From Phycisphaerae bacterium (GTDB lineage Bacteria > Planctomycetota > Phycisphaerae > UBA1845 > Fen-1342), in NCBI GenBank assembly GCA_022072445.1, contig JAJVHV010000006.1, forward strand, positions 1 through 64,000: a stretch of DNA of 64,000 nt, in the 5' to 3' direction. The notes under the pieces were generated by a model. It made no database searches. It was given only the letters and a program-made list of their open reading frames with translations, and was not told where the DNA came from. Positions 1-64,000 of the stretch are shown piece by piece. The position numbers and the translations under genes were made by a program. Numbering within the stretch: the first letter of the stretch is position 1; each line of letters begins with the position of its first letter.

Positions 1-1036
1 AGTTGTAGCGTTCGACGATGTTGCCGTTGACGCCGGCGCCGTAGTCGGTGAGTGCTGTGATCATCCCGTGGCGGTTCTGGTGGACGAAATAGCGATGGTC
101 AGCCGGGGATTCGCTGCTTTCGCCGGCGGTGCCGTCCGGGTCGCAATCGCTGCCAATCGTTGGGTCGCCGTTCTTGTCAGCGAAGATCACTTCCTTGCCC
201 GAGTGCCCGCTCCACACGTATTGCCATGTCGCCTGGTTCGAACCATTCCGCATCTCAACCGGCCTACGCCGACTGTCCCAATAGAAGTTCACGGTCGTAT
301 TCCCGCCGTCGTTGGGGTAGACCTCGACGCCGCTGTTCGCGACGACCTTGCTGACGCGGCGGTTGGCGCCGTCGTAGGCGTACGTCGCGAACGTGGTCTG
401 CGTCGTGCCGCCGGTGTAGCGGCTCTTGACGCCGACCAGGCGATTCCAGGCGTCGTAGACGAACTTGAAGACGCCGTCGTCGGTCAGACTGCCGTTATCG
501 TCATACGACAAGGTGGTTGCGTTCGACGCGAAGTCGTCGTTGATCACCAGAGAGTCGGCGGTGTCGTCCAGGTCGAGGTCGGCGTTCAAGTCAAGTCCGA
601 TCTTCACGTCGTCGAAGTCCTGAACCGCCGTGCTGGCGATGTGGCCGTGGAACAGGCCGGTGTAGCCGGCGGACCAGTCGTCGTCGACCGTGGTCGTGTC
701 GAGCAAGGCGGTCTCGTCGCTCCAGGTGTGGGTGGGGCGGGCGTCCTCGCCCGCCAGCCGTCGGTGTCGATCCTGCTCGCGGGCTGGAAGCCCACGCCAC
801 CCCAGCCGCTGCAAGGCGGAGTCTCCGAGATCGTCACCCACGACCACCTTACCAGTATACCAATTCCCGTTCGTCAAGGACACCGTGCTGCCGGGCGAGA
901 GCGGGCTCTGCAGGATGCCGTCGTTGACGCGCTTGTACACCCAGGCCTTGCTGTCGGCGGCTTTGACGATGGCCGCCAGCCAGTCGCCCGGATTCACCCA
1001 GCGGACCAAAAAGCCGGGCGACGAACTTCGATTTCG
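1..1036 (-). CDS. Orphan Rhs/YD-repeat cassette, 5'-truncated, runs off the left edge
   Basis: The minus frame is open from an in-frame TGA at 1037-1039 to the window edge and has no ATG near its 5' end; the first possible start is a GTG at 997. It encodes a concanavalin-like segment (PGFLVRWVNPGDW), a repeat-derived insert, a GLFHGHI..DFDDVKIG segment and the YD-repeat/Rhs core (DDNGSLTDDGVFKFVYDAWNRLV). DNA below about 1023 is nearly identical to the next cassette at an offset of 2306 bp; above that point the homology stops abruptly. Rhs proteins are secreted or surface filaments that often carry toxin tips. Here the tip lies outside the window. A promoterless orphan cassette is the likeliest reading; a pseudogene is possible. 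Confidence 0.6.
731..803. repeat. Dispersed repeat element inside Rhs cassette 1
   Basis: A 73-bp element holds two inverted repeats: GGGCGGGCG..CGCCCGCC and GGGCTGGAAGCCC. It sits in the middle of the Rhs reading frame and is translated in frame on the minus strand as part of a GWRGLPAREQDRHR-type segment. An identical copy is in the next cassette at 3037-3109. The paired GGCGGGCGAGGACGCCCGCC and GGGCTTCCAGCCC arms look like extragenic repeats scattered through planctomycete genomes. Confidence 0.7.
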
Positions 1037-1161
1037 TCAGGCACGAACGTACCCGACGCTATCCAACCCAACAGAGTCACGCGTCCAATCAAGTCCCTGA
1101 CTCGTTTGACACAGGTCGCCAATAGATGGCACTCTTCTACGCTTTGCCGCTAGGCCGCAGA

Positions 1162-1494
1162 TTACGGTTCGCTGTTCGACGCCGTCGGAGTTGTCAATCT
1201 CGCGCTTGCCGTCGAAACTTGAGACGCCGGCACCGACCTTGGACGCGCGGCGGCGGGCACAGGTGAGGGCGGCCGCTTGTAGATGCTCCAACACGAAAAG
1301 GTGGCGGGGCTAATCACGAGCGCGGCTGTCCCTGCGATCATCACGCTCAGAAGAGCCACAACCGACCTCCAACGTTCAACGGTACGCGCCGTGCGGACTC
1401 CTAGGTTGACTGCGTCGCTTGCCCAATCGTACCCACATCCACAATATCGATCTCGCTCGTCAACAACGCACCGACACTGGGGGCAGACCTTCAC
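1162..1494 (-). CDS. Small zinc-ribbon membrane protein, partner of Rhs cassette 2
   Basis: This 110-aa protein starts at a GTG only 12 nt after the stop of the Rhs cassette, so the two are probably cotranscribed. Its N-terminus carries a Cys-rich ribbon (CPQCRC at residues 4-9, CGCGYDW at 18-24). One hydrophobic segment follows at about residues 44-62 (VALLSVMIAGTAALVI), then a Pro/Ala/Ser-rich tail. I do not recognise a family beyond the CPxC..CGCGY ribbon common in planctomycete membrane proteins. Its place directly after an Rhs tip is where polymorphic-toxin immunity genes lie, so an immunity or accessory role is inferred, not shown. Confidence 0.55.
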   Translation of the reverse strand: MKVCPQCRCVVDERDRYCGCGYDWASDAVNLGVRTARTVERWRSVVALLSVMIAGTAALVISPATFSCWSIYKRPPSPVPAAARPRSVPASQVSTASARLTTPTASNSEP

Positions 1495-1506
1495 GAGCGC
1501 ATACCC

Positions 1507-3597
1507 TTAACGGATACAGTAGATGTCTGCAGTTTCATCGTCTTCAGTTGAAGGTCCTGGATCAACGTCCCAGCCAGCCGGTGGTAGTTGGCCCTTGGGA
1601 GTGGGACCCGTAAAGTCACAGTCTGAAAGAACGTCATGTACAGCGGAATTGGAATTCGGCCCACCTGGGAAATAATCGGACGCGTAGTGTCTATCAGTGT
1701 TGGCAATAATGCAATTGGCCTTACAGCATGGGATATCGAATCTCGGCGAGCGGTGATCTGTCGGCAACTCTCCAAATTGGCAAGGGCCCAGGTGACCATA
1801 AGGAGGATAGTCATGCATTGGGCCCCACTGCAACAGATGGCCTAGGCCAAACTGATCCTGTACATCATCGCAATCGCAGTCGTAACGGAACACTTTGAGG
1901 CGGATATGTTGATTGAGCTTCCCCGGAGGCAGCCAGTTCGTACCTTTAGCGGTCAGGACTTGAATCTCACAATGTCGGCAAGATGGGTTCTTGCAAAGTG
2001 GATCCCAACTACGTCCAAACGGGTTGTCGCCCGCGAGACCCGTCGGATCAACAACAGTTCCGGCGTGACCAGAGATGTGAGCGTAGCTATTCAGGCCATC
2101 GGGGAAGCCTAACGGGTCTCGCTGAAGGAACCGTATCAACATCGATGATCGCTCGCGATGGCGGTTGTGATAGAGATTGGAGGATGGGTCGTGCGGCAGA
2201 CCATGATTCCGCAACACATTGCCGGATCGCGATGCGGTAGCGGTACCGCCGGACTCCAAGCCCGCCGACACCCCGCTTAGCACCAGCGAGCAGCCGTATG
2301 GGGTGGACACGTAGCGCTCGACGATATTACCGTGGACCCCCACGGCGTAGTCCGTCAGCGCTACGACATTCCAATTCCGATCCTGATGCGCGAAGTAGCG
2401 ATGATCGGCGGGCGATTCGGCGCCCTCGCCAGCGGTGCCGTCTGGGTCGGTATCATTGCCGATGGTCGGGTCGCCGTTGCGTTCCAGCCAGATCAGCTCG
2501 TCGATGTACTGCGTGCCCCATAGGTGCTGCCAGGTGGTCTGGCTGCTGCCGTTGCGCGTCTCGACGATCCGCCACTGGTCGTCGTAGTAGAAGTTGACCG
2601 TCGTGTTCCCGCCGTCGTTCGGATAGACCTCGACGCCGTTGTTCGTGACGACCTTGCTCGTCCGGCGGTTGGCGCCGTCGTAGGCGTAGGTCGCGAACGT
2701 CGTCTGCGTGGTGCCGCCGGTGTAGCGGCTCTTAACGCCGACCAGCCGATTCCAGGCGTCGTAGACGAACTTGAAAACGCCATCGTCGGTGAGGTTGCCG
2801 TTGTCGTCATACGACAAGCTGGTCGCGTTCGACGCGAAGTCGTCGTTGATCACGATGGAATCGCCGGCGTCGTCCAGATCCAAGTCCGCGTTGTTGTCGT
2901 AGCCGATCTTCACGTCGTCGAAATCCTGCGCCGCCGTGTTGGCGATGTGGCCGTGGAACAGGCCGGCGTGGCCGGCGGACCAGTCGTCGTCGACCGTGGT
3001 CGTGTCGAGCAGGGCGGTCTCGTCGCTCCAGGTGTGGGTGGGGCGGGCGTCCTCGCCCGCCAGCCGTCGGTGTCGATCCTGCTCGCGGGCTGGAAGCCCA
3101 CGCCACCCCAGCCGCTGCAAGGCGGAGTCTCCGAGATCGTCACCCACGACCACCTTACCAGTATACCAATTCCCGTTCGTCAAGGACACCGTGCTGCCGG
3201 ACGAGAGCGGGCTCTGCAGGATGCCGTCGTTGACGCGCTTGTAGAGCCAGGCCTTGCCGTCGGCGGCCTTCACCATCACCGCCAGCCAGTCGCCAGGGTT
3301 CACCCAGCGGACCAGAAAGCCGGGCGACGGGCCGGGCGCCCACTTGAAGCGGAACGTGGCCACGTACTTGCCCGCGCGGAAGCCGCGGCGGACGATGCAA
3401 GTGTCGTAATACTCCGTGCTCGTCGCCGAACTGCTGCGGAGCAGGTTGTTGTTGGAGTCGTCGATCTGGACCTCGGCCTTGTCGCTGAACCAGCGGCCGT
3501 CGGCTTCGTACGGGCCGACCAGGTCGCGGACCTTGAAATTGTCGAACGCGTTGGCCGAGGCGTGGCTGCACCACAGACCCACCTGACCGGCCGGCAC
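1507..3597 (-). CDS. Rhs repeat-associated core protein with Cys-rich C-terminal tip (cassette 2)
   Basis: This 696-aa open frame begins at a GTG with no signal peptide and appears to be a 5'-truncated copy. In order it has the end of a LamG-like unit (AFDNFKVRDLVGPYEADGRW), a second concanavalin-like segment (residues 70-130), the in-frame repeat insert, GLFHGHIANTAAQDFDDVKIG, YD-repeats (DDNGNLTDDG, YDAWNRLVGVKSRY), and the core-ending motif RDPLGFPDGLNSYAHISG..VVDPTGL. After DPTGL comes a unique tip of about 170 residues rich in Cys (CKNPSCRHC, CDCDD, CCKANC) with a QHIRLKVF motif. Rhs cores enclose and export variable tips, often toxins. The tip matches no toxin I know. A small zinc-ribbon gene follows 12 nt downstream. 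Confidence 0.75.
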   Translation of the reverse strand: MPAGQVGLWCSHASANAFDNFKVRDLVGPYEADGRWFSDKAEVQIDDSNNNLLRSSSATSTEYYDTCIVRRGFRAGKYVATFRFKWAPGPSPGFLVRWVNPGDWLAVMVKAADGKAWLYKRVNDGILQSPLSSGSTVSLTNGNWYTGKVVVGDDLGDSALQRLGWRGLPAREQDRHRRLAGEDARPTHTWSDETALLDTTTVDDDWSAGHAGLFHGHIANTAAQDFDDVKIGYDNNADLDLDDAGDSIVINDDFASNATSLSYDDNGNLTDDGVFKFVYDAWNRLVGVKSRYTGGTTQTTFATYAYDGANRRTSKVVTNNGVEVYPNDGGNTTVNFYYDDQWRIVETRNGSSQTTWQHLWGTQYIDELIWLERNGDPTIGNDTDPDGTAGEGAESPADHRYFAHQDRNWNVVALTDYAVGVHGNIVERYVSTPYGCSLVLSGVSAGLESGGTATASRSGNVLRNHGLPHDPSSNLYHNRHRERSSMLIRFLQRDPLGFPDGLNSYAHISGHAGTVVDPTGLAGDNPFGRSWDPLCKNPSCRHCEIQVLTAKGTNWLPPGKLNQHIRLKVFRYDCDCDDVQDQFGLGHLLQWGPMHDYPPYGHLGPCQFGELPTDHRSPRFDIPCCKANCIIANTDRHYASDYFPGGPNSNSAVHDVLSDCDFTGPTPKGQLPPAGWDVDPGPSTEDDETADIYCIR
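3037..3109. repeat. Dispersed repeat element inside Rhs cassette 2
   Basis: This is the same 73-bp element as at 731-803, at the same point of the Rhs frame. It reads through in frame and interrupts the junction between the GNWYTGKVVVGDDLG segment and THTWSDETALLD. Its presence in both cassettes means it entered before the cassette duplication. The third cassette starts downstream of this point. Confidence 0.7.
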
Positions 3598-3794
3598 CGT
3601 CGCGGCGCAGCCGTGCGCGGCGCCGCTGCGGGCCTCGGCCGGGTATCATGTCGCTGCGCGCCGGCATCGGCGCACACGGATCCGGCTTGAGCGAAACACG
3701 GCAGCTGAAGCCTGAGACCCTACCAAACACCCTCATTGAGGACGAAACAGGGACGTGCCGACATTTGGGACGCTCGCACCGTGGACCTGCGCGG

Positions 3795-3888
3795 CTGCTG
3801 CGCAGCAGGTTGTTGTTCGAGTCGTCGACGGTGACCTCGCTCTTGTCGCTGAACCAGCGGCCGTCGGCTTCATACGGGCCGACCAGGT
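3795..3888 (-). pseudogene. Rhs N-terminal fragment (duplicated remnant)
   Basis: About 94 bp on the minus strand encode LVGPYEADGRWFSDKSEVTVDD plus NNNLLRSS, which matches cassette 2 residues of the VRDLVGPYEADGRWFSDKAEVQ region (about 3425-3520). No Rhs sequence continues on either side. It is a short leftover of a duplication or recombination that separates the module of cassette 3 from cassette 2. Confidence 0.7.
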
Positions 3889-4427
3889 AGCTCCCGCGAC
3901 CGGGGCGCGAGACGGCATTCTCGCCCCAGTGTCGGTGTGCCACACTCCGGGCAGACACCCGAAATGTTGCCGGTCAGGTTGTACCCGCAGCCACAACGGT
4001 GACCATCCGCGCTTCGGCGCACGGGCCACAGGCTCTGCGCTCTACGACGGAACAACATCGCTCCGACACCAACAGTCGCCGCAATGAATGGATATCCCAG
4101 AGGCACTGCCACGCCTGCCGGATTGCGCGTCCATTGCGCGCGAGGGAGGCGGAACATGGTCAGCGTTACCACTTGCATTCTCGGTGATGCAAAGATGTGT
4201 ATGTGAACACCCGGGCTCCAGAATGCGTGAGGTGGCACGCCAGTGCAAAACGGCTTGCGCCACGACTTCACAGTGAGGCAGCCATCGGACAACTCCCAGC
4301 CGAAGCCAGGCCACAGACACACATCCACGGCTGCGATTGCACTCAAGCCGAGCGACAAGGCGCACAGTGCAAACGACGCGAGCACGGCCAGGAACACAAC
4401 CGCGTCGCTCCTTGAGAAGTATTTCAT
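3870..4427 (-). CDS. Membrane protein with C-terminal zinc ribbon, partner of Rhs cassette 3
   Basis: This 185-aa protein starts 23 nt after the stop of Rhs cassette 3. It has an N-terminal membrane segment (residues 9-31), an extracytoplasmic-looking stretch, a second hydrophobic segment (about 108-130, GYPFIAATVGVGAMLF), and then the ribbon CGCGYNLTGNISGVCPECG. That ribbon is a common planctomycete signature. Its position mirrors the 110-aa zinc-ribbon gene after cassette 2, though the ribbon is at the other end. The last residues (RELPGRPV) are encoded by the start of the Rhs fragment at 3795-3888, so the original 3' end was replaced by recombination. An immunity or accessory role is inferred only from position. 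Confidence 0.6.
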   Translation of the reverse strand: MKYFSRSDAVVFLAVLASFALCALSLGLSAIAAVDVCLWPGFGWELSDGCLTVKSWRKPFCTGVPPHAFWSPGVHIHIFASPRMQVVTLTMFRLPRAQWTRNPAGVAVPLGYPFIAATVGVGAMLFRRRAQSLWPVRRSADGHRCGCGYNLTGNISGVCPECGTPTLGRECRLAPRSRELPGRPV

Positions 4428-4450
4428 CTGTTACAGAATGACCCTTAGCG

Positions 4451-5995
4451 TCACTGGCACTGTGTGATGTGGTCAAAGTAGCTTGCCACAGGATCGCCAT
4501 CGCCGTCTACGACGACATTGTACACGTACATATACACCGCGGCGGTTCTGCAGGCGCAGCCGAACTCACATCCACTGTGCACTATCAGATCAATCGATAA
4601 CCATTGAGTCCCCGTGTTGGACTGTAAGATGTCCCAGGCAGCAACAGAAGGCGCGTCGTCAAAGCCAACCGTATAGCCTTGGCTACAATCGTCGACACAC
4701 GGTCGCCGCCGACGCCACTGCTGGCACATGAGCGCGTCCGGGTACTGCCCGCACCGTTCTTGGCGGTTATGCGACCCATGTTCATAGTCGCCGGTGTACA
4801 GTGCGGTCTCCCACCACTCCATCTGACAGTCCTCTCCTTCACGCTCCTGACAGGTAATAAAGATTCTTGCTCGAATGTGTTGGCCAAAGTAACCGGGCGT
4901 GACGTTAGTACCGGGCAGACCCTTCGTTGGATCAATCCACCCTACCCGCTCCGCACCACGCGGCTTGGCGCAGCAGCAACAACACCCCGACAGTCCGCTG
5001 GGATCACGTAGCGCAGTTGGGCGACTCCGTTGGTACAAATAGAGTGACGGCGAATCATAATATCCAAGCGGGTCGCGAGTTGTGAAAGCCCCGATGGTTG
5101 GTGACATCAGGCGCAGGCGATTGCATACCAGCCCGGACTCAGCGTCCCAGGGTAGTCCCTGATGTGCAACAGTATCACCGGTCTCACCAACGGCGATTGC
5201 ACCGTCGCCGACGAGTGCGTGCAGATCGCCGTAGGGTCGGAAAGTAGTGCGCTCCAGAACACTACCGGGCATAGCTGCACTCCCGTCAGATGCCGCAATC
5301 ACATTCCAATTCCGGTCCTGGTGATAGAGATAGCGATGGTCCGCGCGTGATTCGGACGCTTCACCTGCCGTGCCGTCAGGGTCGCAGTCGTTCCCGATCG
5401 TCGGATCGCCGTTCTTGTCGGTGAAGATCATCTCATCGATATATTGCGTGCCCCAGAAGGACTGCCATGTAGACTGGTTGCTCGCATTCCGGGCTTCACA
5501 GATGTTCCAAGGCGCAAGCACAAACTGGCCGACGTATCGCATCTCACGGAAAAGCCGAGTCGGTGACACGTAATAGAAATGCACCGTCGTATTCCCGCCG
5601 TCGTTCGGATACACCTCGACGCCGTTGTTGGTGACCACCTTGCTCGTCCGGCGATTCGCGCCGTCGTAGGCGTAGGTGGCGAACGTGGTCTGCGTCGTGC
5701 CGCTCGAGTAGCGGCTCTTGACGGCGACCAGGCGGTTCCAGGCGTCGTAGGCGAACTTGAACAGGCCGTCGTCGGTGAGATTCCCGTTGTCGTCGTAGGA
5801 CAAGGTCGTCGAGTTCGAGGCAAAGTCGTCGTTGATCACGATCGAATCGCCGCCGTCGTCGATGTCCAAGTCGGCGTTGTTGTCGTACCCGATCTTCACG
5901 TCGTCGAAATCCTGCGCCGCCGTGCTGGCGATGTGGCCGTGGAACAGGCCGGCGTGGCCCGCGGACCAGGTGGTCCAGCCCTTGACGCGTTTCAT
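4451..5995 (-). CDS. Rhs repeat-associated core protein with Cys-rich C-terminal tip (cassette 3)
   Basis: This 514-aa cassette is the most upstream of the array. It begins at ATG 5995 (MKRVKGWTTWSAGHAGLFHGHI), so it lacks the concanavalin-like part seen in cassette 2 and has no signal peptide. YD-repeats follow (DDNGNLTDDGLFKFAYDAWNRLVAVKSRY), then an unusual insert VSPTRLFREMRYVGQFVLAPW, and a core end TRDPLGYYDSPSLYLYQRSRP..LRDPSGL. After DPSGL the tip of about 180 residues opens with six consecutive Cys residues near CCCCCAK and includes TPGYFGQHIRARIF, CEFGCAC and DHITQCQ. The QHIR..F strand is shared with the tip of cassette 2, so both tips may belong to one Cys-rich fold. No full-length Rhs gene lies upstream in this window. 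Confidence 0.75.
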   Translation of the reverse strand: MKRVKGWTTWSAGHAGLFHGHIASTAAQDFDDVKIGYDNNADLDIDDGGDSIVINDDFASNSTTLSYDDNGNLTDDGLFKFAYDAWNRLVAVKSRYSSGTTQTTFATYAYDGANRRTSKVVTNNGVEVYPNDGGNTTVHFYYVSPTRLFREMRYVGQFVLAPWNICEARNASNQSTWQSFWGTQYIDEMIFTDKNGDPTIGNDCDPDGTAGEASESRADHRYLYHQDRNWNVIAASDGSAAMPGSVLERTTFRPYGDLHALVGDGAIAVGETGDTVAHQGLPWDAESGLVCNRLRLMSPTIGAFTTRDPLGYYDSPSLYLYQRSRPTALRDPSGLSGCCCCCAKPRGAERVGWIDPTKGLPGTNVTPGYFGQHIRARIFITCQEREGEDCQMEWWETALYTGDYEHGSHNRQERCGQYPDALMCQQWRRRRPCVDDCSQGYTVGFDDAPSVAAWDILQSNTGTQWLSIDLIVHSGCEFGCACRTAAVYMYVYNVVVDGDGDPVASYFDHITQCQ

Positions 5996-6016
5996 CGCTC
6001 GTGCCTCAATTCGAGC

Positions 6017-6255
6017 ATGGCGGCGTACACATACATTCTACGCTGCGGCGACGGGCGCTACTACTACGGCAGCACCCGACGCATCGCGTCGCCTTCCACT
6101 CGACCGTCCGCGTCCGCGCGTCCGCGCGTCCGCGCCCGCCCATCTGGGTCACTCGCTGGCAAAACATCGCTCTTCTCGGCTCAAAGGGGAAGGTCGGCCG
6201 CGCGCGTCGCAAATGGCGCCGCCGTCAAGAGAAAGCCGCCGAAGTCACGCGGTGA
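6017..6255 (+). pseudogene. GIY-YIG endonuclease remnant
   Basis: The first 21 residues (MAAYTYILRCGDGRYYYGSTR) match the start of small GIY-YIG proteins of the UPF0213 type, in which Y-x-Y..L and Y-Y-G form the catalytic core strands. After that the frame turns into Ser/Pro/Arg-rich noise. The other plus frame ends with a basic tail (WRRRQEKAAEVTR) at 6255 that could be the frameshifted C-terminus. The conserved Arg helix and the Glu are not visible. It lies between tRNA-Gly and the 5' end of the Rhs array and is probably a decayed fragment. Confidence 0.5.
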
Positions 6256-6273
6256 CGCCGGCGGTCAAGGGAA

Positions 6274-6344
6274 GCGGGTGATGGGACTTGAACCCACGAC
6301 ATTCACGTTGGCAACGTGACGCTCTACCACTGAGCTACACCCGC
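6274..6344 (-). tRNA. tRNA-Gly (anticodon GCC)
   Basis: The 71-nt cloverleaf has a perfect 7-bp acceptor stem (GCGGGTG/CACCCGC), D arm GCTC..GAGC, anticodon arm TCACG-TTGCCAA-CGTGA giving GCC, a 5-nt variable loop and T arm GTGGG-TTCAAGT-CCCAT. CCA is not encoded; TTCC follows the acceptor stem. Confidence 0.97.
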
Positions 6345-6670
6345 GTGCAGCATCGACGGCAGTCGATGGATCGACCATTATAGCCGCACGGTTTGCAATG
6401 CAAGTCGAAAAACCCGTGAGCGATTGCGGTCAGGCGGCGCCGGCAGTCCGCGAGGCTCGGTCGTGCCGCCCGCGATAATTTGCGCTGCGAGCCAGAGGCG
6501 TGACGCGCAGCTCGTGCGCCGAATGACGTGGCGAGCGGCGATCGCTCCGGCGGCGGCGGAGCGGGGCGGCGCGGACAGCGATCTTGCCGGCGACGGCGGT
6601 TCGTGTTCGTGCGGACGACCAGCGAGGGTGGGAGGGCCGGTCGCAGGGCGATGCCGGCCACTCAAGCCGA
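6345..6670. other. Intergenic stretch without a recognisable gene
   Basis: This 326-bp gap lies between the tRNA-Gly and the end of the ThuA-FKBP gene. Apart from the tRNA promoter at 6377-6404 I see no conserved frame, repeat or hairpin with a T-run. The overlapping short frames on both strands are Arg/Ala/Pro-rich and look like composition artefacts. Confidence 0.6.
6377..6404 (-). promoter_or_regulatory. Probable promoter of tRNA-Gly
   Basis: On the minus strand a perfect -10 box TATAAT lies at 6377-6382, with the tRNA 5' end 33 nt downstream. A -35 box is weak: TTGCAT sits at 15-bp spacing. The -10 match and position make it the likely tRNA promoter. Confidence 0.55.
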
Positions 6671-7852
6671 TCACTTCACGTCGACAAGTTCGATCTCGAG
6701 GACGAGCTTGGCGTTCGGCGGAATCGCGGGCGGGGCGCCGCGCGAGCCGTAGCCGAGGTGCGACGGGATGACGAGCTTGCGCTTGCCGCCGACTTTCATG
6801 CCGGTGACGCCTTCGTCCCATCCGCGGATGACTTCGCCGCCGCCCAGCGTGAAGCGGATCGGCTCGCCGCCCAGCGACGAGTCGAACTTGGTGCCGTCGA
6901 TCAGCCAGCCGGTGTAATGGGTGGCGACGGTGCGCATGGGTCGGGCCTCGGCACCGGTACCGACTACGAGGTCCCGGTATTTCAGGCCGCTCTCGGCGGA
7001 TTCGAACTTCTCCTCCGCGGCGCCGAGCTCGCTGGGCTTGCCCTTCGCCTGGCAGAGTGCCCAGCGGATGCCGCCGAGCAGGTGTTTCTGAAAGTGCTCG
7101 TTGGTCCAGACATCTTCGCGGTGGCCGAGCGCGGTGTAGAACACGCGGCCCTTGCCGTAAAGCTTGGTCCAGGCGATGGCGAAGTCGCCATCGGTACGCT
7201 TGATGCCGGGCAACGTCATGTCGGTGGCCTTGGTATCGAGGCTCAGGAGCACGTGGAGTTTGGCGCGGTCGTAGGGCGTCTTGAACTGGTAGATCTCGTC
7301 CTGTATGAACCAGCTCGCTCCGAGATGGCTTGTTGCGGCGTGATCCTCATCCTCGACCTTGATGGTCACCGGGGCGGCATTGGCGTTCCAGGGGTGCCCG
7401 TCGAAGTAGGCGCCGAGCATCTCGCCGTATTCGGGCCACTGGTAGAACGTGTCGGTCGCGCTGTGGACGCCGACGAACCCGATGCCGCTTCGGATTGCAG
7501 CCATCAGCTCGTTGCGCTGCCGCTCGCTGAGCAGGTTCAGGTCCTTAGGCCCGCTGGTGGTGTAGAAGACGATGGCCCCGAACTGCTTGAGATAGTCAGC
7601 GCGGATCTTCGACAGATCGAGCTTGTCGGGTTCCTGCTTGTACTGCTCGTGCAGCACGGCGTTGAACGCGCCGGACTTCTCGCCGAGTTCGCGGATCGTC
7701 TTTTCCGCCAGCTCGAGCGAGCTGTGTTTGAAGCCGCCCGAGAACGTGAACACGGCGACTTTCGGTTTCTCCGTCGGCGAAGCGTCGAGCGCCGACAGTG
7801 ATGGACAGCTAGAGAGTGACATCAGCAGCGCGAGCAGTCCGACGTGATGCAT
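6671..7852 (-). CDS. Secreted ThuA domain-FKBP peptidyl-prolyl isomerase fusion
   Basis: The start at 7852 (MHHVGLLALLMSLSS) is chosen because it gives a signal peptide; the longer frame adds an Arg-rich leader. Residues about 30-275 are a ThuA-like domain (KVAVFTFSGGFKHSS, GFVGVHSATDTFY, HEDVWTNEHF-type end GRVFYTALGHREDVW), a family of glutamine-amidotransferase fold seen in carbohydrate degradation of planctomycetes. Residues 289-393 are a complete FKBP domain (THYTGWLIDGTKFDSS, PIRFTLGGGEVIRGWDEGV, LVIPSHLGYG) with the usual substrate-pocket residues. The joining of the two domains in one exported protein is unusual. The sugar substrate is unknown; the FKBP part would assist folding outside the cytoplasm. 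Confidence 0.85.
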   Translation of the reverse strand: MHHVGLLALLMSLSSCPSLSALDASPTEKPKVAVFTFSGGFKHSSLELAEKTIRELGEKSGAFNAVLHEQYKQEPDKLDLSKIRADYLKQFGAIVFYTTSGPKDLNLLSERQRNELMAAIRSGIGFVGVHSATDTFYQWPEYGEMLGAYFDGHPWNANAAPVTIKVEDEDHAATSHLGASWFIQDEIYQFKTPYDRAKLHVLLSLDTKATDMTLPGIKRTDGDFAIAWTKLYGKGRVFYTALGHREDVWTNEHFQKHLLGGIRWALCQAKGKPSELGAAEEKFESAESGLKYRDLVVGTGAEARPMRTVATHYTGWLIDGTKFDSSLGGEPIRFTLGGGEVIRGWDEGVTGMKVGGKRKLVIPSHLGYGSRGAPPAIPPNAKLVLEIELVDVK

Positions 7853-8104
7853 GATCGAGTCTCCGTGCCGGCGGGTCGCGGCCAGCGGTCGCGAGTGCCC
7901 GCGCAATCTTACGTCAAAACCGCGGCCGGCGAGCGACCGATCGGGCAATATTCCGACTGTTCATGTCGGCCTTGCTCCGCCGATTGACCCGCGTCTGGGG
8001 CACACCTACCCTTCTGCATGGGAACTGGCTCACCCGTCTCCCGCTGAAAACTCAGTTGCTTGCGGCTCGACTGGCGGACTTTTCCGCCGACATCGGAGCG
8101 TTTT

Positions 8105-9208
8105 ATGAGGCTCTCCGTCCTGATTTCCGCGCTGCTGCTGACGGTCTGGACTGCGTGCGACGCGGGGCCGGCTGTTGGCGGCCCGCCGAGCGGATCGCTG
8201 TTTGACGTGCTGACCGAGACGTTCGAGGCGCCGGGGAAGGGCGCGGATTCGGCGGCCGTACGCGTGGAGTTTCAGAATGCCTCAGCCCTGGAGGCGACCG
8301 CGAACGTGACGATGCGCGTCGCGGGTGAGGTCGTGCATCGCAGCCGACGGCGGCTGGAACCGCACTCGAAGGTGATCACGGTTGGCCCGGACGCGGCCGA
8401 TAGCGTGCTGGTCGAGGTGACACGCGCGTTGCCCGCCCGCTCGCTGCCTTTGGCGCCCTATTTTCTGGGAAAGGATTTTTCGGCTGGCGATACGATCGTC
8501 GTCCGCATCGAGCCGCAGCCCGACGACTTCCCGCCCGCGCCGCCCGGCGACGACCCAGGGCGGATCGAATCGCCTCCCGACGACTCCCTGATCGTGCGCT
8601 TCGGCGGCCTGGACCAGAATCGCCGGGTCAGTCGCGGCGGGCGGGTTGATTTTTCGCTGCTGCGGCAAAGCGGCCCGGCGGGTACGCGCGTCACCGTCAT
8701 TGCCGATCCCGACGGCTTGCTGGGAAACGGCAACGAGCTGCCGGTGGCGGCAGCGACGCTGGATGCGGCTGAAACGCCGCTTTCGTGGACGAACATCAGC
8801 GCGGCGCCGGCGACGTATCGGCTGGTTGCGGCGCTTGAGCAGGAAGGCCACACGTACATGCTGCACGTCGCGCCCGGCCGGGTGCGAGTCAATTCGCCGC
8901 CCGAGATCGTTTTCGACTCGCCGATCGACGGCGCGACGGTGAAGCGCGAGAACCCGCTGCGCGTGACGTGGGCGGCGCGCGATCTGGACGACTCGGCGAC
9001 GATTTCGCTCTTCATCGACAATGACGCGAACTACGGTAACGGCATCATCCGGATCATACGGTCCGAGATTCCGGAAAGCGATGATGTGCGCGAGGAGCTG
9101 CTGTCGATTGCCGATCTCGCGTACGATCAGATCTACGTGGGAGCCACGATCAGCGACGGGCTCGAAACGGTCACCGCTTACGCCGGTCACGTGGTCCTCA
9201 AGGAATAG
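8105..9208 (+). CDS. Hypothetical lipoprotein
   Basis: The start ATG at 8105 follows a GGAG box and gives MRLSVLISALLLTVWTAC, a lipoprotein signal with the lipobox Cys at residue 18. The mature protein of about 350 residues is beta-rich and holds Ig-like stretches (INSPPEIVFDSPIDGATVKRENP-like pattern near residues 260-290, VTWAARDLDDSATISLFID). The segment VTVIADPDGLLGNGNELPVA resembles the value-of-financial-or-physical range statements seen in many planctomycete extracellular proteins with filamin/Ig folds. No catalytic motif is visible. It stands alone between a divergent ThuA-FKBP gene and a convergent pterin dehydratase gene. Function unknown. Confidence 0.75.
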   Translation: MRLSVLISALLLTVWTACDAGPAVGGPPSGSLFDVLTETFEAPGKGADSAAVRVEFQNASALEATANVTMRVAGEVVHRSRRRLEPHSKVITVGPDAADSVLVEVTRALPARSLPLAPYFLGKDFSAGDTIVVRIEPQPDDFPPAPPGDDPGRIESPPDDSLIVRFGGLDQNRRVSRGGRVDFSLLRQSGPAGTRVTVIADPDGLLGNGNELPVAAATLDAAETPLSWTNISAAPATYRLVAALEQEGHTYMLHVAPGRVRVNSPPEIVFDSPIDGATVKRENPLRVTWAARDLDDSATISLFIDNDANYGNGIIRIIRSEIPESDDVREELLSIADLAYDQIYVGATISDGLETVTAYAGHVVLKE

Positions 9209-9230
9209 ACCGGCCGGGCGGGGAGCGGGC

Positions 9231-9560
9231 TCAGGTGCATGCGTCGCAGCGCGCCGCGACGATGAAGTCGTTCTCGCTCAAGCCGCCGATCGCGTACGTC
9301 CAGATTTCAAGCCGCACGGCGCCCCACGAGAGGTGCACGTCCGGGTGGTGCTGCTGCCGCTCGGCGACGGCGCCGACGCGATTGACGAATTCCAACGCCG
9401 AGGCGAAGTCCTTGAATCGATAGCGCTTGGCGATGCGCTGACCCTCGATCAGTTCCCACCCGTCGAGTTCGTCCAATAACGCACGAATCCGAACGGAATT
9501 CAGCGGCGGCGTGCCGCGTGCGCAGGGAACGCAATGGCGCGACGCAAGACTATCGGACAT
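9231..9560 (-). CDS. phhB: Pterin-4-alpha-carbinolamine dehydratase
   Basis: The 109-aa protein starts at ATG 9560 (MSDSLASRHCVPC) and matches the DCoH/PhhB family: WELIEGQRIAKRYRFKDFASALEFV, then AERQQHHPDVHLSW, where His-His-Pro and the second His form the active site, and GGLSENDFIVAARCD at the end. The enzyme dehydrates 4a-hydroxytetrahydropterin formed by aromatic amino-acid hydroxylases. The N-terminal CVPC..G stretch preceding the fold is typical of bacterial members. No hydroxylase gene is next to it. Confidence 0.93.
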   Translation of the reverse strand: MSDSLASRHCVPCARGTPPLNSVRIRALLDELDGWELIEGQRIAKRYRFKDFASALEFVNRVGAVAERQQHHPDVHLSWGAVRLEIWTYAIGGLSENDFIVAARCDACT

Positions 9561-9762
9561 GCGGAGCCGTCCTTTCGACCCGGCGAATCGTACACTTTTC
9601 AATGATACCAGGCGGCGCAGCCCAACCGGCGCCGCTCGCGGATCGACGCCCCGCCCGGCCCGACGACCGCGACGGCAGCGCGCCGCCTGGTGATCCTTGC
9701 GACAGCCTCGATCGGCGTGCAGTCCGCGCGGCCGCTCGTTTGCGCTGGCAGGAGGGGCCGAC

Positions 9763-10011
9763 GTGCCGACCAAGATGATGCTGCCACGGGAGACGGTGTC
9801 CTGCGAAGTCAAGAACCGCGTCTGCATGGTGACATGGCGGGAGGGTGAAGCCGACTGGGGACACTCGCCGAAGGAGTCGGACTCATTCGCGGCGGCGTGG
9901 GAATTGGGACACCTGCTGGAAAGCGGATGGCGCGTCGCCAGCGTCCATCCGAACAGCGCCGACGGCGCGATGAGCTGGCTGGTCGTGCTGGAGAAGCGGG
10001 CCGCCGAGTAG
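9763..10011 (+). CDS. Small conserved-looking hypothetical protein
   Basis: I place the start at GTG 9763 because GGAGGGG lies 5-6 nt before it; the longer frame to 9697 adds an improbable Arg/Ser-rich leader. The 82-aa product (VPTKMMLPRETVSCEV..) contains CMVTWREGEADWGHSP and ELGHLLESGWRVASVHPNSADG, ending in a beta-hairpin SWLVVLEKR. This is an acidic, soluble, single-domain protein. I do not recognise the family. It converges with rex, whose 3' end is 40 bp away. Confidence 0.5.
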   Translation: MPTKMMLPRETVSCEVKNRVCMVTWREGEADWGHSPKESDSFAAAWELGHLLESGWRVASVHPNSADGAMSWLVVLEKRAAE

Positions 10012-10050
10012 ATGACCGGCGTCCGGCTGTTCAGCAGACGAGCGGAGCTC

Positions 10051-10725
10051 TCAGCCGCGCTCCGTGGCCGGGCGAACGCTGCTAGTCTGCATTCCCACCT
10101 GAAATGACAATTGCTCAAGCTGCACGGCCAGGTCGACCGAGGTGAGCGCGACGTGCGGCGGTGCCAACAGCGCGACCGGCGCAAAGTTCAGGATGCCACG
10201 GACGCCGGCGGCGACGAGCTGGTCGGCGACGGCCTGTGCCGCCTCGGCGGGGACCGCGATGATCCCGAGGCGGACGTTGAGCCGCGCTACGGTCTCGCGC
10301 AGCTCGCGAAGCGGCTGCACCACGACCGCCTCGAGTGCTTCGACGGGGCGGCCGACCTTCCGCTCGTCGGCGTCAAAGACGGCGACCAGTTGGAAGCCCT
10401 TGCGGCCGAATCCGCGATAGGCGGCCAGGGCCTGACCGAGGTTTCCCAGCCCGACGAGCGTCGCGTTCCAGGTCTTGTCGGTTCCGAGGATGCGCCGGAT
10501 ACGACGAATCACCTCGTCGACGCGATAGCCGATACCGGGGTGGCCGAACTGCCCGAAATAGGCCAAATCTTTGCGGACCTGTGCGTCGGTGAGCCGCAGG
10601 GCGCGGCCAAGCTCCTTGCTGGAGACGGTGGCCTGATTGCTGCGGGCCAGCGCTTCAAGCTGTCGGAGATAGAGGCTCAGCCGTCGGACCGCCGGAAGCG
10701 GGATCGATTCTGGGTTGGTGCTCAT
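10051..10725 (-). CDS. rex: Redox-sensing transcriptional repressor Rex
   Basis: The 224-aa protein starts at ATG 10725 (MSTNPESIPLPAVRRLSLYLRQ). Residues 10-65 are the winged helix with VSSKELGRALRLTDAQVRKDLAYFGQFG, the Rex DNA-recognition motif. From about residue 85 a Rossmann domain (ATLVGLGNLGQALAAY) binds NADH/NAD+. AAQAVADQLVAAGVRGILNFAPV and the C-terminal swapped helix (VDLAVQLEQLSFQV) complete the family pattern. Rex senses the NADH:NAD+ ratio and represses respiratory and fermentative genes. A strong minus-strand promoter sits 37 nt upstream. I found no perfect Rex operator in the window. Confidence 0.95.
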   Translation of the reverse strand: MSTNPESIPLPAVRRLSLYLRQLEALARSNQATVSSKELGRALRLTDAQVRKDLAYFGQFGHPGIGYRVDEVIRRIRRILGTDKTWNATLVGLGNLGQALAAYRGFGRKGFQLVAVFDADERKVGRPVEALEAVVVQPLRELRETVARLNVRLGIIAVPAEAAQAVADQLVAAGVRGILNFAPVALLAPPHVALTSVDLAVQLEQLSFQVGMQTSSVRPATERG

Positions 10726-10768
10726 GCGATCGCGTCCCGCGCTGTGCGACGAGTTCCCTTCACGCGCT

Positions 10769-10798
10769 ATCATACGGACTGAAAACGCCGCGGGTCAA
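10769..10798 (-). promoter_or_regulatory. Sigma70-type promoter of rex
   Basis: On the minus strand TTGACC (10793-10798) and TATGAT (10769-10774) are separated by 18 bp. The predicted start near 10762 gives a 5' leader of about 37 nt to the rex ATG. Confidence 0.65.
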
Positions 10799-10884
10799 AG
10801 AAGCGTGCGGTCCAGGGGACAGGGGGTAGGGGGGCGCTGGGCTGCATGCACGCGGCTCGACAGGTTGCGGCTAAGATGCGGGGC

Positions 10885-11904
10885 ATGCTGCTTTCGGTCC
10901 GCGATCTGCGAGTCCAGTTTCACGTCGACGGGGCCGTCGTACCGGCGGTGGACGGCGTCGATCTGGACATTCCCGCCGGTCGCACGGTGGCGCTGGTCGG
11001 CGAGTCGGGTTCGGGCAAGAGTGTGACGGCGCTGTCGATCATGCGGCTGGTGCCGTCGCCGCCGGCGCGGATTGCGGGCGGGACGATTCAGTTCGAGTCG
11101 CGCGATCTGCTGCGGGTACCGGAGCGCGAGATGCGCCGCCTGCGCGGCAACCGCATCGCAATGATCTTCCAGGAGCCGATGACCAGCCTCAATCCGGTCT
11201 TTACGGTGGGCGAGCAGATCGGCGAAGCGCTTCGGCTGCATCAGCGGCTGCGCGGCGGTGCGCTGCGGGCGCGCGTGATCGACATGCTTCGCAAGGTCGG
11301 CATTCCTGCGCCCGAACAGCGCGCCCGCGAGTATCCGCATCAGATGTCGGGCGGGATGCGGCAGCGCGTCATGATCGCCATGGCGCTTTCGTGCCGGCCG
11401 GCGCTGCTGATCGCCGACGAGCCGACTACGGCGCTGGACGTGACCATCCAGGCGCAGATTCTGGGTTTGCTGCGCGGGCTGCAGCGCGAGACCGGCATGT
11501 CGATTCTGATCATCACGCACGACTTTGGCGTCGCGGCCGAGCTGGCCGACTACGTTTGCGTGATGTACGCGGGCCGGGTGGTTGAGCAGGCGCCGGCCGT
11601 CGAGCTGTACCGTCGCCCGCTGCATCCGTACACGATCGGCCTGTTCCGCAGCATGCCGCGGCTGTCGGCGCAGCGCGACCGGCTCTACGTCATTCCCGGA
11701 CAGGTTCCCGATCCGACGCGGCTTCCGGCGGGCTGCCGGTTTCATCCGCGCTGCGAGCACGCGGCGGGGCTGGCGGATTGCCATACGCGCGAGCCGCCGC
11801 TGGAGGACTTCCCCGGCGAGCGACGGAGCGCGTGCTGGCGTTCGGCGGAGATCGGCCAGTTCGCCGCGGCACGCGGGTCGGCGGCGCCCGGTTCGTCAAC
11901 CTAG
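10885..11904 (+). CDS. Oligopeptide/dipeptide-type ABC transporter ATPase (OppD/DppD family)
   Basis: The 339-aa protein has all ABC motifs: Walker A GESGSGKS (about residue 37), Q-loop [10 protein letters not shown], signature [15 protein letters not shown], Walker [13 protein letters not shown] and the switch His in THDFG. The C-terminal extension [10 protein letters not shown] is the Cys-containing oligopeptide ATP-binding domain that marks OppD/DppD subunits. The start [12 protein letters not shown] at 10885 is chosen over upstream ATGs for its fit to the family. Permease, binding protein and the partner OppF ATPase are not adjacent, so the rest of the importer must lie elsewhere or the ATPase is an orphan. 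Confidence 0.9.
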
Positions 11905-12014
11905 TTGACAATGAGCGTCCGCCGGACGCGCCACGAGCTTTGGTCTGTGCTCAGTTCTTGCCGGCTGCGCGCCGCCCGGTGGGGCGATTTCGCTCGGCTG
12001 TGCATGGGTTTTCC

Positions 12015-12065
12015 TTGCGTCGCGCGCCGCCGATTGGTTATAAGACATTGAGACGTGGCCACGTC
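12015..12065 (+). promoter_or_regulatory. Candidate promoter with palindromic operator
   Basis: TTGCGT (12015-12020) and TTATAA (12038-12043) lie 17 bp apart. The expected start near 12050 is next to a perfect 14-bp palindrome GACGTGGCCACGTC at 12052-12065, a plausible repressor site. The gene starting at 12160 would be controlled. Confidence 0.45.
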
Positions 12066-12159
12066 CTGTATTGTGCGGGAATCGCGGACCCGGGGAAAAT
12101 CCGCGAGGCGAAGACTTCCGTCGATCGGGAAGAATCCGATCACACAGCGGGAGGCTATC

Positions 12160-12876
12160 ATGTCACAGATGATCGGCATGGCACAGATTGAGATTTTCTA
12201 CCGCAAGTCGGACGGCTCGTACCAGCAGCAGGTTGTGACCACTGGCTTGGAGGACTTCGCCGCCGGCACCGAGGTGCTCAGCGGCAACTTCAAGCTGCCG
12301 GCAGTGTCGGGGCGGCGCGATCTGGCAATGTCGATCGCAGGCAGCGACAATGTGTTCGTGATGTTGAACCTCGGCGATACCAACAGCGATGGGACGACCG
12401 ACTGGGATACCGCGGTGCACGAGGCGAAATCGAGCTTCGGATTGGCCAAGGGCAAGTTACGGTCGGGAACGAACATTGACCTGGTTGTGTCGAACATTGA
12501 TACACAGGCCAATCGAGTCCTCTGGGGCGACAACAGCGAAGGTGACTTTGGCTTGCAAGAGACTGTGTACGATGTGGATTCCGGGGAAGATCCGTACGGC
12601 ATCGACACTGGCAAGCTCAACGACGGTGACACCTACCTTGAAATTGCCGTCGCCTGTGCCCATGGCTTCAGCTCCGGTCATGGCGGCCTGATCATCTTTG
12701 TCGGCAACGGCGACGGCACATTCGACGAGCCGGGCTACGAGTTCGATGTGCAGCCCGGCGGTGAGCCGAAGCCCTGTTTCGTCAAGATCGACGACATCGA
12801 CCAGGACGGCCACGACGACGTCGTCACCTCCAACAACAACTCGCACCGCATCAGCGTGCTGATCAGCGATCTGTAG
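12160..12876 (+). CDS. FG-GAP/VCBS-like repeat protein without signal peptide
   Basis: The start ATG at 12160 follows GGGAGG. The 238-aa acidic protein has integrin-like Asp-rich loops: LNLGDTNSDGTTDWD, DNSEGDFGLQ, FVGNGDGTFDEPGYEFDVQPGG and IDDIDQDGHDDVVTSNNNSHRISVLI. These match FG-GAP/VCBS blades of a calcium-binding beta-propeller, about three to four blades. No signal peptide is seen with this start, which is odd for the family; an unseen upstream start or an alternative export route could explain it. It precedes the HAF/dockerin gene by 12 bp and is probably cotranscribed with it. Confidence 0.7.
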   Translation: MSQMIGMAQIEIFYRKSDGSYQQQVVTTGLEDFAAGTEVLSGNFKLPAVSGRRDLAMSIAGSDNVFVMLNLGDTNSDGTTDWDTAVHEAKSSFGLAKGKLRSGTNIDLVVSNIDTQANRVLWGDNSEGDFGLQETVYDVDSGEDPYGIDTGKLNDGDTYLEIAVACAHGFSSGHGGLIIFVGNGDGTFDEPGYEFDVQPGGEPKPCFVKIDDIDQDGHDDVVTSNNNSHRISVLISDL

Positions 12877-12888
12877 GAATCAGCCGTG

Positions 12889-14142
12889 ATGCGATTGCGC
12901 TCCATTCTCGCGACCGTCGCGCTCGCCGCCATATGCAGCGAGTGCGCGGTCGCCTTTCAGATGGTGCGCTACCATGTGCGCTTGCTTCCGGACTTGCCAG
13001 GTGGACACACGGGTGCGATGGCTGTTGCAGTGAATAATCTCGGTTGGGTCTGCGGCGACGGCAACAAGGAGGACTACTCGGACGAGCCTGTCATCTGGTA
13101 TCCCGATGGTTCAATGCTCAGGCTCGGTGAACTATCCGATGCGTTCGGTGATACCCATCCCGAAGGTATGAATGCTCACGGACATGTCAGTGGTGTCAGC
13201 AACAACGCGTCCGGCGACACGGAGGCGTTCCTCTGGACACCCGAATCCGGCATGATCGGCCTGGGAGACCTTCCTGGCGGCAATTTCTACAGTTGGGCGC
13301 ATGGCATCAACGACCATGACGAAGTCGTCGGCGTCGGTCGAAACGAGGATGGCCAGGCCGGATTCTTCTGGCGATCGGACCTCGGCATGGTCTACATCGG
13401 CGACCTGCCGGGCGGAAGCATCAACAGCAACGCCAAGGCGATCAACAACCACTCGCAAGTGACAGGCTACAGTGTGTCCGCCCGCACGGCGCTGGGCGAA
13501 GGCTTCATCTGGGACCCGCTCAACGGCATGCGCGACCTGGGCACCATGCCCGGCGGCGGCTTCATGCGCGAGGGTTACGCCATCAACGACCTCGGCCAGA
13601 TTGCCGGCGCCTGCGTGACATCCACCGGCCAGCACGGCTGCCTGTGGGACCCGGTCGACGGGTTCACCGTCATTACCCGCCCGCCGGGCACACGCTGGTC
13701 GCGCGCCCTGGGCATGAACGACGTTGGCCAGGTCGTCGGCCAGTGGGAGACCGACGAGTTGCCGCCCTCGCACGAAGGCTGGATCTGGGACCGCGAGAAC
13801 GGCCTGCGCGCCCTGACGCCACTGCTCGGCGCCCGCAAGCCGCCGTACTTGGGTGACGTGGTCTCGCCAAGGGACATCAACAACCGCGGCCAGATCGTCT
13901 GCATCATCGACGGCACCGGCGAAGGTGTGCTCCTGACGCCGTTTGTCGTCGGCGACCTGAACTGCGACGCGTCGGTTGACGTGTTCGACGTAGAGCCGTT
14001 CGTCCTGGCGCTGGTCGATCTCGAGGCCCACGCCGCCGCGTACCCCGACTGCTACGGCGACTGGGCCGGCGACATCAACCAGGACGGCAGCTTCAACGGT
14101 TTTGACGTCGATGCGTTCGTCGAGCTGCTGGCGGGGCCTTAG
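12889..14142 (+). CDS. Secreted HAF-repeat protein with dockerin-like C-terminus
   Basis: A signal peptide (MRLRSILATVALAAICSECAVA) opens the 417-aa protein; GTG 12886 is an alternative start. Residues 30-345 carry about seven HAF-type repeats (LPDLPGGHTGAMAVAVNNLGWVCG, GLGDLPGGNFYSWAHGIND, DLGTMPGGGFMREGYAINDLGQIAG), which form a beta-propeller-like extracellular domain. The end has two dockerin/EF-hand-like loops: DLNCDASVDVFDVEPFV and DINQDGSFNGFDVDAFV. Such modules are common in planctomycete exported proteins and probably bind calcium; their receptor is unknown. It converges with the SGNH/dockerin gene, and a repeat element lies between them. Confidence 0.85.
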   Translation: MRLRSILATVALAAICSECAVAFQMVRYHVRLLPDLPGGHTGAMAVAVNNLGWVCGDGNKEDYSDEPVIWYPDGSMLRLGELSDAFGDTHPEGMNAHGHVSGVSNNASGDTEAFLWTPESGMIGLGDLPGGNFYSWAHGINDHDEVVGVGRNEDGQAGFFWRSDLGMVYIGDLPGGSINSNAKAINNHSQVTGYSVSARTALGEGFIWDPLNGMRDLGTMPGGGFMREGYAINDLGQIAGACVTSTGQHGCLWDPVDGFTVITRPPGTRWSRALGMNDVGQVVGQWETDELPPSHEGWIWDRENGLRALTPLLGARKPPYLGDVVSPRDINNRGQIVCIIDGTGEGVLLTPFVVGDLNCDASVDVFDVEPFVLALVDLEAHAAAYPDCYGDWAGDINQDGSFNGFDVDAFVELLAGP

Positions 14143-14175
14143 GAAGGTCCGCGCCGCGCAGCGGAATCTGAGCCG

Positions 14176-14216
14176 CGCCCGTGAGGAAGCGGTTTCTTGG
14201 CCCCGCGCGAGGTCGT
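14176..14216. repeat. Solitary copy of the AAGCGGTTTCTT-type dispersed repeat
   Basis: GAAGCGGTTTCTTGGCCCC followed by GCGCGAGGTCG at 14181-14210 matches the unit of the tandem array at 61.7-62.9 kb (AAGCGGTTTCTTAGCCCCGC). It lies in the 106-bp gap between two convergent genes, where it may serve as a bidirectional terminator. Confidence 0.6.
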
Positions 14217-14248
14217 GCGCCCCGCTACCGCGCGATTCGCACGGTCAT

Positions 14249-15430
14249 TCAATATGCGATCAGCAGCTCGGCGAACGGGCCGACGTCGAAGCCGTTCAAT
14301 TCGCCATCCTGGTTCAAGTCCCCCACGGCGACGCGGTCGACGTCGGGATACTGCACGGCGAAAGCCGCCGGGTCGATGAGCGCCAGCACGAACGGATCAA
14401 CGTCGAAACCGTCGATGTTCCCGTCGCCGTTCATGTCGCCCAGCAGCGCGCCCAGGCCGGGCTGCAGGAACCACAGCCGCGCCGTCGGCGCCGTCGCGAA
14501 GAACGACAGCAGCATGTTGCCGACCTTCAGCGCTCCCTGCGCCGATGGGTGCGTACCGTCGGCCCCAAAGTCGTCCCGGACCCAGATCAGCCCGTCGCTG
14601 CGCGGCGTCAGGCCGTCGGCCCACAGGTATGGCCCCCATTGGAGCCACGGCGACACGCCGCCGGCGCCGTACGTCAGCCCCGGATCGCCCGCAATCTGAT
14701 CCTGGATCAGCCACTTCACCGAGAAGCCGCTCACGTATGCATACGGCTCCGGATTGAGCGCGGTCTCCGCGTAGCCGCCGTAGGTGCGGCTCGAGCCGTA
14801 GACGATGCGGCAATTCGCGTAGCGCGTGCGGATGATCTGCATGATCGCTTCGTGCTGCGCGCGCAGCGTCTGGGCGTACGCGATGTCGTCGCCGGTCGGG
14901 CTGGCGTTGGCCTCCTTGTACCAGACCGCCTGCACCTGGGCCGCCGTCAGACCCTGTTGCGCCAGCCGCTGGTCGATCACGGTCCAGAACTGGGCGCTCG
15001 GGTCGGAAATGATCGCCGCCGTCTGGCCGCCCTGCGCCCCATTCACGACCACCACCGCCGGGTTTCGGTCGGCGAACGCGTTGGCCAGCGTGACGAATTG
15101 CGCCGACTCCTGCGATGTGTTGGACATGCCGACGGTCAGCAGCACGATCCGCCCGTTCGCCGCTGGCTGACCGGCCGTGTTCAGCGGCCGGATCTGCTGT
15201 GCCAGGTGCAGGCCGTGCGCCAGGTGCCGCCCGCTGACGTAGTTCGCATTGTCAGGGTAAAGCCCGCCCGGAAACGACTTGTAGTTCTGGTCGGGCTGCA
15301 TGTCGCTGAGCGGGATCAGGCCGGTGCTGTCCGTGGCGAGCGCGGCCGCAGAGAGCGCCACCGCGGCCAGCCCCGCCGCTGCCGCCGCCACGGTGACGTT
15401 TGCCCTGGTTCGCAGGTGATGACGAAGCAT
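14249..15430 (-). CDS. Secreted SGNH-like hydrolase with dockerin-like C-terminus
   Basis: A signal peptide covers residues 1-32 (MLRHHLRTRANVTVAAAAAG..). The body of the 393-aa protein looks like an SGNH-type esterase: LLTVGMSNTSQES resembles block I with the nucleophile Ser, VVNGAQGGQTA resembles block II, and GADGTHPSAQGALKVG contains the block V D-x-x-H pair. Residues about 325-390 hold two dockerin-like loops (DMNGDGNIDGFDVDPFVLALID and DLNQDGELNGFDVGPF). It would act outside the cytoplasm on esters, perhaps of polysaccharides; the substrate is unknown. It converges with the HAF/dockerin gene and shares its C-terminal module. Confidence 0.78.
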   Translation of the reverse strand: MLRHHLRTRANVTVAAAAAGLAAVALSAAALATDSTGLIPLSDMQPDQNYKSFPGGLYPDNANYVSGRHLAHGLHLAQQIRPLNTAGQPAANGRIVLLTVGMSNTSQESAQFVTLANAFADRNPAVVVVNGAQGGQTAAIISDPSAQFWTVIDQRLAQQGLTAAQVQAVWYKEANASPTGDDIAYAQTLRAQHEAIMQIIRTRYANCRIVYGSSRTYGGYAETALNPEPYAYVSGFSVKWLIQDQIAGDPGLTYGAGGVSPWLQWGPYLWADGLTPRSDGLIWVRDDFGADGTHPSAQGALKVGNMLLSFFATAPTARLWFLQPGLGALLGDMNGDGNIDGFDVDPFVLALIDPAAFAVQYPDVDRVAVGDLNQDGELNGFDVGPFAELLIAY

Positions 15431-15688
15431 GACTTCACCTCACAAGTGAATGGCGTGACCGCTGCAAGACAAGACTTCGGCGCGTACCGCTACGGCCGAA
15501 TGGGTGGAGCTGTCTACTGCAAAACGCCTCCGTGAGCCGATTATTGCACGCCGCGAGTGAACCCGCCAGGCTCGCCCACCCGACGCCACCCGGAACACTG
15601 CGGCGCCGCGCGGACCGACGTGGTGGACCGCCCGCGGCACGTCCCGCTATTATCGCGCCATCAGGCTCAACGCACAAATGGAGGCCCC

Positions 15689-16807
15689 ATGATCGACCCG
15701 CGCATCACCAAGCTCGCCAGCACGCTCGTCAACTATTCCTGCGCCGTCAAGAGCGGCGAGAAGATCCTGATCGAAGCCATCGACGTGCCGCACGAGTTCA
15801 CGACCGAGTGCGTCCGCCTCGCTCGCGAGGCCGGCGCCGCCCCGCTCGTGCTGCTCAAGAGCAACCAGGTCACGCGCGCCCTCATGCAATCCGGCAGCGA
15901 GGCAGCCTGGGCGCTCGCCGCCGACGTCGAGCGACGGCAGATGGAGAACGTGCAGTGCTACATCGGCGCCCGCGGCAACCCGAACGTCAGCGAGCTGTCC
16001 GACGTGCCGGCCGACAAGCAGAAGCTGTACGAAAGTAACGTTTGGAAGCGCGTGCACCAGGAGATCCGCGTCAAGAAGACGCGCTGGGTCGTGCTGCGCT
16101 GGCCCAGCCCCAGCATGGCCCAGCTCGCCGGCATGTCGACCGAGGCGTTCGAGGATTTCTATTTCGACGTCTGCACCATGGACTACGCCAAGATGGGCCG
16201 CGCCATGCAGGCCCTCAAGAAACGCATGGAGGCCACCGACAAGGTGCGGCTCAAGGGACCCGCCGACACCGACCTCACCTTCAGCATCAAGGGCATCCCG
16301 GCAATCCCCTGCGACGGAAAGCTCAACATCCCCGACGGCGAGGTCTTCACCGCCCCGGTGCGCAACAGCGTCAACGGCGTGATCCACTTCAACGCCCCGA
16401 CGCTCTACCGCGGCATGACGCATGAGAACATCCGCCTGACGTTCCGCGACGGCAAAGTCGTCGAGGCCACCAGCACCAACACCGAGAAGCTCAATGAAGT
16501 GCTCAACGCCGACGAAGGCGCCCGCTACGTCGGCGAATTCGCGATCGGCTTCAACCCCTACATCACCAGGCCGATGAAGGACATCCTCTTCGACGAGAAG
16601 ATCGCCGGCAGCATCCATTTCACGCCCGGCCAGTGCTACGACGAGGCCAGCAACGGCAACCAGAGCGAGATTCACTGGGACATGGTGCTCATCCAGACCC
16701 CCGAGCACGGCGGCGGCGAGATGTACTTCGACGACAAGCTGGTACGCAAGAACGGCGTCTTCGTCATCGACGACCTGAAGCCGCTGAACCCGGAGAATCT
16801 GAAGTAA
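15689..16807 (+). CDS. M29 (thermophilic aminopeptidase T-like) metallopeptidase
   Basis: ATG 15689 has GGAGG just upstream, so the longer frame is rejected. The 372-aa protein matches family M29 aminopeptidases: an N-terminal LVNYSCAVKSGEKILIEAID..AREAGAAPLVLL, then metal-ligand regions GKLNIPDGEVFTAPVRNSVNG (the Glu of PDGEVFTAP), EFAIGFNPYITRPMKDILFDEKIAGSIHF, and QSEIHWDMVLI near the end. These cytosolic enzymes use two metal ions to remove N-terminal residues from peptides. The gene appears to be monocistronic. Confidence 0.88.
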   Translation: MIDPRITKLASTLVNYSCAVKSGEKILIEAIDVPHEFTTECVRLAREAGAAPLVLLKSNQVTRALMQSGSEAAWALAADVERRQMENVQCYIGARGNPNVSELSDVPADKQKLYESNVWKRVHQEIRVKKTRWVVLRWPSPSMAQLAGMSTEAFEDFYFDVCTMDYAKMGRAMQALKKRMEATDKVRLKGPADTDLTFSIKGIPAIPCDGKLNIPDGEVFTAPVRNSVNGVIHFNAPTLYRGMTHENIRLTFRDGKVVEATSTNTEKLNEVLNADEGARYVGEFAIGFNPYITRPMKDILFDEKIAGSIHFTPGQCYDEASNGNQSEIHWDMVLIQTPEHGGGEMYFDDKLVRKNGVFVIDDLKPLNPENLK

Positions 16808-16895
16808 GGCACGTCGGGCACCGTCCAGGGACAAGCGTCGCAGCTGCGCTCCCCGGCCACGCCCGACATCTGGCGGTCGGTCTGCTGGGCGGGAA

Positions 16896-16972
16896 ATTGA
16901 CGATCCCTGCCGGCGAGATTAGAAATGTCGCGTAGCCCGACGCCGCTGGACCGGACGCGACGTAGGAGGTGG
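16896..16972. repeat. 77-bp direct repeat, copy 1
   Basis: The sequence from ATTGACGATCCCTGCCGGCG to GTAGGAGGTGG matches 17871-17947 with about 10 mismatches in 77. It carries a GGAGG ribosome-binding site near its end. The two copies flank the gene at 17031-17897. Confidence 0.85.
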
Positions 16973-17030
16973 CGCGGGTGCCATGCCGACGGCTTTTGCG
17001 TCGGCATGTGCCGGGCCAGGAGCGAATCCC

Positions 17031-17897
17031 GTGTGGGATAATGTTGAACCCGTCAGATACCGGCCGACGCCCGACGAAATACTTGCGATCATCCGCGAGT
17101 GGCATCGCCTGGAGCTGAGCGTTGACCATGGGGTGAAGGACGCACAGAGCGACCTGCGCCTGACCACAACGGTATTCGCCTGGCGACTCGAGTGCGACCT
17201 GCTCGGATGGAAACGGGTGGCTCGCTGGCTGAATTCGGAATTCGAGATCTGCGCGCCGCTGTCCGAATGGCGCCGCGTCCTGACGCCCTCGTGGCGCCGC
17301 ACGCTGGGCGACGTGTGCACGTTCCTGGCGGCGCGCGTCGAGTTACAGCGGTTGGTGCCCGCGACCATACTCGGGCGCTCCTGCCTTGAAGCCGGTGCCT
17401 TTCTGAGTCTCCGAAACGCACTGAAACGCGCCGGCAACGATACGAGCGAGTTGGCCCCGTCCACCCTGCTTGACGCCTGCACCGACCAGGAAATCGCCGT
17501 CATCGCTCAATCCGCCTTGCGCTGGGCACCCGGAGCGCTTCAATTCACTCGCTGCGAAGATTCGCGCGGGATGATAGCGCCGACGTTGTTTCTCGCGATG
17601 ATGTCGCTCGCCACACTTGGCGTCTGGCTGCAGAACGTAGGCGTTGACGCCGGCGCATTCCTGAGCCTTGGCGCAATCCTGATCGGCGGACCGGCGACGC
17701 TGTTGGCGCTGTGTATCATCGGACGACTCAAGGCTCCGCGGCTACGATTCGTTTCAGACGTGACTTTTCGCGACCTCTGCCGCCGAATCACGGAGAAGAC
17801 CCGCTCGGCAGGACCGTCGAGCGCGGCAATCGGCAGCACACCCACCACACACACGCTCAAATCAGCCACAATTGACGATTCCTGCCGGCGAGATTAG
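17031..17897 (+). CDS. Hypothetical membrane protein between direct repeats
   Basis: I place the start at GTG 17031 (VWDNVEPVRYRP), with CAGGAG 8 nt upstream; an ATG at 16983 lies in a 9-bp hairpin (CATGCCGAC..GTCGGCATG). The 288-aa protein has a soluble N-terminal part with Trp/Arg-rich helices (EILAIIREWHRLEL, WRLECDLLGWKRVARWL) and two adjacent membrane segments (about residues 175-195 and 203-225). A Ser/Thr-rich tail follows. Its last residues (IDDSCRRD) and the stop are encoded by repeat copy 2, so the gene ends inside the repeat. I do not recognise the family. Confidence 0.6.
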   Translation: MWDNVEPVRYRPTPDEILAIIREWHRLELSVDHGVKDAQSDLRLTTTVFAWRLECDLLGWKRVARWLNSEFEICAPLSEWRRVLTPSWRRTLGDVCTFLAARVELQRLVPATILGRSCLEAGAFLSLRNALKRAGNDTSELAPSTLLDACTDQEIAVIAQSALRWAPGALQFTRCEDSRGMIAPTLFLAMMSLATLGVWLQNVGVDAGAFLSLGAILIGGPATLLALCIIGRLKAPRLRFVSDVTFRDLCRRITEKTRSAGPSSAAIGSTPTTHTLKSATIDDSCRRD

Positions 17898-17947
17898 AAA
17901 TGCCGCGTAGCCCGACGCTGGCCGGTCCGGTGCGACGCAGGAGGTGG
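17871..17947. repeat. 77-bp direct repeat, copy 2
   Basis: This copy contains the stop codon of the preceding membrane-protein gene and the GGAGG ribosome-binding site of the following 35-aa gene. Both copies are in direct orientation 975 bp apart, which suggests a tandem duplication of the gene junction followed by divergence. Confidence 0.85.
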
Positions 17948-17949
17948 TG

Positions 17950-18057
17950 ATGCTCGATCTCATTCTGACGATTCTGCTCGGAATCCTTCAGGGCTTCCTC
18001 GAGACGCAGTTCTTCGCGTTTCTGGAAGCGCTGTTGACGGGCGCGGGCGCGGCCTGA
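17950..18057 (+). CDS. Small hydrophobic peptide (35 aa)
   Basis: An ATG at 17950 lies 7 nt after GGAGGTGG. The 35-codon frame reads MLDLILTILLGILQGFLE and then TQFFAFLEALLTGAGAA before TGA. The peptide is a single amphipathic to hydrophobic helix without Cys. A 10-bp hairpin follows 7 nt after the stop. The strong ribosome-binding site and the hairpin support expression; nothing identifies its role. It could be a membrane peptide or a leader. Confidence 0.45.
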   Translation: MLDLILTILLGILQGFLETQFFAFLEALLTGAGAA

Positions 18058-18063
18058 GAACCG

Positions 18064-18089
18064 GCTTCAGTCGTCCTGGCGACTGAAGC
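18064..18089. terminator. Strong hairpin after the 35-aa gene
   Basis: GCTTCAGTCG (18064-18073) and CGACTGAAGC (18080-18089) pair perfectly over 10 bp with a 6-nt loop. No T-run follows, so it is either a Rho-type/attenuating structure or a REP-like palindrome. Confidence 0.45.
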
Positions 18090-18298
18090 GCAAAGGCTGC
18101 GCATGGGTTGCGCTAAGTTCTCGCCGTAATTCGCGCCAGACAATCGACGCCGGCGGGCCTCGGGGGTAGTTTTTGCACATGTAGCGCGAGCGCATGCCCG
18201 GGAGCGGTGCGCCTGCCGGAGCGCGCCTCGGGCGCAATACAGCCCGGTTGCTGGCAATCGGGAAGCCTTTTTCGACGGAACGTGGCTCAGGAGTGACG

Positions 18299-19471
18299 AT
18301 GCGCAAGTTGCAATTGGTTCGCAGCATGCAGGAGTCGCCCGTGCCGCGCGAAAAAGCCGTCGTCGAGCGAGGAGACGAACTCACCGACTGGGACCATCAG
18401 GTCTACCGTGCGATCGTTTCGACCGACCTCTCCGACGAGCAGCGCGCCCGGCTGACGAGCCCGGCCCAGGTCTTCCCGCGCCAGGAAGAGGTCCTCGCCG
18501 TCCACTGGCATCAGGAGTTCGTTCCGCTCGACGTGGTCATGGCGCGGGTCGACGCGACGTTTCCCAACCGCAGCGAAGACCTGATCATTCCGACCCAGCA
18601 CAACGTGCTCACGGCGCTGAACGGCCGCGCCGGCGTCGAGGTCGATTGCTTCTCGCGCGGCTTCAACCGCAAGGTTCAACTGCTGCTGCACTTTTCCGAG
18701 CAGCGCGTCAAGGACGCAACCGTGCTGCGCTCGATGCTGGCGCACACGTTCAAGTATCGCGGCAGCCAGCTCTTCGAGTTCATCGGTACGATCCTCGAAC
18801 CGACCTACGAATACCGTCTCCAGCAGGCCGCCGAACGCACCGGCGCCGAGGAGGCGCTGGTCGACTTCGTCCGCCGGCACGTGCGGAAGCTCAAGCGGCT
18901 GATCGAGATGCACGAGGCCGTCACCCCGCCGGAGTCCATCAAGAACAAGCTCATCCGCCACTATTTCGATGCGTTGCGGCGGCACGTGGACGAGCGCACG
19001 ATTCAGCACGCGCAGACGTTTCTGGCGGCGGTGAAGGCGCTGGTGAAGGCCAGCTTCACGCTTCAGTACTTCTACCAGACCGCCGAGATCATCGAAGAGG
19101 TGCGTTCGATCGGCGGCGGGATCATCGTTCCGCACCCCGAGCAGTTCTGGCCGATCCTGCTGGCGGAATACGACGTGGACGGCTACGAGGTGTGGAACCC
19201 GCAGAGCCAGGAATTCACCGAGTTTCTCGTGAACGTCGTGCACCGGCAGAATCGCCAGCGCCGCGGCGGGCGCGAGCTGCTGATCACAATGGGCGACGAC
19301 ACGCACATGGGCGAGAAGGCGCTGGATCCGAAGTATCAGGATCCCGAGAAGGCCGGCCGGGAGATCGGCGTGCAGCCGGCCTGGGACGATATGCACATCC
19401 GCAAGAGCCTCATCGTCGCCAACGTGGATCGTCGGCGGATCATTCAGGAATACAAGAGCCGGCTGGCATAG
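18299..19471 (+). CDS. PHP-like metal-dependent protein, first gene of the GAK-type cluster
   Basis: ATG 18299 follows CAGGAG at 5-nt spacing. The 390-aa protein shows PHP-domain-style metal motifs: HWH in EEVLAVHWHQEFVPLDVV (about residue 65), QHN in IIPTQHN, PHPEQFWPILL (about 280) and MGDDTHMGEK (about 342). In between is a long helical stretch (VRRHVRKLKRLIEMHEAVTPP). PHP proteins are phosphoesterases or nucleases acting through a trinuclear metal site. The substrate is unknown. The gene is 17 bp ahead of an amphi-Trp gene and heads a six-gene plus-strand run that includes an ATP-grasp enzyme and an HprK-related kinase. Confidence 0.7.
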   Translation: MRKLQLVRSMQESPVPREKAVVERGDELTDWDHQVYRAIVSTDLSDEQRARLTSPAQVFPRQEEVLAVHWHQEFVPLDVVMARVDATFPNRSEDLIIPTQHNVLTALNGRAGVEVDCFSRGFNRKVQLLLHFSEQRVKDATVLRSMLAHTFKYRGSQLFEFIGTILEPTYEYRLQQAAERTGAEEALVDFVRRHVRKLKRLIEMHEAVTPPESIKNKLIRHYFDALRRHVDERTIQHAQTFLAAVKALVKASFTLQYFYQTAEIIEEVRSIGGGIIVPHPEQFWPILLAEYDVDGYEVWNPQSQEFTEFLVNVVHRQNRQRRGGRELLITMGDDTHMGEKALDPKYQDPEKAGREIGVQPAWDDMHIRKSLIVANVDRRRIIQEYKSRLA

Positions 19472-19488
19472 CCGGCGGCGAGCGTGTC

Positions 19489-19767
19489 ATGGCCCGGGAG
19501 CCCGAAGAGTTTTCGTACGAGTCCATCCAGGATTGCACGACCATCGTCGCGCACCTCAACGCGCTGGCCGCGGGTTTCGCCCACGGACGCGTCTCGTTCG
19601 TCGCCGATCACCAGCAGCTTGCCCTCGAGCCGCGCGGTCTGCTGTCGTTCCGGCTGAAGGTCGACCGACGATCGCGGCGCGTCAAGCTGACGATCAAGGT
19701 CAGTTGGAAGGATGAGCCCGAGGAGGTCCTCGCGCGCGACCCGCTCACCATCACGCCCGAACGCTAG
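19489..19767 (+). CDS. amphi-Trp domain protein 1
   Basis: The 92-aa protein (MAREPEEFSYESIQDC) has the amphi-Trp pattern: an N-terminal helix, IVAHLNALAAGFAHGRVSF, LALEPRGLLSFRLKVDR and a terminal alternating strand RVKLTIKVSWKDEPEE with the defining Trp. The family is known from clusters with HprK-related kinases and ATP-grasp enzymes; its role is not established. It may act as a binding or carrier protein. It starts 17 bp after the PHP-like gene, and a paralogue closes the cluster at 23597. Confidence 0.82.
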   Translation: MAREPEEFSYESIQDCTTIVAHLNALAAGFAHGRVSFVADHQQLALEPRGLLSFRLKVDRRSRRVKLTIKVSWKDEPEEVLARDPLTITPER

Positions 19768-19861
19768 TGCGTGAGGCGCTGTGCCGCGCCGGGCGGCGGC
19801 GCGGCCTGGTGGCCGGCGCACGAATCGGAATCCGCCGCACCGCAGGAACGCAACGCCCGGC

Positions 19862-21499
19862 ATGCTCTCATTCGACGGCATCAGCAACACGTTTCGCTTC
19901 ACCGTGGTCCAGGTCGCCAAGCAGCTCGAGCTGACGCGCCGGCTGCTGGACCATCCGGAACCGCGCCTCATCAAGCGCATCCGTACCGCGGACGACTACA
20001 TCGACACGCAGAAGAACATGATCGAGAGCCAGTGTTTCTCGCTGCTGCGGCGTTCGACCGCCGTTGACAAGCAGATGGTGAACACGCTGCGGGCGCTCAA
20101 CACGATCACGATCAACCTGGAGCGCATCGCCGACTTCTCGGTCAACATCGCCCGGCGCGTCGAGTCGATGCGCGAAAGCGCCCTGCTCCGCAAATTCGAT
20201 CATCGTCCCTATTTCGAGCCGCTCATCGCCGCCGCCGGCCGAATCGTCGACGCGCTCTTCGAGCGTGACGCGACGGCGGCTCTGAGCATCTGCCACGCCG
20301 ACGCGGAGCTCGACCGGCTCTACAAGCAGGATTTCTCGCAGGTTATCGAGGAGTTGCGGGCCGGCCGCGACGCCGAGCAGCTCGTCGGCGTCCTGCTCGT
20401 GTTCCACTATCTGGAGCGTATGGGCGATTCGATGCTGAACATTGGCGAAGCCATCCTCTTCGCCATCATCGGCGAGCGCGTCAAGTACTCGCAGTACCGT
20501 GCGCTGCAGCAGTCACTGGCCTCGTCCACGGTCGAGGAGCGCATCGAGGAGATCGAGATCGAGGGATTCTGGGGCACGCGCTCGGGCTGCCGCATCGGCA
20601 CCGTGCATGAGCGCGCCGCCCGCAGCGGCGAGCGCGTCGTCTACAAACAGGGCAACTTCGAAAAGCTCCGCGCCGAGCAGGAATCGATCGAACGCTGGGA
20701 GCGCATCGCGCCAGGTCTCGTGCCGCGCGTCATGGAGTTTCACCGCGACGACGCGGACGCCACGCTGCTGCTCGAATACGTGGATGGTTCAACCTTCCAG
20801 GAGCTGCTGCTCAGTGCCGAGCCCGCGGTCCTGGACCGCGCCCTGGAGCTGATCGAATCGACGCTGCGGCGGCTCTGGTGCAGCACGCGCCGCCCGGAAC
20901 CGAATCCCTCCGACTTCCTGGCGCAGCTCGCCAGCCGCATTGACGACGTCTACACCGTCCATCCCCAGTTTCGAACGCCGGACATCGAGATCAGCTCGGT
21001 GCACGTGGCGCGGCTCGAGGATATGCTCAGCGCGGCCCAGGACGTCGAGCGCGAGTTGCCCGCGCCGTTCCGCGTGTTCATTCACGGCGACCTGAACATC
21101 GACAACATCATCTACGACCACCTGCGCCACAAGCTGCACTTTATCGACCTGCACCGCTCCGGCGAGGCCGACTACGTGCAGGACGCGTCGGTCTTCGCGG
21201 TCTCGGTCTTCCGCCTGCCGCTCTTCGTGCGCAAGGTGCGCCGCCGGCTGGATGGCGCCGCGACGCAGTTCGTCGGCTGGGTGCGTGATTTCGCACGCAG
21301 CCAGCACGACGCCACCTTCGACGCGCGGCTGGCCCTGGGGCTGATCCGCTCATTCGTCACCTCGACGCGCTTCGAATTCAGCCGCCGGTTCTCCAAGACG
21401 ATGTTCCTGCGCGCCACCTACCTGCTCGAGCGGCTGCTGGCCCACCGCGGAAATGCGTGGGAGAATTTCAGCCTGCCCGACGAGATCCTGGTTTACTGA
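19862..21499 (+). CDS. PhoU domain fused to an aminoglycoside phosphotransferase-like kinase
   Basis: The start ATG 19862 (MLSFDGISNTFRF) is chosen over an Arg-rich upstream extension. Of 545 residues, about 1-215 form a PhoU-like helical bundle with paired repeats (VNTLRALNTITINLERIADFSVNIA and VFHYLERMGDSMLNIGEAILF), the pattern that binds metal clusters in PhoU. Residues about 230-545 are an APH/choline-kinase fold: VYKQGNFEKLRAEQESIERW, LLLEYVDGSTFQELL, catalytic HGDLNIDNII and metal-binding FIDLHRSGEADYVQD. It probably phosphorylates a small molecule or a protein under control of the PhoU part. The fusion lies between the amphi-Trp gene and the ATP-grasp gene. Confidence 0.85.
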   Translation: MLSFDGISNTFRFTVVQVAKQLELTRRLLDHPEPRLIKRIRTADDYIDTQKNMIESQCFSLLRRSTAVDKQMVNTLRALNTITINLERIADFSVNIARRVESMRESALLRKFDHRPYFEPLIAAAGRIVDALFERDATAALSICHADAELDRLYKQDFSQVIEELRAGRDAEQLVGVLLVFHYLERMGDSMLNIGEAILFAIIGERVKYSQYRALQQSLASSTVEERIEEIEIEGFWGTRSGCRIGTVHERAARSGERVVYKQGNFEKLRAEQESIERWERIAPGLVPRVMEFHRDDADATLLLEYVDGSTFQELLLSAEPAVLDRALELIESTLRRLWCSTRRPEPNPSDFLAQLASRIDDVYTVHPQFRTPDIEISSVHVARLEDMLSAAQDVERELPAPFRVFIHGDLNIDNIIYDHLRHKLHFIDLHRSGEADYVQDASVFAVSVFRLPLFVRKVRRRLDGAATQFVGWVRDFARSQHDATFDARLALGLIRSFVTSTRFEFSRRFSKTMFLRATYLLERLLAHRGNAWENFSLPDEILVY

Positions 21500-21512
21500 G
21501 CGACGGTGCGCG

Positions 21513-22427
21513 ATGGACGGTCGGCGGGGTCAGCGACAGATCGCCGTGGTGGGTGTGGCCGGGGGATGGTCGTCGGAGCGGCTCGCCGACGCCGCGGCTC
21601 GCGCCTGCGGCCAGCGCCGCCTGATCGACGCCCGCGATCTGACGCTCGACCTGGCCGGAAACCGCCTGCGCCACCCCGAATTCGACCTCCAGGCACTCGA
21701 CGCGTTGATCATCAAGAAAATCGGCACCGCCTACGCCCCCGAGATGATCGACCGGCTCGACCTGTTGCGCTTCGCGAACGAGCGCGGCCTGCCCGTTTTC
21801 TCGCGACCCACGCACGTCGCGCGGCTCGTGAATCGGCTCTCCGGCACGCTCTCGTTGCGGCTCGCCGGAATCCCCATGCCGCAGACCATCATCACCGAGC
21901 GTCTCACCGACGCTCTGGCCGCCATCCGCCGCTGGGGCCGTGCTGTGCTCAAGCCGCTTTACACCTCCAAAGCCCGCGGCATGACGGTCGTGACCGAGGG
22001 CGACGACGCCGAGGAACTCGTCCAGAGCTTTCAGGCCGCCGGCAACCCCGTCATCTATGCTCAGGAGTGGATTCCCGACATCGAGCGCGACCTGGGCGTC
22101 ACGTTCCTCGGTGGCGAGTACCTCGCAACCTACGCCCGCACGCCGGGGCCCGGTTCGTGGAATACGACCACGGCCGGCGGCGGCAAGTACCGCTCGCACG
22201 AACCTGGAGACGAAATCATCGCCCTGGCCCGCCGGGCACAGGCCCTCTTTGAGCTGGACTTTACCTGTGTCGACGTGGTCGAAACGCCGCACGGCCCGCG
22301 CGTCTTCGAGGTCTCCGCGTTCGGCGGGTTCCGCGGCCTGCTCGAAGCGAACGGGATTGACGCCGCGCCGCTTTATGTCGATTACGTTTTGCGGCGGCTA
22401 GGCGCCGCGGAGGGGGTGGCGCGATGA
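21513..22427 (+). CDS. ATP-grasp enzyme of the GAK type
   Basis: The 304-aa protein starts at ATG 21513, 13 nt after the previous stop. It has a RimK-like ATP-grasp layout: N-terminal domain (IAVVGVAGGWSSERLADAAAR, ALIIKKIGTAYAPEMIDRLDLL), central ATP-binding VLKPLYTSKARGMTVV and YAQEWIPDIERDLGVTFLGGEYLATYAR, and a C-terminal metal-binding FTCVDVVETPHGPRVFEVSAFGGFRGL. ATP-grasp ligases join a carboxylate to an amine or thiol through an acyl-phosphate. The stop overlaps the next ATG (ATGA), so it is translationally coupled to the HprK-related kinase. This gene pair is the mark of the GAK system named in TIGRFAMs, whose product is unknown. Confidence 0.87.
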   Translation: MDGRRGQRQIAVVGVAGGWSSERLADAAARACGQRRLIDARDLTLDLAGNRLRHPEFDLQALDALIIKKIGTAYAPEMIDRLDLLRFANERGLPVFSRPTHVARLVNRLSGTLSLRLAGIPMPQTIITERLTDALAAIRRWGRAVLKPLYTSKARGMTVVTEGDDAEELVQSFQAAGNPVIYAQEWIPDIERDLGVTFLGGEYLATYARTPGPGSWNTTTAGGGKYRSHEPGDEIIALARRAQALFELDFTCVDVVETPHGPRVFEVSAFGGFRGLLEANGIDAAPLYVDYVLRRLGAAEGVAR

Positions 22428-23500
22428 TCGGTCCGACGGTGACGCGACTACTCGAGCAGCATCCGGTGCGTTCGGGCGTCGTTCTCTCGTTCGCCGGATT
22501 CGACATCCGTGTCGAATCCAACAGCGACGAGCTGACCGCGCAGCTCGCCTCGTATTACCGGCAGTTCGTGACCGGTCCGTCGCCGGCCGCGGCGCGCGTC
22601 GTGGCGATCGACACGGTTCCCGTCGATCTCGGCCTGACCTTCCGCGAGAATCCGCCCGACCCGCGCAAGCAGCGCGTCAAGGAGGAGTACGCCGACTTTC
22701 CCGATGGCCGCGTCGTGCGCAAGCGTCTGACCGGCATGCTCTTCGCCTTCGGGGCCTGTGGCTTTCTGGCGATCGGCGAGTGCCGCACGTACGTCAATCA
22801 GGTCGTCAACTTCATCAACAACGTCTTCATGCAAGCGATGCTCCGCCGCCGATATCTGCTGGCCCACGCCGCGGCTGCGGCCCGCGACGGCCGGTGCGTC
22901 GCCGTCGCGGGCGTATCCGGCGCGGGAAAGTCGACGCTGGTCCTTCATCTGGTCGGCCGGGGAAACGCCTTCGTCAGCAACGACCGCGTTCTGCTGCGGC
23001 GTGTCGATCGACGCATCGACCTGCTGGGCGTGCCCAAGCTCCCGCGCGTCAACCCCGGCACCATCCTCTCCGATTCCGCCCTGCAATCCATGATCTCGCC
23101 CGAGCAGCGCGACAGACTCCTGCGTCTGCCGCCTGACGAGCTCTGGCGGCTCGAGCAGAAATACGACGTCGACATTGACGCGCGCTATGGCGTCGGGCAG
23201 TTCGTCCTCTGCGGCGAGCTGGTCGCGATTTTCATTCTGAACTGGCGGCGCGACGGCGGTGTGACCACCTTGCGGCCCGTCCAGCTTTCCGAGCGGCGCG
23301 AGCTGTTCGAGGTCTTCCGCAAGCTCCCCGGCGTGTTCTGTCCGACCGTTGGCGACGCCGAGAGTGGGCTGCCCGCGTACTTGCAAAACATCGGCGATTG
23401 CCCGGTCTACGAACTGAGCGGCGGCGTCGATTTTGAGCGCGCCGCGGACGCCTGCGAAGCCAGCCTCTCTGGCGCTGCTGTCGCCGCGCAAACTGAGTGA
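22424..23500 (+). CDS. HprK-related kinase B
   Basis: The 358-aa protein overlaps the ATP-grasp stop by 4 nt. Walker A is GVSGAGKSTLVLHLVG at about residue 166, preceded by LLAHAAAAARDGRCVAVA, and followed by AFVSNDRVLLRR and LGVPKLPRVNPGTIL, the HprK-like P-loop arrangement. The N-terminal 140 residues (FAGFDIRVESNSDELTAQLASYY..) are the family-specific region. HprK proteins phosphorylate Ser in HPr or hydrolyse the product; related B-type kinases occur with ATP-grasp and amphi-Trp genes and may act on an unknown partner. No HPr gene is near. Confidence 0.87.
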   Translation: MIGPTVTRLLEQHPVRSGVVLSFAGFDIRVESNSDELTAQLASYYRQFVTGPSPAAARVVAIDTVPVDLGLTFRENPPDPRKQRVKEEYADFPDGRVVRKRLTGMLFAFGACGFLAIGECRTYVNQVVNFINNVFMQAMLRRRYLLAHAAAAARDGRCVAVAGVSGAGKSTLVLHLVGRGNAFVSNDRVLLRRVDRRIDLLGVPKLPRVNPGTILSDSALQSMISPEQRDRLLRLPPDELWRLEQKYDVDIDARYGVGQFVLCGELVAIFILNWRRDGGVTTLRPVQLSERRELFEVFRKLPGVFCPTVGDAESGLPAYLQNIGDCPVYELSGGVDFERAADACEASLSGAAVAAQTE

Positions 23501-23596
23501 GTACAATCCGTGTGGGCGTAATGACCGGCAGGCAGCGTGCGCCGCAATCCGGCTGCGCCGCGTTGGGCCTGCTCCCGCGATCCGGAGGAACTGCCA

Positions 23597-23917
23597 ATGT
23601 CGAAGCACGAAATCGAGATGGAGTCCAAAGGCGACGTGGCGCGCGCGATCGCCGTGCTGGAGAAACTGCTGGCTGAGATGCGCACCGGCACCATCACGTT
23701 CGAGGACGAGGAAGAGGGCGACGTGGTCATGCTGTCGCCGGCGGGCGAAGTCGAGATCGAATTCCGCGCCAAGCAGAAGCGCGACAAGGAATCGCTGACG
23801 ATCAAGCTCAGTTGGGAGGTTTCCCCGCTCGACGAGGATGAAGACGAAGGCGAGGACGAAGAGGTCGACGAGGAGCAGGAGCTGCGCATCAGTTCCGATC
23901 GGCCCAGCGTCGACTGA
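23597..23917 (+). CDS. amphi-Trp domain protein 2, acidic tail
   Basis: ATG 23597 has GGAGGAA upstream. Residues 1-75 (MSKHEIEMESKGDVARAIAVLEKLLAEMRTG..) show the helix, the VVMLSPAGEVEIEFRAKQ strand and the KESLTIKLSWEVSP amphipathic Trp strand. Residues 78-106 are almost wholly acidic (DEDEDEGEDEEVDEE). The paralogue at 19489 lacks this tail. It ends the six-gene cluster, 96 bp after the kinase. A role as substrate or adaptor of the kinase is a guess. Confidence 0.82.
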   Translation: MSKHEIEMESKGDVARAIAVLEKLLAEMRTGTITFEDEEEGDVVMLSPAGEVEIEFRAKQKRDKESLTIKLSWEVSPLDEDEDEGEDEEVDEEQELRISSDRPSVD

Positions 23918-23931
23918 GGGAGGGGCCCGAC

Positions 23932-24112
23932 CTGACAGGAGCGCCCAGCCGAGCCCCGACCGTACGGGACCCGAGCCCCGATCGTACGGGACCCGAGCCC
24001 CGACCGTACGGGACCCGAGCCCCGACCGTCAGGGAGGGGTTTCGTAGCCCAGCCCGACCGTGAAAGGCGCCCCCAGCCGAGCCCCGACCGTCAGGGAGGG
24101 GTCCGACCGGGA
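23932..24112. repeat. Short tandem repeats with GAGCCCCGACCGT core
   Basis: Three near-perfect 22-bp units (ACCCGAGCCCCGACCGTACGGG type) at about 23955-24020 are followed by two longer units ending in GAGCCCCGACCGTCAGGGAGGGG. The same core occurs in the 37.5-kb array on this strand and, reverse-complemented with changes, in the 62-kb array. The stretch lies between convergent genes. Confidence 0.85.
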
Positions 24113-24179
24113 GTCGTCATCGTCGAGCGTACCATTCCAACGACCTGACACTCTTGCGATCGGACCCGGCGCCGACCGT

Positions 24180-24512
24180 TCAAAGGGTGATCACCTTCTC
24201 GGCCCGGTTCAGCTCCCTGATGATGTCGTCCATGTTCGAAATCGTGCCCACGCCGATGCGCTCGCGCAGCCCATAATGATCGACGCACGTTCCGCAGGGC
24301 AGGATGTCGACGCCGGCATCGTGCAACTGCCGCAGCTCGACCAGGACGCTTGAGTCGTCCGCCGCCAGCCGCACGCCGCTGTTGAACAGCACGACCGTGC
24401 TGAGCTCGCGCAGCGCCGTCGACTTGCGCAGAAAATTGGCCAGGACGCGGCGGCCGAGTTCGGCGTCGCCATGGCCCATACCATCGTGTCCAAGTGCCAG
24501 CACGGTTTTCAC
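24180..24512 (-). CDS. DsrE/YedF-like sulfurtransferase-related protein
   Basis: The 110-aa protein (MKTVLALGHDGMGHGDAELG) has the DsrE fold pattern: TVLALGHDGMGHGDAELGRRVLANFL, a strand STVVLFNSGVRLAA, and DILPCGTCVDHYGLRERIGVGTISNM, where the Cys pair PCGTC fits the active Cys of YedF C-terminal domains. YedF-like proteins are linked to sulfur relay and selenium metabolism. The N-terminal TusA-like domain of YedF is missing, so this is a stand-alone DsrE-like module. It is divergent from the bpt gene. Confidence 0.85.
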   Translation of the reverse strand: MKTVLALGHDGMGHGDAELGRRVLANFLRKSTALRELSTVVLFNSGVRLAADDSSVLVELRQLHDAGVDILPCGTCVDHYGLRERIGVGTISNMDDIIRELNRAEKVITL

Positions 24513-24557
24513 CTCGACTCCCTGCTATGATGAGTGGACGGCACGCACGGCGGCATT

Positions 24558-25289
24558 ATGCACGAGGCCCCGCAACACGTCACGACGCCCATCCACGCGC
24601 TGCGCGTCGTCAGCGAGCCGCACCCCTGCGCGTACTTGCCCGACCGGGTCGCCCGGCACGAGTACCTGTTCGCCCGAACGGTCGACCCGATCATCTATCA
24701 CCGCCTGATGGACATGAACTTCCGTCGCGCCGGCACGACGATCTACCGCCCACGCTGCGCCGGCTGCACGCTGTGCCGGCAGCTCCGCATCCCGGTGGCG
24801 CACTTCCGTCCGAATCGGGCGCAAAAGCGCAACCGCCGCGCCAACCGCGAGATCGACGTGCGGATCGGCGCACCCGAGCTCTCCGAGGAGCGCTGGTCGC
24901 TCTATCGCCGCTACCAGGCGGCGCGGCACGCCGAGCAGAGCGAGTCGATTGAGTCGCTCGATGCGTTTCTGTACACCAGCTCCACGGCGACGGTCGAATT
25001 TCGCTATCATCTGCACGGCCGGCTGGTGATGGCGGCGGTCGTGGACGTGTGTCGCGAGTCGCTCAGCGCGGTCTACTGCTACTACGACCCGCTCTTGCTG
25101 GGTCGCGGTCTTGGCACGTATAACATCCTGACCTGCATCGACTTCGCCCGCGGCGAGGGGGTGCCGTATGTGTACCTGGGCTATTGGATTCGAGATTCCG
25201 CCAAAATGAGCTACAAGACCCGCTTCCGCCCCTGCGAAGTGCTCGGAAGCGACGGTCGTTGGATACCGCATGATCCGCATGACATCTGA
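24558..25289 (+). CDS. bpt: Aspartate/glutamate leucyltransferase
   Basis: The 243-aa protein matches the bacterial Bpt/Ate1 family: N-terminal PHPCAYLPDRVARHEYLF, the Cys motif RPRCAGCTLCRQLRIPV, FRPNRAQKRNRRANRE, YRRYQAARH, and the GNAT-like end AVYCYYDPLLLGRGLGTYNIL..YVYLGYWIRDSAKMSYKTRFRPCE. It adds Leu (or Arg) from charged tRNA to proteins with N-terminal Asp or Glu, marking them for ClpAP-type degradation (N-degron pathway). ATG 24558 is preferred; GTG 24534 would add eight residues. Its 3' end overlaps the S41 peptidase gene by 20 nt, so the two are coupled. Confidence 0.94.
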   Translation: MHEAPQHVTTPIHALRVVSEPHPCAYLPDRVARHEYLFARTVDPIIYHRLMDMNFRRAGTTIYRPRCAGCTLCRQLRIPVAHFRPNRAQKRNRRANREIDVRIGAPELSEERWSLYRRYQAARHAEQSESIESLDAFLYTSSTATVEFRYHLHGRLVMAAVVDVCRESLSAVYCYYDPLLLGRGLGTYNILTCIDFARGEGVPYVYLGYWIRDSAKMSYKTRFRPCEVLGSDGRWIPHDPHDI

Positions 25290-26655
25290 GCGCGCCGCGC
25301 GCATCCCGCGCCGCGCGGCCGTCGCCCTGCTTCCTCTCCTGGGAATCTTCGGGTGCGCCGCGACGCAGCGGTCGGAATCGCCGCTCTCCGCCGAGCAGCG
25401 GCGTCTGTGCGTCGAGTCGTTCGACTACGTCTGGCAGACGGTCCGCGACAAGCACTGGGACCCGAAGCTCAACGGCGTCGATTGGGACGCCGCCCGCGCC
25501 GAACTGCGCCCGCGCGTCGAGGCCGCGCACCTGATGTCCGAGGTGCGCCTCGCTCTGCACGACCTGCTCGACCGGCTTGGCCAATCGCACTTCGGCATCA
25601 TCCCCGCCGAAATCTATCACGACGTGACGGAAGAGCCGGACGATCGTGCGGCGTCGGGAAAACCGGCGGATGATCGCCCGCACGATGGCGTCACCGGGAT
25701 CGACACGCGGGCGGTGGACGGCGCCGCGCTGGTGGTCCGCGTCGAGCCGGATTCGCCGGCGGCGAAGGCCGGCGTCCGTCCGGGGTGGATCGTGCGCCGC
25801 ATCGGCAAGGTCGACGTTGGACCGGTCCTGGCGCGCGTCGCGGAAACATACGAGGAATCCACGCTGCGCGAGTTGATCCTGGCGCGCGTGGTCAGCACGC
25901 GGCTCGAAGCGCCGATTGGCGAGACCATCGAGGTGGAATTCGCCGACGGTAACGACCAGTCCGTCAAGCTCTCGCTTGTCACCGCGGAGCCGCCCGGCGA
26001 GGCGGCGCGGCTGGGTAACCTGCCCACGACGCACATCTGGACGCGCACCGCCCTCGTCGAGCCGAACATCACGTATTTCCGCTTCAATATGTTCCTGGCC
26101 CCGGAGCGGGTCATGCCGGCGCTGGCCGACGCCGTCACGTCCAACCTGAACGCCGGCGGCATGATCATCGATCTGCGCGGCAATCCGGGCGGACTGGGCG
26201 CGATGGCGATGGGGATGGCGGGTTGGTTCTTCGAGCAGGCCGGCCAGCATCTGGGCACGATGTACGTCCGCGACACGAACATCCGGTTTGTGGTCATGCC
26301 CCGGCCTGAGACCTTCTCGCGCCCGCTGGCGATTCTCGTCGACGGCGCGTCGGCCTCAACGTCCGAAATCTTCGCCGGCGGCATGAAGGACCTGCGCCGG
26401 GCGCGAATCATCGGCGAGCGGACCGCCGGCGCCGCGCTCCCCTCCATCATCGAGCGCCTGCCGAATGGCGACGGTTTCCAGTATGCTTTTGCCAATTACG
26501 TGTCCGCCGGCGGCGAGCCGCTCGAAGGAAAGGGCGTCATCCCGGACGAGGAAGTCGCTCCCGCTCGCCCAGCGCTGCTCCAGGGCGTAGACCCCGCGCT
26601 CGAGGCCGCGAGGAAGTGGATTATCGCCCAGAATTCCGCCGCCGCCGCCCGGTAA
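25270..26655 (+). CDS. S41-family (C-terminal processing/tricorn-like) lipoprotein peptidase
   Basis: The 461-aa protein begins with a lipoprotein signal (LLPLLGIFGCAAT, lipobox Cys about residue 29). Residues 45-120 are the helical N-terminal part (FDYVWQTVRDKHWDP), about 145-240 a PDZ-like domain (VVRVEPDSPAAKAGVRPGWIVRRIG) and 250-450 the S41 core with IIDLRGNPGGLGAMA and the nucleophile Ser in LVDGASASTSEIFAGGMKD. IIGERTAGAALPS follows; the Lys of classical CtpA is not at the usual place, as in the tricorn/IRBP-like branch. It degrades or trims proteins at the membrane. It overlaps the bpt gene. Confidence 0.88.
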   Translation: MIRMTSERAARIPRRAAVALLPLLGIFGCAATQRSESPLSAEQRRLCVESFDYVWQTVRDKHWDPKLNGVDWDAARAELRPRVEAAHLMSEVRLALHDLLDRLGQSHFGIIPAEIYHDVTEEPDDRAASGKPADDRPHDGVTGIDTRAVDGAALVVRVEPDSPAAKAGVRPGWIVRRIGKVDVGPVLARVAETYEESTLRELILARVVSTRLEAPIGETIEVEFADGNDQSVKLSLVTAEPPGEAARLGNLPTTHIWTRTALVEPNITYFRFNMFLAPERVMPALADAVTSNLNAGGMIIDLRGNPGGLGAMAMGMAGWFFEQAGQHLGTMYVRDTNIRFVVMPRPETFSRPLAILVDGASASTSEIFAGGMKDLRRARIIGERTAGAALPSIIERLPNGDGFQYAFANYVSAGGEPLEGKGVIPDEEVAPARPALLQGVDPALEAARKWIIAQNSAAAAR

Positions 26656-26700
26656 ACGCGCCCGCCGCGCCGGTCAAGACAATCAGGAGATCAGCAGCCC

Positions 26701-27561
26701 ATGAGTCCCGCTCGCAAGTACATCGCATTCGTCGTCGCAGCCGTCGCACTTGCCGGTAACGCCGCCGCGGTTCTGGCCCAGGACAAGGACCTGCCCAAGG
26801 CCGAGGCACTGATCGAGAAGTTCATCGAGGCGATCGGCGGGCGCGCCGCGCATGAGAAGCTCAACAACTCGGTCGCCAAGGTGAAGATCGAGATCGTCGG
26901 GCAGAACATCAACGGCACCGTCACGGCCTACACCGCCAAGCCCGACAAGTTCTACAGCCTCGCCGAAATCTCCGGCTTCGGAAAGATCGAGGAAGGGACC
27001 GACGGCAAGGTCTATTGGTCGAACTCGATGGTCCAGGGTCCCGCGATCAAAGAAGGCAAGGAGAGAGCCTTTGCCGAGCGCTCGTCGCGCTTCAACGGGG
27101 TGCTCTACTGGCGCGAGCTGTACAAGAGCGTCGAGACCGTGGGCGCCGAGACGCTCGACGGCCGCGAGTGCTACAAGGTCCAGCTTACGCCGCCGGACGG
27201 CAAACCCGAGGTCTGGTACTTCGACAAGGAAAGCGGGCTGCACGTCAGGACCGACATGCGCATCGAGACGCCCATGGGCGAGATTCCGGCCGAAGCGTTC
27301 ATGAGCGACTACACGGAGGTCCAGGGCGTGAAGACGCCGCACACGATGCGCGTCATTGCGATGGGCGGCGAGCGGCGGATCACGACCGAGAGCGTCGAAT
27401 ACAACGTCGATATGCCGAAGGACCGCTTCGACCTTCCCGACGACATCAAGAAGCTGCTCGAGAAGAAGGCCACGTCGGCTCCCGCCGGCACCAAGCCCGA
27501 CGCGAGCAAGCCGGCGGAGCCGAAACCGGCGGAGCCGAAGCCGGGCGAGAAGAAGCCCTGA
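26701..27561 (+). CDS. Exported LolA/LppX-like protein
   Basis: The 286-aa protein has a signal peptide (residues 1-28) and an AGGAGA ribosome-binding site. The pattern KAEALIEKFIEAIGGRAAHEKLNNSVAKVKIEI, KPDKFYSLAEISGFGKIEEGTDGKVYWS and GVLYWRELYKSVETVGAETLDGRECYKVQLTPPDG is that of outer-membrane lipoprotein-sorting-like single-domain proteins with a curved beta-sheet that hold lipid chains. The tail is a Lys/Pro/Ala-rich (KPAEPKPAEPKPG) low-complexity stretch, perhaps wall-associated. It lies between the S41 peptidase and nuoA without evident link to either. Confidence 0.78.
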   Translation: MSPARKYIAFVVAAVALAGNAAAVLAQDKDLPKAEALIEKFIEAIGGRAAHEKLNNSVAKVKIEIVGQNINGTVTAYTAKPDKFYSLAEISGFGKIEEGTDGKVYWSNSMVQGPAIKEGKERAFAERSSRFNGVLYWRELYKSVETVGAETLDGRECYKVQLTPPDGKPEVWYFDKESGLHVRTDMRIETPMGEIPAEAFMSDYTEVQGVKTPHTMRVIAMGGERRITTESVEYNVDMPKDRFDLPDDIKKLLEKKATSAPAGTKPDASKPAEPKPAEPKPGEKKP

Positions 27562-27589
27562 ACGCCGCCGCCAGCCCACATGCTCATGC

Positions 27590-27618
27590 TTGAACCGGGG
27601 CGTGCCGATTCGTAGACT
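27590..27618 (+). promoter_or_regulatory. Sigma70-type promoter of nuoAB
   Basis: TTGAAC (27590-27595) and TAGACT (27613-27618) are 17 bp apart, and the nuoA ATG is 27 nt downstream of the -10 box. Confidence 0.55.
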
Positions 27619-27645
27619 CTTGGGTAAAGGTTTGCGGGATAGACG

Positions 27646-28119
27646 ATGTTTCCGGTGCCTGACGCGAGTCCGACCATCCTGCCGAGCGGCACGACCCTGG
27701 CGCAGGGTCCAGGTTATCTCATTGTCGCGATCCTCATTGTCCTGCTGATCGCTACTGCCGGCACGATCTTCCTGCTCTCGCATCTGATCGGCCCCAGCCG
27801 CAAGGGTGCGATCAAGGACGGCACGTATGAATCGGGCGTCGATCCATTCGGCGACACGCGGCGGCGCTTCAACGTCCGCTTTTACATCGTGGCGATGCTC
27901 TTCCTGCTCTTTGACGTCGAGATTGTGTTCTTCTATCCGTGGGCCACGCTCTTCCCGCGGGTGACGGCGCCGGGCGATACACACGCGGCGTACGCCGCCG
28001 CCATGCGCGACGCGGGCTTCGGGCCGGCCTTTCTGCTCATCGAGATGTTCGTGTTTGTCGCGATTCTGCTGGTCGGGTACGTCTACGCCTGGCGGAAGGG
28101 CGCCTTCCGATGGACCTGA
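27646..28119 (+). CDS. nuoA: NADH-quinone oxidoreductase subunit A
   Basis: The 157-aa protein has three membrane segments (about residues 24-48, 84-106, 126-150) and the NuoA hallmarks [40 protein letters not shown]. NuoA is a membrane subunit of complex I next to the quinone channel. The N-terminal 20 residues and the loop [19 protein letters not shown] are longer than in Escherichia coli. nuoB follows 16 bp on; no other nuo gene is in the window. Confidence 0.96.
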
Positions 28120-28135
28120 CGGCCGGAGCAAGCTC

Positions 28136-28750
28136 ATGACCTCGCCCGCTGCCTCGCGCGGCACTGCGTCCTCAGCCCTCGGCGGGAACGATTTCTCGCT
28201 GACGCGCCTCGACCACGCGGTCGACATGATCCGCAAGTACGGCGTGAACTGGGCCCGCAAGAACAGTCTCTGGCCGATGCCGTTCGCGACCGCCTGCTGC
28301 GGCATCGAACTGATGGCCACCGCCAGCAGCCGCTACGACATCGCCCGCTTCGGCGCCGAAGCGATGCGTTTCAGCCCGCGGCAGTGCGACCTGCTGATCG
28401 TCGCCGGCCGCGTCGTCATCAAGATGCTCCCCGTCCTGCAGCGCATCTACATTCAGATGACCGAGCCCAAGTGGGTCATCTCGATGGGGGCGTGCGCGTC
28501 TTCGGGCGGCGTGTTCGACACTTACGCCGTCGTACAGGGCATCGATCAGTTCCTTCCCGTGGATGTGTACGTACCGGGCTGCCCGCCGCGGCCCGAAACG
28601 CTGCTCGAAGGCGTCATGGCGATTCAGCGGATCGTCGCGAGCGACGGCGTGCGCAGCAGCGCTCAGCGCGGCCGGGGCCTGCAACTGGTCGCGCAGCCAC
28701 CGCGGAGCGTCGAGCTGGGGGCCGGCCTCGAGACGGCGCTGTCGCGCTAA
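28136..28750 (+). CDS. nuoB: NADH-quinone oxidoreductase subunit B
   Basis: The 204-aa protein (start ATG 28136, [13 protein letters not shown]) carries all cluster N2 ligands: [11 protein letters not shown] (the two adjacent Cys), [14 protein letters not shown] and [43 protein letters not shown] is the family core. NuoB holds the last 4Fe-4S cluster that reduces quinone. An extra C-terminal 35 residues ([19 protein letters not shown]) are not needed for the fold. nuoC and later genes do not follow; the next stretch is an RNA gene region, so the operon is split. Confidence 0.97.
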
Positions 28751-28980
28751 GGTCCGCCGGGGCAGCTCCCAATCGCGTTTCTCGTCACGATCGTGCGTCC
28801 GGGCACCGGCCGCCGTCGTTCAGGCGCGGTGGATAACCCTGTGTTGAAAAAAATGTCGCGAAAAACTTGCGCGTCGCCGTTCCGCCGCAACTTGCGTTGA
28901 TGTCGGGAGGTTGCAGGAATTGCGCCCGCCGTAAGCCGCAAATCACAGCCTGTGTGAATGTAGCCAATGCTACTTTGGGG
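28751..28980. other. Intergenic DNA upstream of the large RNA
   Basis: This 230-bp stretch is richer in A+T than its neighbours, with runs such as TTGAAAAAAATGTCGCGAAAAAC near 28850. One GTGGATAAC, which is a single DnaA-box-like word, lies near 28828. No gene or terminator hairpin is evident. It may hold upstream elements of the promoter at 28981. Confidence 0.5.
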
Positions 28981-29009
28981 TTGCTTTTATCGGCAACGTG
29001 GTGTATTCT
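28981..29009 (+). promoter_or_regulatory. Sigma70 promoter of the large RNA
   Basis: TTGCTT (28981-28986) and TATTCT (29004-29009) are spaced by 17 bp. A start 7 nt after the -10 box falls at 29016, exactly where a sequence begins that pairs with the 3' end of the predicted transcript. Confidence 0.7.
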
Positions 29010-29015
29010 TAAATT

Positions 29016-30059
29016 GCGACATGAATGTCGCGTGGCTCGGCACCTCAGCCGATCCCAGCGGCTGCGGTAAGGCAGCCGACCGTCCAAAGAGCGTCGAAAG
29101 CCGGCAGTAATGTGCGGCGCGGCGCGAGGTGAACTCATAGCCCGGACGGCGACGCGCCTGAACGCGTGGGATCAGGCCGGTGCGGAAACCCTACGAAGGT
29201 TGTCCGCTTCGCGCGGTCGGTTCGTCCGACGGCGGCGGACCAGGGCGAGCGCCGATCGACACTCTGAGGCGTGCGCCGTCGGCCCTCCGGGGCTGGCGCG
29301 AAGCGCGTGAGAGGAGAGCCGGCGAAATCCGGCTTGAGGCGTTTGTCCGGCAGACCTTGGAAGGGCGAATCCCATGGGAGCAACCGGCGTCGTCGGCGCT
29401 AATAACGCCGCTGGCGCGAGGGACTCCCGGAAGGGTTAAATCCCAGAAACCGCGGCCCGTCGGGCCGGCCCGTGCGCTTCGGCGTGCGGAAGAAACGACG
29501 GGAGAAACGGTATGTGGGAGCACCCCGGCGGAGACGCCGGTCGGTACCTTCCGGAAGGAGAAAGCTCCGAAGGGCGAATCCCATGAGCGCTGCCGGTATG
29601 AAACAGGACCGGCGCGGGATTCCGGTCGATGTCGCCACGAGGGTAGCCAAACCCTGCAGGCGGCGGGCGCGAGCGGTGCGACGCTCGCAGATGCGGACCG
29701 AGGTCCCTGCATGTGCTGAAGGGAACCAAAGCTCACGAGAGGTGTCGGCGGGCTGCGGCCGGCCGGCTAGGTCGCACGAGGCAAAGCTCCACAGGAGCGC
29801 TGAAGCTGAAGAGAGGCACTGGTCGGCCGCTTAACTGCGTCCGGCGAGCCTGACGACGGAAAACCGCACGGCCGAGGGAATGGCCAACGGCGTAGCGGGA
29901 TCGTCCAAGCGATGCGGGCGATACGACGGCAGGTCCGAACTCTGAACAGCAGGCGAACTCCCGGAGTGTGTGCGTCGGTCAGGATGCTGGCGCACGCCTC
30001 GGCGAACCGAATACTCTGAAGAGCCGCACGAGCCCGACGCGACTCATGTCGCCTTTTTT
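29016..30059 (+). ncRNA. Large structured noncoding RNA candidate (about 1.04 kb)
   Basis: No convincing protein frame exists here: long frames occur on both strands and in several frames at once, all Arg/Pro/Ser-rich. Instead the sequence has RNA signatures. The ends pair: GCGACAT (29016-29022) with ATGTCGC (30046-30052) and GTCGCG (29027-29032) with CGCGAC (30038-30043), closing the molecule. Internal perfect stems include CCGGCG-GAGA-CGCCGG (29525-29540, a GNRA tetraloop), GCGAGCG..CGCTCGC (29669-29688) and AGCCGG..CCGGCT (29317-29334), with UUCG loops near 29219 and 29476. A 17-nt motif GAAGGGCGAATCCCATG recurs at 29360 and 29569, with a variant GGAAGGGTTAAATCCCA near 29429. Loops are purine-rich. 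It matches none of RNase P, tmRNA, SRP or group II intron hallmarks that I could test by eye. Confidence 0.75.
30038..30059 (+). terminator. Rho-independent terminator of the large RNA
   Basis: GCGAC (30039-30043) and GTCGC (30048-30052) form a stem with a TCAT loop, followed by C and six Ts (30054-30059). The same bases can pair with the RNA 5' end, so folding of the whole RNA competes with the terminator hairpin. Confidence 0.75.
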
Positions 30060-30171
30060 GCGCGCCGACAAAGCAAGTCGACGCGCCGCCGACCCCTCCG
30101 CCGCCGCGAGCGGTTCCCCGCCGACCGCAGTTGTTTTGGAAGTGTCTCGGTGCGACCGACCGCGCGGACTG

Positions 30172-32295
30172 TTAAAAACCCACGCGAAACAGCGCCCGCC
30201 CGACCGCAATCTCCCACCAGCCATCGATCCAGAACGCCTCGCCCATCGCCGCACCGACGTCGCGCAGCGACCCGTCCGCGGCGACGGCGAATCGCCGGCC
30301 CGCGTGGGTGATCACCATCTCGCCGCTGGGTGCCAGACCGTCGATGGCGGTGTCGTCGCCAAAGAACGTCATCTGCTGCTCGGCGCCATCGGGCGCGCGC
30401 CGCCACACATGCGTTTGGTGCAGGTTGCCCAGTCGTGTAAACGCCACCCAACCGCCCGCGACGCGATAGTCGGCGTCGCGGACCGGAACACGCGCCGAGT
30501 ATTCCCGCAGCACACGCTCCGACACGCCGTCATGCAGCGCGATGGCGTATGCGTCGCCGCTGGCCGGGCGATGCTTCACGTACGCCGTCAACGAACCGTC
30601 GCTGCGCGGATCGAAGCAGCTCACGTCCGGCTCCGCTGTCAGCACGCGAACAGTCGAGCCGTCATACGTCGCGACTTCGCGATTGGCCGAGAGGTGCACA
30701 CTTTGGGTGAATGCCGCGAACCCCGCAGACGTTACGTCGACGGGGCTTGGGCCGACGTCTCCGCTGACCAGCTCGGTAAACTCGGTTGAGAAGCGGCGGC
30801 GCAAGAGCCACCCGGTCCAGCTCTGGTAGTGTCCATACTCTTCGGTGTACCACGCGGCGTAGTCGCCGGACACGTCCAGCCCGCGCGGACCGTTGCCGCC
30901 ATGCACGTCGAGCTCGGCCGCCAGCAGCCGGTCGAGATTCCAATCGTAAAGTCGGCCGACCTGCCCGCTCTGATAGGTCACGAAGATAGCGCCGGTCGGA
31001 GTCAGAAATGACGCGTCAGCGACGGCGCGCCAGCCGTCGGGGATGGGAATGTCCTGCCGGGCGCCGTCGGAGCGACGCACGATCAGCAGCCCCGTGCAGA
31101 GCCAAGGGTCGCTGACCGACGGCGTTCCGCACAACAGGCGGTCCGCGCCGACGTCGAGGATGCTCGCGGGCCCCTCGGCAACGTTCGCGACACCGTCGGC
31201 GACGAACACAAACACCGGGATGTCGACGCTTGCGGATTGCTGCGCCGAGTCGGTCGCGGTGAACCGCAACGCGAGGCTCCGGCCGTTGTACGCGCTCAGC
31301 TCGGCATCGATTTCGAATGCGCCGTCAGATTCGCCCCGCGCCAATCTCGCCAGCGACGCCGACCCGTCGTTCGCCACGGCTCGAATCTCTACGTCACAGC
31401 CCGACGGGTCGTCATCGACACACCAGCCGCGCAGCCGTATCCACGGCGTGGCCACCTGCTGCGGTTCGGGCGACAGCACCGTGAGCTGCGGTCTCAGATC
31501 GCGCATGAATCCGCGCGGGTGCTCGGCGACGTTGCCCAGCAGGTCGCGAAAGCGGATGCGCACCAGGTCATAGCCGCGCGGCAGACCGGTCAGGTCGAGG
31601 TGCCCCTCGAATCCGACGTACGGAGAGCTGTAGCGCCCCGCGTTCGGCACGCCGTCGGTCGTATATGCCAGCGTCGTCGAACGATCGCCGACCTGCGCGG
31701 TGACCTCGGCGATGTCGTACGCCGCGTTGGCGCTGGCCTGAATGAGCAGGTCGTCCCCGACCAGATGACCGCCGTACGGCCGCTGCACGACGATCTCGAT
31801 CGGGCCGCGCACCACGACGAGCTGCGCAAAGGACCGCTCGGCCTTGCCATCCGAGACCCTCAGCCGCACGTTGCGCAGACCGGCGTTCAGATAGACGTGC
31901 GACTGCGAGTGCGTCGCCTGTGCGTCGGCGATGAGGTAGTCGCTGCGCTGCTCTTCGTCGACCGAGATGGCCGCGGAAAGCGCGTCGCCGTCGGGATCGC
32001 TCGCCTGCCAGGCGATTGTGATCGACTGACCGACGTCGAGTTCGGCCGGCGTGACGCTGAAGGCGTCGATGATCGGTCGCTGGTTTTCGCCCGCGCCGCC
32101 GCCGCCATCGTCGCCGCCGCCGCCGCTGCCACCGTCGCCCTCGTCGTCCTGCCCTCCCGTACCGCCGTTGTCGTTCAGGTCCGAGTCGACGCCCGACGAA
32201 TTCCCGTTCTCCGCGCGCTCGCCGACCGTGGGCGGACATCCGCCGGCCGACGCAACAAGCACGACGACGATGAAGAGGAAAGCCCGCGCAAGCAT
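30172..32295 (-). CDS. Large secreted lipoprotein, Ig-like N-terminal part and beta-propeller-like C-terminal part
   Basis: The 707-aa protein has a lipoprotein signal (MLARAFLFIVVVLVASAGGCPP, Cys about residue 20). An Asp/Gly-rich linker (residues 30-72) follows. Residues 75-370 look like three Ig/filamin or PKD-type units: PIIDAFSVTPAELDVGQSIT, IEIVVQRPYGGHLVGDDLLI and PQLTVLSPEPQQVATPWIRL, the last with a Cys pair. Residues 375-700 hold repeated blades such as ADRLLCGTPSVSDPWLCTG, YDWNLDRLLAAELDV and GGWVAFTRLGNLHQTHVW, consistent with a propeller. No enzyme motif is seen. It probably sits on the cell surface; function unknown. Confidence 0.8.
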   Translation of the reverse strand: MLARAFLFIVVVLVASAGGCPPTVGERAENGNSSGVDSDLNDNGGTGGQDDEGDGGSGGGGDDGGGGAGENQRPIIDAFSVTPAELDVGQSITIAWQASDPDGDALSAAISVDEEQRSDYLIADAQATHSQSHVYLNAGLRNVRLRVSDGKAERSFAQLVVVRGPIEIVVQRPYGGHLVGDDLLIQASANAAYDIAEVTAQVGDRSTTLAYTTDGVPNAGRYSSPYVGFEGHLDLTGLPRGYDLVRIRFRDLLGNVAEHPRGFMRDLRPQLTVLSPEPQQVATPWIRLRGWCVDDDPSGCDVEIRAVANDGSASLARLARGESDGAFEIDAELSAYNGRSLALRFTATDSAQQSASVDIPVFVFVADGVANVAEGPASILDVGADRLLCGTPSVSDPWLCTGLLIVRRSDGARQDIPIPDGWRAVADASFLTPTGAIFVTYQSGQVGRLYDWNLDRLLAAELDVHGGNGPRGLDVSGDYAAWYTEEYGHYQSWTGWLLRRRFSTEFTELVSGDVGPSPVDVTSAGFAAFTQSVHLSANREVATYDGSTVRVLTAEPDVSCFDPRSDGSLTAYVKHRPASGDAYAIALHDGVSERVLREYSARVPVRDADYRVAGGWVAFTRLGNLHQTHVWRRAPDGAEQQMTFFGDDTAIDGLAPSGEMVITHAGRRFAVAADGSLRDVGAAMGEAFWIDGWWEIAVGRALFRVGF

Positions 32296-32433
32296 TGGCT
32301 TCTCCTTTCAACACGGCGGAGAGCCCACACTCTGATTATAGGGGGATATTTCCCACCCCACGTGTCCCACGACTGCGAGGTGGCCACGGCGTCAGTGGTT
32401 CAGCGCGCCATCGGCGATCCAGCGGCGAATGGC

Positions 32434-32721
32434 CTACTTCCCTTCCGCCGCCCTGCGCTGGGCGCGCGTCGGCAGCTTGTCGAGCCGCGGGCGCAGCTCG
32501 CGATGCTCGATGTGGTTGATCGGCCCCTCGATCTCCTGCATGCGTCTCTTGAGCTTCTCGAGCTCCGCGAGCTGCTCGTCGCGCGCCGCCGCCGGAATCC
32601 CTCGAGACGCAATCACCCATTGAATCTCACCGGTTTCGAGTGCCTCGCGCGTGGCGACAAGTGCCTTGAGCGCTTGCGGCTCATCGGCACACCAACACAA
32701 GAGCAGCATCATTGAGAACAC
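32434..32721 (-). CDS. Short exported protein, probably truncated
   Basis: The 95-aa frame (MFSMMLLLCWCADEPQALKALVATREALETG) has a very short hydrophobic leader with CWC and then a helical stretch ALVATREALETGEIQWVIASRG typical of the N-terminus of planctomycete LolA-like proteins. A charged helix (EQLAELEKLKRRMQEIEG) follows, and the frame stops at 32434 before any beta-sheet domain. It is likely a truncated or decayed gene. It lies 12 bp after the Cys-rich gene on the same strand and may share its transcript. Confidence 0.45.
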   Translation of the reverse strand: MFSMMLLLCWCADEPQALKALVATREALETGEIQWVIASRGIPAAARDEQLAELEKLKRRMQEIEGPINHIEHRELRPRLDKLPTRAQRRAAEGK

Positions 32722-32733
32722 AGGAGGTCTCCG

Positions 32734-33204
32734 TTACGGCTCAGTGATCACTTCGCACGCGGCAGGCTCGTAGTCGTAGCGCGTCCCGGTGGTAGCACTC
32801 GCGCTGCAGACTCGAACCTGGCAAGGGCTCTGCTCGCCACACGTCGAGGTGCAATTCTGCTGCGCATCCAGCGCGGCACATTCACGATTCTGAAAACACG
32901 GCACCGTTTCTGTGACGCGAATGGTCTCGTCTGTTGAGTACTGCGGGGTCTTGTGCGTGCGACACAGCTTCCAGATGATCCCCGCGTTTTCGCAGGTGGT
33001 CGACTGACACGAGCAGTCCATCGTGCCAGTGTACGAAACGCATCCGGTGCAAACTACGACCGAGGGATTCTGGCCAGATTCGCACGGAGGAAGCATGCTT
33101 CTGGGCGCCGCGGCCCGAAGGTATGACGCAGCCCCCGCCAGCGCGCCACCGAGGCATACCACGACCACGAGACTTGCGCCGACCACACCTGCCTTGCGGT
33201 TCAC
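32734..33204 (-). CDS. Cys-rich secreted hypothetical protein
   Basis: The 156-aa protein has an N-terminal membrane/signal segment (residues 8-30, VVGASLVVVVCLGGALAGAASYL). The rest contains 16 or so Cys in pairs (VVCTGCVSYTGTMDCSCQSTTC, CRTHKT, CFQNREC, NCTSTCGEQSPCQVRVC), pointing to a disulfide-rich extracytoplasmic domain. The start ATG overlaps the preceding stop (ATGA), so it is coupled to the frame at 33201-33482. Planctomycetes often place such Cys-rich genes after DUF1573 genes. Function unknown. Confidence 0.6.
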   Translation of the reverse strand: MNRKAGVVGASLVVVVCLGGALAGAASYLRAAAPRSMLPPCESGQNPSVVVCTGCVSYTGTMDCSCQSTTCENAGIIWKLCRTHKTPQYSTDETIRVTETVPCFQNRECAALDAQQNCTSTCGEQSPCQVRVCSASATTGTRYDYEPAACEVITEP

Positions 33205-33482
33205 TCGGGTTCTCCTTGTGGGTATACAGAGACGTTGCGCGCGGGTTGCAGTGCGTTCTCGTCATCTGCGCGTTGCGCCTGCACCACGACCGTGCCGTCG
33301 GGCACGTTGGGGTCAGAAGTTCGAACAATGACGCGACCCAGGTTCTCACCAGGCAGCAATCGGTCGACGAGCACGCTCACGTGAATCTCGGCACCGTCCG
33401 CACCCGCACGTGCGCCCACGCCCGCCTGGTTGATCGGCGCCTCGATCGCCGCGACGCCCAGAATCCGGCACGCGCTTGACAA
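33201..33482 (-). pseudogene. Remnant of a DUF1573-like protein gene
   Basis: The 93-aa frame opens only with a TTG and lacks a signal peptide. Its middle (EIHVSVLVDRLLPGENLGRVIVRTSD and PDGTVVVQAQ) looks like the last beta-strands of a DUF1573/Ig-like domain, whose N-terminal part is missing. The sigma70 promoter of the methionine operon overlaps its 5' end on the other strand, so the missing part was probably lost by rearrangement. The stop overlaps the ATG of the Cys-rich gene. Confidence 0.45.
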
Positions 33483-33504
33483 CTCCTGCCGAGCCCGCTA
33501 TGCT
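33476..33504 (+). promoter_or_regulatory. Sigma70 promoter of the SAM-regulated methionine operon
   Basis: A consensus -35 TTGACA (33476-33481) and -10 TATGCT (33499-33504) are spaced by exactly 17 bp. The predicted start near 33511 lies 20 nt before the riboswitch aptamer. Confidence 0.85.
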
Positions 33505-33530
33505 ACGTGCGTTCTTTGACAATCGAGTCA

Positions 33531-33636
33531 CGCTTATCAAGAGTAGCTGAGGGAACAGGCCCGACGACGCTACAGCAACCAGACCGGCAACGGTCCAGGT
33601 GCTAACTCCTGCCCGGCACCAGGGAGAGATAACGGT
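33531..33636 (+). promoter_or_regulatory. SAM-I (S-box) riboswitch aptamer
   Basis: The S-box signature is complete in order: CTTATCAAGAG (33533-33543), GCTGAGGGAACAGGCCC, then CAGCAACC, GGTCCAGGTGCTAACTCC and AGAGATAACG at the end, whose GATAA pairs with TTATC to close P1. The element is followed at 33667 by an intrinsic terminator. SAM binding should stabilise P1 and let the terminator form, shutting off the hom-aspartokinase-metB genes downstream. Confidence 0.93.
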
Positions 33637-33666
33637 TGACCGAAAAAACCCGTTTCTGAACTGACG

Positions 33667-33695
33667 CCCTTCCAGCCGGAAGGGTTTTTCTTTTT
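33667..33695 (+). terminator. Intrinsic terminator of the SAM riboswitch
   Basis: CCCTTCC (33667-33673) and GGAAGGG (33678-33684) pair perfectly around AGCC, and a T-tract with one C (33685-33695) follows. It lies 30 nt after the aptamer and 124 nt before the first gene, the right place for the expression platform. Confidence 0.88.
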
Positions 33696-33818
33696 CCACC
33701 CCCAATCCCGCCGCCCGCGGCACCTCCGCCGCGCGAGTGCGCGCCCATTCGGCACGTACGCGTCGCGCCCCGGATATTGCGCGCAAGGGACGGCGGTTCA
33801 TCGACATGGAGATCGTTC

Positions 33819-35222
33819 ATGAACACGCTCAGCCAGTCGCAGATCGTGCCGCGCCTCAAGCGCGCGTTCGCGCGACGTATCAAACCACGTAAACGCTCCG
33901 ACGCCGGACTGCGCGTCGTGCGCATCGGCCTGCTGGGATTCGGCCGCGTCGGGTCGGCGGTGGTCAACACCTGCCGGCGCGCCCGCGACGCCGCCGCGCG
34001 GCGCGGACTGCGCCTCGACGTACGAGCCGTGCTCGTCCGAAACGCACTCGGCCGGCCAGCCCCCGACCCGCGAACATGCCTCACCGCCGACGCGGACGAG
34101 TTCTTCCGCCAGCCGATCGACGTTGTGGTCGAGGCGCTCGGCGGCGTCGAGCCGGCGGCGCGGCTGGTCGAAACGGCGCTGCGCCGCGGGCTGCCGGTGG
34201 TCAGTGCCAACAAGGCGCTGCTCGGCGAGCGCGGGCCGCGGCTGTTCGAGCTGGCCGAGACGCTCGGCGTGCCGCTGTACTGCGAAGCCAGCGTTGTCGC
34301 CGGCGTCCCCTTTCTGGGTGATCTCCGGGCGCGGCCGTTCGCGGCGCGCGTCCGGCGAATCGTCGGCGTGCTGAACGGTACGAGCAACTTCATCCTCTCG
34401 CGGATCGAGCGCGACGCTCTCTCGCTCGAAGCCGCGCTGGCGGACGCCCGGCGGCGCGGGCTGGCCGAGCCCGACTCCGGCCGTGACCTCAGCGGGGCCG
34501 ACGCGGCCGACAAGCTGGCGCTGCTGCTGCTGCACGTCGGCCTCGCCGGCGTCCAGCCCGACGCGATCGAGCGTTCCGGCCTCACCACGCTCGAGCCGCT
34601 CGATATCGCCGCCGCAAAGCGCTTCGGCTACGCGATCCGCCCACTGGCGTTTGCGGAAATCGACGGCACCCACGTCACGGCGTTCGTCGGCCCCGGTCTC
34701 GTGCCACTCAGCCATGCTCTGGCGCATGTCGAGAACGAATCGAACGGCGTCGAGCTGCGCGGACCGGAGATCGGCACCGTCTTTCACAGCGGGCCTGGTG
34801 CCGGGCCCGACGTCACGGCGGCGACGATCCTCGATGACGTGATCGAGATCGCCGCCCATCCGGGCTGGCGCCGCGCGGCGGGCGCGCCGGCAGTCCGGGC
34901 AGCGCCGGGCGCGGGCCGTCGTGGACCCGACCACCCGTTGGATCGCTCGGAGCGGCTTCAGATCGATGCGCCGGCCACGGCATGGTTCGTTCGGACCCGC
35001 CTGGCGGCGCACGCCGACGTCGCGACACTCCGCGAAGTGCTCAACCCGCAGGGCGTGTCGTTGCGCGCGACGGGGTCAATCATGGATCAGCCAGGTGGAC
35101 GCGTTCTCCACGCGCTGACACATCCGTGCCGGCGCGACCGGCTCGAACGTGCGCTCGCGGCGCTGCACGCCGCGACCGGCGGCACGAATCTGGCGCTGCG
35201 TTGCCTGGAGGATCGAGCATGA
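33819..35222 (+). CDS. hom: Homoserine dehydrogenase
   Basis: The 467-aa protein starts at ATG 33819 (MNTLSQSQIV). Residues 45-165 are the NAD(P)-binding Rossmann domain (VRIGLLGFGRVGSAVVNTC). Then come DVVVEALGGVEPAARLV, VVSANKALL, LYCEASVVAGVPFL and the catalytic-region VLNGTSNFILSRI, GLAEPDSGRDLSGADAADKLALL with Lys and Asp residues of the hydride-transfer site. Residues about 385-467 look like an ACT regulatory domain. It reduces aspartate semialdehyde to homoserine for Met and Thr. It is under the SAM riboswitch and overlaps the aspartokinase gene by 4 nt (ATGA). Confidence 0.95.
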   Translation: MNTLSQSQIVPRLKRAFARRIKPRKRSDAGLRVVRIGLLGFGRVGSAVVNTCRRARDAAARRGLRLDVRAVLVRNALGRPAPDPRTCLTADADEFFRQPIDVVVEALGGVEPAARLVETALRRGLPVVSANKALLGERGPRLFELAETLGVPLYCEASVVAGVPFLGDLRARPFAARVRRIVGVLNGTSNFILSRIERDALSLEAALADARRRGLAEPDSGRDLSGADAADKLALLLLHVGLAGVQPDAIERSGLTTLEPLDIAAAKRFGYAIRPLAFAEIDGTHVTAFVGPGLVPLSHALAHVENESNGVELRGPEIGTVFHSGPGAGPDVTAATILDDVIEIAAHPGWRRAAGAPAVRAAPGAGRRGPDHPLDRSERLQIDAPATAWFVRTRLAAHADVATLREVLNPQGVSLRATGSIMDQPGGRVLHALTHPCRRDRLERALAALHAATGGTNLALRCLEDRA

Positions 35223-36022
35223 GAACCACGTCGACTCACTCCTGGCCAATCGTGGTCATCAAGCTGGGCGGCTCCGTGCTGACCGACGTGTCGGCCTACG
35301 CGCGGGCCGCGGAGTTCGTCGCGCGGCTGGCCGCCGGCGAGCCGCGGACACGCTTCATCGTCGTCGTGTCCGCACAAGAGGGCTTGACCGACGCCTTGCT
35401 CTCGCTCGCACGCGACGTCGCCGGCGGGCAGCCGGCCCCGGTCGCCCTCGATCTGCTCTGGTCGACCGGCGAGCTGCGCTCCGTGGCGCTTCTGACGCTT
35501 GCCCTGTCGCGGTTGGGCGTGGAGGCCGTCGGGCTGAACGTCCACCAATGCGGCCTGATCGCCGACCCGGAAGACGGGCTCGACAACGAAGTTCGCGTCG
35601 ACGCACTGCCGTTGTTGTCGCGGCTGGCGGCCCATCGTGTGCTGGTCGCGCCGGGCTTTCTGGCCCGCGCCGCCGGCGACTCGATCGCGACACTGGGGCG
35701 CGGCGGATCGGACCTGACAGCAGTGCTGCTTGCCGCCGGCCTGAATGCGGAGCGCTGCGAGCTGATCAAGGATGTGCCCGGATATTTCACCGCCGACCCG
35801 CATCGCGACAGCAGCGCGCGGCCGATACCCCGGCTCACGCACGCCGAAGCATTGCGGATGGCGGCGGACGGTTGCGACCTGGTGCAGCCGCGCGCCGTCC
35901 GGCGCGCCGCCGAACTGGGGCTGCGGCTCGTCGTGCGGAGTGCCGACCCGACGGCCCCGTCGTCGAGCGTTGAAGCTGAATTCTCCTCGCAGCAGTCCCG
36001 CGTATTGCACGCGGCCGGTTGA
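35219..36022 (+). CDS. Aspartokinase-like amino acid kinase without ACT domain
   Basis: The 267-aa protein has the amino acid kinase fold: KLGGSVLTDVSAYARAAEF (the K-x-GG-S motif binding phosphate), VVVSAQEGLTDALLSLA, STGELRSVALLTLALSRLGVEA, VLVAPGFLA and TLGRGGSDLTAVLLAAGLNAERCELIKDVPGYFTADP. These match aspartate kinases. The ACT domains that bind Lys or Thr in normal LysC are missing, so this isozyme should escape amino-acid feedback and be set by the SAM riboswitch alone. It overlaps hom, and metB is 57 bp downstream. Confidence 0.9.
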   Translation: MRTTSTHSWPIVVIKLGGSVLTDVSAYARAAEFVARLAAGEPRTRFIVVVSAQEGLTDALLSLARDVAGGQPAPVALDLLWSTGELRSVALLTLALSRLGVEAVGLNVHQCGLIADPEDGLDNEVRVDALPLLSRLAAHRVLVAPGFLARAAGDSIATLGRGGSDLTAVLLAAGLNAERCELIKDVPGYFTADPHRDSSARPIPRLTHAEALRMAADGCDLVQPRAVRRAAELGLRLVVRSADPTAPSSSVEAEFSSQQSRVLHAAG

Positions 36023-36079
36023 AAATGACCGTAGGAATCAAAAGCGAACTCAGAACGCACTCTTGAGAGGATAGCCACC

Positions 36080-37411
36080 ATGCGGTTTGCCACGCGTACC
36101 ATTCACGCAGCCCAGCCGTCCGAGCCGGGCACCGGCGCTCTGGTCGCGCCGATCTTCCAGACCTCGACGTTTGAGCAGGAAGCGCCCGGCGTTCACCACG
36201 GCTTCGACTACTCGCGCACCAACAACCCCACGCGCCAGCGGCTGGAGGAAGTGCTCGCCGACCTCGAAGGCGTCCGCCACTGCGCGCTGTTCGCTTCCGG
36301 GCTCGCCGCCGAGAACGCCGTCCTTCAAGCCCTCGTCGGCCCCGGCGACACCGTGATCACGCCGCCCGACGTCTACGGCGGCACGTTTCGTCTGCTCAAC
36401 CGCGTCTATCGGCCGCGCGGCGTGCGCGTGCAGACCGTCGATCTGAGCGACACGGCGGCGCTCGCGGCCGCGCTGAGCGAAGCGGGCCAGGCCGGCACGA
36501 TTGGGCCGAGTGCCGAGTCTGACGATCCCGCAACCGACGTCGCGGGTGACCGGGCGGCGCATGCCGGCCGAAGTGATCACGCCGGCCGCGCCTTTGGCAT
36601 TTTCGACGAGTCGGGCCGCCGCACGCGCATCGTCTGGCTCGAGTCGCCGACGAATCCGCGGCTGCTGATCTACGATATCCGCGCCATCTGCCGCGTCGCG
36701 CATCAGCATGGCGCGCTGGTGGTCGTGGACAACACGTTTGCGACGCCTGTTTTCCAGCGGCCGTTCGAGCTGGGTGCCGACATTGTCATTCACAGTGTGA
36801 CCAAGTACCTGGCCGGACATTCGGACCTGATTCAGGGTGCCGCGCTGGCGCGCGACAAGGCGCTCTTCGAGCCGATCAAGTTCCTGCAGAACGCGACCGG
36901 TGCCGTGCCCGCTCCGTTCGACTGTTGGCTGACGCTACGCGGCATCAAGACGCTCGAGCTGCGCGTCCGGCGGCACGCCGAAAACGCTGCCGCCATCGCC
37001 GCCGCCCTCGACGGCCACCCGGCTGTGCGGCGCGTCTATTATCCCGGCCTGCCGTCGCATCCCGGACACGCGATCGCCCGCCGTCAGATGGACGGCTTCG
37101 GCGGAATGGTGTCGATCGAGCTGAACGCCGACATCGACGCGGTCCGTGAATTCGTCTCCAGCCGCCGCTACTTCGCCCTGGGTGAGAGTCTGGGCGGTGT
37201 GAAGTCGCTCATCTGCCACCCGGCGGCGATGACGCACGCGTCAATACCGGCGGAGATCCGCGCCGCACAAGGCTTGAGCGACTCGCTGGTGCGTCTGAGT
37301 CCGGGAATCGAAGACGCCGCCGATCTCGTCGACGACCTGGTGAGCGGATTGATCGCGCTCGTGTCACGCAGCGCCACGCGGCGCACGGTTCGCAACACCG
37401 TCCTGGCATAG
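36080..37411 (+). CDS. metB: Cystathionine gamma-synthase / trans-sulfuration PLP enzyme
   Basis: The 443-aa protein starts at ATG 36080 after GAGAGGA. It has the Cys/Met-metabolism PLP pattern: FDYSRTNNPTRQRLEEVLADLEG, CALFASGLAAENAVLQAL, VVVDNTFATPVFQRP and SVTKYLAGHSD, where Lys242 forms the Schiff base; FGGMVSIEL and SLGGVKSLICHPAAMTHAS follow. The segment at about residues 138-174 (GTIGPSAESDDPATDVAGDRA) is an insert compared with usual family members. From position the enzyme makes cystathionine or homocysteine from an activated homoserine. An O-acetylhomoserine sulfhydrylase or gamma-lyase is possible. Confidence 0.9.
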   Translation: MRFATRTIHAAQPSEPGTGALVAPIFQTSTFEQEAPGVHHGFDYSRTNNPTRQRLEEVLADLEGVRHCALFASGLAAENAVLQALVGPGDTVITPPDVYGGTFRLLNRVYRPRGVRVQTVDLSDTAALAAALSEAGQAGTIGPSAESDDPATDVAGDRAAHAGRSDHAGRAFGIFDESGRRTRIVWLESPTNPRLLIYDIRAICRVAHQHGALVVVDNTFATPVFQRPFELGADIVIHSVTKYLAGHSDLIQGAALARDKALFEPIKFLQNATGAVPAPFDCWLTLRGIKTLELRVRRHAENAAAIAAALDGHPAVRRVYYPGLPSHPGHAIARRQMDGFGGMVSIELNADIDAVREFVSSRRYFALGESLGGVKSLICHPAAMTHASIPAEIRAAQGLSDSLVRLSPGIEDAADLVDDLVSGLIALVSRSATRRTVRNTVLA

Positions 37412-37445
37412 CGTGCGTCGCCGAGTGCGCCGCGTACGCGACCAG

Positions 37446-38018
37446 AATTAGCCGCCCCCAGCCGAGCTCGGCGCGTCGGGAAGAGTTTCTTCCGACGAGA
37501 GCAGGCGCGCCCAGCCGAGCCCCGCGCGTCGGGAAGAGTTTCTTCCGACGAGAGCAGGCGCGCCCAGCCGAGCCCCGACCGTGAGGGAGGGGTTCGACCT
37601 GAGTGTGCCCTCGACCTCGGCACATCGCGCCCGCCGCCGAGCTCGGCGCGTCGGGAAGGAGTCTCTTCCGACGAGAGCAGGCGCGCCCAGCCGAGCCCCG
37701 ACCGTGAGGGAGGGGTTCGACCTGAGTGTGCCCTCGACCTCGGCACATCGCGCCCGCCGCCGAGCCCCGCGCGTCGGAAGGATTCCGACGAGAGCAGGCG
37801 CGCCCAGCCGAGCCCCGACCGTGAGGGAGGGGTTCGACCTGAGTGTGCCCTCGACCTCGGCACATCGCGCCCGCCGCCGAGCTCCGCGCGTCGGGAAGAG
37901 TCTCTTCCGACGAGAGCAGGCGCGCCCAGCCGAGCCCCGACCGTGAGGGAGGGGTTCGACCTGAGTGTGCCCTCGAACTCGGCACATCGCGCCCCCAGTC
38001 GAGCTCCGCGCGTCGGGG
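37446..38018. repeat. Tandem repeat array (about 120-bp units)
   Basis: About four units of roughly 120 bp (starting near 37558, 37681, 37798 and 37918) are preceded by two partial ones. Each unit contains CGCGCCCAGCCGAGCCCCGA, CCGTGAGGGAGGGGTTCGAC, CTGAGTGTGCCCTCGACCTC and a hairpin CGTCGGGAAGA..TCTTCCGACG. The frames that run through it on both strands are artefacts of a repeat without stops. It lies between metB and the 601-aa secreted protein gene. Confidence 0.92.
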
Positions 38019-38228
38019 CTGCGCTCGGCGCTGTGCCGTGGGGCCGGGCGGCGTGCGCCACGATCGCTCCATGCTGGCGCCATGGGCAACGTTACTCAGC
38101 CATCTTCCGGCAACCCAGCAAACGGTGACGGGTTTCTCTCCGAAGTGTCGCTCTATTGGCTGGCGGCGACGAGGGCAACGGGCACTCGTCGGGCGCTTCC
38201 GCACCAACCCACTTCAGGAGATTGCATC

Positions 38229-40034
38229 GTGAAATCCACAAGGAACAACCTGTGCGCTTCGCACGGATCAGCCTGCATCGCGTTGGCCGCGGCGATCATC
38301 GCTTTCGGCGTGGCACCTGCGATGGGTGGCGGCTCGGGAGCCTGGCGCTACCAGGGGTTGCTGAAAGACGGAGCGGTGATCGTCACCGGCCTCGTGGACG
38401 TTCGCTTCTCCGCCTACGACGCTCCAACCGGCGGAAACCTGCTGGGGCACTACGACCTGGACGATCTGATGATCGTCGACGGTTTGCTCGACTGTGAAAT
38501 CGAACCACTCTGCGACCCATGTACGTGCACGCTCTGCTGTGCCGTCGATGACTGTCCGGGGCCCGGGCCTGATCCGCTGCGAGAACTCTGGCTCGAAATC
38601 CAGCTAAAGTACGACACTGACGTCGGCTACGAAACGCTTGCGCCCCGGCAGCGCATCGCTCCGGCACCCGTGGCGATGTCCTCCGCCTATTCCGCGCTGG
38701 CATATAGAGTTGTTCTTCCCATTGTCGGGTCAGTATCGACGGCCGACTGCCTGATTGACATGACGCAGCTCGGTACCGGGCAGGCGGGATGCTTCCAAGT
38801 GACCAATGGCAGCAATGCCAGCAACGCGCTGGTGGCCAGTTCGAATGGGGCTTCTGGCAGCCAGGCGCTTTACGTCAGCCACAGCGGAACTGGTGATTGC
38901 GCCGAGTTCCATGTGACCAACACCAGCAGCACGGCCGAGGCCGTCGAGGCGACCAACGCCGGCTCCGGTGAGACGATTCGGGCCGTCGCGAGCGGCCCCG
39001 GCATGGCGGGGTACTTCCAGGTGTCGAACAACGCCAGCCAGGCCAGCGCGCTCGAAGTCCACACCAACGCGTCCGGCGCCGGGCTATACGTTCGCCATAC
39101 CGGCGAAGGGCCGACTGGGTGTGAGTTCGATTGCGACGGCCCGGCCGGCCGCTTTGAGGTCGACAACCCCGACCACTTCAGTGCCGCGCTCGAGGCGCTG
39201 ACCGACGCGGTCGGGCCCGCGCTTGCAGCCAGCACGTCGGGTTTCGGCAACGCCGCAACGATCACCAACAGCAACACGTCCAACTCCGCCGCGCTGCTTC
39301 ATGCGTCGACTGCCGGCAGCGGCGCGGCCATCCAGGCGGTCAGCGCGAACGGTCCAGCGGGCGACTTTGCGATCGTCAACTCGGCCAACAACGATCCCGC
39401 GCTGAACGTCTCTCACGCCGGCGCGCCCGGAGGAAGCGGGGCGCTCAACGTCGTTAACACCGGCACTGGGCGTGCCGCCTATCTGGAAAGCCAGGATCCC
39501 GCGTACTACACATTGCGCGTCAACTCCATCGGCGGGCTCGCGGCGACGTTTACCGGGAATGTCGGCGTAAGCGGAACGCTCTCAAAGAGCGCCGGCTCGT
39601 TCAAGATCGACCATCCACTTGATCCGGCGAATAAGTACCTCTACCACTCGTTCGTCGAAAGTCCCGACATGAAGAATTTCTACGACGGCGTCGCAGTACT
39701 CGATGACGCGGGAAGCGCCGTGGTTGAGCTGCCAGCCTGGTTTCAAGCGCTGAACGCCGACTTTCGATATCAGCTTACCACCATCGGTGCCTTTGCCCCG
39801 GTCTACGTCGCGCGGGAAATCTCGGACAAGAAGTTTGTGATTGCGGGCGGAAAGTCAGGTCTGAAAGTATCGTGGCAGGTCACCGGCATTCGCCATGATG
39901 CCTACGCCCAGGCACACCGCATTCCCGTCGAGGCGGAAAAGCCTCTGGCCGAGCGCGGCCGTTACCTCCATCCGAGCCTGTTCACGGCTTCGCAGCAACC
40001 CGCGCAGCTTGGCGATGCCGCCGAACTGCCCTGA
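38229..40034 (+). CDS. Secreted protein with Gly/Ser/Ala-rich beta repeats
   Basis: I place the start at GTG 38229 because CAGGAG is 8 nt upstream and a signal peptide follows (KSTRNNLCASHGSACIALAAAIIAFGVAPAMG). The longer frame comes from the repeat array. Of 601 residues, 35-165 hold a Cys-rich first domain (CEIEPLCDPCTCTLCCAVDDC). Residues 175-465 hold about ten degenerate repeats of the type GSGAAIQAVSANGPAGDFAIVN, which should form a beta-helix or fibre like phage tail shafts. The end (IDHPLDPANKYLYHSFVESPD.. VSWQVTGIRHDAYAQAHR) is a compact domain seen in other large extracellular proteins. Function unknown; perhaps an adhesin or fibre. Confidence 0.72.
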   Translation: MKSTRNNLCASHGSACIALAAAIIAFGVAPAMGGGSGAWRYQGLLKDGAVIVTGLVDVRFSAYDAPTGGNLLGHYDLDDLMIVDGLLDCEIEPLCDPCTCTLCCAVDDCPGPGPDPLRELWLEIQLKYDTDVGYETLAPRQRIAPAPVAMSSAYSALAYRVVLPIVGSVSTADCLIDMTQLGTGQAGCFQVTNGSNASNALVASSNGASGSQALYVSHSGTGDCAEFHVTNTSSTAEAVEATNAGSGETIRAVASGPGMAGYFQVSNNASQASALEVHTNASGAGLYVRHTGEGPTGCEFDCDGPAGRFEVDNPDHFSAALEALTDAVGPALAASTSGFGNAATITNSNTSNSAALLHASTAGSGAAIQAVSANGPAGDFAIVNSANNDPALNVSHAGAPGGSGALNVVNTGTGRAAYLESQDPAYYTLRVNSIGGLAATFTGNVGVSGTLSKSAGSFKIDHPLDPANKYLYHSFVESPDMKNFYDGVAVLDDAGSAVVELPAWFQALNADFRYQLTTIGAFAPVYVAREISDKKFVIAGGKSGLKVSWQVTGIRHDAYAQAHRIPVEAEKPLAERGRYLHPSLFTASQQPAQLGDAAELP

Positions 40035-40079
40035 TCCGCACGAAATCCAAAAGCACAGTTTCGCTAGCGAGAAACCAAA

Positions 40080-40526
40080 ATGAACGCTCATCTCATTCGA
40101 TGTGCACGGTCATCTCTCCTCATGACGGTGGTGAACGCCGTCCCTGTGGCCTCGGCGCTCACCCAGGCGTTCAGTCTTACGTGGACGACGGTGGACTGCG
40201 GCGGAGGCACGAGCAGCGTGGGCGGCTGGGCTCTCTCATCCACAATTGGTCAGCCAGACGCGCACGCTCCGCTCGCCGGTCGGAGATTCGTGCTTCATCC
40301 GGGATTCTGGCCCGCAGTGGCGGTGGACCGTCGCAACGGGTTTGTTCCATGCGATGCGAATTGCGACGGCAGCATCAATGGCTTTGACGTTGAGACTTTT
40401 ATCGCGTTGCTCACGGGAGCCGGCAAAGCCTGCGCACCGTGCGCCGGTGACCTCAACGGCGACGGATCGGTCAACGGATTTGACGTCGATCCCTTTGTTG
40501 CCGCACTCACCGGCGGCGGATGCTGA
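40080..40526 (+). CDS. Secreted protein with dockerin-like repeats
   Basis: The 148-aa protein has a signal peptide (residues 1-30), a segment FSLTWTTVDCGGGTSSVGGWALSSTIGQPDA..GRRFVLHPGFWPA, and a C-terminus with two dockerin-like calcium loops: DANCDGSINGFDVETFIALL and DLNGDGSVNGFDVDPFVAAL. The TxDxGGG..SSGGxxLxGTIGQPD motif is typical of small planctomycete exported proteins. The gene starts 45 bp after the fibre-like protein and is probably cotranscribed. Partner and function are unknown. Confidence 0.78.
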   Translation: MNAHLIRCARSSLLMTVVNAVPVASALTQAFSLTWTTVDCGGGTSSVGGWALSSTIGQPDAHAPLAGRRFVLHPGFWPAVAVDRRNGFVPCDANCDGSINGFDVETFIALLTGAGKACAPCAGDLNGDGSVNGFDVDPFVAALTGGGC

Positions 40527-40555
40527 GGGGCCCGCACATCTGGGGCTAGCGCACC

Positions 40556-40585
40556 GCGGGCGGGCGGCCCTTGCAGCCCGCCCGC
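40556..40585 (+). terminator. Probable terminator hairpin after the dockerin gene
   Basis: GCGGGCGGGC (40556-40565) and GCCCGCCCGC (40576-40585) pair perfectly with a 10-nt loop, 30 bp after the stop. The lack of a T-run leaves open a REP-like or Rho-linked structure. Confidence 0.5.
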
Positions 40586-40706
40586 CTCATGCACGACAAG
40601 TGCCCGGTCCGCAGCGCGTCAAGCTTCCGTGCTTGTTGGCGGCCGCGCTTGCGGGTAGGTTCTCGAGCGCCGTATCGGGCCGTTCAAGCGCGTCATTGCC
40701 GCTTCC

Positions 40707-41798
40707 ATGAAAGGCCAGCTCATGTCCGTGACTCGACGTGAATTTGTCCAGGCCGCGGCCGTCGGTGCCGCCGCCTCCTCGCTCCCTGGAGACGTACTCG
40801 CCATGGATCAGCCAGCCAGCCAGGAGAAGACGCCGCAACAGCCCCGCAAGGGACCGATCGCCATCGCCAGCGCCAACGGCGTCGAGGCGTGCAAGCGCGC
40901 TGTCGAGCGCATGCGGGCCGGTGCGCCGCCGGTCGACGCCGCCGTCGCGGGTGTGAACCTGGTCGAGGACGATCCGAGCGATCACTCGGTCGGTTATGGC
41001 GGCATTCCGAACGAAGACGGCGTGGTCGAGCTCGACGCCAGCGTGATGGACGGACCGAGCGGCAAGGCCGGCGCCGTCGCGTCGATCCAGCGGATCAAGA
41101 ACCCGTCGAGCGTGGCGCTCATCGTCATGCGCCGCACCGACCATGTGCTGCTTGTCGGCGACGGGGCGCGGCGCTTTGCCGTGGCGCACGGCTTCAAGGA
41201 AGAGGACCTGCTGACCGACGAAGCGCGACGCATCTGGCTCGAGTGGCGCGAGTCGCACTCCGACAAGGACGACTGGCTCTCGCCGCGCGACAAGGCCGAC
41301 GGGACCGCGGCCCGGCCGCGGCGCGGCGATGACATGACCCCGCGCATCCACGGCACGATCAACCTGTGCGCGCTGAACGAGGCGGGTGATCTGGGGGGTG
41401 TCACCACCACCAGCGGGTTGGCGTTCAAGATTCCCGGCCGCGTCGGCGATTCGCCCATCATCGGCGCGGGGCTCTACGTCGATAACGCGGTCGGCGCCGC
41501 CGGCTCGACCGGCCGCGGCGAGGCCAACCTGCAATGCTGCTCGTCGTTCCTGGCCGTCGAATTCATGCGCAACGGCAAATCGCCCGAAGAAGCTTGCCTG
41601 GACGTGCTGAAGCGCGTCGCCGACAAGTGCGAGACCCGGCTCCGCAACGAGCGCGGCGAGCCGAACTTCGGCCTGACGATGTACGCGCTCAGCAAGGACG
41701 GCCGTGTCGGCGGGGCCTCGATGCACGGCAAGGGGAAGATGGCCTATCACGACGGCGCGCAGTGCCGGTTGGCTGAAATTCCCGGACTGTTCGCCTGA
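40707..41798 (+). CDS. N4-(beta-N-acetylglucosaminyl)-L-asparaginase-like Ntn hydrolase, Tat-exported
   Basis: The 363-aa protein has a twin-arginine signal (SVTRREFVQAAAVGAAASSL). The isoaspartyl/aspartylglucosaminidase fold is clear: VDAAVAGVNLVEDDPSDHSVGYGGIPNEDG, AVASIQRIKNPSSVA, and the autoprocessing site HGTINLCALN, where Thr becomes the N-terminal nucleophile. TTTSGLAFKIPGRVGDSPIIGAGLYVDNAVGAAGSTGRGE follows. It cleaves the Asn-GlcNAc link or beta-aspartyl bonds outside the cytoplasm, probably on glycopeptides. It is unlinked to its neighbours; the M16 peptidase gene converges with it. Confidence 0.9.
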   Translation: MKGQLMSVTRREFVQAAAVGAAASSLPGDVLAMDQPASQEKTPQQPRKGPIAIASANGVEACKRAVERMRAGAPPVDAAVAGVNLVEDDPSDHSVGYGGIPNEDGVVELDASVMDGPSGKAGAVASIQRIKNPSSVALIVMRRTDHVLLVGDGARRFAVAHGFKEEDLLTDEARRIWLEWRESHSDKDDWLSPRDKADGTAARPRRGDDMTPRIHGTINLCALNEAGDLGGVTTTSGLAFKIPGRVGDSPIIGAGLYVDNAVGAAGSTGRGEANLQCCSSFLAVEFMRNGKSPEEACLDVLKRVADKCETRLRNERGEPNFGLTMYALSKDGRVGGASMHGKGKMAYHDGAQCRLAEIPGLFA

Positions 41799-41929
41799 GC
41801 AGTGCGCGCCTCGCCAACCGGCCGAAGAAGGCCGCGAAGAGAGAAAGTAACAGGGAACCAAGCGGCAAGGTAGCAAGTTGCGCAGCGCTGGACGGCGCCG
41901 TTTCCGGCCGCTAGTAGCGCTGTGCCGCT

Positions 41930-43306
41930 TCAGCCCGGCGTCTTGAGCATTACCAGCACCGCCGCCGACACCTGCCGTTGCGGGCTGAACGTCTCGCCGA
42001 TGACGCGCTCGAAGTCCGCCGCCTTCACATCGCGAATCGCGCGCCGCAGCGCGTTCGGATCGAGCCCGCGCTGCTCGCGCCGTGCCATCGCGAAAACCAT
42101 CAGATACGGATTCTGCGCGATCAGGTTGTCCGGAATGTCCGCCGCGCCGAACAGAAAGCCCATCTCATTGGCGGCATTGATCGTCTCGATGGCGCGCAGC
42201 TTCGGCGTCATCGCTTCATCCAGAAACTTGCGCGCCCGCGCGTACGCCTCGGGCGGCACCTCGTTCTGGCGAATGCCCGTCGTCACCGTCAGCATGGTCG
42301 GGTCGTCGATCGCCAGAAATGCCGCGATGCACGCCGTCGGATCGCTCTGATTCTGCCGCATCGTCGCTTTCCACAGCCGCCACACGCCCACGCAGAACGC
42401 CGGAAAGTCCGCCGACGAATGATCCGGTGCCGGAAACCCGATCGCCGCGTGCGACGTCGAGCCCGGCACGACGAACTTCGCCATCAGATCAACCTGCACG
42501 CCCAGCGTCGGCGGCCCCGGCGTTGACGGCGGCGGGGCCGGCTCGCCGCGCGGGATCGCCTCAAACTCCCGCCGAATCACCTGCTCCAGTTTGCTCACGT
42601 CGGCCGAACCGGTCACCGTCAGGATCGCGTTGTTCGGCTTGTAGTATTTTGCGATCCGCTCACGCAGCTCATCGATCGTCATCCCGCGAACATGGTCGGC
42701 GGCCCCCGAGCGGCGGCCGTTGTTGGCCGACGGACGAATCTTCTCGTGAGCCAAATTCAGGACTCCAAGCTTCGGAATCCCGCCGTACATGTTGTCCAGC
42801 TCATTCAGCACGCGGGGCCGCTCGACGCCCAGCCCGGTTTCGGTCGGCTTGAGGTCGGCCATGCGGGCCGCGGCGTCGCGCAGCTCGGCCTCGATGCGCT
42901 CCACCGGAAAGACCGTGCCAAAAACCGTGTAATCCAGGCCGGTCTGCGCATTGGCCTGGCCGTCGTAGGCCTTGAAGAAATCGTCCGCCTTGCGCTCCGG
43001 CGTGTTTCCCGCGGCCGCCGTGATGTACAGGTGCTCGATGACGTGCGCCATGCCCGACTTGCCCGGCGGGTCGTGGTCGTCGCCGAGCTTGTAGAGCACG
43101 GCCATTCCCGCGGTCTTGACGCCGATCACCGGGCGGATGATGACCGTCAGACCGTTGGAGAGCTCGATCCGGCGCTCAAGCTCCGGCCGTTTCATCCTGA
43201 CGGGCTGGGTCGTGGGGGAATCAAGCTGCGGCTCTTCGATCTGCGGGGCGCCTTGCGCGTCCTGCGTCCAGAGCAGCGCGGTCAGTGCGAATGTCAGGCT
43301 GGTCAT
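41930..43306 (-). CDS. M16-family zinc peptidase (pitrilysin-like), exported
   Basis: The start ATG 43306 (MTSLTFALTALLWTQDAQG) gives a signal peptide. The 458-aa protein has LSNGLTVIIRPV, then the inverted zinc motif HVIEHLYI (HxxEH) at about residue 90, and the distal Glu in GVERPRVLNELDN. The second half-domain follows (YYKPNNAILTVTGSADVSKLEQVIRREF). M16 peptidases degrade short peptides. One enzyme of about 460 residues corresponds to a single pair of domains, so it likely works as a dimer or with a partner subunit not seen here. Confidence 0.88.
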   Translation of the reverse strand: MTSLTFALTALLWTQDAQGAPQIEEPQLDSPTTQPVRMKRPELERRIELSNGLTVIIRPVIGVKTAGMAVLYKLGDDHDPPGKSGMAHVIEHLYITAAAGNTPERKADDFFKAYDGQANAQTGLDYTVFGTVFPVERIEAELRDAAARMADLKPTETGLGVERPRVLNELDNMYGGIPKLGVLNLAHEKIRPSANNGRRSGAADHVRGMTIDELRERIAKYYKPNNAILTVTGSADVSKLEQVIRREFEAIPRGEPAPPPSTPGPPTLGVQVDLMAKFVVPGSTSHAAIGFPAPDHSSADFPAFCVGVWRLWKATMRQNQSDPTACIAAFLAIDDPTMLTVTTGIRQNEVPPEAYARARKFLDEAMTPKLRAIETINAANEMGFLFGAADIPDNLIAQNPYLMVFAMARREQRGLDPNALRRAIRDVKAADFERVIGETFSPQRQVSAAVLVMLKTPG

Positions 43307-43460
43307 AGGGGTCGCTCTCGCGTCGTCCGGTTGGCGCGCCGGGGTCGCACAACCGCGCCGCCGCCCGCGGCGGGCGCGGCGCACCGTCGGGCCGCCAACC
43401 CGCGTATTCTGACGAAATCGACGCCGGAAGTCTCGGCCTTGAGGCGATCTGCCGCCGGAT

Positions 43461-43489
43461 TTGACAGGTTCCGCCGGGGCCGATTAGAT
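43461..43489 (+). promoter_or_regulatory. Sigma70 promoter of tRNA-Arg
   Basis: TTGACA (43461-43466) and TTAGAT (43484-43489) are 17 bp apart; the tRNA begins 31 nt after the -10 box. Confidence 0.75.
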
Positions 43490-43519
43490 GAGCACGTTGC
43501 GCCAAAAGTGCGCACGCCA

Positions 43520-43592
43520 GCGCCCGTAGCTCAACTGGATAGAGTGGCAGACTTCGAATCTGAAGGTTGGGGGTTCGAATCCCTCCGGGCGC
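43520..43592 (+). tRNA. tRNA-Arg (anticodon UCG)
   Basis: The 73-nt cloverleaf has acceptor GCGCCCG/CGGGCGC, D arm GCTC..GAGT, anticodon loop CTTCGAA (anticodon TCG in DNA), variable loop AGGTT and T arm GGGGG-TTCGAAT-CCCTC. The first anticodon-stem pair is a G-A mismatch. CCA is not encoded. Confidence 0.95.
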
Positions 43593-43714
43593 GTGCGGCA
43601 TCGCCGGCGGTCGAAAGCAACCAGGGAACCAGCGAACAAGGACGCGGCGCCTACCGTTGGCTCACGGCTTCCGCTCTCGACTCGACCCCGGAGAGCCAGG
43701 AGTCGGCCCGCCGC

Positions 43715-45109
43715 TCAATCGGCGGTCGCGTCGTCGCAGGGCAGCTCGATGGTCACGCGGAGTCCGCCGCCGTCGGCGTTTTCCGCCCGCAACGTGCCGT
43801 CGTGCAAGCGGACGGCGCGGTCGCAGATCGCCAGGCCCAGGCCGACCCCGCCGACCCTCCGCGCGCGGGCTTCCTCGACCCGGAAGAACGGCTGGAAGAT
43901 CGTCTCAAGCTGCGACTCGGGCACGCCGGGGCCGTGGTCGCGCACCGCGGTGCAGGCGTAGGCACCACCCGCGTCCCGCTTCCGCCGCTCAAGGCAAACG
44001 TCGACGGCCGTTCCATCGGGCGTGAATCGAACGGCGTTGCGAAGCACGTTTTCAAAGACACTCCGGATGAGCGGCGCGGACCCGCGCAGCGTGCACGCGT
44101 CGGCGCGGCGCACCACGACGCGCCGCCCGCGCGGAGCGCCCTCGAAGTCCGCGTCCGCGGCGACTTCGCGTAGCAACTCCGCCAGGTCGATCGCGGCGGG
44201 CGCCTCGGGCGGCGCGCCGCTCTCCAGCCGCGCCAGCGTCAAAACCAGACCGATCAGCTCGTTCAGCCGCGCCGACTCGCGCTCGATGCGGTCGAGCGCC
44301 GCCCCCGCGGTATCGGAAGACTGCCGGCGGGCAAGTTCCAGCGCTACGTTGAGCCGGGCCAGCGGCGAACGGAGCTCGTGCGATACATCCTGCAGTAGGC
44401 GCCGTTGCGCGCCGAGCAGGGCCTGCACCTGGCGGGTCATGCGGTCGAAATCGCGGCCGAGCTGGCCGATCTCGTCGCGCCGCGTCTCGAACTCTTCGTC
44501 GACGCGCACGGTCAGGTCGCCCGAGGCGAGCCGCCGGACAACCTGCTGAAGCCGTCGCACCGGGGCGCTGAGATAGCGCGCCAGCGCGTAGCAACCCAGG
44601 CCCGCGGCCAGCACAACCGCCAGGGCGCGTAGCGCCAGCACGCCCGGCTGAATGGGGAACTGAAAGCGCGGCCCGCGCCAGAAGGCCTCGATCAGCACGC
44701 GGTACTTCCGTCCATGCGAATCGGTCAGCGGCAGGATCATGAGCCGAGGCGGAAAACCTTCGACCACGCGCTGTCCGCGCTCGGATTCTGCCCGGTGTGC
44801 GGCAACGAATTCCTGCAATGGGGCTGGCAGCAGCGCGCCGCGCAGTTCGGCGCCCCGCTCGTCCAGCCAGTAGGTGTGCAGTGCACTCGCGTCATGCAGC
44901 TCGTCCAGATGCCGCTCAAACGCCGCCAGTCCGTCGCGCTCCAGCACCGCCAGCGCGCCGCGCACCTGAAGCTCGTGCAGCTTGTCGGCGTTCAGTCCGG
45001 GAGGCACGCCCTCCGGCGGATAGACCCACGCTGACAAGGCCAGCACGCCGACGACGACGATGTTGGCCGCCCAGAACCACAGGAATATCTTAAGAAATAG
45101 AGAGCGCAT
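43715..45109 (-). CDS. Sensor histidine kinase, CpxA-like
   Basis: The 464-aa protein starts at ATG 45109 (MRSLFLKIFLWFW). Membrane segment 1 is about residues 8-28, a periplasmic sensor domain 30-150 and membrane segment 2 about 155-180. HAMP is 180-232 and DHp has DVSHELRSPLARL with phospho-acceptor His244. The ATPase boxes are NVLRNAVRFTPDG (N), RDHGPGVPE (G1), FFRVEEARARRVGGVGLGLAI (F/G2). The TM1 sequence FLKIFLWFWAANIVV resembles CpxA-type envelope-stress kinases. The response regulator gene precedes it by 10 bp and a CpxP-like gene lies divergent, which supports an envelope-stress role. Confidence 0.92.
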   Translation of the reverse strand: MRSLFLKIFLWFWAANIVVVGVLALSAWVYPPEGVPPGLNADKLHELQVRGALAVLERDGLAAFERHLDELHDASALHTYWLDERGAELRGALLPAPLQEFVAAHRAESERGQRVVEGFPPRLMILPLTDSHGRKYRVLIEAFWRGPRFQFPIQPGVLALRALAVVLAAGLGCYALARYLSAPVRRLQQVVRRLASGDLTVRVDEEFETRRDEIGQLGRDFDRMTRQVQALLGAQRRLLQDVSHELRSPLARLNVALELARRQSSDTAGAALDRIERESARLNELIGLVLTLARLESGAPPEAPAAIDLAELLREVAADADFEGAPRGRRVVVRRADACTLRGSAPLIRSVFENVLRNAVRFTPDGTAVDVCLERRKRDAGGAYACTAVRDHGPGVPESQLETIFQPFFRVEEARARRVGGVGLGLAICDRAVRLHDGTLRAENADGGGLRVTIELPCDDATAD

Positions 45110-45119
45110 CGGGCTCACG

Positions 45120-45860
45120 TCACTCGCCGTTCGGGCTTGCCGGCGCCGGGCCGCCGCCGACGACGAAAATGTAACCGGCGCCGCGGATGCTGCGGATGCG
45201 CTCGCCCGAATCCGGCCGTCGACCCAGCTTCCGCCGAATCTTGCTCACGTGCATGTCGACGCTGCGGTCGAACGGCTGCGCACGTCGCCCCAGCACGCGT
45301 GACGACAGCTCCTCGCGCGAAACGACGCGCCCCGCCGACCGCAGCAGCAGCTCCAGCAGCCCGAACTCCGCCCCGGTCAGCTCGATGAGGCGGCCGCCAC
45401 AACGCACCGACCGCGCTGCCGAATCCAGCTCGACGTCCTCGACGGCGATGCGCTCGGCGCTGGGCGCCGGATCGTCGCGGCTGCTCGACGCACCGGAGCG
45501 CCGCAGGATGGCGTGCAGCCGCGCCGCCAGTTCACGCGGGTTGAACGGCTTGGGTAGATAGTCATCCGCGCCGATCTCCAGCCCGACGATGCGGTCGACC
45601 TCCTCCCCGCGCGCCGTCAGCATCAGCACCGGAATCCGCGAGCGGGCCCGAATCCGCCGCAGCACCTCGAACCCGTCGCCGCCGGGCAGCATCACGTCCA
45701 GGACGGCGATCGCATACGCCCCGGCCAACGCGCGCGCCACGCCCGCGTCTCCGTCGTGCACTGCGTCGACCTCAAAGCCCGTTCCACAAAGATACTCGGC
45801 CAGCAGTTCGCACAACCCGCGGTCGTCGTCGATCAGCAGCAATCGAACCGGCGTCGGCAT
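45120..45860 (-). CDS. OmpR-family response regulator, CpxR-like
   Basis: ATG 45860 gives the canonical start (MPTPVRLLLIDDDRGLCELLAEYL). The 246-aa protein has a receiver domain with acidic DDD at 11-13, phospho-acceptor Asp55 (AVLDVMLPG) and Lys in DYLPKPFNPREL. A winged-helix output domain follows (residues 145-240: ELTGAEFGLLELLLRSAGRVVSREELSSRVLGRRAQPFDRSVDMHVSKIRRKLG). The linker is Ser/Asp-rich. It is transcribed with the kinase and, from two GTAAA-type boxes upstream, probably autoregulates. Confidence 0.94.
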   Translation of the reverse strand: MPTPVRLLLIDDDRGLCELLAEYLCGTGFEVDAVHDGDAGVARALAGAYAIAVLDVMLPGGDGFEVLRRIRARSRIPVLMLTARGEEVDRIVGLEIGADDYLPKPFNPRELAARLHAILRRSGASSSRDDPAPSAERIAVEDVELDSAARSVRCGGRLIELTGAEFGLLELLLRSAGRVVSREELSSRVLGRRAQPFDRSVDMHVSKIRRKLGRRPDSGERIRSIRGAGYIFVVGGGPAPASPNGE

Positions 45861-45888
45861 TGTCAGGCTCCTGCCTTCGCGCCCGATG

Positions 45889-45964
45889 AGTATAGGTTCG
45901 GGCACGGGCCGCGCTGCGGGCGGCGCGCGTAAAGAACTGTCAACGCGGCTTTACGCTTTTTTAC
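45889..45964. promoter_or_regulatory. Divergent regulatory region with two CpxR-type boxes
   Basis: Box 1 on the plus strand is GTAAA-GAACT-GTCAA (45928-45942). Box 2 on the minus strand is a perfect GTAAA-AAAGC-GTAAA (45950-45964). A -10 TATACT for the regulator gene lies on the minus strand at 45889-45894, and a -10 GATAAT for the CpxP-like gene is at 45998-46003. Neither has a good -35. Each box centre is about 53 bp from one predicted start, the place of class I/II activators. Confidence 0.6.
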
Positions 45965-46122
45965 CCGCGATTGACTGATCGCCCACACCCGCGCGGCGAT
46001 AATCTATCGGAATTCGAGCGGACCACGCCCGCGACGCGAGGCGCGATTGCCCGCGGCGCTGCTTCCGCTCGGCAGGGTCGTCCGACGACGACCGGCCTTC
46101 GGCTCTAGAGGAGTAAGGGAGT

Positions 46123-46944
46123 ATGCGTCGAACATGCGTGAGGATCGGTGTCGGGCTCGCCGCGAGCCTCATGGCCGCCGCCTTCATCGGCTGCAGCTCG
46201 ATCTCGGAGGACACGACCCTTCAGGAACTGCTTGACAGCACCGGTCTGGCCAACGCGACCATCGGCGACGTGCTGGGCGCCATCGAAGACTTCACCGGCC
46301 ACGATGCCGCGCTGCCGTTCGGGCAGACGCTCACCGCCGACCAGGAGTCTCAGCTCGCGGCCCTGCGCGACCAGTATCTCGCCGGCGAGCAGACGCTGGC
46401 TGAGTACGGCGAGCAGGCCGCGGCAGTCATCGGCGTCGACGGGGCGGGCCGCCCGTTCGGTGGCGGCCATGGTCGTGCGTTTGGCCGCGAGGGCTTCCCG
46501 GGCGGCCCGATCGGACCGGGTGCCGGCCAGCAGGGCCCGCTCGATCTGCTCGAATTGACCGATGAGCAGCAGACACAGGCGCAGGCGATTTTCGACGGCA
46601 TGCGCACGGACGTCGTGGCTTTGCAGGATGCGGCCCGCGCCGAGATCGAGGCGCTGCTGACCGATGAGCAGCGCGCCACGCTGGATTCGTTCGACGTCGG
46701 CTATCACGACGCCTTCCGCGCCTTCGCGCACGGATTCGCCAGCGGTCGCCTGGCTGAGGCGCTCGCGCTGACCGCTGAGCAGCAGACCGCGATCGACGCG
46801 ATCCTCGCCGAGCTGCGCACCGCCGTTGACGCACGCCGCGAACAGGCTCGCCAGGAGTTCCGCTCGATTCTGACCGCCGCGCAACTGGCGCAGCTTGACG
46901 CGTTCGAGGCGTCGCACGATTTCCGCGGACCCGGCGGATTCTGA
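46123..46944 (+). CDS. CpxP/Spy-like lipoprotein with LTxxQ repeats
   Basis: The 273-aa protein starts at ATG 46123 with AGGAG upstream. A lipoprotein signal ends at AAAFIGCSS (Cys about residue 24). Two LTxxQ-type motifs (LTDEQQTQAQAIF and LTAEQQTAIDAIL), plus a looser LTADQESQLAALRDQYL, each start a long amphipathic helix as in CpxP/Spy chaperones. A Gly-rich linker (GGGHGRAFGREGFPGGPIG) joins the halves. It probably binds misfolded envelope proteins and signals to the adjacent kinase. The gene is divergent from the response regulator. Confidence 0.72.
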   Translation: MRRTCVRIGVGLAASLMAAAFIGCSSISEDTTLQELLDSTGLANATIGDVLGAIEDFTGHDAALPFGQTLTADQESQLAALRDQYLAGEQTLAEYGEQAAAVIGVDGAGRPFGGGHGRAFGREGFPGGPIGPGAGQQGPLDLLELTDEQQTQAQAIFDGMRTDVVALQDAARAEIEALLTDEQRATLDSFDVGYHDAFRAFAHGFASGRLAEALALTAEQQTAIDAILAELRTAVDARREQARQEFRSILTAAQLAQLDAFEASHDFRGPGGF

Positions 46945-47055
46945 ATCCCGCTTGCGATGAGGGCAGACGCGCCCCCGGCCCACCGGCCGGAAGCGCCTGC
47001 CTGATTCGCATCGGCGGCAGAACAGTCCGACGACTGCCACGAAAGGTTTTAGACA

Positions 47056-47217
47056 ATGAGCATACGCCAGTGGATCGCACTGACGTTCTGCGGCGGGTTG
47101 GTGCTTCAGCTCGCCTCGTGCGCCGCGGATCTCGGTTACTATCTGATGGACGCGTTCGCGGACTATCTTCCCACGCTGCTGGACGCCTGGCTGGGTTCGA
47201 TCACCACGTCCGCCTGA
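47056..47217 (+). CDS. Small lipoprotein-like peptide (53 aa)
   Basis: The 53-codon frame reads MSIRQWIALTFCGGLVLQ and then LASCAADLGYYLMDAFADYLPTL. LQLASC is a good lipobox, so the mature part would be about 32 residues with an amphipathic Leu/Tyr/Trp helix. AAAGG lies 9 nt upstream of ATG 47056. It follows the CpxP-like gene by 111 bp on the same strand. Small lipopeptides of this kind are seen in related planctomycetes but have no known function. Confidence 0.5.
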   Translation: MSIRQWIALTFCGGLVLQLASCAADLGYYLMDAFADYLPTLLDAWLGSITTSA

Positions 47218-47259
47218 AACGCGCCACGGCGATACGCCCAACGACATTCGATCGGGCTC

Positions 47260-49368
47260 ATGGACATGATGAACGCACATTGGAACTGTCACGTGCGCGG
47301 CGCAGCCATCGGCGGCTGCACCGCATTGCACCCGGCGGCGCTTCGTCGTCGGATGAGTTGTGGCACAGCCGCCCCCGGCTGTGGCCGCTTGCGAATGGCC
47401 GTCGCACTGCTCGCGGCCGCCGCGCTGGCCGCCGTCGCGGGCGCTCAGCCGGCCAACCCGGCGCCCGAGCCGGACCGCGCCGGAAGCGACGATGCACCGC
47501 GCAAGAAGGGCCTGGTGTTCAACCGCGACGCCGCTTTCGCCGGCTACACACTCTTCGCGCCGCTGAACTCGACCACCACGTACCTCGTCGACATGAAGGG
47601 CGAAGTCGCGCACTCCTGGCCAAGCAAGTACGCGCCCGGCCAATCCGCCTACCTTCTGCCCGACGGATCGCTGCTGCGCGCCGCACGCGAGCCGGACAAC
47701 CGGAATTTCGGCGGCGGCGGCATCGGCGGCCGCGTAGAGCGACTGGCCCCGGACGGAACCGTTTTGTGGGAGTACGTCTGCGCCGATGAGAAGCGCTGCC
47801 AGCACCACGACATCGAGCCGCTGCCCAACGGCAACATCCTCATGATCGCCTGGGAGAAGAAGTCGCGCGACGAAGCCCTCGCCGCCGGTCGCGATCCCGA
47901 ACTGGCCGACGGCGACGAACTCTGGCCCGACTGCGTCATCGAAGTCGAGCCGCAAGGCAGCAGCGGTGGTCGCGTCGTCTGGGAATGGCACGTCTGGGAC
48001 CACCTCGTGCAGGATTTCGACGAGGATAAGCCGAACTTCGGCACTCTCGCCGAACACACCGAACTCATCGACCTCAACTACCGCCGCTCGGGCCCGCGCG
48101 AGTCGCCGGCGGAGATGCAGCGGCTTCGCGCGCTGGGCTATGTCGGCGGCGGAGACGATTCACCGCCCGCCGGGCAGGATGAAACACCCGACCGCGGCGG
48201 TCCGCCAGATCGCAATGGGCCGCCGGACCGCGATGGACCGCCGGATCGCGATGGGCCACATCCGGGCCGCGACGGCGACACTCGCGACGGGGGTGGACCG
48301 CCGTTTCGCGGGCGTGGCCCGCGCGGGCCTGATTTGCGCGCCGACATGTGCCACACCAACGCGATTGCGTACAACGCGAAACTCGATCAGATCGTTCTCA
48401 GCGTTCACACCTTCAACGAAATCTGGGTCATCGATCACAGCACTACCAGCAAGGAGGCCGCGGGTCACGTCGGCGGTCGCTCCGGAAAGGGCGGCGACCT
48501 GCTCTATCGCTGGGGAAACCCGCGCGCCTACGGCGCCGGCACCGCCGCCGATCAGCAACTCTTCGCCCAGCACGACGCCCGCTGGATTCCCGACGGACAC
48601 CCCGGCGCGGGCCGGCTGATGGTCTTCAACAACGGCCAGGGCCGGCGTGACGGCCGCTATTCGTCGATCGTCGAGATCGAGCCGCCCGTTGATGCGGCCG
48701 GGCGCTATCGCCGCGAAAAAGATGAACCGTTTGGCCCCGCGCGGCCGAGCTGGGAATACGCCGCCGAGAATAGAAGCGACTTTTTCTCCAGCCACATCTC
48801 CGGCGCGCACCGCCTCGCCAACGGCAACACGCTGATCTGCGACGGCGAGCAAGGACGACTTTTTGAAGTCGCGCCGGAAGGGCGCGTCGTTTGGGATTAC
48901 ATGAATCCGTTCCAGGACGCGCGCCCACCGCGCGACGGCCCGCCCCCGGGATTCGGCCCCTTCGGCCCGCCCGACCGCCGCCCGCCACGCGTCGGTGCCG
49001 ATGCCGATCGCGGCCCCGACGGTCCCCCGCGCGCCCGCGCCGACGCCGACCTCGACAGTCCTCCGCGCGACCGCGCCGATACCGATCGCAGCCCCGACGG
49101 TCCCCCGCGCGATCGCGACGCCGGCCGACTCGCACGCCGCCCCGACAACACTGACGGCCAGCCCGCGTCACAACCCGCCGGCCAGACCGATCGGCCACGC
49201 CGCCGCAGACCGCCCTTCGGCGGACCACCCGGGCCGTGGGGGCCACCCGGCATCGGGCCTGGCGGTCGCGGCGGACGCGGCGGCGTGTTCCGCGCCACGC
49301 GCCTCGCCGCCGACGACCCGGCGATCATCAAGCTGCTCAGGGGTGCCGCCGACCCCGGCCGACGTTAG
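47260..49368 (+). CDS. Arylsulfotransferase-like secreted protein with PPDRDG repeats
   Basis: The 702-aa frame could start at ATG 47260, 47353 or 47395; MAVALLAAAALAAVAGAQP at 47395 is the export core, so one of the later starts may be right. Residues about 85-280 and 345-520 form a beta-propeller of the arylsulfotransferase type: GYTLFAPLNSTTTYLVDMKGEVAHSW, LLPDGSLLRAAR, HHDIEPLPNGNILMIAWEKKS, CHTNAIAYNAKLDQIVLSVHTFNEIWVIDH, HDARWIPDGHPGAGRLMVFNNGQG and GAHRLANGNTLICDGEQGRLFEV. Known ASSTs use a propeller His. Two low-complexity stretches of PPDRDGPP type (residues 285-340 and 545-670) are odd. A repeat element is fused into its 5' region. Confidence 0.7.
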   Translation: MDMMNAHWNCHVRGAAIGGCTALHPAALRRRMSCGTAAPGCGRLRMAVALLAAAALAAVAGAQPANPAPEPDRAGSDDAPRKKGLVFNRDAAFAGYTLFAPLNSTTTYLVDMKGEVAHSWPSKYAPGQSAYLLPDGSLLRAAREPDNRNFGGGGIGGRVERLAPDGTVLWEYVCADEKRCQHHDIEPLPNGNILMIAWEKKSRDEALAAGRDPELADGDELWPDCVIEVEPQGSSGGRVVWEWHVWDHLVQDFDEDKPNFGTLAEHTELIDLNYRRSGPRESPAEMQRLRALGYVGGGDDSPPAGQDETPDRGGPPDRNGPPDRDGPPDRDGPHPGRDGDTRDGGGPPFRGRGPRGPDLRADMCHTNAIAYNAKLDQIVLSVHTFNEIWVIDHSTTSKEAAGHVGGRSGKGGDLLYRWGNPRAYGAGTAADQQLFAQHDARWIPDGHPGAGRLMVFNNGQGRRDGRYSSIVEIEPPVDAAGRYRREKDEPFGPARPSWEYAAENRSDFFSSHISGAHRLANGNTLICDGEQGRLFEVAPEGRVVWDYMNPFQDARPPRDGPPPGFGPFGPPDRRPPRVGADADRGPDGPPRARADADLDSPPRDRADTDRSPDGPPRDRDAGRLARRPDNTDGQPASQPAGQTDRPRRRRPPFGGPPGPWGPPGIGPGGRGGRGGVFRATRLAADDPAIIKLLRGAADPGRR
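47360..47386. repeat. REP-like palindrome at the 5' end of the ASST-like gene
   Basis: GTGGCACAGCCGCCCCCGGC followed by TGTGGCC is an imperfect palindrome. The same word occurs at 49396-49420 and, shortened, at 49473-49492. If the gene starts at 47353, this repeat encodes residues before the signal core. Confidence 0.8.
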
Positions 49369-49393
49369 CCGCTCTTCCAGCGGCGTCGTGCCC

Positions 49394-49492
49394 ATGTAGC
49401 ACAGCCGCCCTCGGCTGTGCCCCGGCCCTCCCGCGGCTGCGTACCGTGGAGAGCCGCCGCCCCGACGTGGTGAGCAGCCGCCCCCGGCTGCC
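49394..49492. repeat. REP-like palindromes downstream of the ASST-like gene
   Basis: GTAGCACAGCCGCCCTCGGC plus TGTGC (49396-49420) and AGCAGCCGCCCCCGGCTGCC (49473-49492) are copies of the palindrome at 47360. They lie in the gap between two convergent genes and may stop transcription in both directions. Confidence 0.8.
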
Positions 49493-49550
49493 CCGATCAC
49501 CCGCTTGCGTTCTGCAATCTTCTTTCTGCGGCGCCTTGCGGCTGCAACCG

Positions 49551-51134
49551 TTATTTCGCGAACTCCACCGCGCGGATCTCGCGCAGCACCGTGATCTTGA
49601 CTTCGCCCGGATAGGTCATGGTCTCTTCGATCTTGTTGGCGATGTCGCGCGCCAGCTTCACCGATGAGCGGTCGTCCACTTTCAACGCGTCAACAATCAC
49701 GCGCACCTCGCGCCCGGCCTGAATCGCGTACGCCTGCTTGACGCCGTCGAACCCGCCCGCCAGCCCTTCCAGCTCTTCCAGCCGCTGAATGTAGCGGTCG
49801 AGCGATTCGCGCCGCCCGCCCGGACGCGCCGCGCTGATCGCGTCCGCCGCCGCCACCAGCGGCGTGTACGGATACAGCGCCTCCACGTCGCCGTGATGCC
49901 CCGCAACGGCGTTGATCACCTGCGGCGGTTCGTTGAAGCGCTTGCAGAATTCCGCGCCGATGTGCGGGTGGCCGCCCTCGACCTCGTGGTCCATCGCTTT
50001 GCCAATGTCGTGCAGCAGACCGCAACGCCGCGCCAGGGCGCCGTCCAGCCCCAGCTCGTCGGCCATCGTCTGACACAGGAACGCGACTTCCATGCTGTGC
50101 TTCAGCACGTTCTGGCCGTAGCTCGTGCGGAAGTGCAGCCGCCCCAGCATCTCCACCAGCTTCTTGTTCAGCCCATTCACGTTCGCGTCCAGCGCCGCCT
50201 TCTTGCCCGCCTCGGCGACTTTCCGCTCCACTTCCTCCGTCGCCTCGGTCACCAGGTCCTCGATCCGCGTCGGGTGAATGCGGCCGTCTTTCACCAGCCG
50301 TTCGAGCGAAAGCCGCGCGATTTCGCGCCGGATCGGATCAAAGCACGAGACGATCACCACGCCGGGCGTGTCATCCACGATCACGTCGACGCCTGTCGCA
50401 CGTTCAAACGAGCGGATGTTGCGGCCTTCGCGTCCGATAATCCGACCCTTCATCTCGTCCGACGGAACGTCCACCGTCGAAACCGTCGCCTCGCAGGTGT
50501 GGTCCGCCGCGTAGCGCTGAATCGACTGAATGACGATTTGGCGGGCCTTTTCGTCCGCGTTCTCCTTGGCAGTGGTAATAATCCGCTCGACCATCTGCCC
50601 GGCTTCGCGCTCGACTTCCTGCTCGATCCGCCGCAGGCACAACTGGCGGGCCTCGTCCGCCGACAGCCGCGAAATGCGCAGCAGCTCCTGCCGCTGCTCC
50701 GCGAACGTCTGCTCCAGCTCGCCTTCGCGCTGCCCAAGCACTTTTTCGCGCTCCTTGAGCTTCTTGTCCGATAGCTCCAGGTTGCGCTCCTTCGTCGTCA
50801 ACACGTCGATCTTCTTGTCGAGATTGTCCTCGCGCTTCAGAATGCGCTTCTCGGACTCCTTCAGCTCCGCCCGGGTTTCGGACGTTTGACGTTCAAATTC
50901 CGCCTGCATCTCCAGCAGCTTTTCCTTCGCTTCGACCTCGGCGGTCTTCAGAACTTGTTCGGCGCGGAGTTTCGCCTCCGCGGAGAGCTGGTCGATTTCG
51001 CGCGTCAGCAGCGCCTTGCGCGACTGCTGAATCCAGTACATGATTCCGACGGCGATGCCGCCGCCGATCAGCACTCCGGTGAGGCCACCGGTGAAATCGA
51101 CCGCCAGTAAGAGTGCAAGCGGTCCCATCGTCAT
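49551..51134 (-). CDS. rny: Ribonuclease Y
   Basis: The 527-aa protein has an N-terminal membrane segment (residues 15-34, [20 protein letters not shown]). A long coiled coil follows (35-205), then a KH domain with [28 protein letters not shown] (about 225-260). The HD domain has the metal-binding [19 protein letters not shown] and [29 protein letters not shown]. RNase Y starts mRNA decay by endonucleolytic cleavage at the membrane. Length and domain order are normal. A 417-bp leader lies upstream. Confidence 0.97.
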
Positions 51135-51551
51135 GATCCAGTTAGCGTGGTGGAGCCAGAGCCGCGCGCGGCAAAACGCGCAAACTCCGGTGCGCCGGTG
51201 GGATCGCGACGCCGCGACTACATGCGACGCCGCGCGACGGACGGTGACAATCGTCGGCTCGTGCCCTTACTGACCGGGTGACAAGGCGTTATGAATCAGG
51301 ATGATCGGAACCCGGAAAAGGCTGCGCTCGTTGCAAAACCGTGTCTTGAACCGACTTCACTCTGTCAACCTGGAATCCGACCGCCGCGCCGAAATCCTCA
51401 CGGCCGATCGGATGTTGCGTGTATCCATCGACGGTCCCCCGTTGGGAGCGACCGACCGACGCGAAAAATTCAACTTACAAATCCCAAATATTCTAGCGAA
51501 CTTCTGCCCGGTTTCCAGTCCGGGAAACTGTGCTTGGGTCCGAAAACTCTC
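51135..51551. other. Long gap between rny and purC
   Basis: This 417-bp interval has no frame that I believe: small plus-strand frames are uncoupled and Arg/Pro-rich. It holds a candidate minus-strand promoter at 51490-51518 and a short inverted repeat CCCGG..CCGGG near 51507-51526. If that promoter is used, rny has a leader of about 350 nt, which might carry regulation. Confidence 0.5.
51490..51518 (-). promoter_or_regulatory. Candidate promoter of rny
   Basis: On the minus strand CTGGAA (51513-51518) and TAGAAT (51490-51495) are 17 bp apart in a locally A+T-rich patch. It is 350 nt from the rny start, so confidence is modest. Confidence 0.35.
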
Positions 51552-52445
51552 TCACTCGCAGAACCGCTCGCCGCTCAGCCGTTCATACGCCTCCACGTAC
51601 CGCCGCCGCGTTTGCTCAATCACCCCGGCCGGAATCGCCGGCGGAGGCGGCCGCTTCGGCCAGTCCAGCGATTCCAGATAATCACGTAGATACTGCTTGT
51701 CGAAACTGGGCGGATTGCTGCCGACGCGGTAAGACTCGGCCGGCCAGAAACGCGACGAGTCCGGGGTAAGAACTTCGTCAACAAGGAGTAATTCCCCGTC
51801 GGTGACTCCGAATTCGAATTTCGAATCGGCCAGGATGATCCCGCGGCACGCGGCCAACTCCGCCGCCTGCGAGTAGATGGCCAGCGAGCGACGCCGCGCT
51901 TCGACCATCCAACGCTCGCCCGCCAACTCGCAGGCCCGCTCAAACGTGATTGCTTCGTCGTGCCCGTGCTCGGCCTTGGTCGAGGGCGTGAAGATCGGCT
52001 CCGAAAGCTGCTGCGCGATCGCCATGCCACGCGGCAGCTCGACGCCGCTGACGCGCCCGGTCGCGGTGTACTCCTTCCAGCCCCCGCCCACCAGGTATCC
52101 GCGCACGACGCACTCGACCGGCAGGACGGCGGCTTTCCGCACCACCATCGCGCGCTCCGCCAGCATGTCGGCCGCCTCCGAATACCCCGCCGGAACGCGA
52201 CCGCCCGATACGACGTAGTCGAGGTGGTGCGGCGCGCAGGCCGGCAGATGCGTGAGCCAGAATTTCGTCAGCCGCGTCAGCACGGCCCCCTTGTCGGGAA
52301 TCGGCTGGTCCATCACCACGTCGAACGCGGAGATTCGGTCGCTCGCGACGATCATCAGCCGGTCGCCGAGATCGTACAGGTCGCGGACCTTGCCGCGCTT
52401 GACCAGCCCGGGCAGGTGCGTCTCGCGGATGGCGTCGATGCTCAT
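51552..52445 (-). CDS. purC: Phosphoribosylaminoimidazole-succinocarboxamide synthase
   Basis: The 297-aa protein has the SAICAR-synthetase signatures: LPGLVKRGKVRDLYDLGDRLMIVASDRISAFDVVM, LPVECVVRGYLVGGGWKEY, PIFTPSTKAEHGHDEAITFE and ILADSKFEFGVTDGELLLVDEVLTPDSSRFW. It ligates aspartate to CAIR in purine synthesis, using ATP. It belongs to the longer, yeast-type branch. Its ATG overlaps the stop of the upstream secreted-protein gene by 4 nt, an odd pairing for a housekeeping enzyme. Confidence 0.97.
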   Translation of the reverse strand: MSIDAIRETHLPGLVKRGKVRDLYDLGDRLMIVASDRISAFDVVMDQPIPDKGAVLTRLTKFWLTHLPACAPHHLDYVVSGGRVPAGYSEAADMLAERAMVVRKAAVLPVECVVRGYLVGGGWKEYTATGRVSGVELPRGMAIAQQLSEPIFTPSTKAEHGHDEAITFERACELAGERWMVEARRRSLAIYSQAAELAACRGIILADSKFEFGVTDGELLLVDEVLTPDSSRFWPAESYRVGSNPPSFDKQYLRDYLESLDWPKRPPPPAIPAGVIEQTRRRYVEAYERLSGERFCE

Positions 52446-53401
52446 GGGGTCTCCTCTCCAAACAAGCTGCGCGACCGTCGCCGAGTTGGCGGTTCGCGCT
52501 GGGATTCATGGCCCCGGGTCGTTGCGGGCTGCGACGCGCTGGTTTCCGCCGCAGCGGCCGAGTCCGGCAGGGGGGTGTCGTGCTCGATCAGCTCCGACAG
52601 ACCGGGCAGCGCCGCGACGGCTGCGGCGAAATGCGTCAACCGATCGCGCAGCTCGACGAGCTGCATGCGGGTCGCCCGGTCGGTTCTGAGTGAACGGTCG
52701 AAGCGCAGCCGCGCGCCGGCCATGCCGGCGGCGACGCGCGTCGCGTCGAGCAGCCGCGGCGCGAAGGGCGGATGCGCACGATACATGGCCGGCTCACGCG
52801 ACCAGTCCGCCAGCGATCGCCCGCCGAAGTCCGCGTGCAGCGCCTGCGTCAGGCGCTCGGCGAGCAGGCGACTCATTTCGGGCGCTTCGTAGGCCGACAC
52901 GAATCGCAGGTCGAACTTCCGTCCGCCGCCGGCCGCCAGAGCCTCCTCCAGCCGGAGTTGTGCCAGCAGCGCGGCCAGGCCAACGCCGCGCCGCTCCCGG
53001 ACACGCCCGTCGAGCCGGCCAAGCGCCGTCGCCTCCGAGCGAATCACGACGCGGTTCAGCAGCCGCAGAGCGGCGTCGAGCTCTCCGGACTGCAGGCTCT
53101 GCAGAGCCGCGTCGAGCGTGCGCTGTTCGTCGTTCGCGTCGGGCTGCTCGCCCGGCTGGACCGCAAAACGGGGCGTTTCGCCGGCGGTAAACTCGCCGCG
53201 CTCGACCGAGGCGACCCGCGACCGCGCGAATCGCATCACGACGCCCGAGGCCGCCCCATCGAGCCAGGCGTCAAACAGTACCGCGTCGGGCGATTCGCGA
53301 ACCAGCCGCCCGTGGTAGCAAGAACCGTCCGTGAGGCGCAGAATATCGGCCTGTGCAGCGACGGCCAGGCCCAGGACGATGACGAGTGACAGGCGTCGCA
53401 C
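52442..53401 (-). CDS. Exported hypothetical protein, N-terminal SH3-like strand
   Basis: I use the GTG at 53401 because GGAGGAT lies 4 nt upstream and a signal peptide follows (VRRLSLVIVLGLAVAAQA). The 319-aa protein has an N-terminal beta segment DILRLTDGSCYHGRLVRESPDAVLFDAWL..FARSRVASVERGEF, as in many planctomycete proteins with an SH3-like first domain. A helical middle (AALQSLQSGELDAALRLLNRVV) and a Ser/Thr/Arg-rich C-terminal tail follow. The function is not recognisable. It is translationally coupled to purC and starts 56 bp from the divergent MocA-like gene. Confidence 0.65.
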   Translation of the reverse strand: MRRLSLVIVLGLAVAAQADILRLTDGSCYHGRLVRESPDAVLFDAWLDGAASGVVMRFARSRVASVERGEFTAGETPRFAVQPGEQPDANDEQRTLDAALQSLQSGELDAALRLLNRVVIRSEATALGRLDGRVRERRGVGLAALLAQLRLEEALAAGGGRKFDLRFVSAYEAPEMSRLLAERLTQALHADFGGRSLADWSREPAMYRAHPPFAPRLLDATRVAAGMAGARLRFDRSLRTDRATRMQLVELRDRLTHFAAAVAALPGLSELIEHDTPLPDSAAAAETSASQPATTRGHESQREPPTRRRSRSLFGEETP

Positions 53402-53457
53402 AAGATCCTCCGGCGCGCCAAGGCCAGCGCGCCCCTCGACGGCGTGATTATAGACCG

Positions 53458-54492
53458 ATGACTCAGCGCGACAATGAACCAACGCCGGCCGGACGATTAC
53501 GCGTCGGCATGATCGCCGACGACCGCCGCGGACCGGAGCTGCTCGCGGCGCTCGACTTGATTCCGGGGCTGGAGCTGGTCGCCGTCGCGGGCGAACGGCT
53601 GGCCGAACTCGCGCCGCACGCGGCCCGCTTCGACGACCGCCGCGCGCTCATCGCCCAGGGCGGCGTGCAGGCCGTCCTCCTGGCGGCCTCAACCCGCGCG
53701 GGCGTCGAACTTGGCGAAATCGCCGCCGCCGACGGAATCCATGTCTGGCGAACCGCCCCCATGGCACGCGACTTCAGCGAAGCGGTCGAGATCGTCCGGC
53801 GGCAGTCGGAGCGGCCGGGCGTCTATCGGGTCGCCTCGCACCACGAGCTGCTCTCGTCGGAGCTCTCGGCCGCGCTGGGCTCGCTCGAACGCTTCCGCCC
53901 GCGCTACGCCGAGTTGCGGCTGCGCGACGAGGGACCGACGCTCCAGAGCTGGCGCTCGAACCAGGTGGACGCGGGCGGCGGCGTGCTGATCAACGCGGCA
54001 TACGCCCCGTTGGAGACGCTGGTCGCATTGCGCGGCCTGCCACAGTCGGTGTGGGCCGTGTCGGGCAGCTTGACCGGGCGGACCGGGCAGATGTCGCGCG
54101 AGACCGAGGACACTTGCGCCGCGCTGCTCAGCTATCAGGACAACGGCCTGACCTGCATCCGCGCCCAGTGGGACGTCGCCCCGCATGAGCGGCGCTTCTG
54201 GCTCGTCGATCCCGAGCACAGCGTCGAGATCGGCGACGACGTCGCCATTCGACCGACCGCCGGCGGCCGGGCGCGGCACTTCTCGCTGCCCAGCGAGTCG
54301 CTCGCCTGGGACCTCCGCCGTTTCGAGAGCCTGGCGCGGCTGAACGACGTCAGCGGCGCGGCACCGCTGTTCCAGAGTCATCTCGCGACCATGGCTCTTA
54401 TCGAGTCGATCTACCTCGCCGCCCGGACTGGACAGCCCGAGGACCCGCACAAGCTCTATGAGGTCCAGCGATGGCCGCTGCCCGCCGAGTGA
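53458..54492 (+). CDS. Gfo/Idh/MocA-family protein
   Basis: The 344-aa protein (start ATG 53458) has a degenerate NAD-binding N-terminus (LRVGMIADDRRGPELLAALDLIPGLELVAVAGE), then GVQAVLLAASTRAGVELGEIAAADGIHVWRTAPMARDFSEA, and the C-terminal alpha/beta domain (DAGGGVLINAAYAPLETLVALRG). The usual G-x-G-x-x-G is replaced by GMIADDRRG, and the EKP catalytic Lys by RTAPMAR, so it may no longer be an oxidoreductase. Its last 22 nt overlap the next gene, so both proteins are made together. Confidence 0.75.
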   Translation: MTQRDNEPTPAGRLRVGMIADDRRGPELLAALDLIPGLELVAVAGERLAELAPHAARFDDRRALIAQGGVQAVLLAASTRAGVELGEIAAADGIHVWRTAPMARDFSEAVEIVRRQSERPGVYRVASHHELLSSELSAALGSLERFRPRYAELRLRDEGPTLQSWRSNQVDAGGGVLINAAYAPLETLVALRGLPQSVWAVSGSLTGRTGQMSRETEDTCAALLSYQDNGLTCIRAQWDVAPHERRFWLVDPEHSVEIGDDVAIRPTAGGRARHFSLPSESLAWDLRRFESLARLNDVSGAAPLFQSHLATMALIESIYLAARTGQPEDPHKLYEVQRWPLPAE

Positions 54493-57356
54493 TCCGCGCG
54501 GCCCGGCTGGGCGCCACACTGTGCGCCGTCGCGCTGGCCGCCGGCGGCTGCATGTGGCCGCGCGACCCGCTCGCCCTGCGCGTCTGGGCGGCCGAGGACT
54601 GCCGCACGATCGACCCCGGAACGCCTCCCGCGCTCGAGAACGAAATTTTCTCGGCGGCCCGCGGCCAGCTCCGTCTGTCGGCGGCAATCAACGAGACAGT
54701 CGCGTTTCAACTTGTGCTCTCGGCCGGCGTCGCTCAGCCGCGGCCGCTCAGCATTCACATCTCAGACTTGGCCGGCAAGAGTGCCGTGCTCTCGGCACGC
54801 GACGCGATCTCGATCTTCCGCGCGCATTGGGTACCGCTCAGCCACTACCGCTCGTGGTTCCCGCGTCACTCCGGGCTTCCCGCCGCGCCGCGGCTCTTCG
54901 CCGACGTCCTGGTGCCCTGGGAGGCACCGCTGGGCGGGGGGCCGCTGCGCGTCGACGGCACGCGCAACGAGATCATCTGGGTCGACGTCCGCATCCCGCC
55001 CGACACCGCCGCCGGAGACTATGTCGGCCGCGTCGAGTTGCTCGAACTGAATCGCGACGCGCCCGCATTCGCCTGCGAGCTGCGGCTGCGCGTGTTGCCG
55101 GTGGCGATTCCGCTGGAGCGCTCGGCGCCGCTGATCTGCCGTCTGGCGCCGGCCGATCTCTTTCGCGCGCAGCTCCGCTGGGATCGCGACGAAGGGTCGA
55201 GCGTCCGGCTGCTACCCGGCGCGGCCAGCCATCAGCCGGCCGTGCAGCTTCTGAATCAGACCGTCGCGCTGTTGCAGGCGCACCGCGCCAATCCGGTGCT
55301 CGACGGTTCGTACCCAAAATTCCGGCCCGTCGGCGACCGGCGCGTCGAAGTCGAGTGGGGACCCTACGACGCGCTGGTCGAAGCGTGGCTCGACGGCAGC
55401 GCGTTCGAAGATCGCGTCGGCCTGGCCCGCTGGCTGCTTCCAGTCTCGGCGAATCATCCCGACCCGCTGCCGGAAGGCGGCTTCGATTCGCCGCGCTTCG
55501 CCCGCCTGCTCTCGGATTATCTCACCAGTTGCGACGCGCACTTCGCCGAACGTGGCTGGCGCGATCGAGCCCTGCTGCGGCCGCTGCCGCCCGAGCCGCT
55601 CACACCGGAGTCGATGCGGCGCATTCGCCGCGCCGCCGGAATCGTCGCCCAGAGCGAGACCCGGCCGCAACTGGTTCTGCACGCTCCGTCTGCCTCGCTC
55701 CGCGCGCTGGGCTGGTTCAACGCCCCGGAGGTTGAGCTTCCCGACGCCGCCGTCCTCGCGCCGCCGGCGATGTGGGCCGCGCCGGCGGCGCTGGCCCGGC
55801 AGCGCGACCTGGGCAGTGCGGCGTACGTTGTGCCCGATCAGCCGCCGTACGCTCCATCGCTGGCGATCGAGGCACCGGCGACCGACGCCCGCCTGCTGCC
55901 GTGGCTGCTCTTCCGCTACGACCTGGCCGGTGCGTGGATCGAGCACGCGGCCGACTTCGGCGAGGATCCGTTCACTCCCGACCTCGGGCGCCGCGATCAC
56001 GACTGGCTGGTCTACCCCGGCGCGCGGCATGGCCTGCCGGACTGCGCCATACCGTCGGTTCGGCTGAAACGCCTTCGTCGCGGCTCGCTGGATGCCGAGC
56101 TGCTGCGCCTGCTCGACCGGCACGGCAAGCGCTACCTGGCCGAGTCGATCGCCCGGCAGGTGATGCGCCGCGCGCTGACCGACGCGGCCCTCGATCACCT
56201 GCTGGACGTGGAATACGACGGCTGGACCCGTGACTGCGCGACGCTCGACCTGGCCCGCACGCTGATGCTCGAAGAGCTGGCCGGATCGTTCGAGCCCGGC
56301 TCCGAGGCCGACGCGGCCCGCCTGGCCAACCTGGCGCGCTGGGCGCGCCTGATGAACCGCGCCGAACGCGTCGCCGCCAGCGTCGACGGAACCCGGCTGC
56401 GCTTCGCCTCCGGCGCGCTGGGGGCCCGCGCCTACGTCAGTGTCTCCAATCTCATCGACCGCCCGCTCGAGGGCCGCTGGACGCTGCCGTCGCCGCCCGC
56501 CGGCTGGACGCTGCCACCCACGCCGCCCATTCGCGTCCCCCCGGGCGGCCGGATGGTGGGCGAGTTGGACGTCAGCCTGGCCGGTTTGGGATCGAACCGC
56601 GACGGCGTTTTCGACGTCGAGCTGCTGTTCGAGAGTGAAGCCATGGGTGCGTTCGCCGCGCCGGCCCGGCTGGCGGTGTCCGCCTGCCCACGCGTCGACG
56701 TCGCTCCGCGGATCGACGGCGCGCTCGACGACTGGCCACGCGGCTTCGCCAACGCCGCTGGCGACTTCCGGTTGCTCGGCGCCGGCCGCCTCGTCGCCGC
56801 CAGTGGGCGTGACGGCACCTCGGAGGAGCGCACCCGGCTGCCCACGCTGGCGACCAACGCCTTTTTCGCGCATGATGGCGAGCGGCTCTACGTCGCGGTT
56901 CGTTGCGCGCTGCGCGCCGGCGAGCGGCCCGTCGCTTTCTCCGATAATCGCCTCGCGATGGATGGCTCCGCACCCTGGGAGCAGGACGCCGTCGAGATCA
57001 TCCTCGACCCGCTCTCGTCGCCGCGCGGCTCCACGGCGGATCTGTACGTGTTGCAGGTCAAGCCGAATGGGCTGCTGGCGGCGTATCGCGGATGCCCGAC
57101 GCAACCGCCGATCGGCCCCGTGCAGCCGTGGGCCAGCGAGGTGCATGCGCGGGTCGAGACCACGTTTGACGCCTGGACGGTGGAGCTAGCGCTGCCGTTC
57201 AGTGCACTTCCGCCGGCGGCGCGCAATAACCGTGTCTGGGGGCTGAACGTCTCGCGGCTGGATGCACGCCGCGGCGAGTACTCATCCTGGTCGGCGGCAC
57301 GCCGCCTGTGCTACGCGCCGCAGTCGCTCGGCAGCTTGATCTTTGCCGCTCCTTGA
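54471..57356 (+). CDS. Large lipoprotein, glycoside-hydrolase-like with CBM9-type C-terminus
   Basis: The 961-aa protein has a lipobox (VALAAGGCMW, Cys about residue 27). Residues 40-220 form a beta domain (LRLSAAINETVAFQLVLSA) as in DUF4091/GH123-like proteins. Residues 220-600 look like a TIM barrel with PKFRPVGDRRVEVEWGPYDALVEAWL, LPPEPLTPESMRRIRRAAGIV and LPWLLFRYDLAGAWIEHA. Residues about 745-960 are a CBM9-like domain (DVAPRIDGALDDWPRGF, NAFFAHDGERLYVAVRC, PWEQDAVEIILDPLSSPRGSTADLYVLQVKPNG). It probably acts on a polysaccharide at the surface. It overlaps the MocA-like gene. The catalytic acids are not assigned. Confidence 0.7.
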   Translation: MAAARRVIRAARLGATLCAVALAAGGCMWPRDPLALRVWAAEDCRTIDPGTPPALENEIFSAARGQLRLSAAINETVAFQLVLSAGVAQPRPLSIHISDLAGKSAVLSARDAISIFRAHWVPLSHYRSWFPRHSGLPAAPRLFADVLVPWEAPLGGGPLRVDGTRNEIIWVDVRIPPDTAAGDYVGRVELLELNRDAPAFACELRLRVLPVAIPLERSAPLICRLAPADLFRAQLRWDRDEGSSVRLLPGAASHQPAVQLLNQTVALLQAHRANPVLDGSYPKFRPVGDRRVEVEWGPYDALVEAWLDGSAFEDRVGLARWLLPVSANHPDPLPEGGFDSPRFARLLSDYLTSCDAHFAERGWRDRALLRPLPPEPLTPESMRRIRRAAGIVAQSETRPQLVLHAPSASLRALGWFNAPEVELPDAAVLAPPAMWAAPAALARQRDLGSAAYVVPDQPPYAPSLAIEAPATDARLLPWLLFRYDLAGAWIEHAADFGEDPFTPDLGRRDHDWLVYPGARHGLPDCAIPSVRLKRLRRGSLDAELLRLLDRHGKRYLAESIARQVMRRALTDAALDHLLDVEYDGWTRDCATLDLARTLMLEELAGSFEPGSEADAARLANLARWARLMNRAERVAASVDGTRLRFASGALGARAYVSVSNLIDRPLEGRWTLPSPPAGWTLPPTPPIRVPPGGRMVGELDVSLAGLGSNRDGVFDVELLFESEAMGAFAAPARLAVSACPRVDVAPRIDGALDDWPRGFANAAGDFRLLGAGRLVAASGRDGTSEERTRLPTLATNAFFAHDGERLYVAVRCALRAGERPVAFSDNRLAMDGSAPWEQDAVEIILDPLSSPRGSTADLYVLQVKPNGLLAAYRGCPTQPPIGPVQPWASEVHARVETTFDAWTVELALPFSALPPAARNNRVWGLNVSRLDARRGEYSSWSAARRLCYAPQSLGSLIFAAP

Positions 57357-57359
57357 GCG

Positions 57360-57761
57360 TTACGACGTGCGTTGGGCCAGCGCGCCGATCGCCAGCCAGT
57401 TTGCGAACGAGACGACGGCGGAGAGGACCAGCAGGAACAGAGCGCCCGACTGGTGCCGCGAAAGCACTTCGACCGCGAACGCCGTCGCGCACAACCCCAG
57501 CGAGAGCGAGAACGAGGCAAATGCGGCCCAGCGCACGTCGCGGCGCAGCAGCACATGAAGTCCGATATACGTGGTTCCGATCAGGAATGCGATCAACCCC
57601 GACGCCAGCGTCGACGCCCGGGCCGGCTCGCCGCTCAGCGCTCGCTCCAGGATGGCCGGCGCCAGCCCCCAGGCAATCAGTAGCAGGCCGATCGTGAGAT
57701 TGGCGGCGCGCGCCCACTGCAAGCTGTATTGCGTGCTCCAGTGCGCTGCGGTTCGGCTCAT
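57360..57761 (-). CDS. Small multi-spanning membrane protein
   Basis: The 133-aa protein (start ATG 57761, MSRTAAHWSTQYSLQ) has four hydrophobic segments at about residues 19-37, 50-70, 77-95 and 100-125 (ANLTIGLLLIAWGLAPAIL, ASGLIAFLIGTTYIGLHVLL, WAAFASFSLSLGLCATAFAV, GALFLLVLSAVVSFANWLAIG). No motif identifies it. It converges with the GH-like gene with 3 bp between the stops and lies 149 bp after moxR on the same strand. Confidence 0.7.
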   Translation of the reverse strand: MSRTAAHWSTQYSLQWARAANLTIGLLLIAWGLAPAILERALSGEPARASTLASGLIAFLIGTTYIGLHVLLRRDVRWAAFASFSLSLGLCATAFAVEVLSRHQSGALFLLVLSAVVSFANWLAIGALAQRTS

Positions 57762-57910
57762 GGGCACCCCCTGCGGAGTCGCGCGTGGAGCGGAATTCCG
57801 CCCCCCCGTCATCCCATTGGTCGATCGGAATTCGCCCGCACTTGAAGAACGCCGTCGCGGAATCGCGGGCGACTTGTTATTCGATCCGCACGGCCGATAG
57901 TCGCTCGACG

Positions 57911-58981
57911 TCACGCGCCCGCGTGGCCACGGCCCGATAGCTCGATCGTCTCGACCTCGCGCGGCGGCGTGGGCTCCACCTTGGCGATGCGCGGCTCGGG
58001 CACCACCTCGATCAGCCGCCGCACGATCTGCACCGAATCCCATCCTTGCGCCTGGGCGGCGAAGTTGCACGCGATGCGATGTCGCAGCACGGGAATCGCG
58101 GCCAGGCGGATGTCGTCGAGGCTGACGGAATATCGGGCATCCATGGCGGCGAACGCCTTACCCGCCCAGAGTAGTGCCTGACCGGCCCGCGGCCCGGCGC
58201 CCCAATCCACGAATTTGGTGATGAAGTCGGGTGCGCCCGCGGTTTTCGGACGCGACGCGCGGACCAGCCGGGCGGCGTAGTCGACGACGTATTCGGTCAC
58301 CGGAATCGCCGCGACCAGCTTCTGCATGTTCAGCATCTGCCGATCGTTCAGGACCGTCTGCAGCCCTCCAGGCGGTTCGCTGGTGGTCTGGGCGAGGATG
58401 CGTCGTTCTTCATCGAAGGCCGGATAATCGACCCAGATGTTGAACATGAAGCGGTCGAGCTGGGCCTCGGGGAGCGGGTACGTTCCCTCCTGTTCGATGG
58501 GGTTCTGCGTGGCGATGACGAAGAACGGGTTCGGCAGCGGGTAGGTCTCGGCGCCGGACGAAACTTCGCGTTCCTGCATGGCCTGGAGCAGTGCGGCCTG
58601 CGTCTTGGGCGGGGCGCGGTTGATCTCGTCGGCGAGCACGATGTTGGCGAACACCGGACCGCGCATGAATCGGAAGGCCCGCCGGCCGTCGGGCAGCTCG
58701 TCGATGACGTTGGTGCCGGTGATGTCGGAGGGCATCAGGTCGGGAGTAAACTGCACGCGTTTGAATTGCAGCGACGTGATTTGCGCGAAGGTCGAAACCA
58801 TGAGCGTCTTGGCCAGGCCAGGCACGCCCACCAGCAGGCAGTGGCCGCGCGTGAAGATCGCGGCCAGAAGCTGCTGGATGACGTCCTGCTGGCCGACGAT
58901 ACGGCGCGCGAGTTCGTCGCGAATCAGGTGGGTGGAGCGGCCGAATTCGTTCAGCACGTGCGTGAAGGCTTCGCGGGCCAT
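57911..58981 (-). CDS. MoxR-family AAA ATPase
   Basis: ATG 58981 (MAREAFTHVLNEFG) is preferred over an Arg/Pro-rich extension. The 356-aa protein has Walker A GVPGLAKT (about residue 52), Walker B IVLADEINRAPPKTQAALLQAMQER, sensor 1 PFFVIATQNPIEQEGTYPLPEAQLDRFMF and the lid YAARLVRASRP. MoxR ATPases act as chaperones that load cofactors or assemble complexes with VWA proteins. The VWA gene starts divergently 206 bp away. A DUF58 gene, usual in such operons, is missing. Confidence 0.94.
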   Translation of the reverse strand: MAREAFTHVLNEFGRSTHLIRDELARRIVGQQDVIQQLLAAIFTRGHCLLVGVPGLAKTLMVSTFAQITSLQFKRVQFTPDLMPSDITGTNVIDELPDGRRAFRFMRGPVFANIVLADEINRAPPKTQAALLQAMQEREVSSGAETYPLPNPFFVIATQNPIEQEGTYPLPEAQLDRFMFNIWVDYPAFDEERRILAQTTSEPPGGLQTVLNDRQMLNMQKLVAAIPVTEYVVDYAARLVRASRPKTAGAPDFITKFVDWGAGPRAGQALLWAGKAFAAMDARYSVSLDDIRLAAIPVLRHRIACNFAAQAQGWDSVQIVRRLIEVVPEPRIAKVEPTPPREVETIELSGRGHAGA

Positions 58982-59125
58982 GGGCGGATAGCGTAGCCGC
59001 ACGCCGCGCGGGAACATAGGCCGCGCTGGCCCGCGTGGTGGGCCGGCGTCTACTCTGTGAGCAGGGACGGCCCTGGAGAGGCTGAGAGTGGAGCGGGCAG
59101 AGTGTCCGCTGTTGTGCTGACGGTT

Positions 59126-59144
59126 GGCAGGCAAGATGCCTGCC
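59126..59144. repeat. REP-like palindrome between moxR and the VWA gene
   Basis: GGCAGGCAAGATGCCTGCC is an inverted repeat with a 5-nt loop, of the same style as the elements inside the Rhs cassettes. It sits in the divergent 206-bp promoter region. Confidence 0.7.
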
Positions 59145-59187
59145 CCACTCAGTTCTTTCTCCGACCCCGAACGGGCACGCGGGAGTA

Positions 59188-61689
59188 ATGGTGGAAATCA
59201 GGCTGCTGCGTCCCGAACTGCTGATGGTCGCGGTGGCCGCATTGGGGCTGGCGGACCTCGCGACGGCTTGCCGCCGCCGGCGGGCCGACGCATCGCCCGC
59301 GGGCGCCGCTTCAGAGCGGGGAATGCCGCGGGCCGCGGCACTGCGGATCATGTCATGGACGCTGTTGCTGGCGCTGATCTGGCTGGCGCGGTCGGCGACC
59401 GGACGCGCCGCGCTCATCGCTGCCGGCGTCGCCGCCGTCGCCGCAACCCTGCTTGCCAGGACTCTCATACCGGCGGCACCGGCGCGGTTTGCGCGGATGA
59501 GGTGGATTGCGCGGGCCGCGGCGCTGTTCCTGGCGTTGCTGCTGATCGCACGGCCGCTGGTAAGCTTGGAAGTGTTCGAGCTCCGCCGGCCGCCGCTGGT
59601 CGTGCTGCTCGACGACTCGCGTTCGATGGGCTTGGCCGACGCGGATGCGCCCGGCGCAGCGGACAGCCGGCGATCCGCGGCGACGCTGCCGTCCGTCGAC
59701 GAGCGGCCGTCGCGGGCGGAGCACGTCAACGCGGCTCTGTTCGGTGCGGCGGACGTGCTTGACGCGCTGCGCGAGCGCTACGACCTGCACGTGGGTCGCG
59801 TCGGCGATGCGGCGATCCTGCCCAGTTCCCAACCGGCAAGGGACGCGGACGCCTGGCAGATTGTGCCGCAGGCGGACGCCACGGCCCTGAGCGCCGCGTT
59901 GCGGCGGGCCGCCGTTCAGCAGGGGGAGGGGTTTGAGCACGCGGCTTGCGTGCTGCTGATTAGCGACGGCGCGGAGAACGTCGAGCCGCCCGAAGCGCTG
60001 ACACAGGCTGCGGCCGAACTGGCGGAGCGGGGAGTTGCGTTGATTGCGGTGGGCGTCGGTCCGCGCGGCGAGGCTGGTCCGCGGCTGGTGCTCGAGCCGC
60101 TCTCACTGCCCGCGCGGATCGGGGTGCGTGATCGGCTCGTCGCCAGCGCGGCGATTCGCGCGACCGGGCTGGACGGTGAGACGTTGGGCGTGGCGGCCGG
60201 GTGGGACGGGCGCCGCGCGAACAGCGGCGAGCAGGCGATCCGCGGCGGCGATGCGCGACTGACGCAGGAACTGGACCTGCCGCCCGTCGCGCCGGGTTTG
60301 CACCGTGTGACGGTGCGGGCGACGGCTGGCGACCAGGTCGCCGAGCAGCATGCGGTCGTCGAAGTGCTGGAGGGGCGAATTCGCGTGCTGATGGCCGAAG
60401 CTGCGCCGCGCGAGGAGACCGCATTCCTGGCGCGCGTTTTGGCGGCCGATCCACGGTTCGAATTATCGCGGGTTTTTGCGCCAGCCGAGTCCGGCCCGGT
60501 CGAGACGACGACGGCCATCGGGGCGGACGCGTTCGAGGCCATCGACGTGGTCATCCTCGACCGCGTGCCGCGCTCGCGCCTGTCGGCCGCGACACTGCAG
60601 CGGATTGCCGACGGTGTGCGGGAGCGCGGCATGGGGCTGCTGATCAGCGGTGGAAGCAGCCTCGGCGCGCTGCGCTATGCGGGAACGGAACTTGAGGACC
60701 TCGCGCCAGTCGAGTGGTCGGCAAACCGTGCCGCGCGCGAGCGGTCGGGCGGCGAACGCCGATTCGCGCTGACCGACGCCGGGCGCCGGCATGCGGTCTT
60801 TGTCACCTCGTCGGCGGACGGCGAACTGACCTGGGTCGATCTACCCGACGTGCGGGGCAGCGCGCGGTTTTCAGCGCCCAAGCCGCTGGCGGAAGTGTTG
60901 GTGGTCGATGAGGCGGGTGCCGCGCTGCTCGCGGCGCACGAGGCTGGGCGCGGGCGGGCCGCGGTGGTCGGGTGGGACGCGTGCTGGCACTGGGCGCTCT
61001 TGTCCGACGCGGGCCGGGAACTGCATGCGCGTTTCTGGCGGCAAATGGTGCTCTGGCTGGCTCACCGGCGGCCGACAGCCTGGGTTCTGCCCGATGAACC
61101 GGAGTACCTGCTCGATGCAGTCCGTTCGGGACTGCGCAGCGTGAGAATTCGCGCGGGGGTGACGGCGCAGGCGCCGTTCGGTGCATCATCGGCGGCGACG
61201 CAACCGACGAGCGGGCCGGCGGCGCGGCTGACGCTCACAACGCCGGCCGGTGAAGAACAGGAGTGCATGCTGCATGAGGCCGGCGGCGAATGGCACGCGG
61301 AGCTGACACGAATTCTTCCCGACGGGCGACTCCTTGTGGCGGGGGAGTACCACGTCACGTTTGAAACAGCCGGGCCTGATGGCGAGGTACTGGCGGCCGA
61401 GAACGCGTTTCGGCTGTCGGCACAAGATGTTGAGTTGATGCCGCCGACGTCGAATCTCGAGCTTCTGCGCGGGGCGGCGGAGCGCACGGCGGCGGCGGGC
61501 GGGCGCTTCGCAGAGTTGGGCGAGCTTGAGACGGTCTTGCGCGAACTGGCGGCTGTCGAGCGGCGCGAAAAATCGGTTCGTCGGATCGATCACGACCTGG
61601 TCGTGAGTTGGCGCTGGCCGGCATTTGTATTGCTGGTCGCGGCGCTGTCGTGCGAGTGGGGGTTGCGGAGGCGCGCGGGGATGATTTAG
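59188..61689 (+). CDS. VWA-domain membrane protein with glutamine amidotransferase-like fold
   Basis: The 833-aa protein has four N-terminal membrane segments (about residues 7-25, 52-68, 72-95, 104-122) and one at the C-terminus (WPAFVLLVAALSCEWGL). Residues 130-330 are a VWA domain with MIDAS DDSRSMG and CVLLISDGAENVEPPEALTQAAAELAERGVALIAVGVG. Residues about 400-620 (VLMAEAAPREETAFLARVLAADPRFELSRV, GLLISGGSSLGALRYAGTELEDLAPVEW) have the amidotransferase-like layout common in this planctomycete family; no catalytic Cys is seen. It probably works with MoxR at the membrane. Confidence 0.82.
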   Translation: MVEIRLLRPELLMVAVAALGLADLATACRRRRADASPAGAASERGMPRAAALRIMSWTLLLALIWLARSATGRAALIAAGVAAVAATLLARTLIPAAPARFARMRWIARAAALFLALLLIARPLVSLEVFELRRPPLVVLLDDSRSMGLADADAPGAADSRRSAATLPSVDERPSRAEHVNAALFGAADVLDALRERYDLHVGRVGDAAILPSSQPARDADAWQIVPQADATALSAALRRAAVQQGEGFEHAACVLLISDGAENVEPPEALTQAAAELAERGVALIAVGVGPRGEAGPRLVLEPLSLPARIGVRDRLVASAAIRATGLDGETLGVAAGWDGRRANSGEQAIRGGDARLTQELDLPPVAPGLHRVTVRATAGDQVAEQHAVVEVLEGRIRVLMAEAAPREETAFLARVLAADPRFELSRVFAPAESGPVETTTAIGADAFEAIDVVILDRVPRSRLSAATLQRIADGVRERGMGLLISGGSSLGALRYAGTELEDLAPVEWSANRAARERSGGERRFALTDAGRRHAVFVTSSADGELTWVDLPDVRGSARFSAPKPLAEVLVVDEAGAALLAAHEAGRGRAAVVGWDACWHWALLSDAGRELHARFWRQMVLWLAHRRPTAWVLPDEPEYLLDAVRSGLRSVRIRAGVTAQAPFGASSAATQPTSGPAARLTLTTPAGEEQECMLHEAGGEWHAELTRILPDGRLLVAGEYHVTFETAGPDGEVLAAENAFRLSAQDVELMPPTSNLELLRGAAERTAAAGGRFAELGELETVLRELAAVERREKSVRRIDHDLVVSWRWPAFVLLVAALSCEWGLRRRAGMI

Positions 61690-61699
61690 AGACTGGCCC

Positions 61700-62925
61700 G
61701 GCGCGCTGTGCGCGTCAGATCGAGCCGCGCGCGTTGGACCGAGCCGCGCGCAACGGACCGAGCCGCGCGCATTGGATCGAGCCGCGCGCGTCAGCAAGCG
61801 GTTTCTTAGCCCCGCGCGGGTGCGCTCGGTGACGGGCGCACTCGAGCGCGGCCAGGAAACCGCTCCCTTACGGTCGCGGCTCGGATCCGGCGTCGCGGCT
61901 CGGATCGGGCGCCGCGCGCATTGGACCGAGCCGCGCGCATTGGACCGAGCCGCGCGCGTCAGCAAGCGGTTTCTTAGCCCCGCGCGGGTGCGCTCGGTGA
62001 CGGGCGCACTCGAGCGCGGCCAGGAAACCGCTCCCTTACGGTCGCGGCTCGGATCGGGCGCCGCGCGCATTGGACCGGGCCGCGCGCGTCAGCAAGCGGT
62101 TTCTTCGCCCCGCGCGGGTGCGCTCGGTGACGGGCGCACTCGAGCGCGGCCAGGAAACCGCTCCCTTACGGTCGCGGCTCGGATCGGGCGTCGCGCGCAT
62201 TGGACCGAGCCGCGCGCATTGGACCGAGCCGCGCGCATTGGACCGAGCCGCGCGCGTCAGCAAGCGGTTTCTTAGCCCCGCGCGGGTGCGCTCGGTGACG
62301 GGCGCACTGGAGCGCGGCCAGGAAACCGCTCCCTTACGGTCGCGGCTCGGATCGGGCGTCGCGGCTCGGATCGGGCGTCGCGCGCAACGGACCGAGCCGC
62401 GCGCGTCAGCAAGCGGTTTCTTCGCCCCGCGCGGGTGCGCTCGGTGACGGGCGCACTCGAGCGCGGCCAGGAAACCGCTCCCTTACGGTCGCGGCTCGGA
62501 TCCGGCGTCGCGGCTCGGATCCGGCGCCGCGCGCATTGGACCGAGCCGCGCGCGTCAGCAAGCGGTTTCTTCGCCCCGCGCGGGTGCGCTCGGTGAAGGG
62601 CGCACTCGAGCGCGGCCAGGAAACCGCTCCCTTACGGTCGCGGCTCGGATCGGGCGCCGCGGCTCGGATCGGGCGCCGCGCGCAACGGACCGAGCCGCGC
62701 GCGTCAGCAAGCGGTTTCTTAGCCCCGCGCGGGTGCGCTCGGTTACGGGCGCACTCGAGCGCGGCCAGGAAACCGCTCCCTTACGGTCGCGGCTCGGATC
62801 CGGCGTCGCGGCTCGGATCGGGCGTCGCGGCTCGGATCGGGCGTCGCGGCTCGGATCCGGCGTCGCGGCTCGGATCGGGCGTCGCGGCTCGGATCCGGCG
62901 TCGCGGCTCGAAAGGGGGGTGCTTT
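61700..62925. repeat. 1.2-kb tandem array of a 130-170-bp palindromic unit
   Basis: Seven copies of GCGCGTCAGCAAGCGGTTTC occur near 61785, 61957, 62085, 62250, 62400, 62547 and 62700. Each is followed by CCCCGCGCGGGTGCGCTCGG, ACGGGCGCACTCGAGCGCGG, CCAGGAAACCGCTCCCTTAC and GGTCGCGGCTCGGATC. The tail (62780-62910) is a run of about seven 19-20-bp GTCGCGGCTCGGATC(C/G)GGC units. AAGCGGTTTC and GAAACCGCT in each unit can pair. Frames crossing it on both strands are artefacts. Confidence 0.95.
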
Positions 62926-62942
62926 TCGCCAGTTCGCGTTCG

Positions 62943-64000
62943 TCAGGGCGCGACGGGCGCTCCGGCCTTGCCGGCCGCGCCGCGGTGCGACGCGTTGCTG
63001 CTGGTGCCGGGCAGTTTCGGCGTCAGGAGAACGGCCTTGGCCTTGCCCTGTGCGTCGGTGCCGCGCGCAAGAATCTGCCCGGCGTCATTGATGGCCAGCG
63101 CCTCGACGAGGCGGAAGCCGAGCGGGCTGGTCAGCACGTCGTTCACATCGACCAGGCCCGTCGCGGCCGACCAGAGGAACGCCGACTGCTGCCAGTTGTC
63201 GCCGCGAATCGCCTGCCCGACGATCTGCCCGCGGTTGTTCAGACCATTGGGAGTGAGCATTCCATCCTCGATGGCACCAATGTCGAGCATGCCCGTCTGA
63301 TCCGTGTAGATGAACGTGCGCTGCATGCAGGTTTGCGGCAGGTACCAACCGGCGACGTCGCCGCGCTCGTTGATGAATTGACCCTGGCTCATCAGGATGT
63401 CTTCGAGCGTTTGAAGGTCCTCCATTCCGGCGCCGTCGCTGTAGCGGAACGCGTGCTGCCAGCCTTCGCTGGAGGACGATGTGCCGGTCACCTGTCCGGC
63501 GGCGTTGATGGCATTTCCCACGCTGAAGCTGCCGCCGAGCGTTCCCAGCGGCATCATGAAGCCGTCCTCCCAGCGGAACGCCTGCGTGTCGCTGGTCGAC
63601 GCGCTATAGCCGCACACCTGGCGGTTGTCGTTGACGCCGGTCGCGTAGCTGTACGCACCACCCAGCGTTCCGAGGTCGTGAAGTGTGTTTTCACTGGTGA
63701 CGAAGTAGCCGTGATAGGTCGTGTCGTCCGACAGGGCCCACGAGCCGGCGATGTCGCCATTGGCGTTGACCCCGGCGACGTTGCCCTGCGTCCCGTTGAA
63801 ACAGGCGACGAGTTCCATCCCGCGTTCGGCGGTGTGACGGAACGGGAAATTAAACGTCTGCGAGCCCGACTGGATGCCCATGACGCCGGCGACGGTGCCC
63901 GCGGCGTTGATCGCCGAGCCGTAGCTGTGGTCCATTCCGAATGTGTCGATGTTCTGGATGCCGGTTCCGTCATCCAGAAACGCGTGCACGTCGCCGGTCT
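62943..64000 (-). CDS. HAF-repeat extracellular protein (N-terminus outside the window)
   Basis: The minus frame is open to the right edge, and the ATG at 63989 is internal. At least 350 residues contain eight or so HAF repeats: LHDLGTLGGAYSYATGVNDNRQVCGYS, MMPLGTLGGSFSVGNAINAAGQVTG, MLDIGAIEDGMLTPNGLNNRGQIVG and TSPLGFRLVEALAINDAGQILARG. The protein ends with KAVLLTPKLPGTSSN and a Gly/Ala/Pro tail. The family is secreted. It lacks the dockerin-like end of the paralogue at 12889. The tandem array lies 18 bp beyond its stop. Confidence 0.85.
   Translation of the reverse strand, partial: TGDVHAFLDDGTGIQNIDTFGMDHSYGSAINAAGTVAGVMGIQSGSQTFNFPFRHTAERGMELVACFNGTQGNVAGVNANGDIAGSWALSDDTTYHGYFVTSENTLHDLGTLGGAYSYATGVNDNRQVCGYSASTSDTQAFRWEDGFMMPLGTLGGSFSVGNAINAAGQVTGTSSSSEGWQHAFRYSDGAGMEDLQTLEDILMSQGQFINERGDVAGWYLPQTCMQRTFIYTDQTGMLDIGAIEDGMLTPNGLNNRGQIVGQAIRGDNWQQSAFLWSAATGLVDVNDVLTSPLGFRLVEALAINDAGQILARGTDAQGKAKAVLLTPKLPGTSSNASHRGAAGKAGAPVAP

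Follow-up and report, generated by a model that had tools for sequence, protein, structure and literature searches.

The window analysed here, a 64,000-nucleotide stretch at the start of contig JAJVHV010000006.1 of a Phycisphaerae bacterium (Planctomycetota), contains at positions 28751-30171 a gap that holds an RNA gene. The whole non-coding RNA runs on the + strand from 29016 to 30059, approximately 1044 nt from the predicted start to the end of the U-tract, and its homologues are 1.05-1.12 kb long with the same ends. The upstream neighbour is nuoB (+) and the downstream neighbour encodes a 707-aa protein (-) without a Pfam match. The neighbours identified in the window include nuoAB, a LolA/DUF620-type gene and an S41 peptidase gene; nuoA and nuoB are adjacent (27646-28750) with no nuoC after them, and the RNA gene comes next. 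The GC content of the RNA (0.67) equals that of the window, so composition alone does not distinguish the gene.

The promoter (28981-29009, + strand) consists of TTGCTT at 28981-28986, a 17-nt spacer and TATTCT at 29004-29009. Of 30 aligned homologues, about 26 have TTG at -35 and TA at -10; the spacer is usually 17 nt, and the hexamers were located 6-7 nt 5′ of a conserved TGCGACG start. By itself the promoter of the window copy was sub-threshold in a single-sequence scan, and a score-only scan chose other hexamers in this copy; it was accepted despite the weak single-sequence score because it is conserved among the homologues. At the opposite end, the 3′ strand of the closing helix P1a (30042-30052) is followed by a U-tract (30054-30059) that is also conserved among the homologues, the two together (30042-30059, + strand) forming a candidate long-range terminator. 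An earlier sequence-only reading of this stretch had proposed the promoter, a start at 29016 and a terminator, and all three were borne out by this conservation.

That reading had also seen no credible gene in the gap, and here too it was confirmed. The window does contain ORFs of 179-181 aa, but across the region of the 179-aa ORF on the + strand, stops interrupted all + frames of 27 homologues, leaving 1 of the 28 with any stop-free + frame, and 347 of the 393 indels among homologues were not multiples of three. The ORFs of the RNA region had no match in Pfam or PHROG. A protein-coding gene was ruled out by the frame disruption, the indel lengths and the missing family match.

An Rfam search of the RNA region gave no family match at the gathering cut-off and noise only at relaxed E-values; in the whole window the matches were two tRNAs and one SAM riboswitch, and nothing else. 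Likewise 18 homologous loci matched no family, with one unrelated sub-threshold match. No covariance match to OLE, GOLLD, ROOL, HEARO or raiA was found in the window, at gathering or relaxed thresholds, or in the 18 homologous loci, and the same was true in the window and these loci for tmRNA, SRP RNA and group I and II introns. At the RNA gene itself neither RNase P RNA nor ribosomal RNA was matched in Rfam; the true RNase P RNA is located elsewhere in the genome (contig C9, 31829-32196, 304.6 bits), and the 16S gene is on contig C17. The earlier statement that the RNA resembles none of RNase P, tmRNA, SRP RNA and group II introns is thus upheld. The RNA would accordingly constitute a new class, every homology comparison to known RNA families that was run having come out negative.

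Two other RNA matches were noted in passing. The SAM riboswitch of the window (33531-33635, +, 71.8 bits) lies shortly upstream of a homoserine-dehydrogenase-like ORF (33777-35222), after which come putative aspartate-kinase-type and cystathionine-gamma-synthase-type ORFs; with these ORFs named by eye, it is taken as an ordinary methionine-pathway switch. Near the RNA gene in locus L120 (2574-2642), int-alpA RNA was matched below threshold (33.9 bits against a cut-off of 35.8).

Consensus fold, arms and a recurrent internal loop

The RNAalifold consensus of 29 full-length homologues contained 263 pairs, 178 of them with compensatory double changes. With ribosum scoring the number increased to 318 pairs, of which 85-98% formed in each sequence. 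Fold-free mutual information pointed to many of these helices as well, the end helix 29018-29022/30046-30050 among them, and many unpaired positions were invariant among the homologues, within a strict architecture.

Arm P5 was evaluated further on 29 loci from outside the class that had not been used to build its model. In these, 97.2% of cells were paired (73.1% in shuffles), with 273 double-change cells (87 in shuffles) and a covariation score of 0.699 (0.251 in shuffles). Within the order, 97% of P5 cells were paired and covariation was strong. The result for P6 outside the class was like that for P5, in a set that includes some weaker secondary matches, and both arms beat all 500 shuffles, controls which ignore phylogeny, as well as all slid registers. 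The outside-class alignments were fitted to the P5 and P6 models, which is a bias in favour, tempered by the slides and the independent mutual information. The sequence-only reading had named three outcomes that would contradict a large structured non-coding RNA: a conserved protein, stems varying without compensatory changes, and a known Rfam family. None was found, as neither Pfam, PHROG nor the frame analysis revealed a protein, Rfam matched nothing at the RNA gene or in the 18 homologous loci, and compensatory changes were present both within the order and outside the class. It is nearly certain that this is a real new structured RNA gene.

A leader-trailer helix closes the molecule, and five arms extend from a six-way junction, all on the + strand. 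The 5′ strand of P1a (29016-29027) pairs with 30042-30052 in 11 consensus pairs, with covariation at 29018/30050, 29021/30047 and 29022/30046, and the 5′ strand of P1b (29034-29039) pairs with 30029-30034 in the consensus fold, also with covariation. Two helices joining the ends had been proposed from the single sequence; both exist and covary. Arm P2 (29040-29183) has a covarying base helix (29040-29044/29179-29183), and its model, R3, was found in the distant families f41, f48 and f39 and partly elsewhere, the arm being lost or diverged in others. P3 (29189-29365) and P4 (29370-29575) are arms of the consensus fold, the latter cross-matched by the P6 and P5 models. P5 (29579-29724) is the most conserved arm and the basis of covariance model R1. 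P6 (29731-30024) shows covariation, and model R2, built on the distal part of this arm (29784-29969), was found just downstream of P5 in 27 of the 29 outside-class loci.

A base pattern CCC-ANG-stem ... stem-GAA-GGG is common to P4, P5 and P6, with a variant in P3. The P5 and distal-P6 models recognise each other's arm and P4 in the same RNA and on the same strand, with best E-values of 2.4e-6 within the order and 4.1e-9 outside. At least three of the arms are thus homologous pseudo-repeats, and from this cross-matching within one RNA we infer that the arms arose by internal duplication. A 17-nt repeat at 29360 and 29569, with a variant near 29429, had been pointed out in the sequence-only reading, which placed GNRA hairpins in the RNA. 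The repeat is real; it does not form isolated GNRA hairpins at these places and is read instead as the arm bases at the central junction, because the outermost arm-base pair (helix 1) covaries (CG 12, GC 9, UA 6).

A 3x3 internal loop recurs at about ten places; its outer positions are purine mispairs and its middle is free. The outer mispairs switch between A.A and G.G, with A.G intermediates nearly absent. At the base of P3 (29193-29195 with 29359-29361) they covary in this manner, and 29195/29359 was G.G in 22 sequences, A.A in 18 and other combinations in 2. The loop at the base of P4 (29374-29376 with 29569-29571) reads A.A / N.N / G.G in 29 of 29, and that at the base of P5 (29583-29585 with 29718-29720) shows A.A to G.G and G.G to A.A exchanges. 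Within P5 (29637-29639 with 29656-29658) the counts were A.A 18, G.G 20 and C.A 4 (n = 42), and the exchange recurs in an independent set. P6 has one such loop at its base (29735-29737 with 30018-30020) and two further within the arm: 29809-29811 with 29944-29946 (A.A 19 and G.G 7 in the outside-class set) and 29868-29870 with 29892-29894 (A.A 24 and G.G 5, against G.G 17 and A.A 7 outside the class). The A.A/G.G exchange as such therefore recurs in the outside-class set. Homopurine mispairs covarying between A.A and G.G in a 3x3 loop were also seen at 29791-29964.

In a blind scan of all column pairs, the A.A/G.G exchange was located mainly at the 3x3 loops; the exceptions, 29439, 29586 and 29738, vary in concert in five sequences that probably form one clade. 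We know of no named motif with this 3x3-loop signature, and an open-access search of the literature on homopurine covariation returned nothing relevant, being too narrow to claim absence. The loop is possibly a general RNA motif. A different exchange was noticed in a hairpin loop, where the pair 29598/29607 alternates between A.G and G.A (15 vs 23 of 42), which suggests a sheared-type mispair closing the loop.

Distribution, inheritance and genomic context

By BLASTN, a check that the sequence-only reading had proposed, the RNA gene was identified in 44 of 101 genomes from the window's order at 66-73% identity. Each of these carried it at a single site, split or marginal pieces excepted. Model R2 found the RNA in 45 of the same 101 genomes, nearly the same relatives. 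Among the good-quality genomes of the order it was present in 28 of 63, and with approximately half of them lacking it, the RNA is not an essential housekeeping RNA like rRNA. In a class-wide sample all 40 matches were within the window's own order, and in a phylum-wide sample the covariance model detected it in 32 further genomes from 11 Planctomycetota families outside the class. The distribution is thus wide but patchy. Three large genomes of families f67 and f46 (G449, G548 and G575) harboured two copies each, compared with the usual one.

A cross-phylum scan of 84,980 species used one motif of 19 fixed bases, which misses most of the outside-class members within the phylum; its named records were uncultured Phycisphaerae, Phycisphaerales and other Planctomycetota MAGs. 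A match labelled 'Leptolyngbya' (L047) had no model match and was taken as chance.

The tree of the P5 arm clusters strongly by family, with 24 label changes against 46 in shuffles. The window copy is divergent within its family, with a long branch and 86% of the consensus pairs, and has kept the ends, the arms and the promoter. An old and mostly vertical inheritance with many losses would account for the distribution and the clustering by family.

Twenty neighbourhoods of 15 kb contained no generally shared neighbour gene. The only recurrent neighbour that stood out, limited to part of one order, was phoH2, which encodes PIN and PhoH domains. Of 32 loci checked, 14 had it upstream of the RNA and in the same orientation; 13 of these, in genomes from families f1, f7 and f8, have a gap of 0.2-0.7 kb, and the remaining locus has a larger one. 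In the thirteen loci with phoH2 directly upstream, the other neighbours were scrambled. PIN-PhoH proteins are of a type that acts on RNA. The adjacency may reflect an inherited gene order or a processing partner; phoH2 is not beside the window copy, and in some genomes it is present but not adjacent. A Ro60/TROVE partner was considered and rejected, being present in 3 of 101 genomes only and with no link to the presence of the RNA.

The RNA ends and rRNA-like leaders

Within the window's order, the U-tract directly adjoins the 3′ strand of P1a. The P1 duplex between the two ends had a median energy of -31.9 kcal/mol, compared with -7.2 kcal/mol for a local hairpin beside the U-tract, and was by far the stronger in 27 of 27 order homologues; these energies are for isolated strands and ignore competition and kinetics. 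The window copy also has a short local hairpin (30039-30052). The sequence-only reading had mentioned bases common to the closing helix and the terminator hairpin, and the observation proved correct and more important than stated, P1 being dominant in all 27 homologues. As far as these modelled energies go, the closing helix of the window's order probably serves as terminator as well.

Families f84, f94 and others are organised differently. Their P1 strands pair, with other sequences, a separate terminator hairpin follows P1, and a TCTTTGA(A/C)A box lies before or next to the P1 5′ strand. By a strict pattern, the boxA-like box was present in the 5′ leader of 14 of the 29 outside-class loci, compared with 0.3% of shuffled leaders; it was not seen before the RNA in the window's own order. 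Among the genomes in which both leaders were readable, three (G525, G447 and G417) have the same box before the RNA and before 16S rRNA, 110-300 nt upstream, whereas in two others (G433 and G457) no box was found within 600 nt of 16S. The 16S leaders of several members of the window's order also carry it.

In E. coli pre-16S the order is boxA, leader strand, body and trailer strand (PMC10250234). Several distant families resemble such a pre-rRNA unit in having boxA, a 5′ strand, the body, a 3′ strand and a terminator (PMC10250234). The RNA is however not an rRNA, with 16S located elsewhere and no Rfam rRNA match, and the window's order differs by having no boxA and a closing helix that abuts the U-tract.

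Proposed function and comparison with known large RNAs

RNAs of such size and complexity are very rare, and those that are understood are ribozymes, RNP cores or RNA nanocages. The cell biology of Planctomycetota is odd, and an open-access search of the literature on RNAs of Planctomycetes returned nothing relevant. Here the structure was established by comparison, and from it we infer the function of a scaffold. Most likely it is a molecular machine or scaffold, built of RNA and not described before, and we lean, with confidence a little better than even, towards the full statement that it is a stable structural RNA of Planctomycetota working as an RNP or an RNA scaffold.

The sequence of events may be depicted as follows. 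RNA polymerase would make the RNA as a free-standing transcript. In the families with boxA, NusB/S10-type antitermination would help the polymerase to finish the untranslated RNA, as for rRNA; this step would not apply to the window's order, since boxA is absent there. On emergence the 3′ end would close onto the 5′ end, and in the window's order this pairing would be the stem needed for termination, so that release would require the two ends to meet. Once finished, the star of semi-equivalent arms could serve as the scaffold, either an RNP core or a homo-oligomeric RNA particle, with the repeated 3x3 loops and the conserved loops as binding or docking sites. A more far-reaching version is put forward only tentatively: a phylum-level RNA machine with no relation to any known class, enlarged by internal duplication of a single arm, with a possibly new 3x3 A.A/G.G module, transcribed in an rRNA-like manner in several lineages, acting as a ribosome-like RNP or RNA-only particle, and with its release gated by the closure of the ends.

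As a large ribozyme, the RNA would have an active site, formed by the junction together with the invariant unpaired bases, that works on the RNA itself or on another molecule. Size, invariant unpaired positions and strict architecture do resemble those of known large ribozymes, an argument likewise put forward for OLE RNA (PMC11332333). Yet group I and II introns and RNase P gave no match even at relaxed thresholds, the genome has its RNase P RNA elsewhere, and an RNA of repeated, equivalent arms looks more like a scaffold than like a molecule with a single active site; we regard a ribozyme as unlikely, if worth keeping in mind. A trans-acting regulator of RNA polymerase, ribosomes or a protein, or an RNA that sequesters protein at its repeated loops, would fit a single-copy stand-alone gene with its own promoter, about ten similar loops that could be protein sites, and the upstream, co-oriented phoH2 gene of 14 of the 32 loci. 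6S RNA, which acts on RNA polymerase, is a regulator of this kind. The present RNA is far larger and more elaborate than known regulators, and phoH2 is non-adjacent in some genomes and absent beside the window copy, which makes a regulator quite unlikely.

The patchy distribution and variable neighbours might suggest that the RNA belongs to a mobile or phage-derived element, which is the case for some other large RNAs. Such a link is very improbable here: viral contigs had no match in an exact-motif scan, plasmids and phages had none by BLASTN, some copies are located on multi-Mb chromosomal contigs, the window copy is surrounded by nuoAB, the LolA/DUF620-type gene and the S41 peptidase gene, and the P5-arm tree follows families. 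The ORFs of 179-181 aa might suggest an overlooked protein gene or the long leader of an mRNA; both can practically be dismissed, given the broken frames, indels that ignore codons, the missing family match, a U-tract that ends the RNA and flanking genes that differ among homologues.

The semi-equivalent arms, the repeated A.A/G.G loop and a 1-kb-spanning helix that is possibly a terminator are testable features of the RNA. It presents a new function to be discovered and, for work on RNA 3D motifs, a natural data set.

Group II introns, which include circularly permuted ones (PMC8637638), are likewise large RNAs with many branching helices, but had no Rfam match here even under relaxed conditions; the planctomycete RNA has a discrete promoter and terminator, and there is no reverse-transcriptase gene among the identified neighbours in the window. 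The raiA-motif or ModT RNA is a conserved structured non-coding RNA with a cellular and not mobile distribution (PMC11706538). Conserved structure and cellular distribution are shared with the RNA described here, which differs in architecture and size and does not match it in Rfam. GOLLD and ROOL, which form RNA-only nanocages (PMC12286853), are similarly large and ornate, whereas the planctomycete RNA has no Rfam match, no viral or plasmid link that was found and a mostly vertical inheritance. OLE RNA forms a membrane-associated RNP and RNA dimers (PMC12286853, PMC10898510), and like the present RNA is large and highly structured with an unclear biochemical role. OLE is however about 600 nt long and occurs mostly in Bacillota, compared with 1.04 kb, a six-way junction, repeated arms and no Rfam match for the planctomycete RNA. 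Being long and non-coding, with a compact covarying structure, the RNA would take its place among the large ornate bacterial non-coding RNAs, which are a loose kind and not a homologous family.
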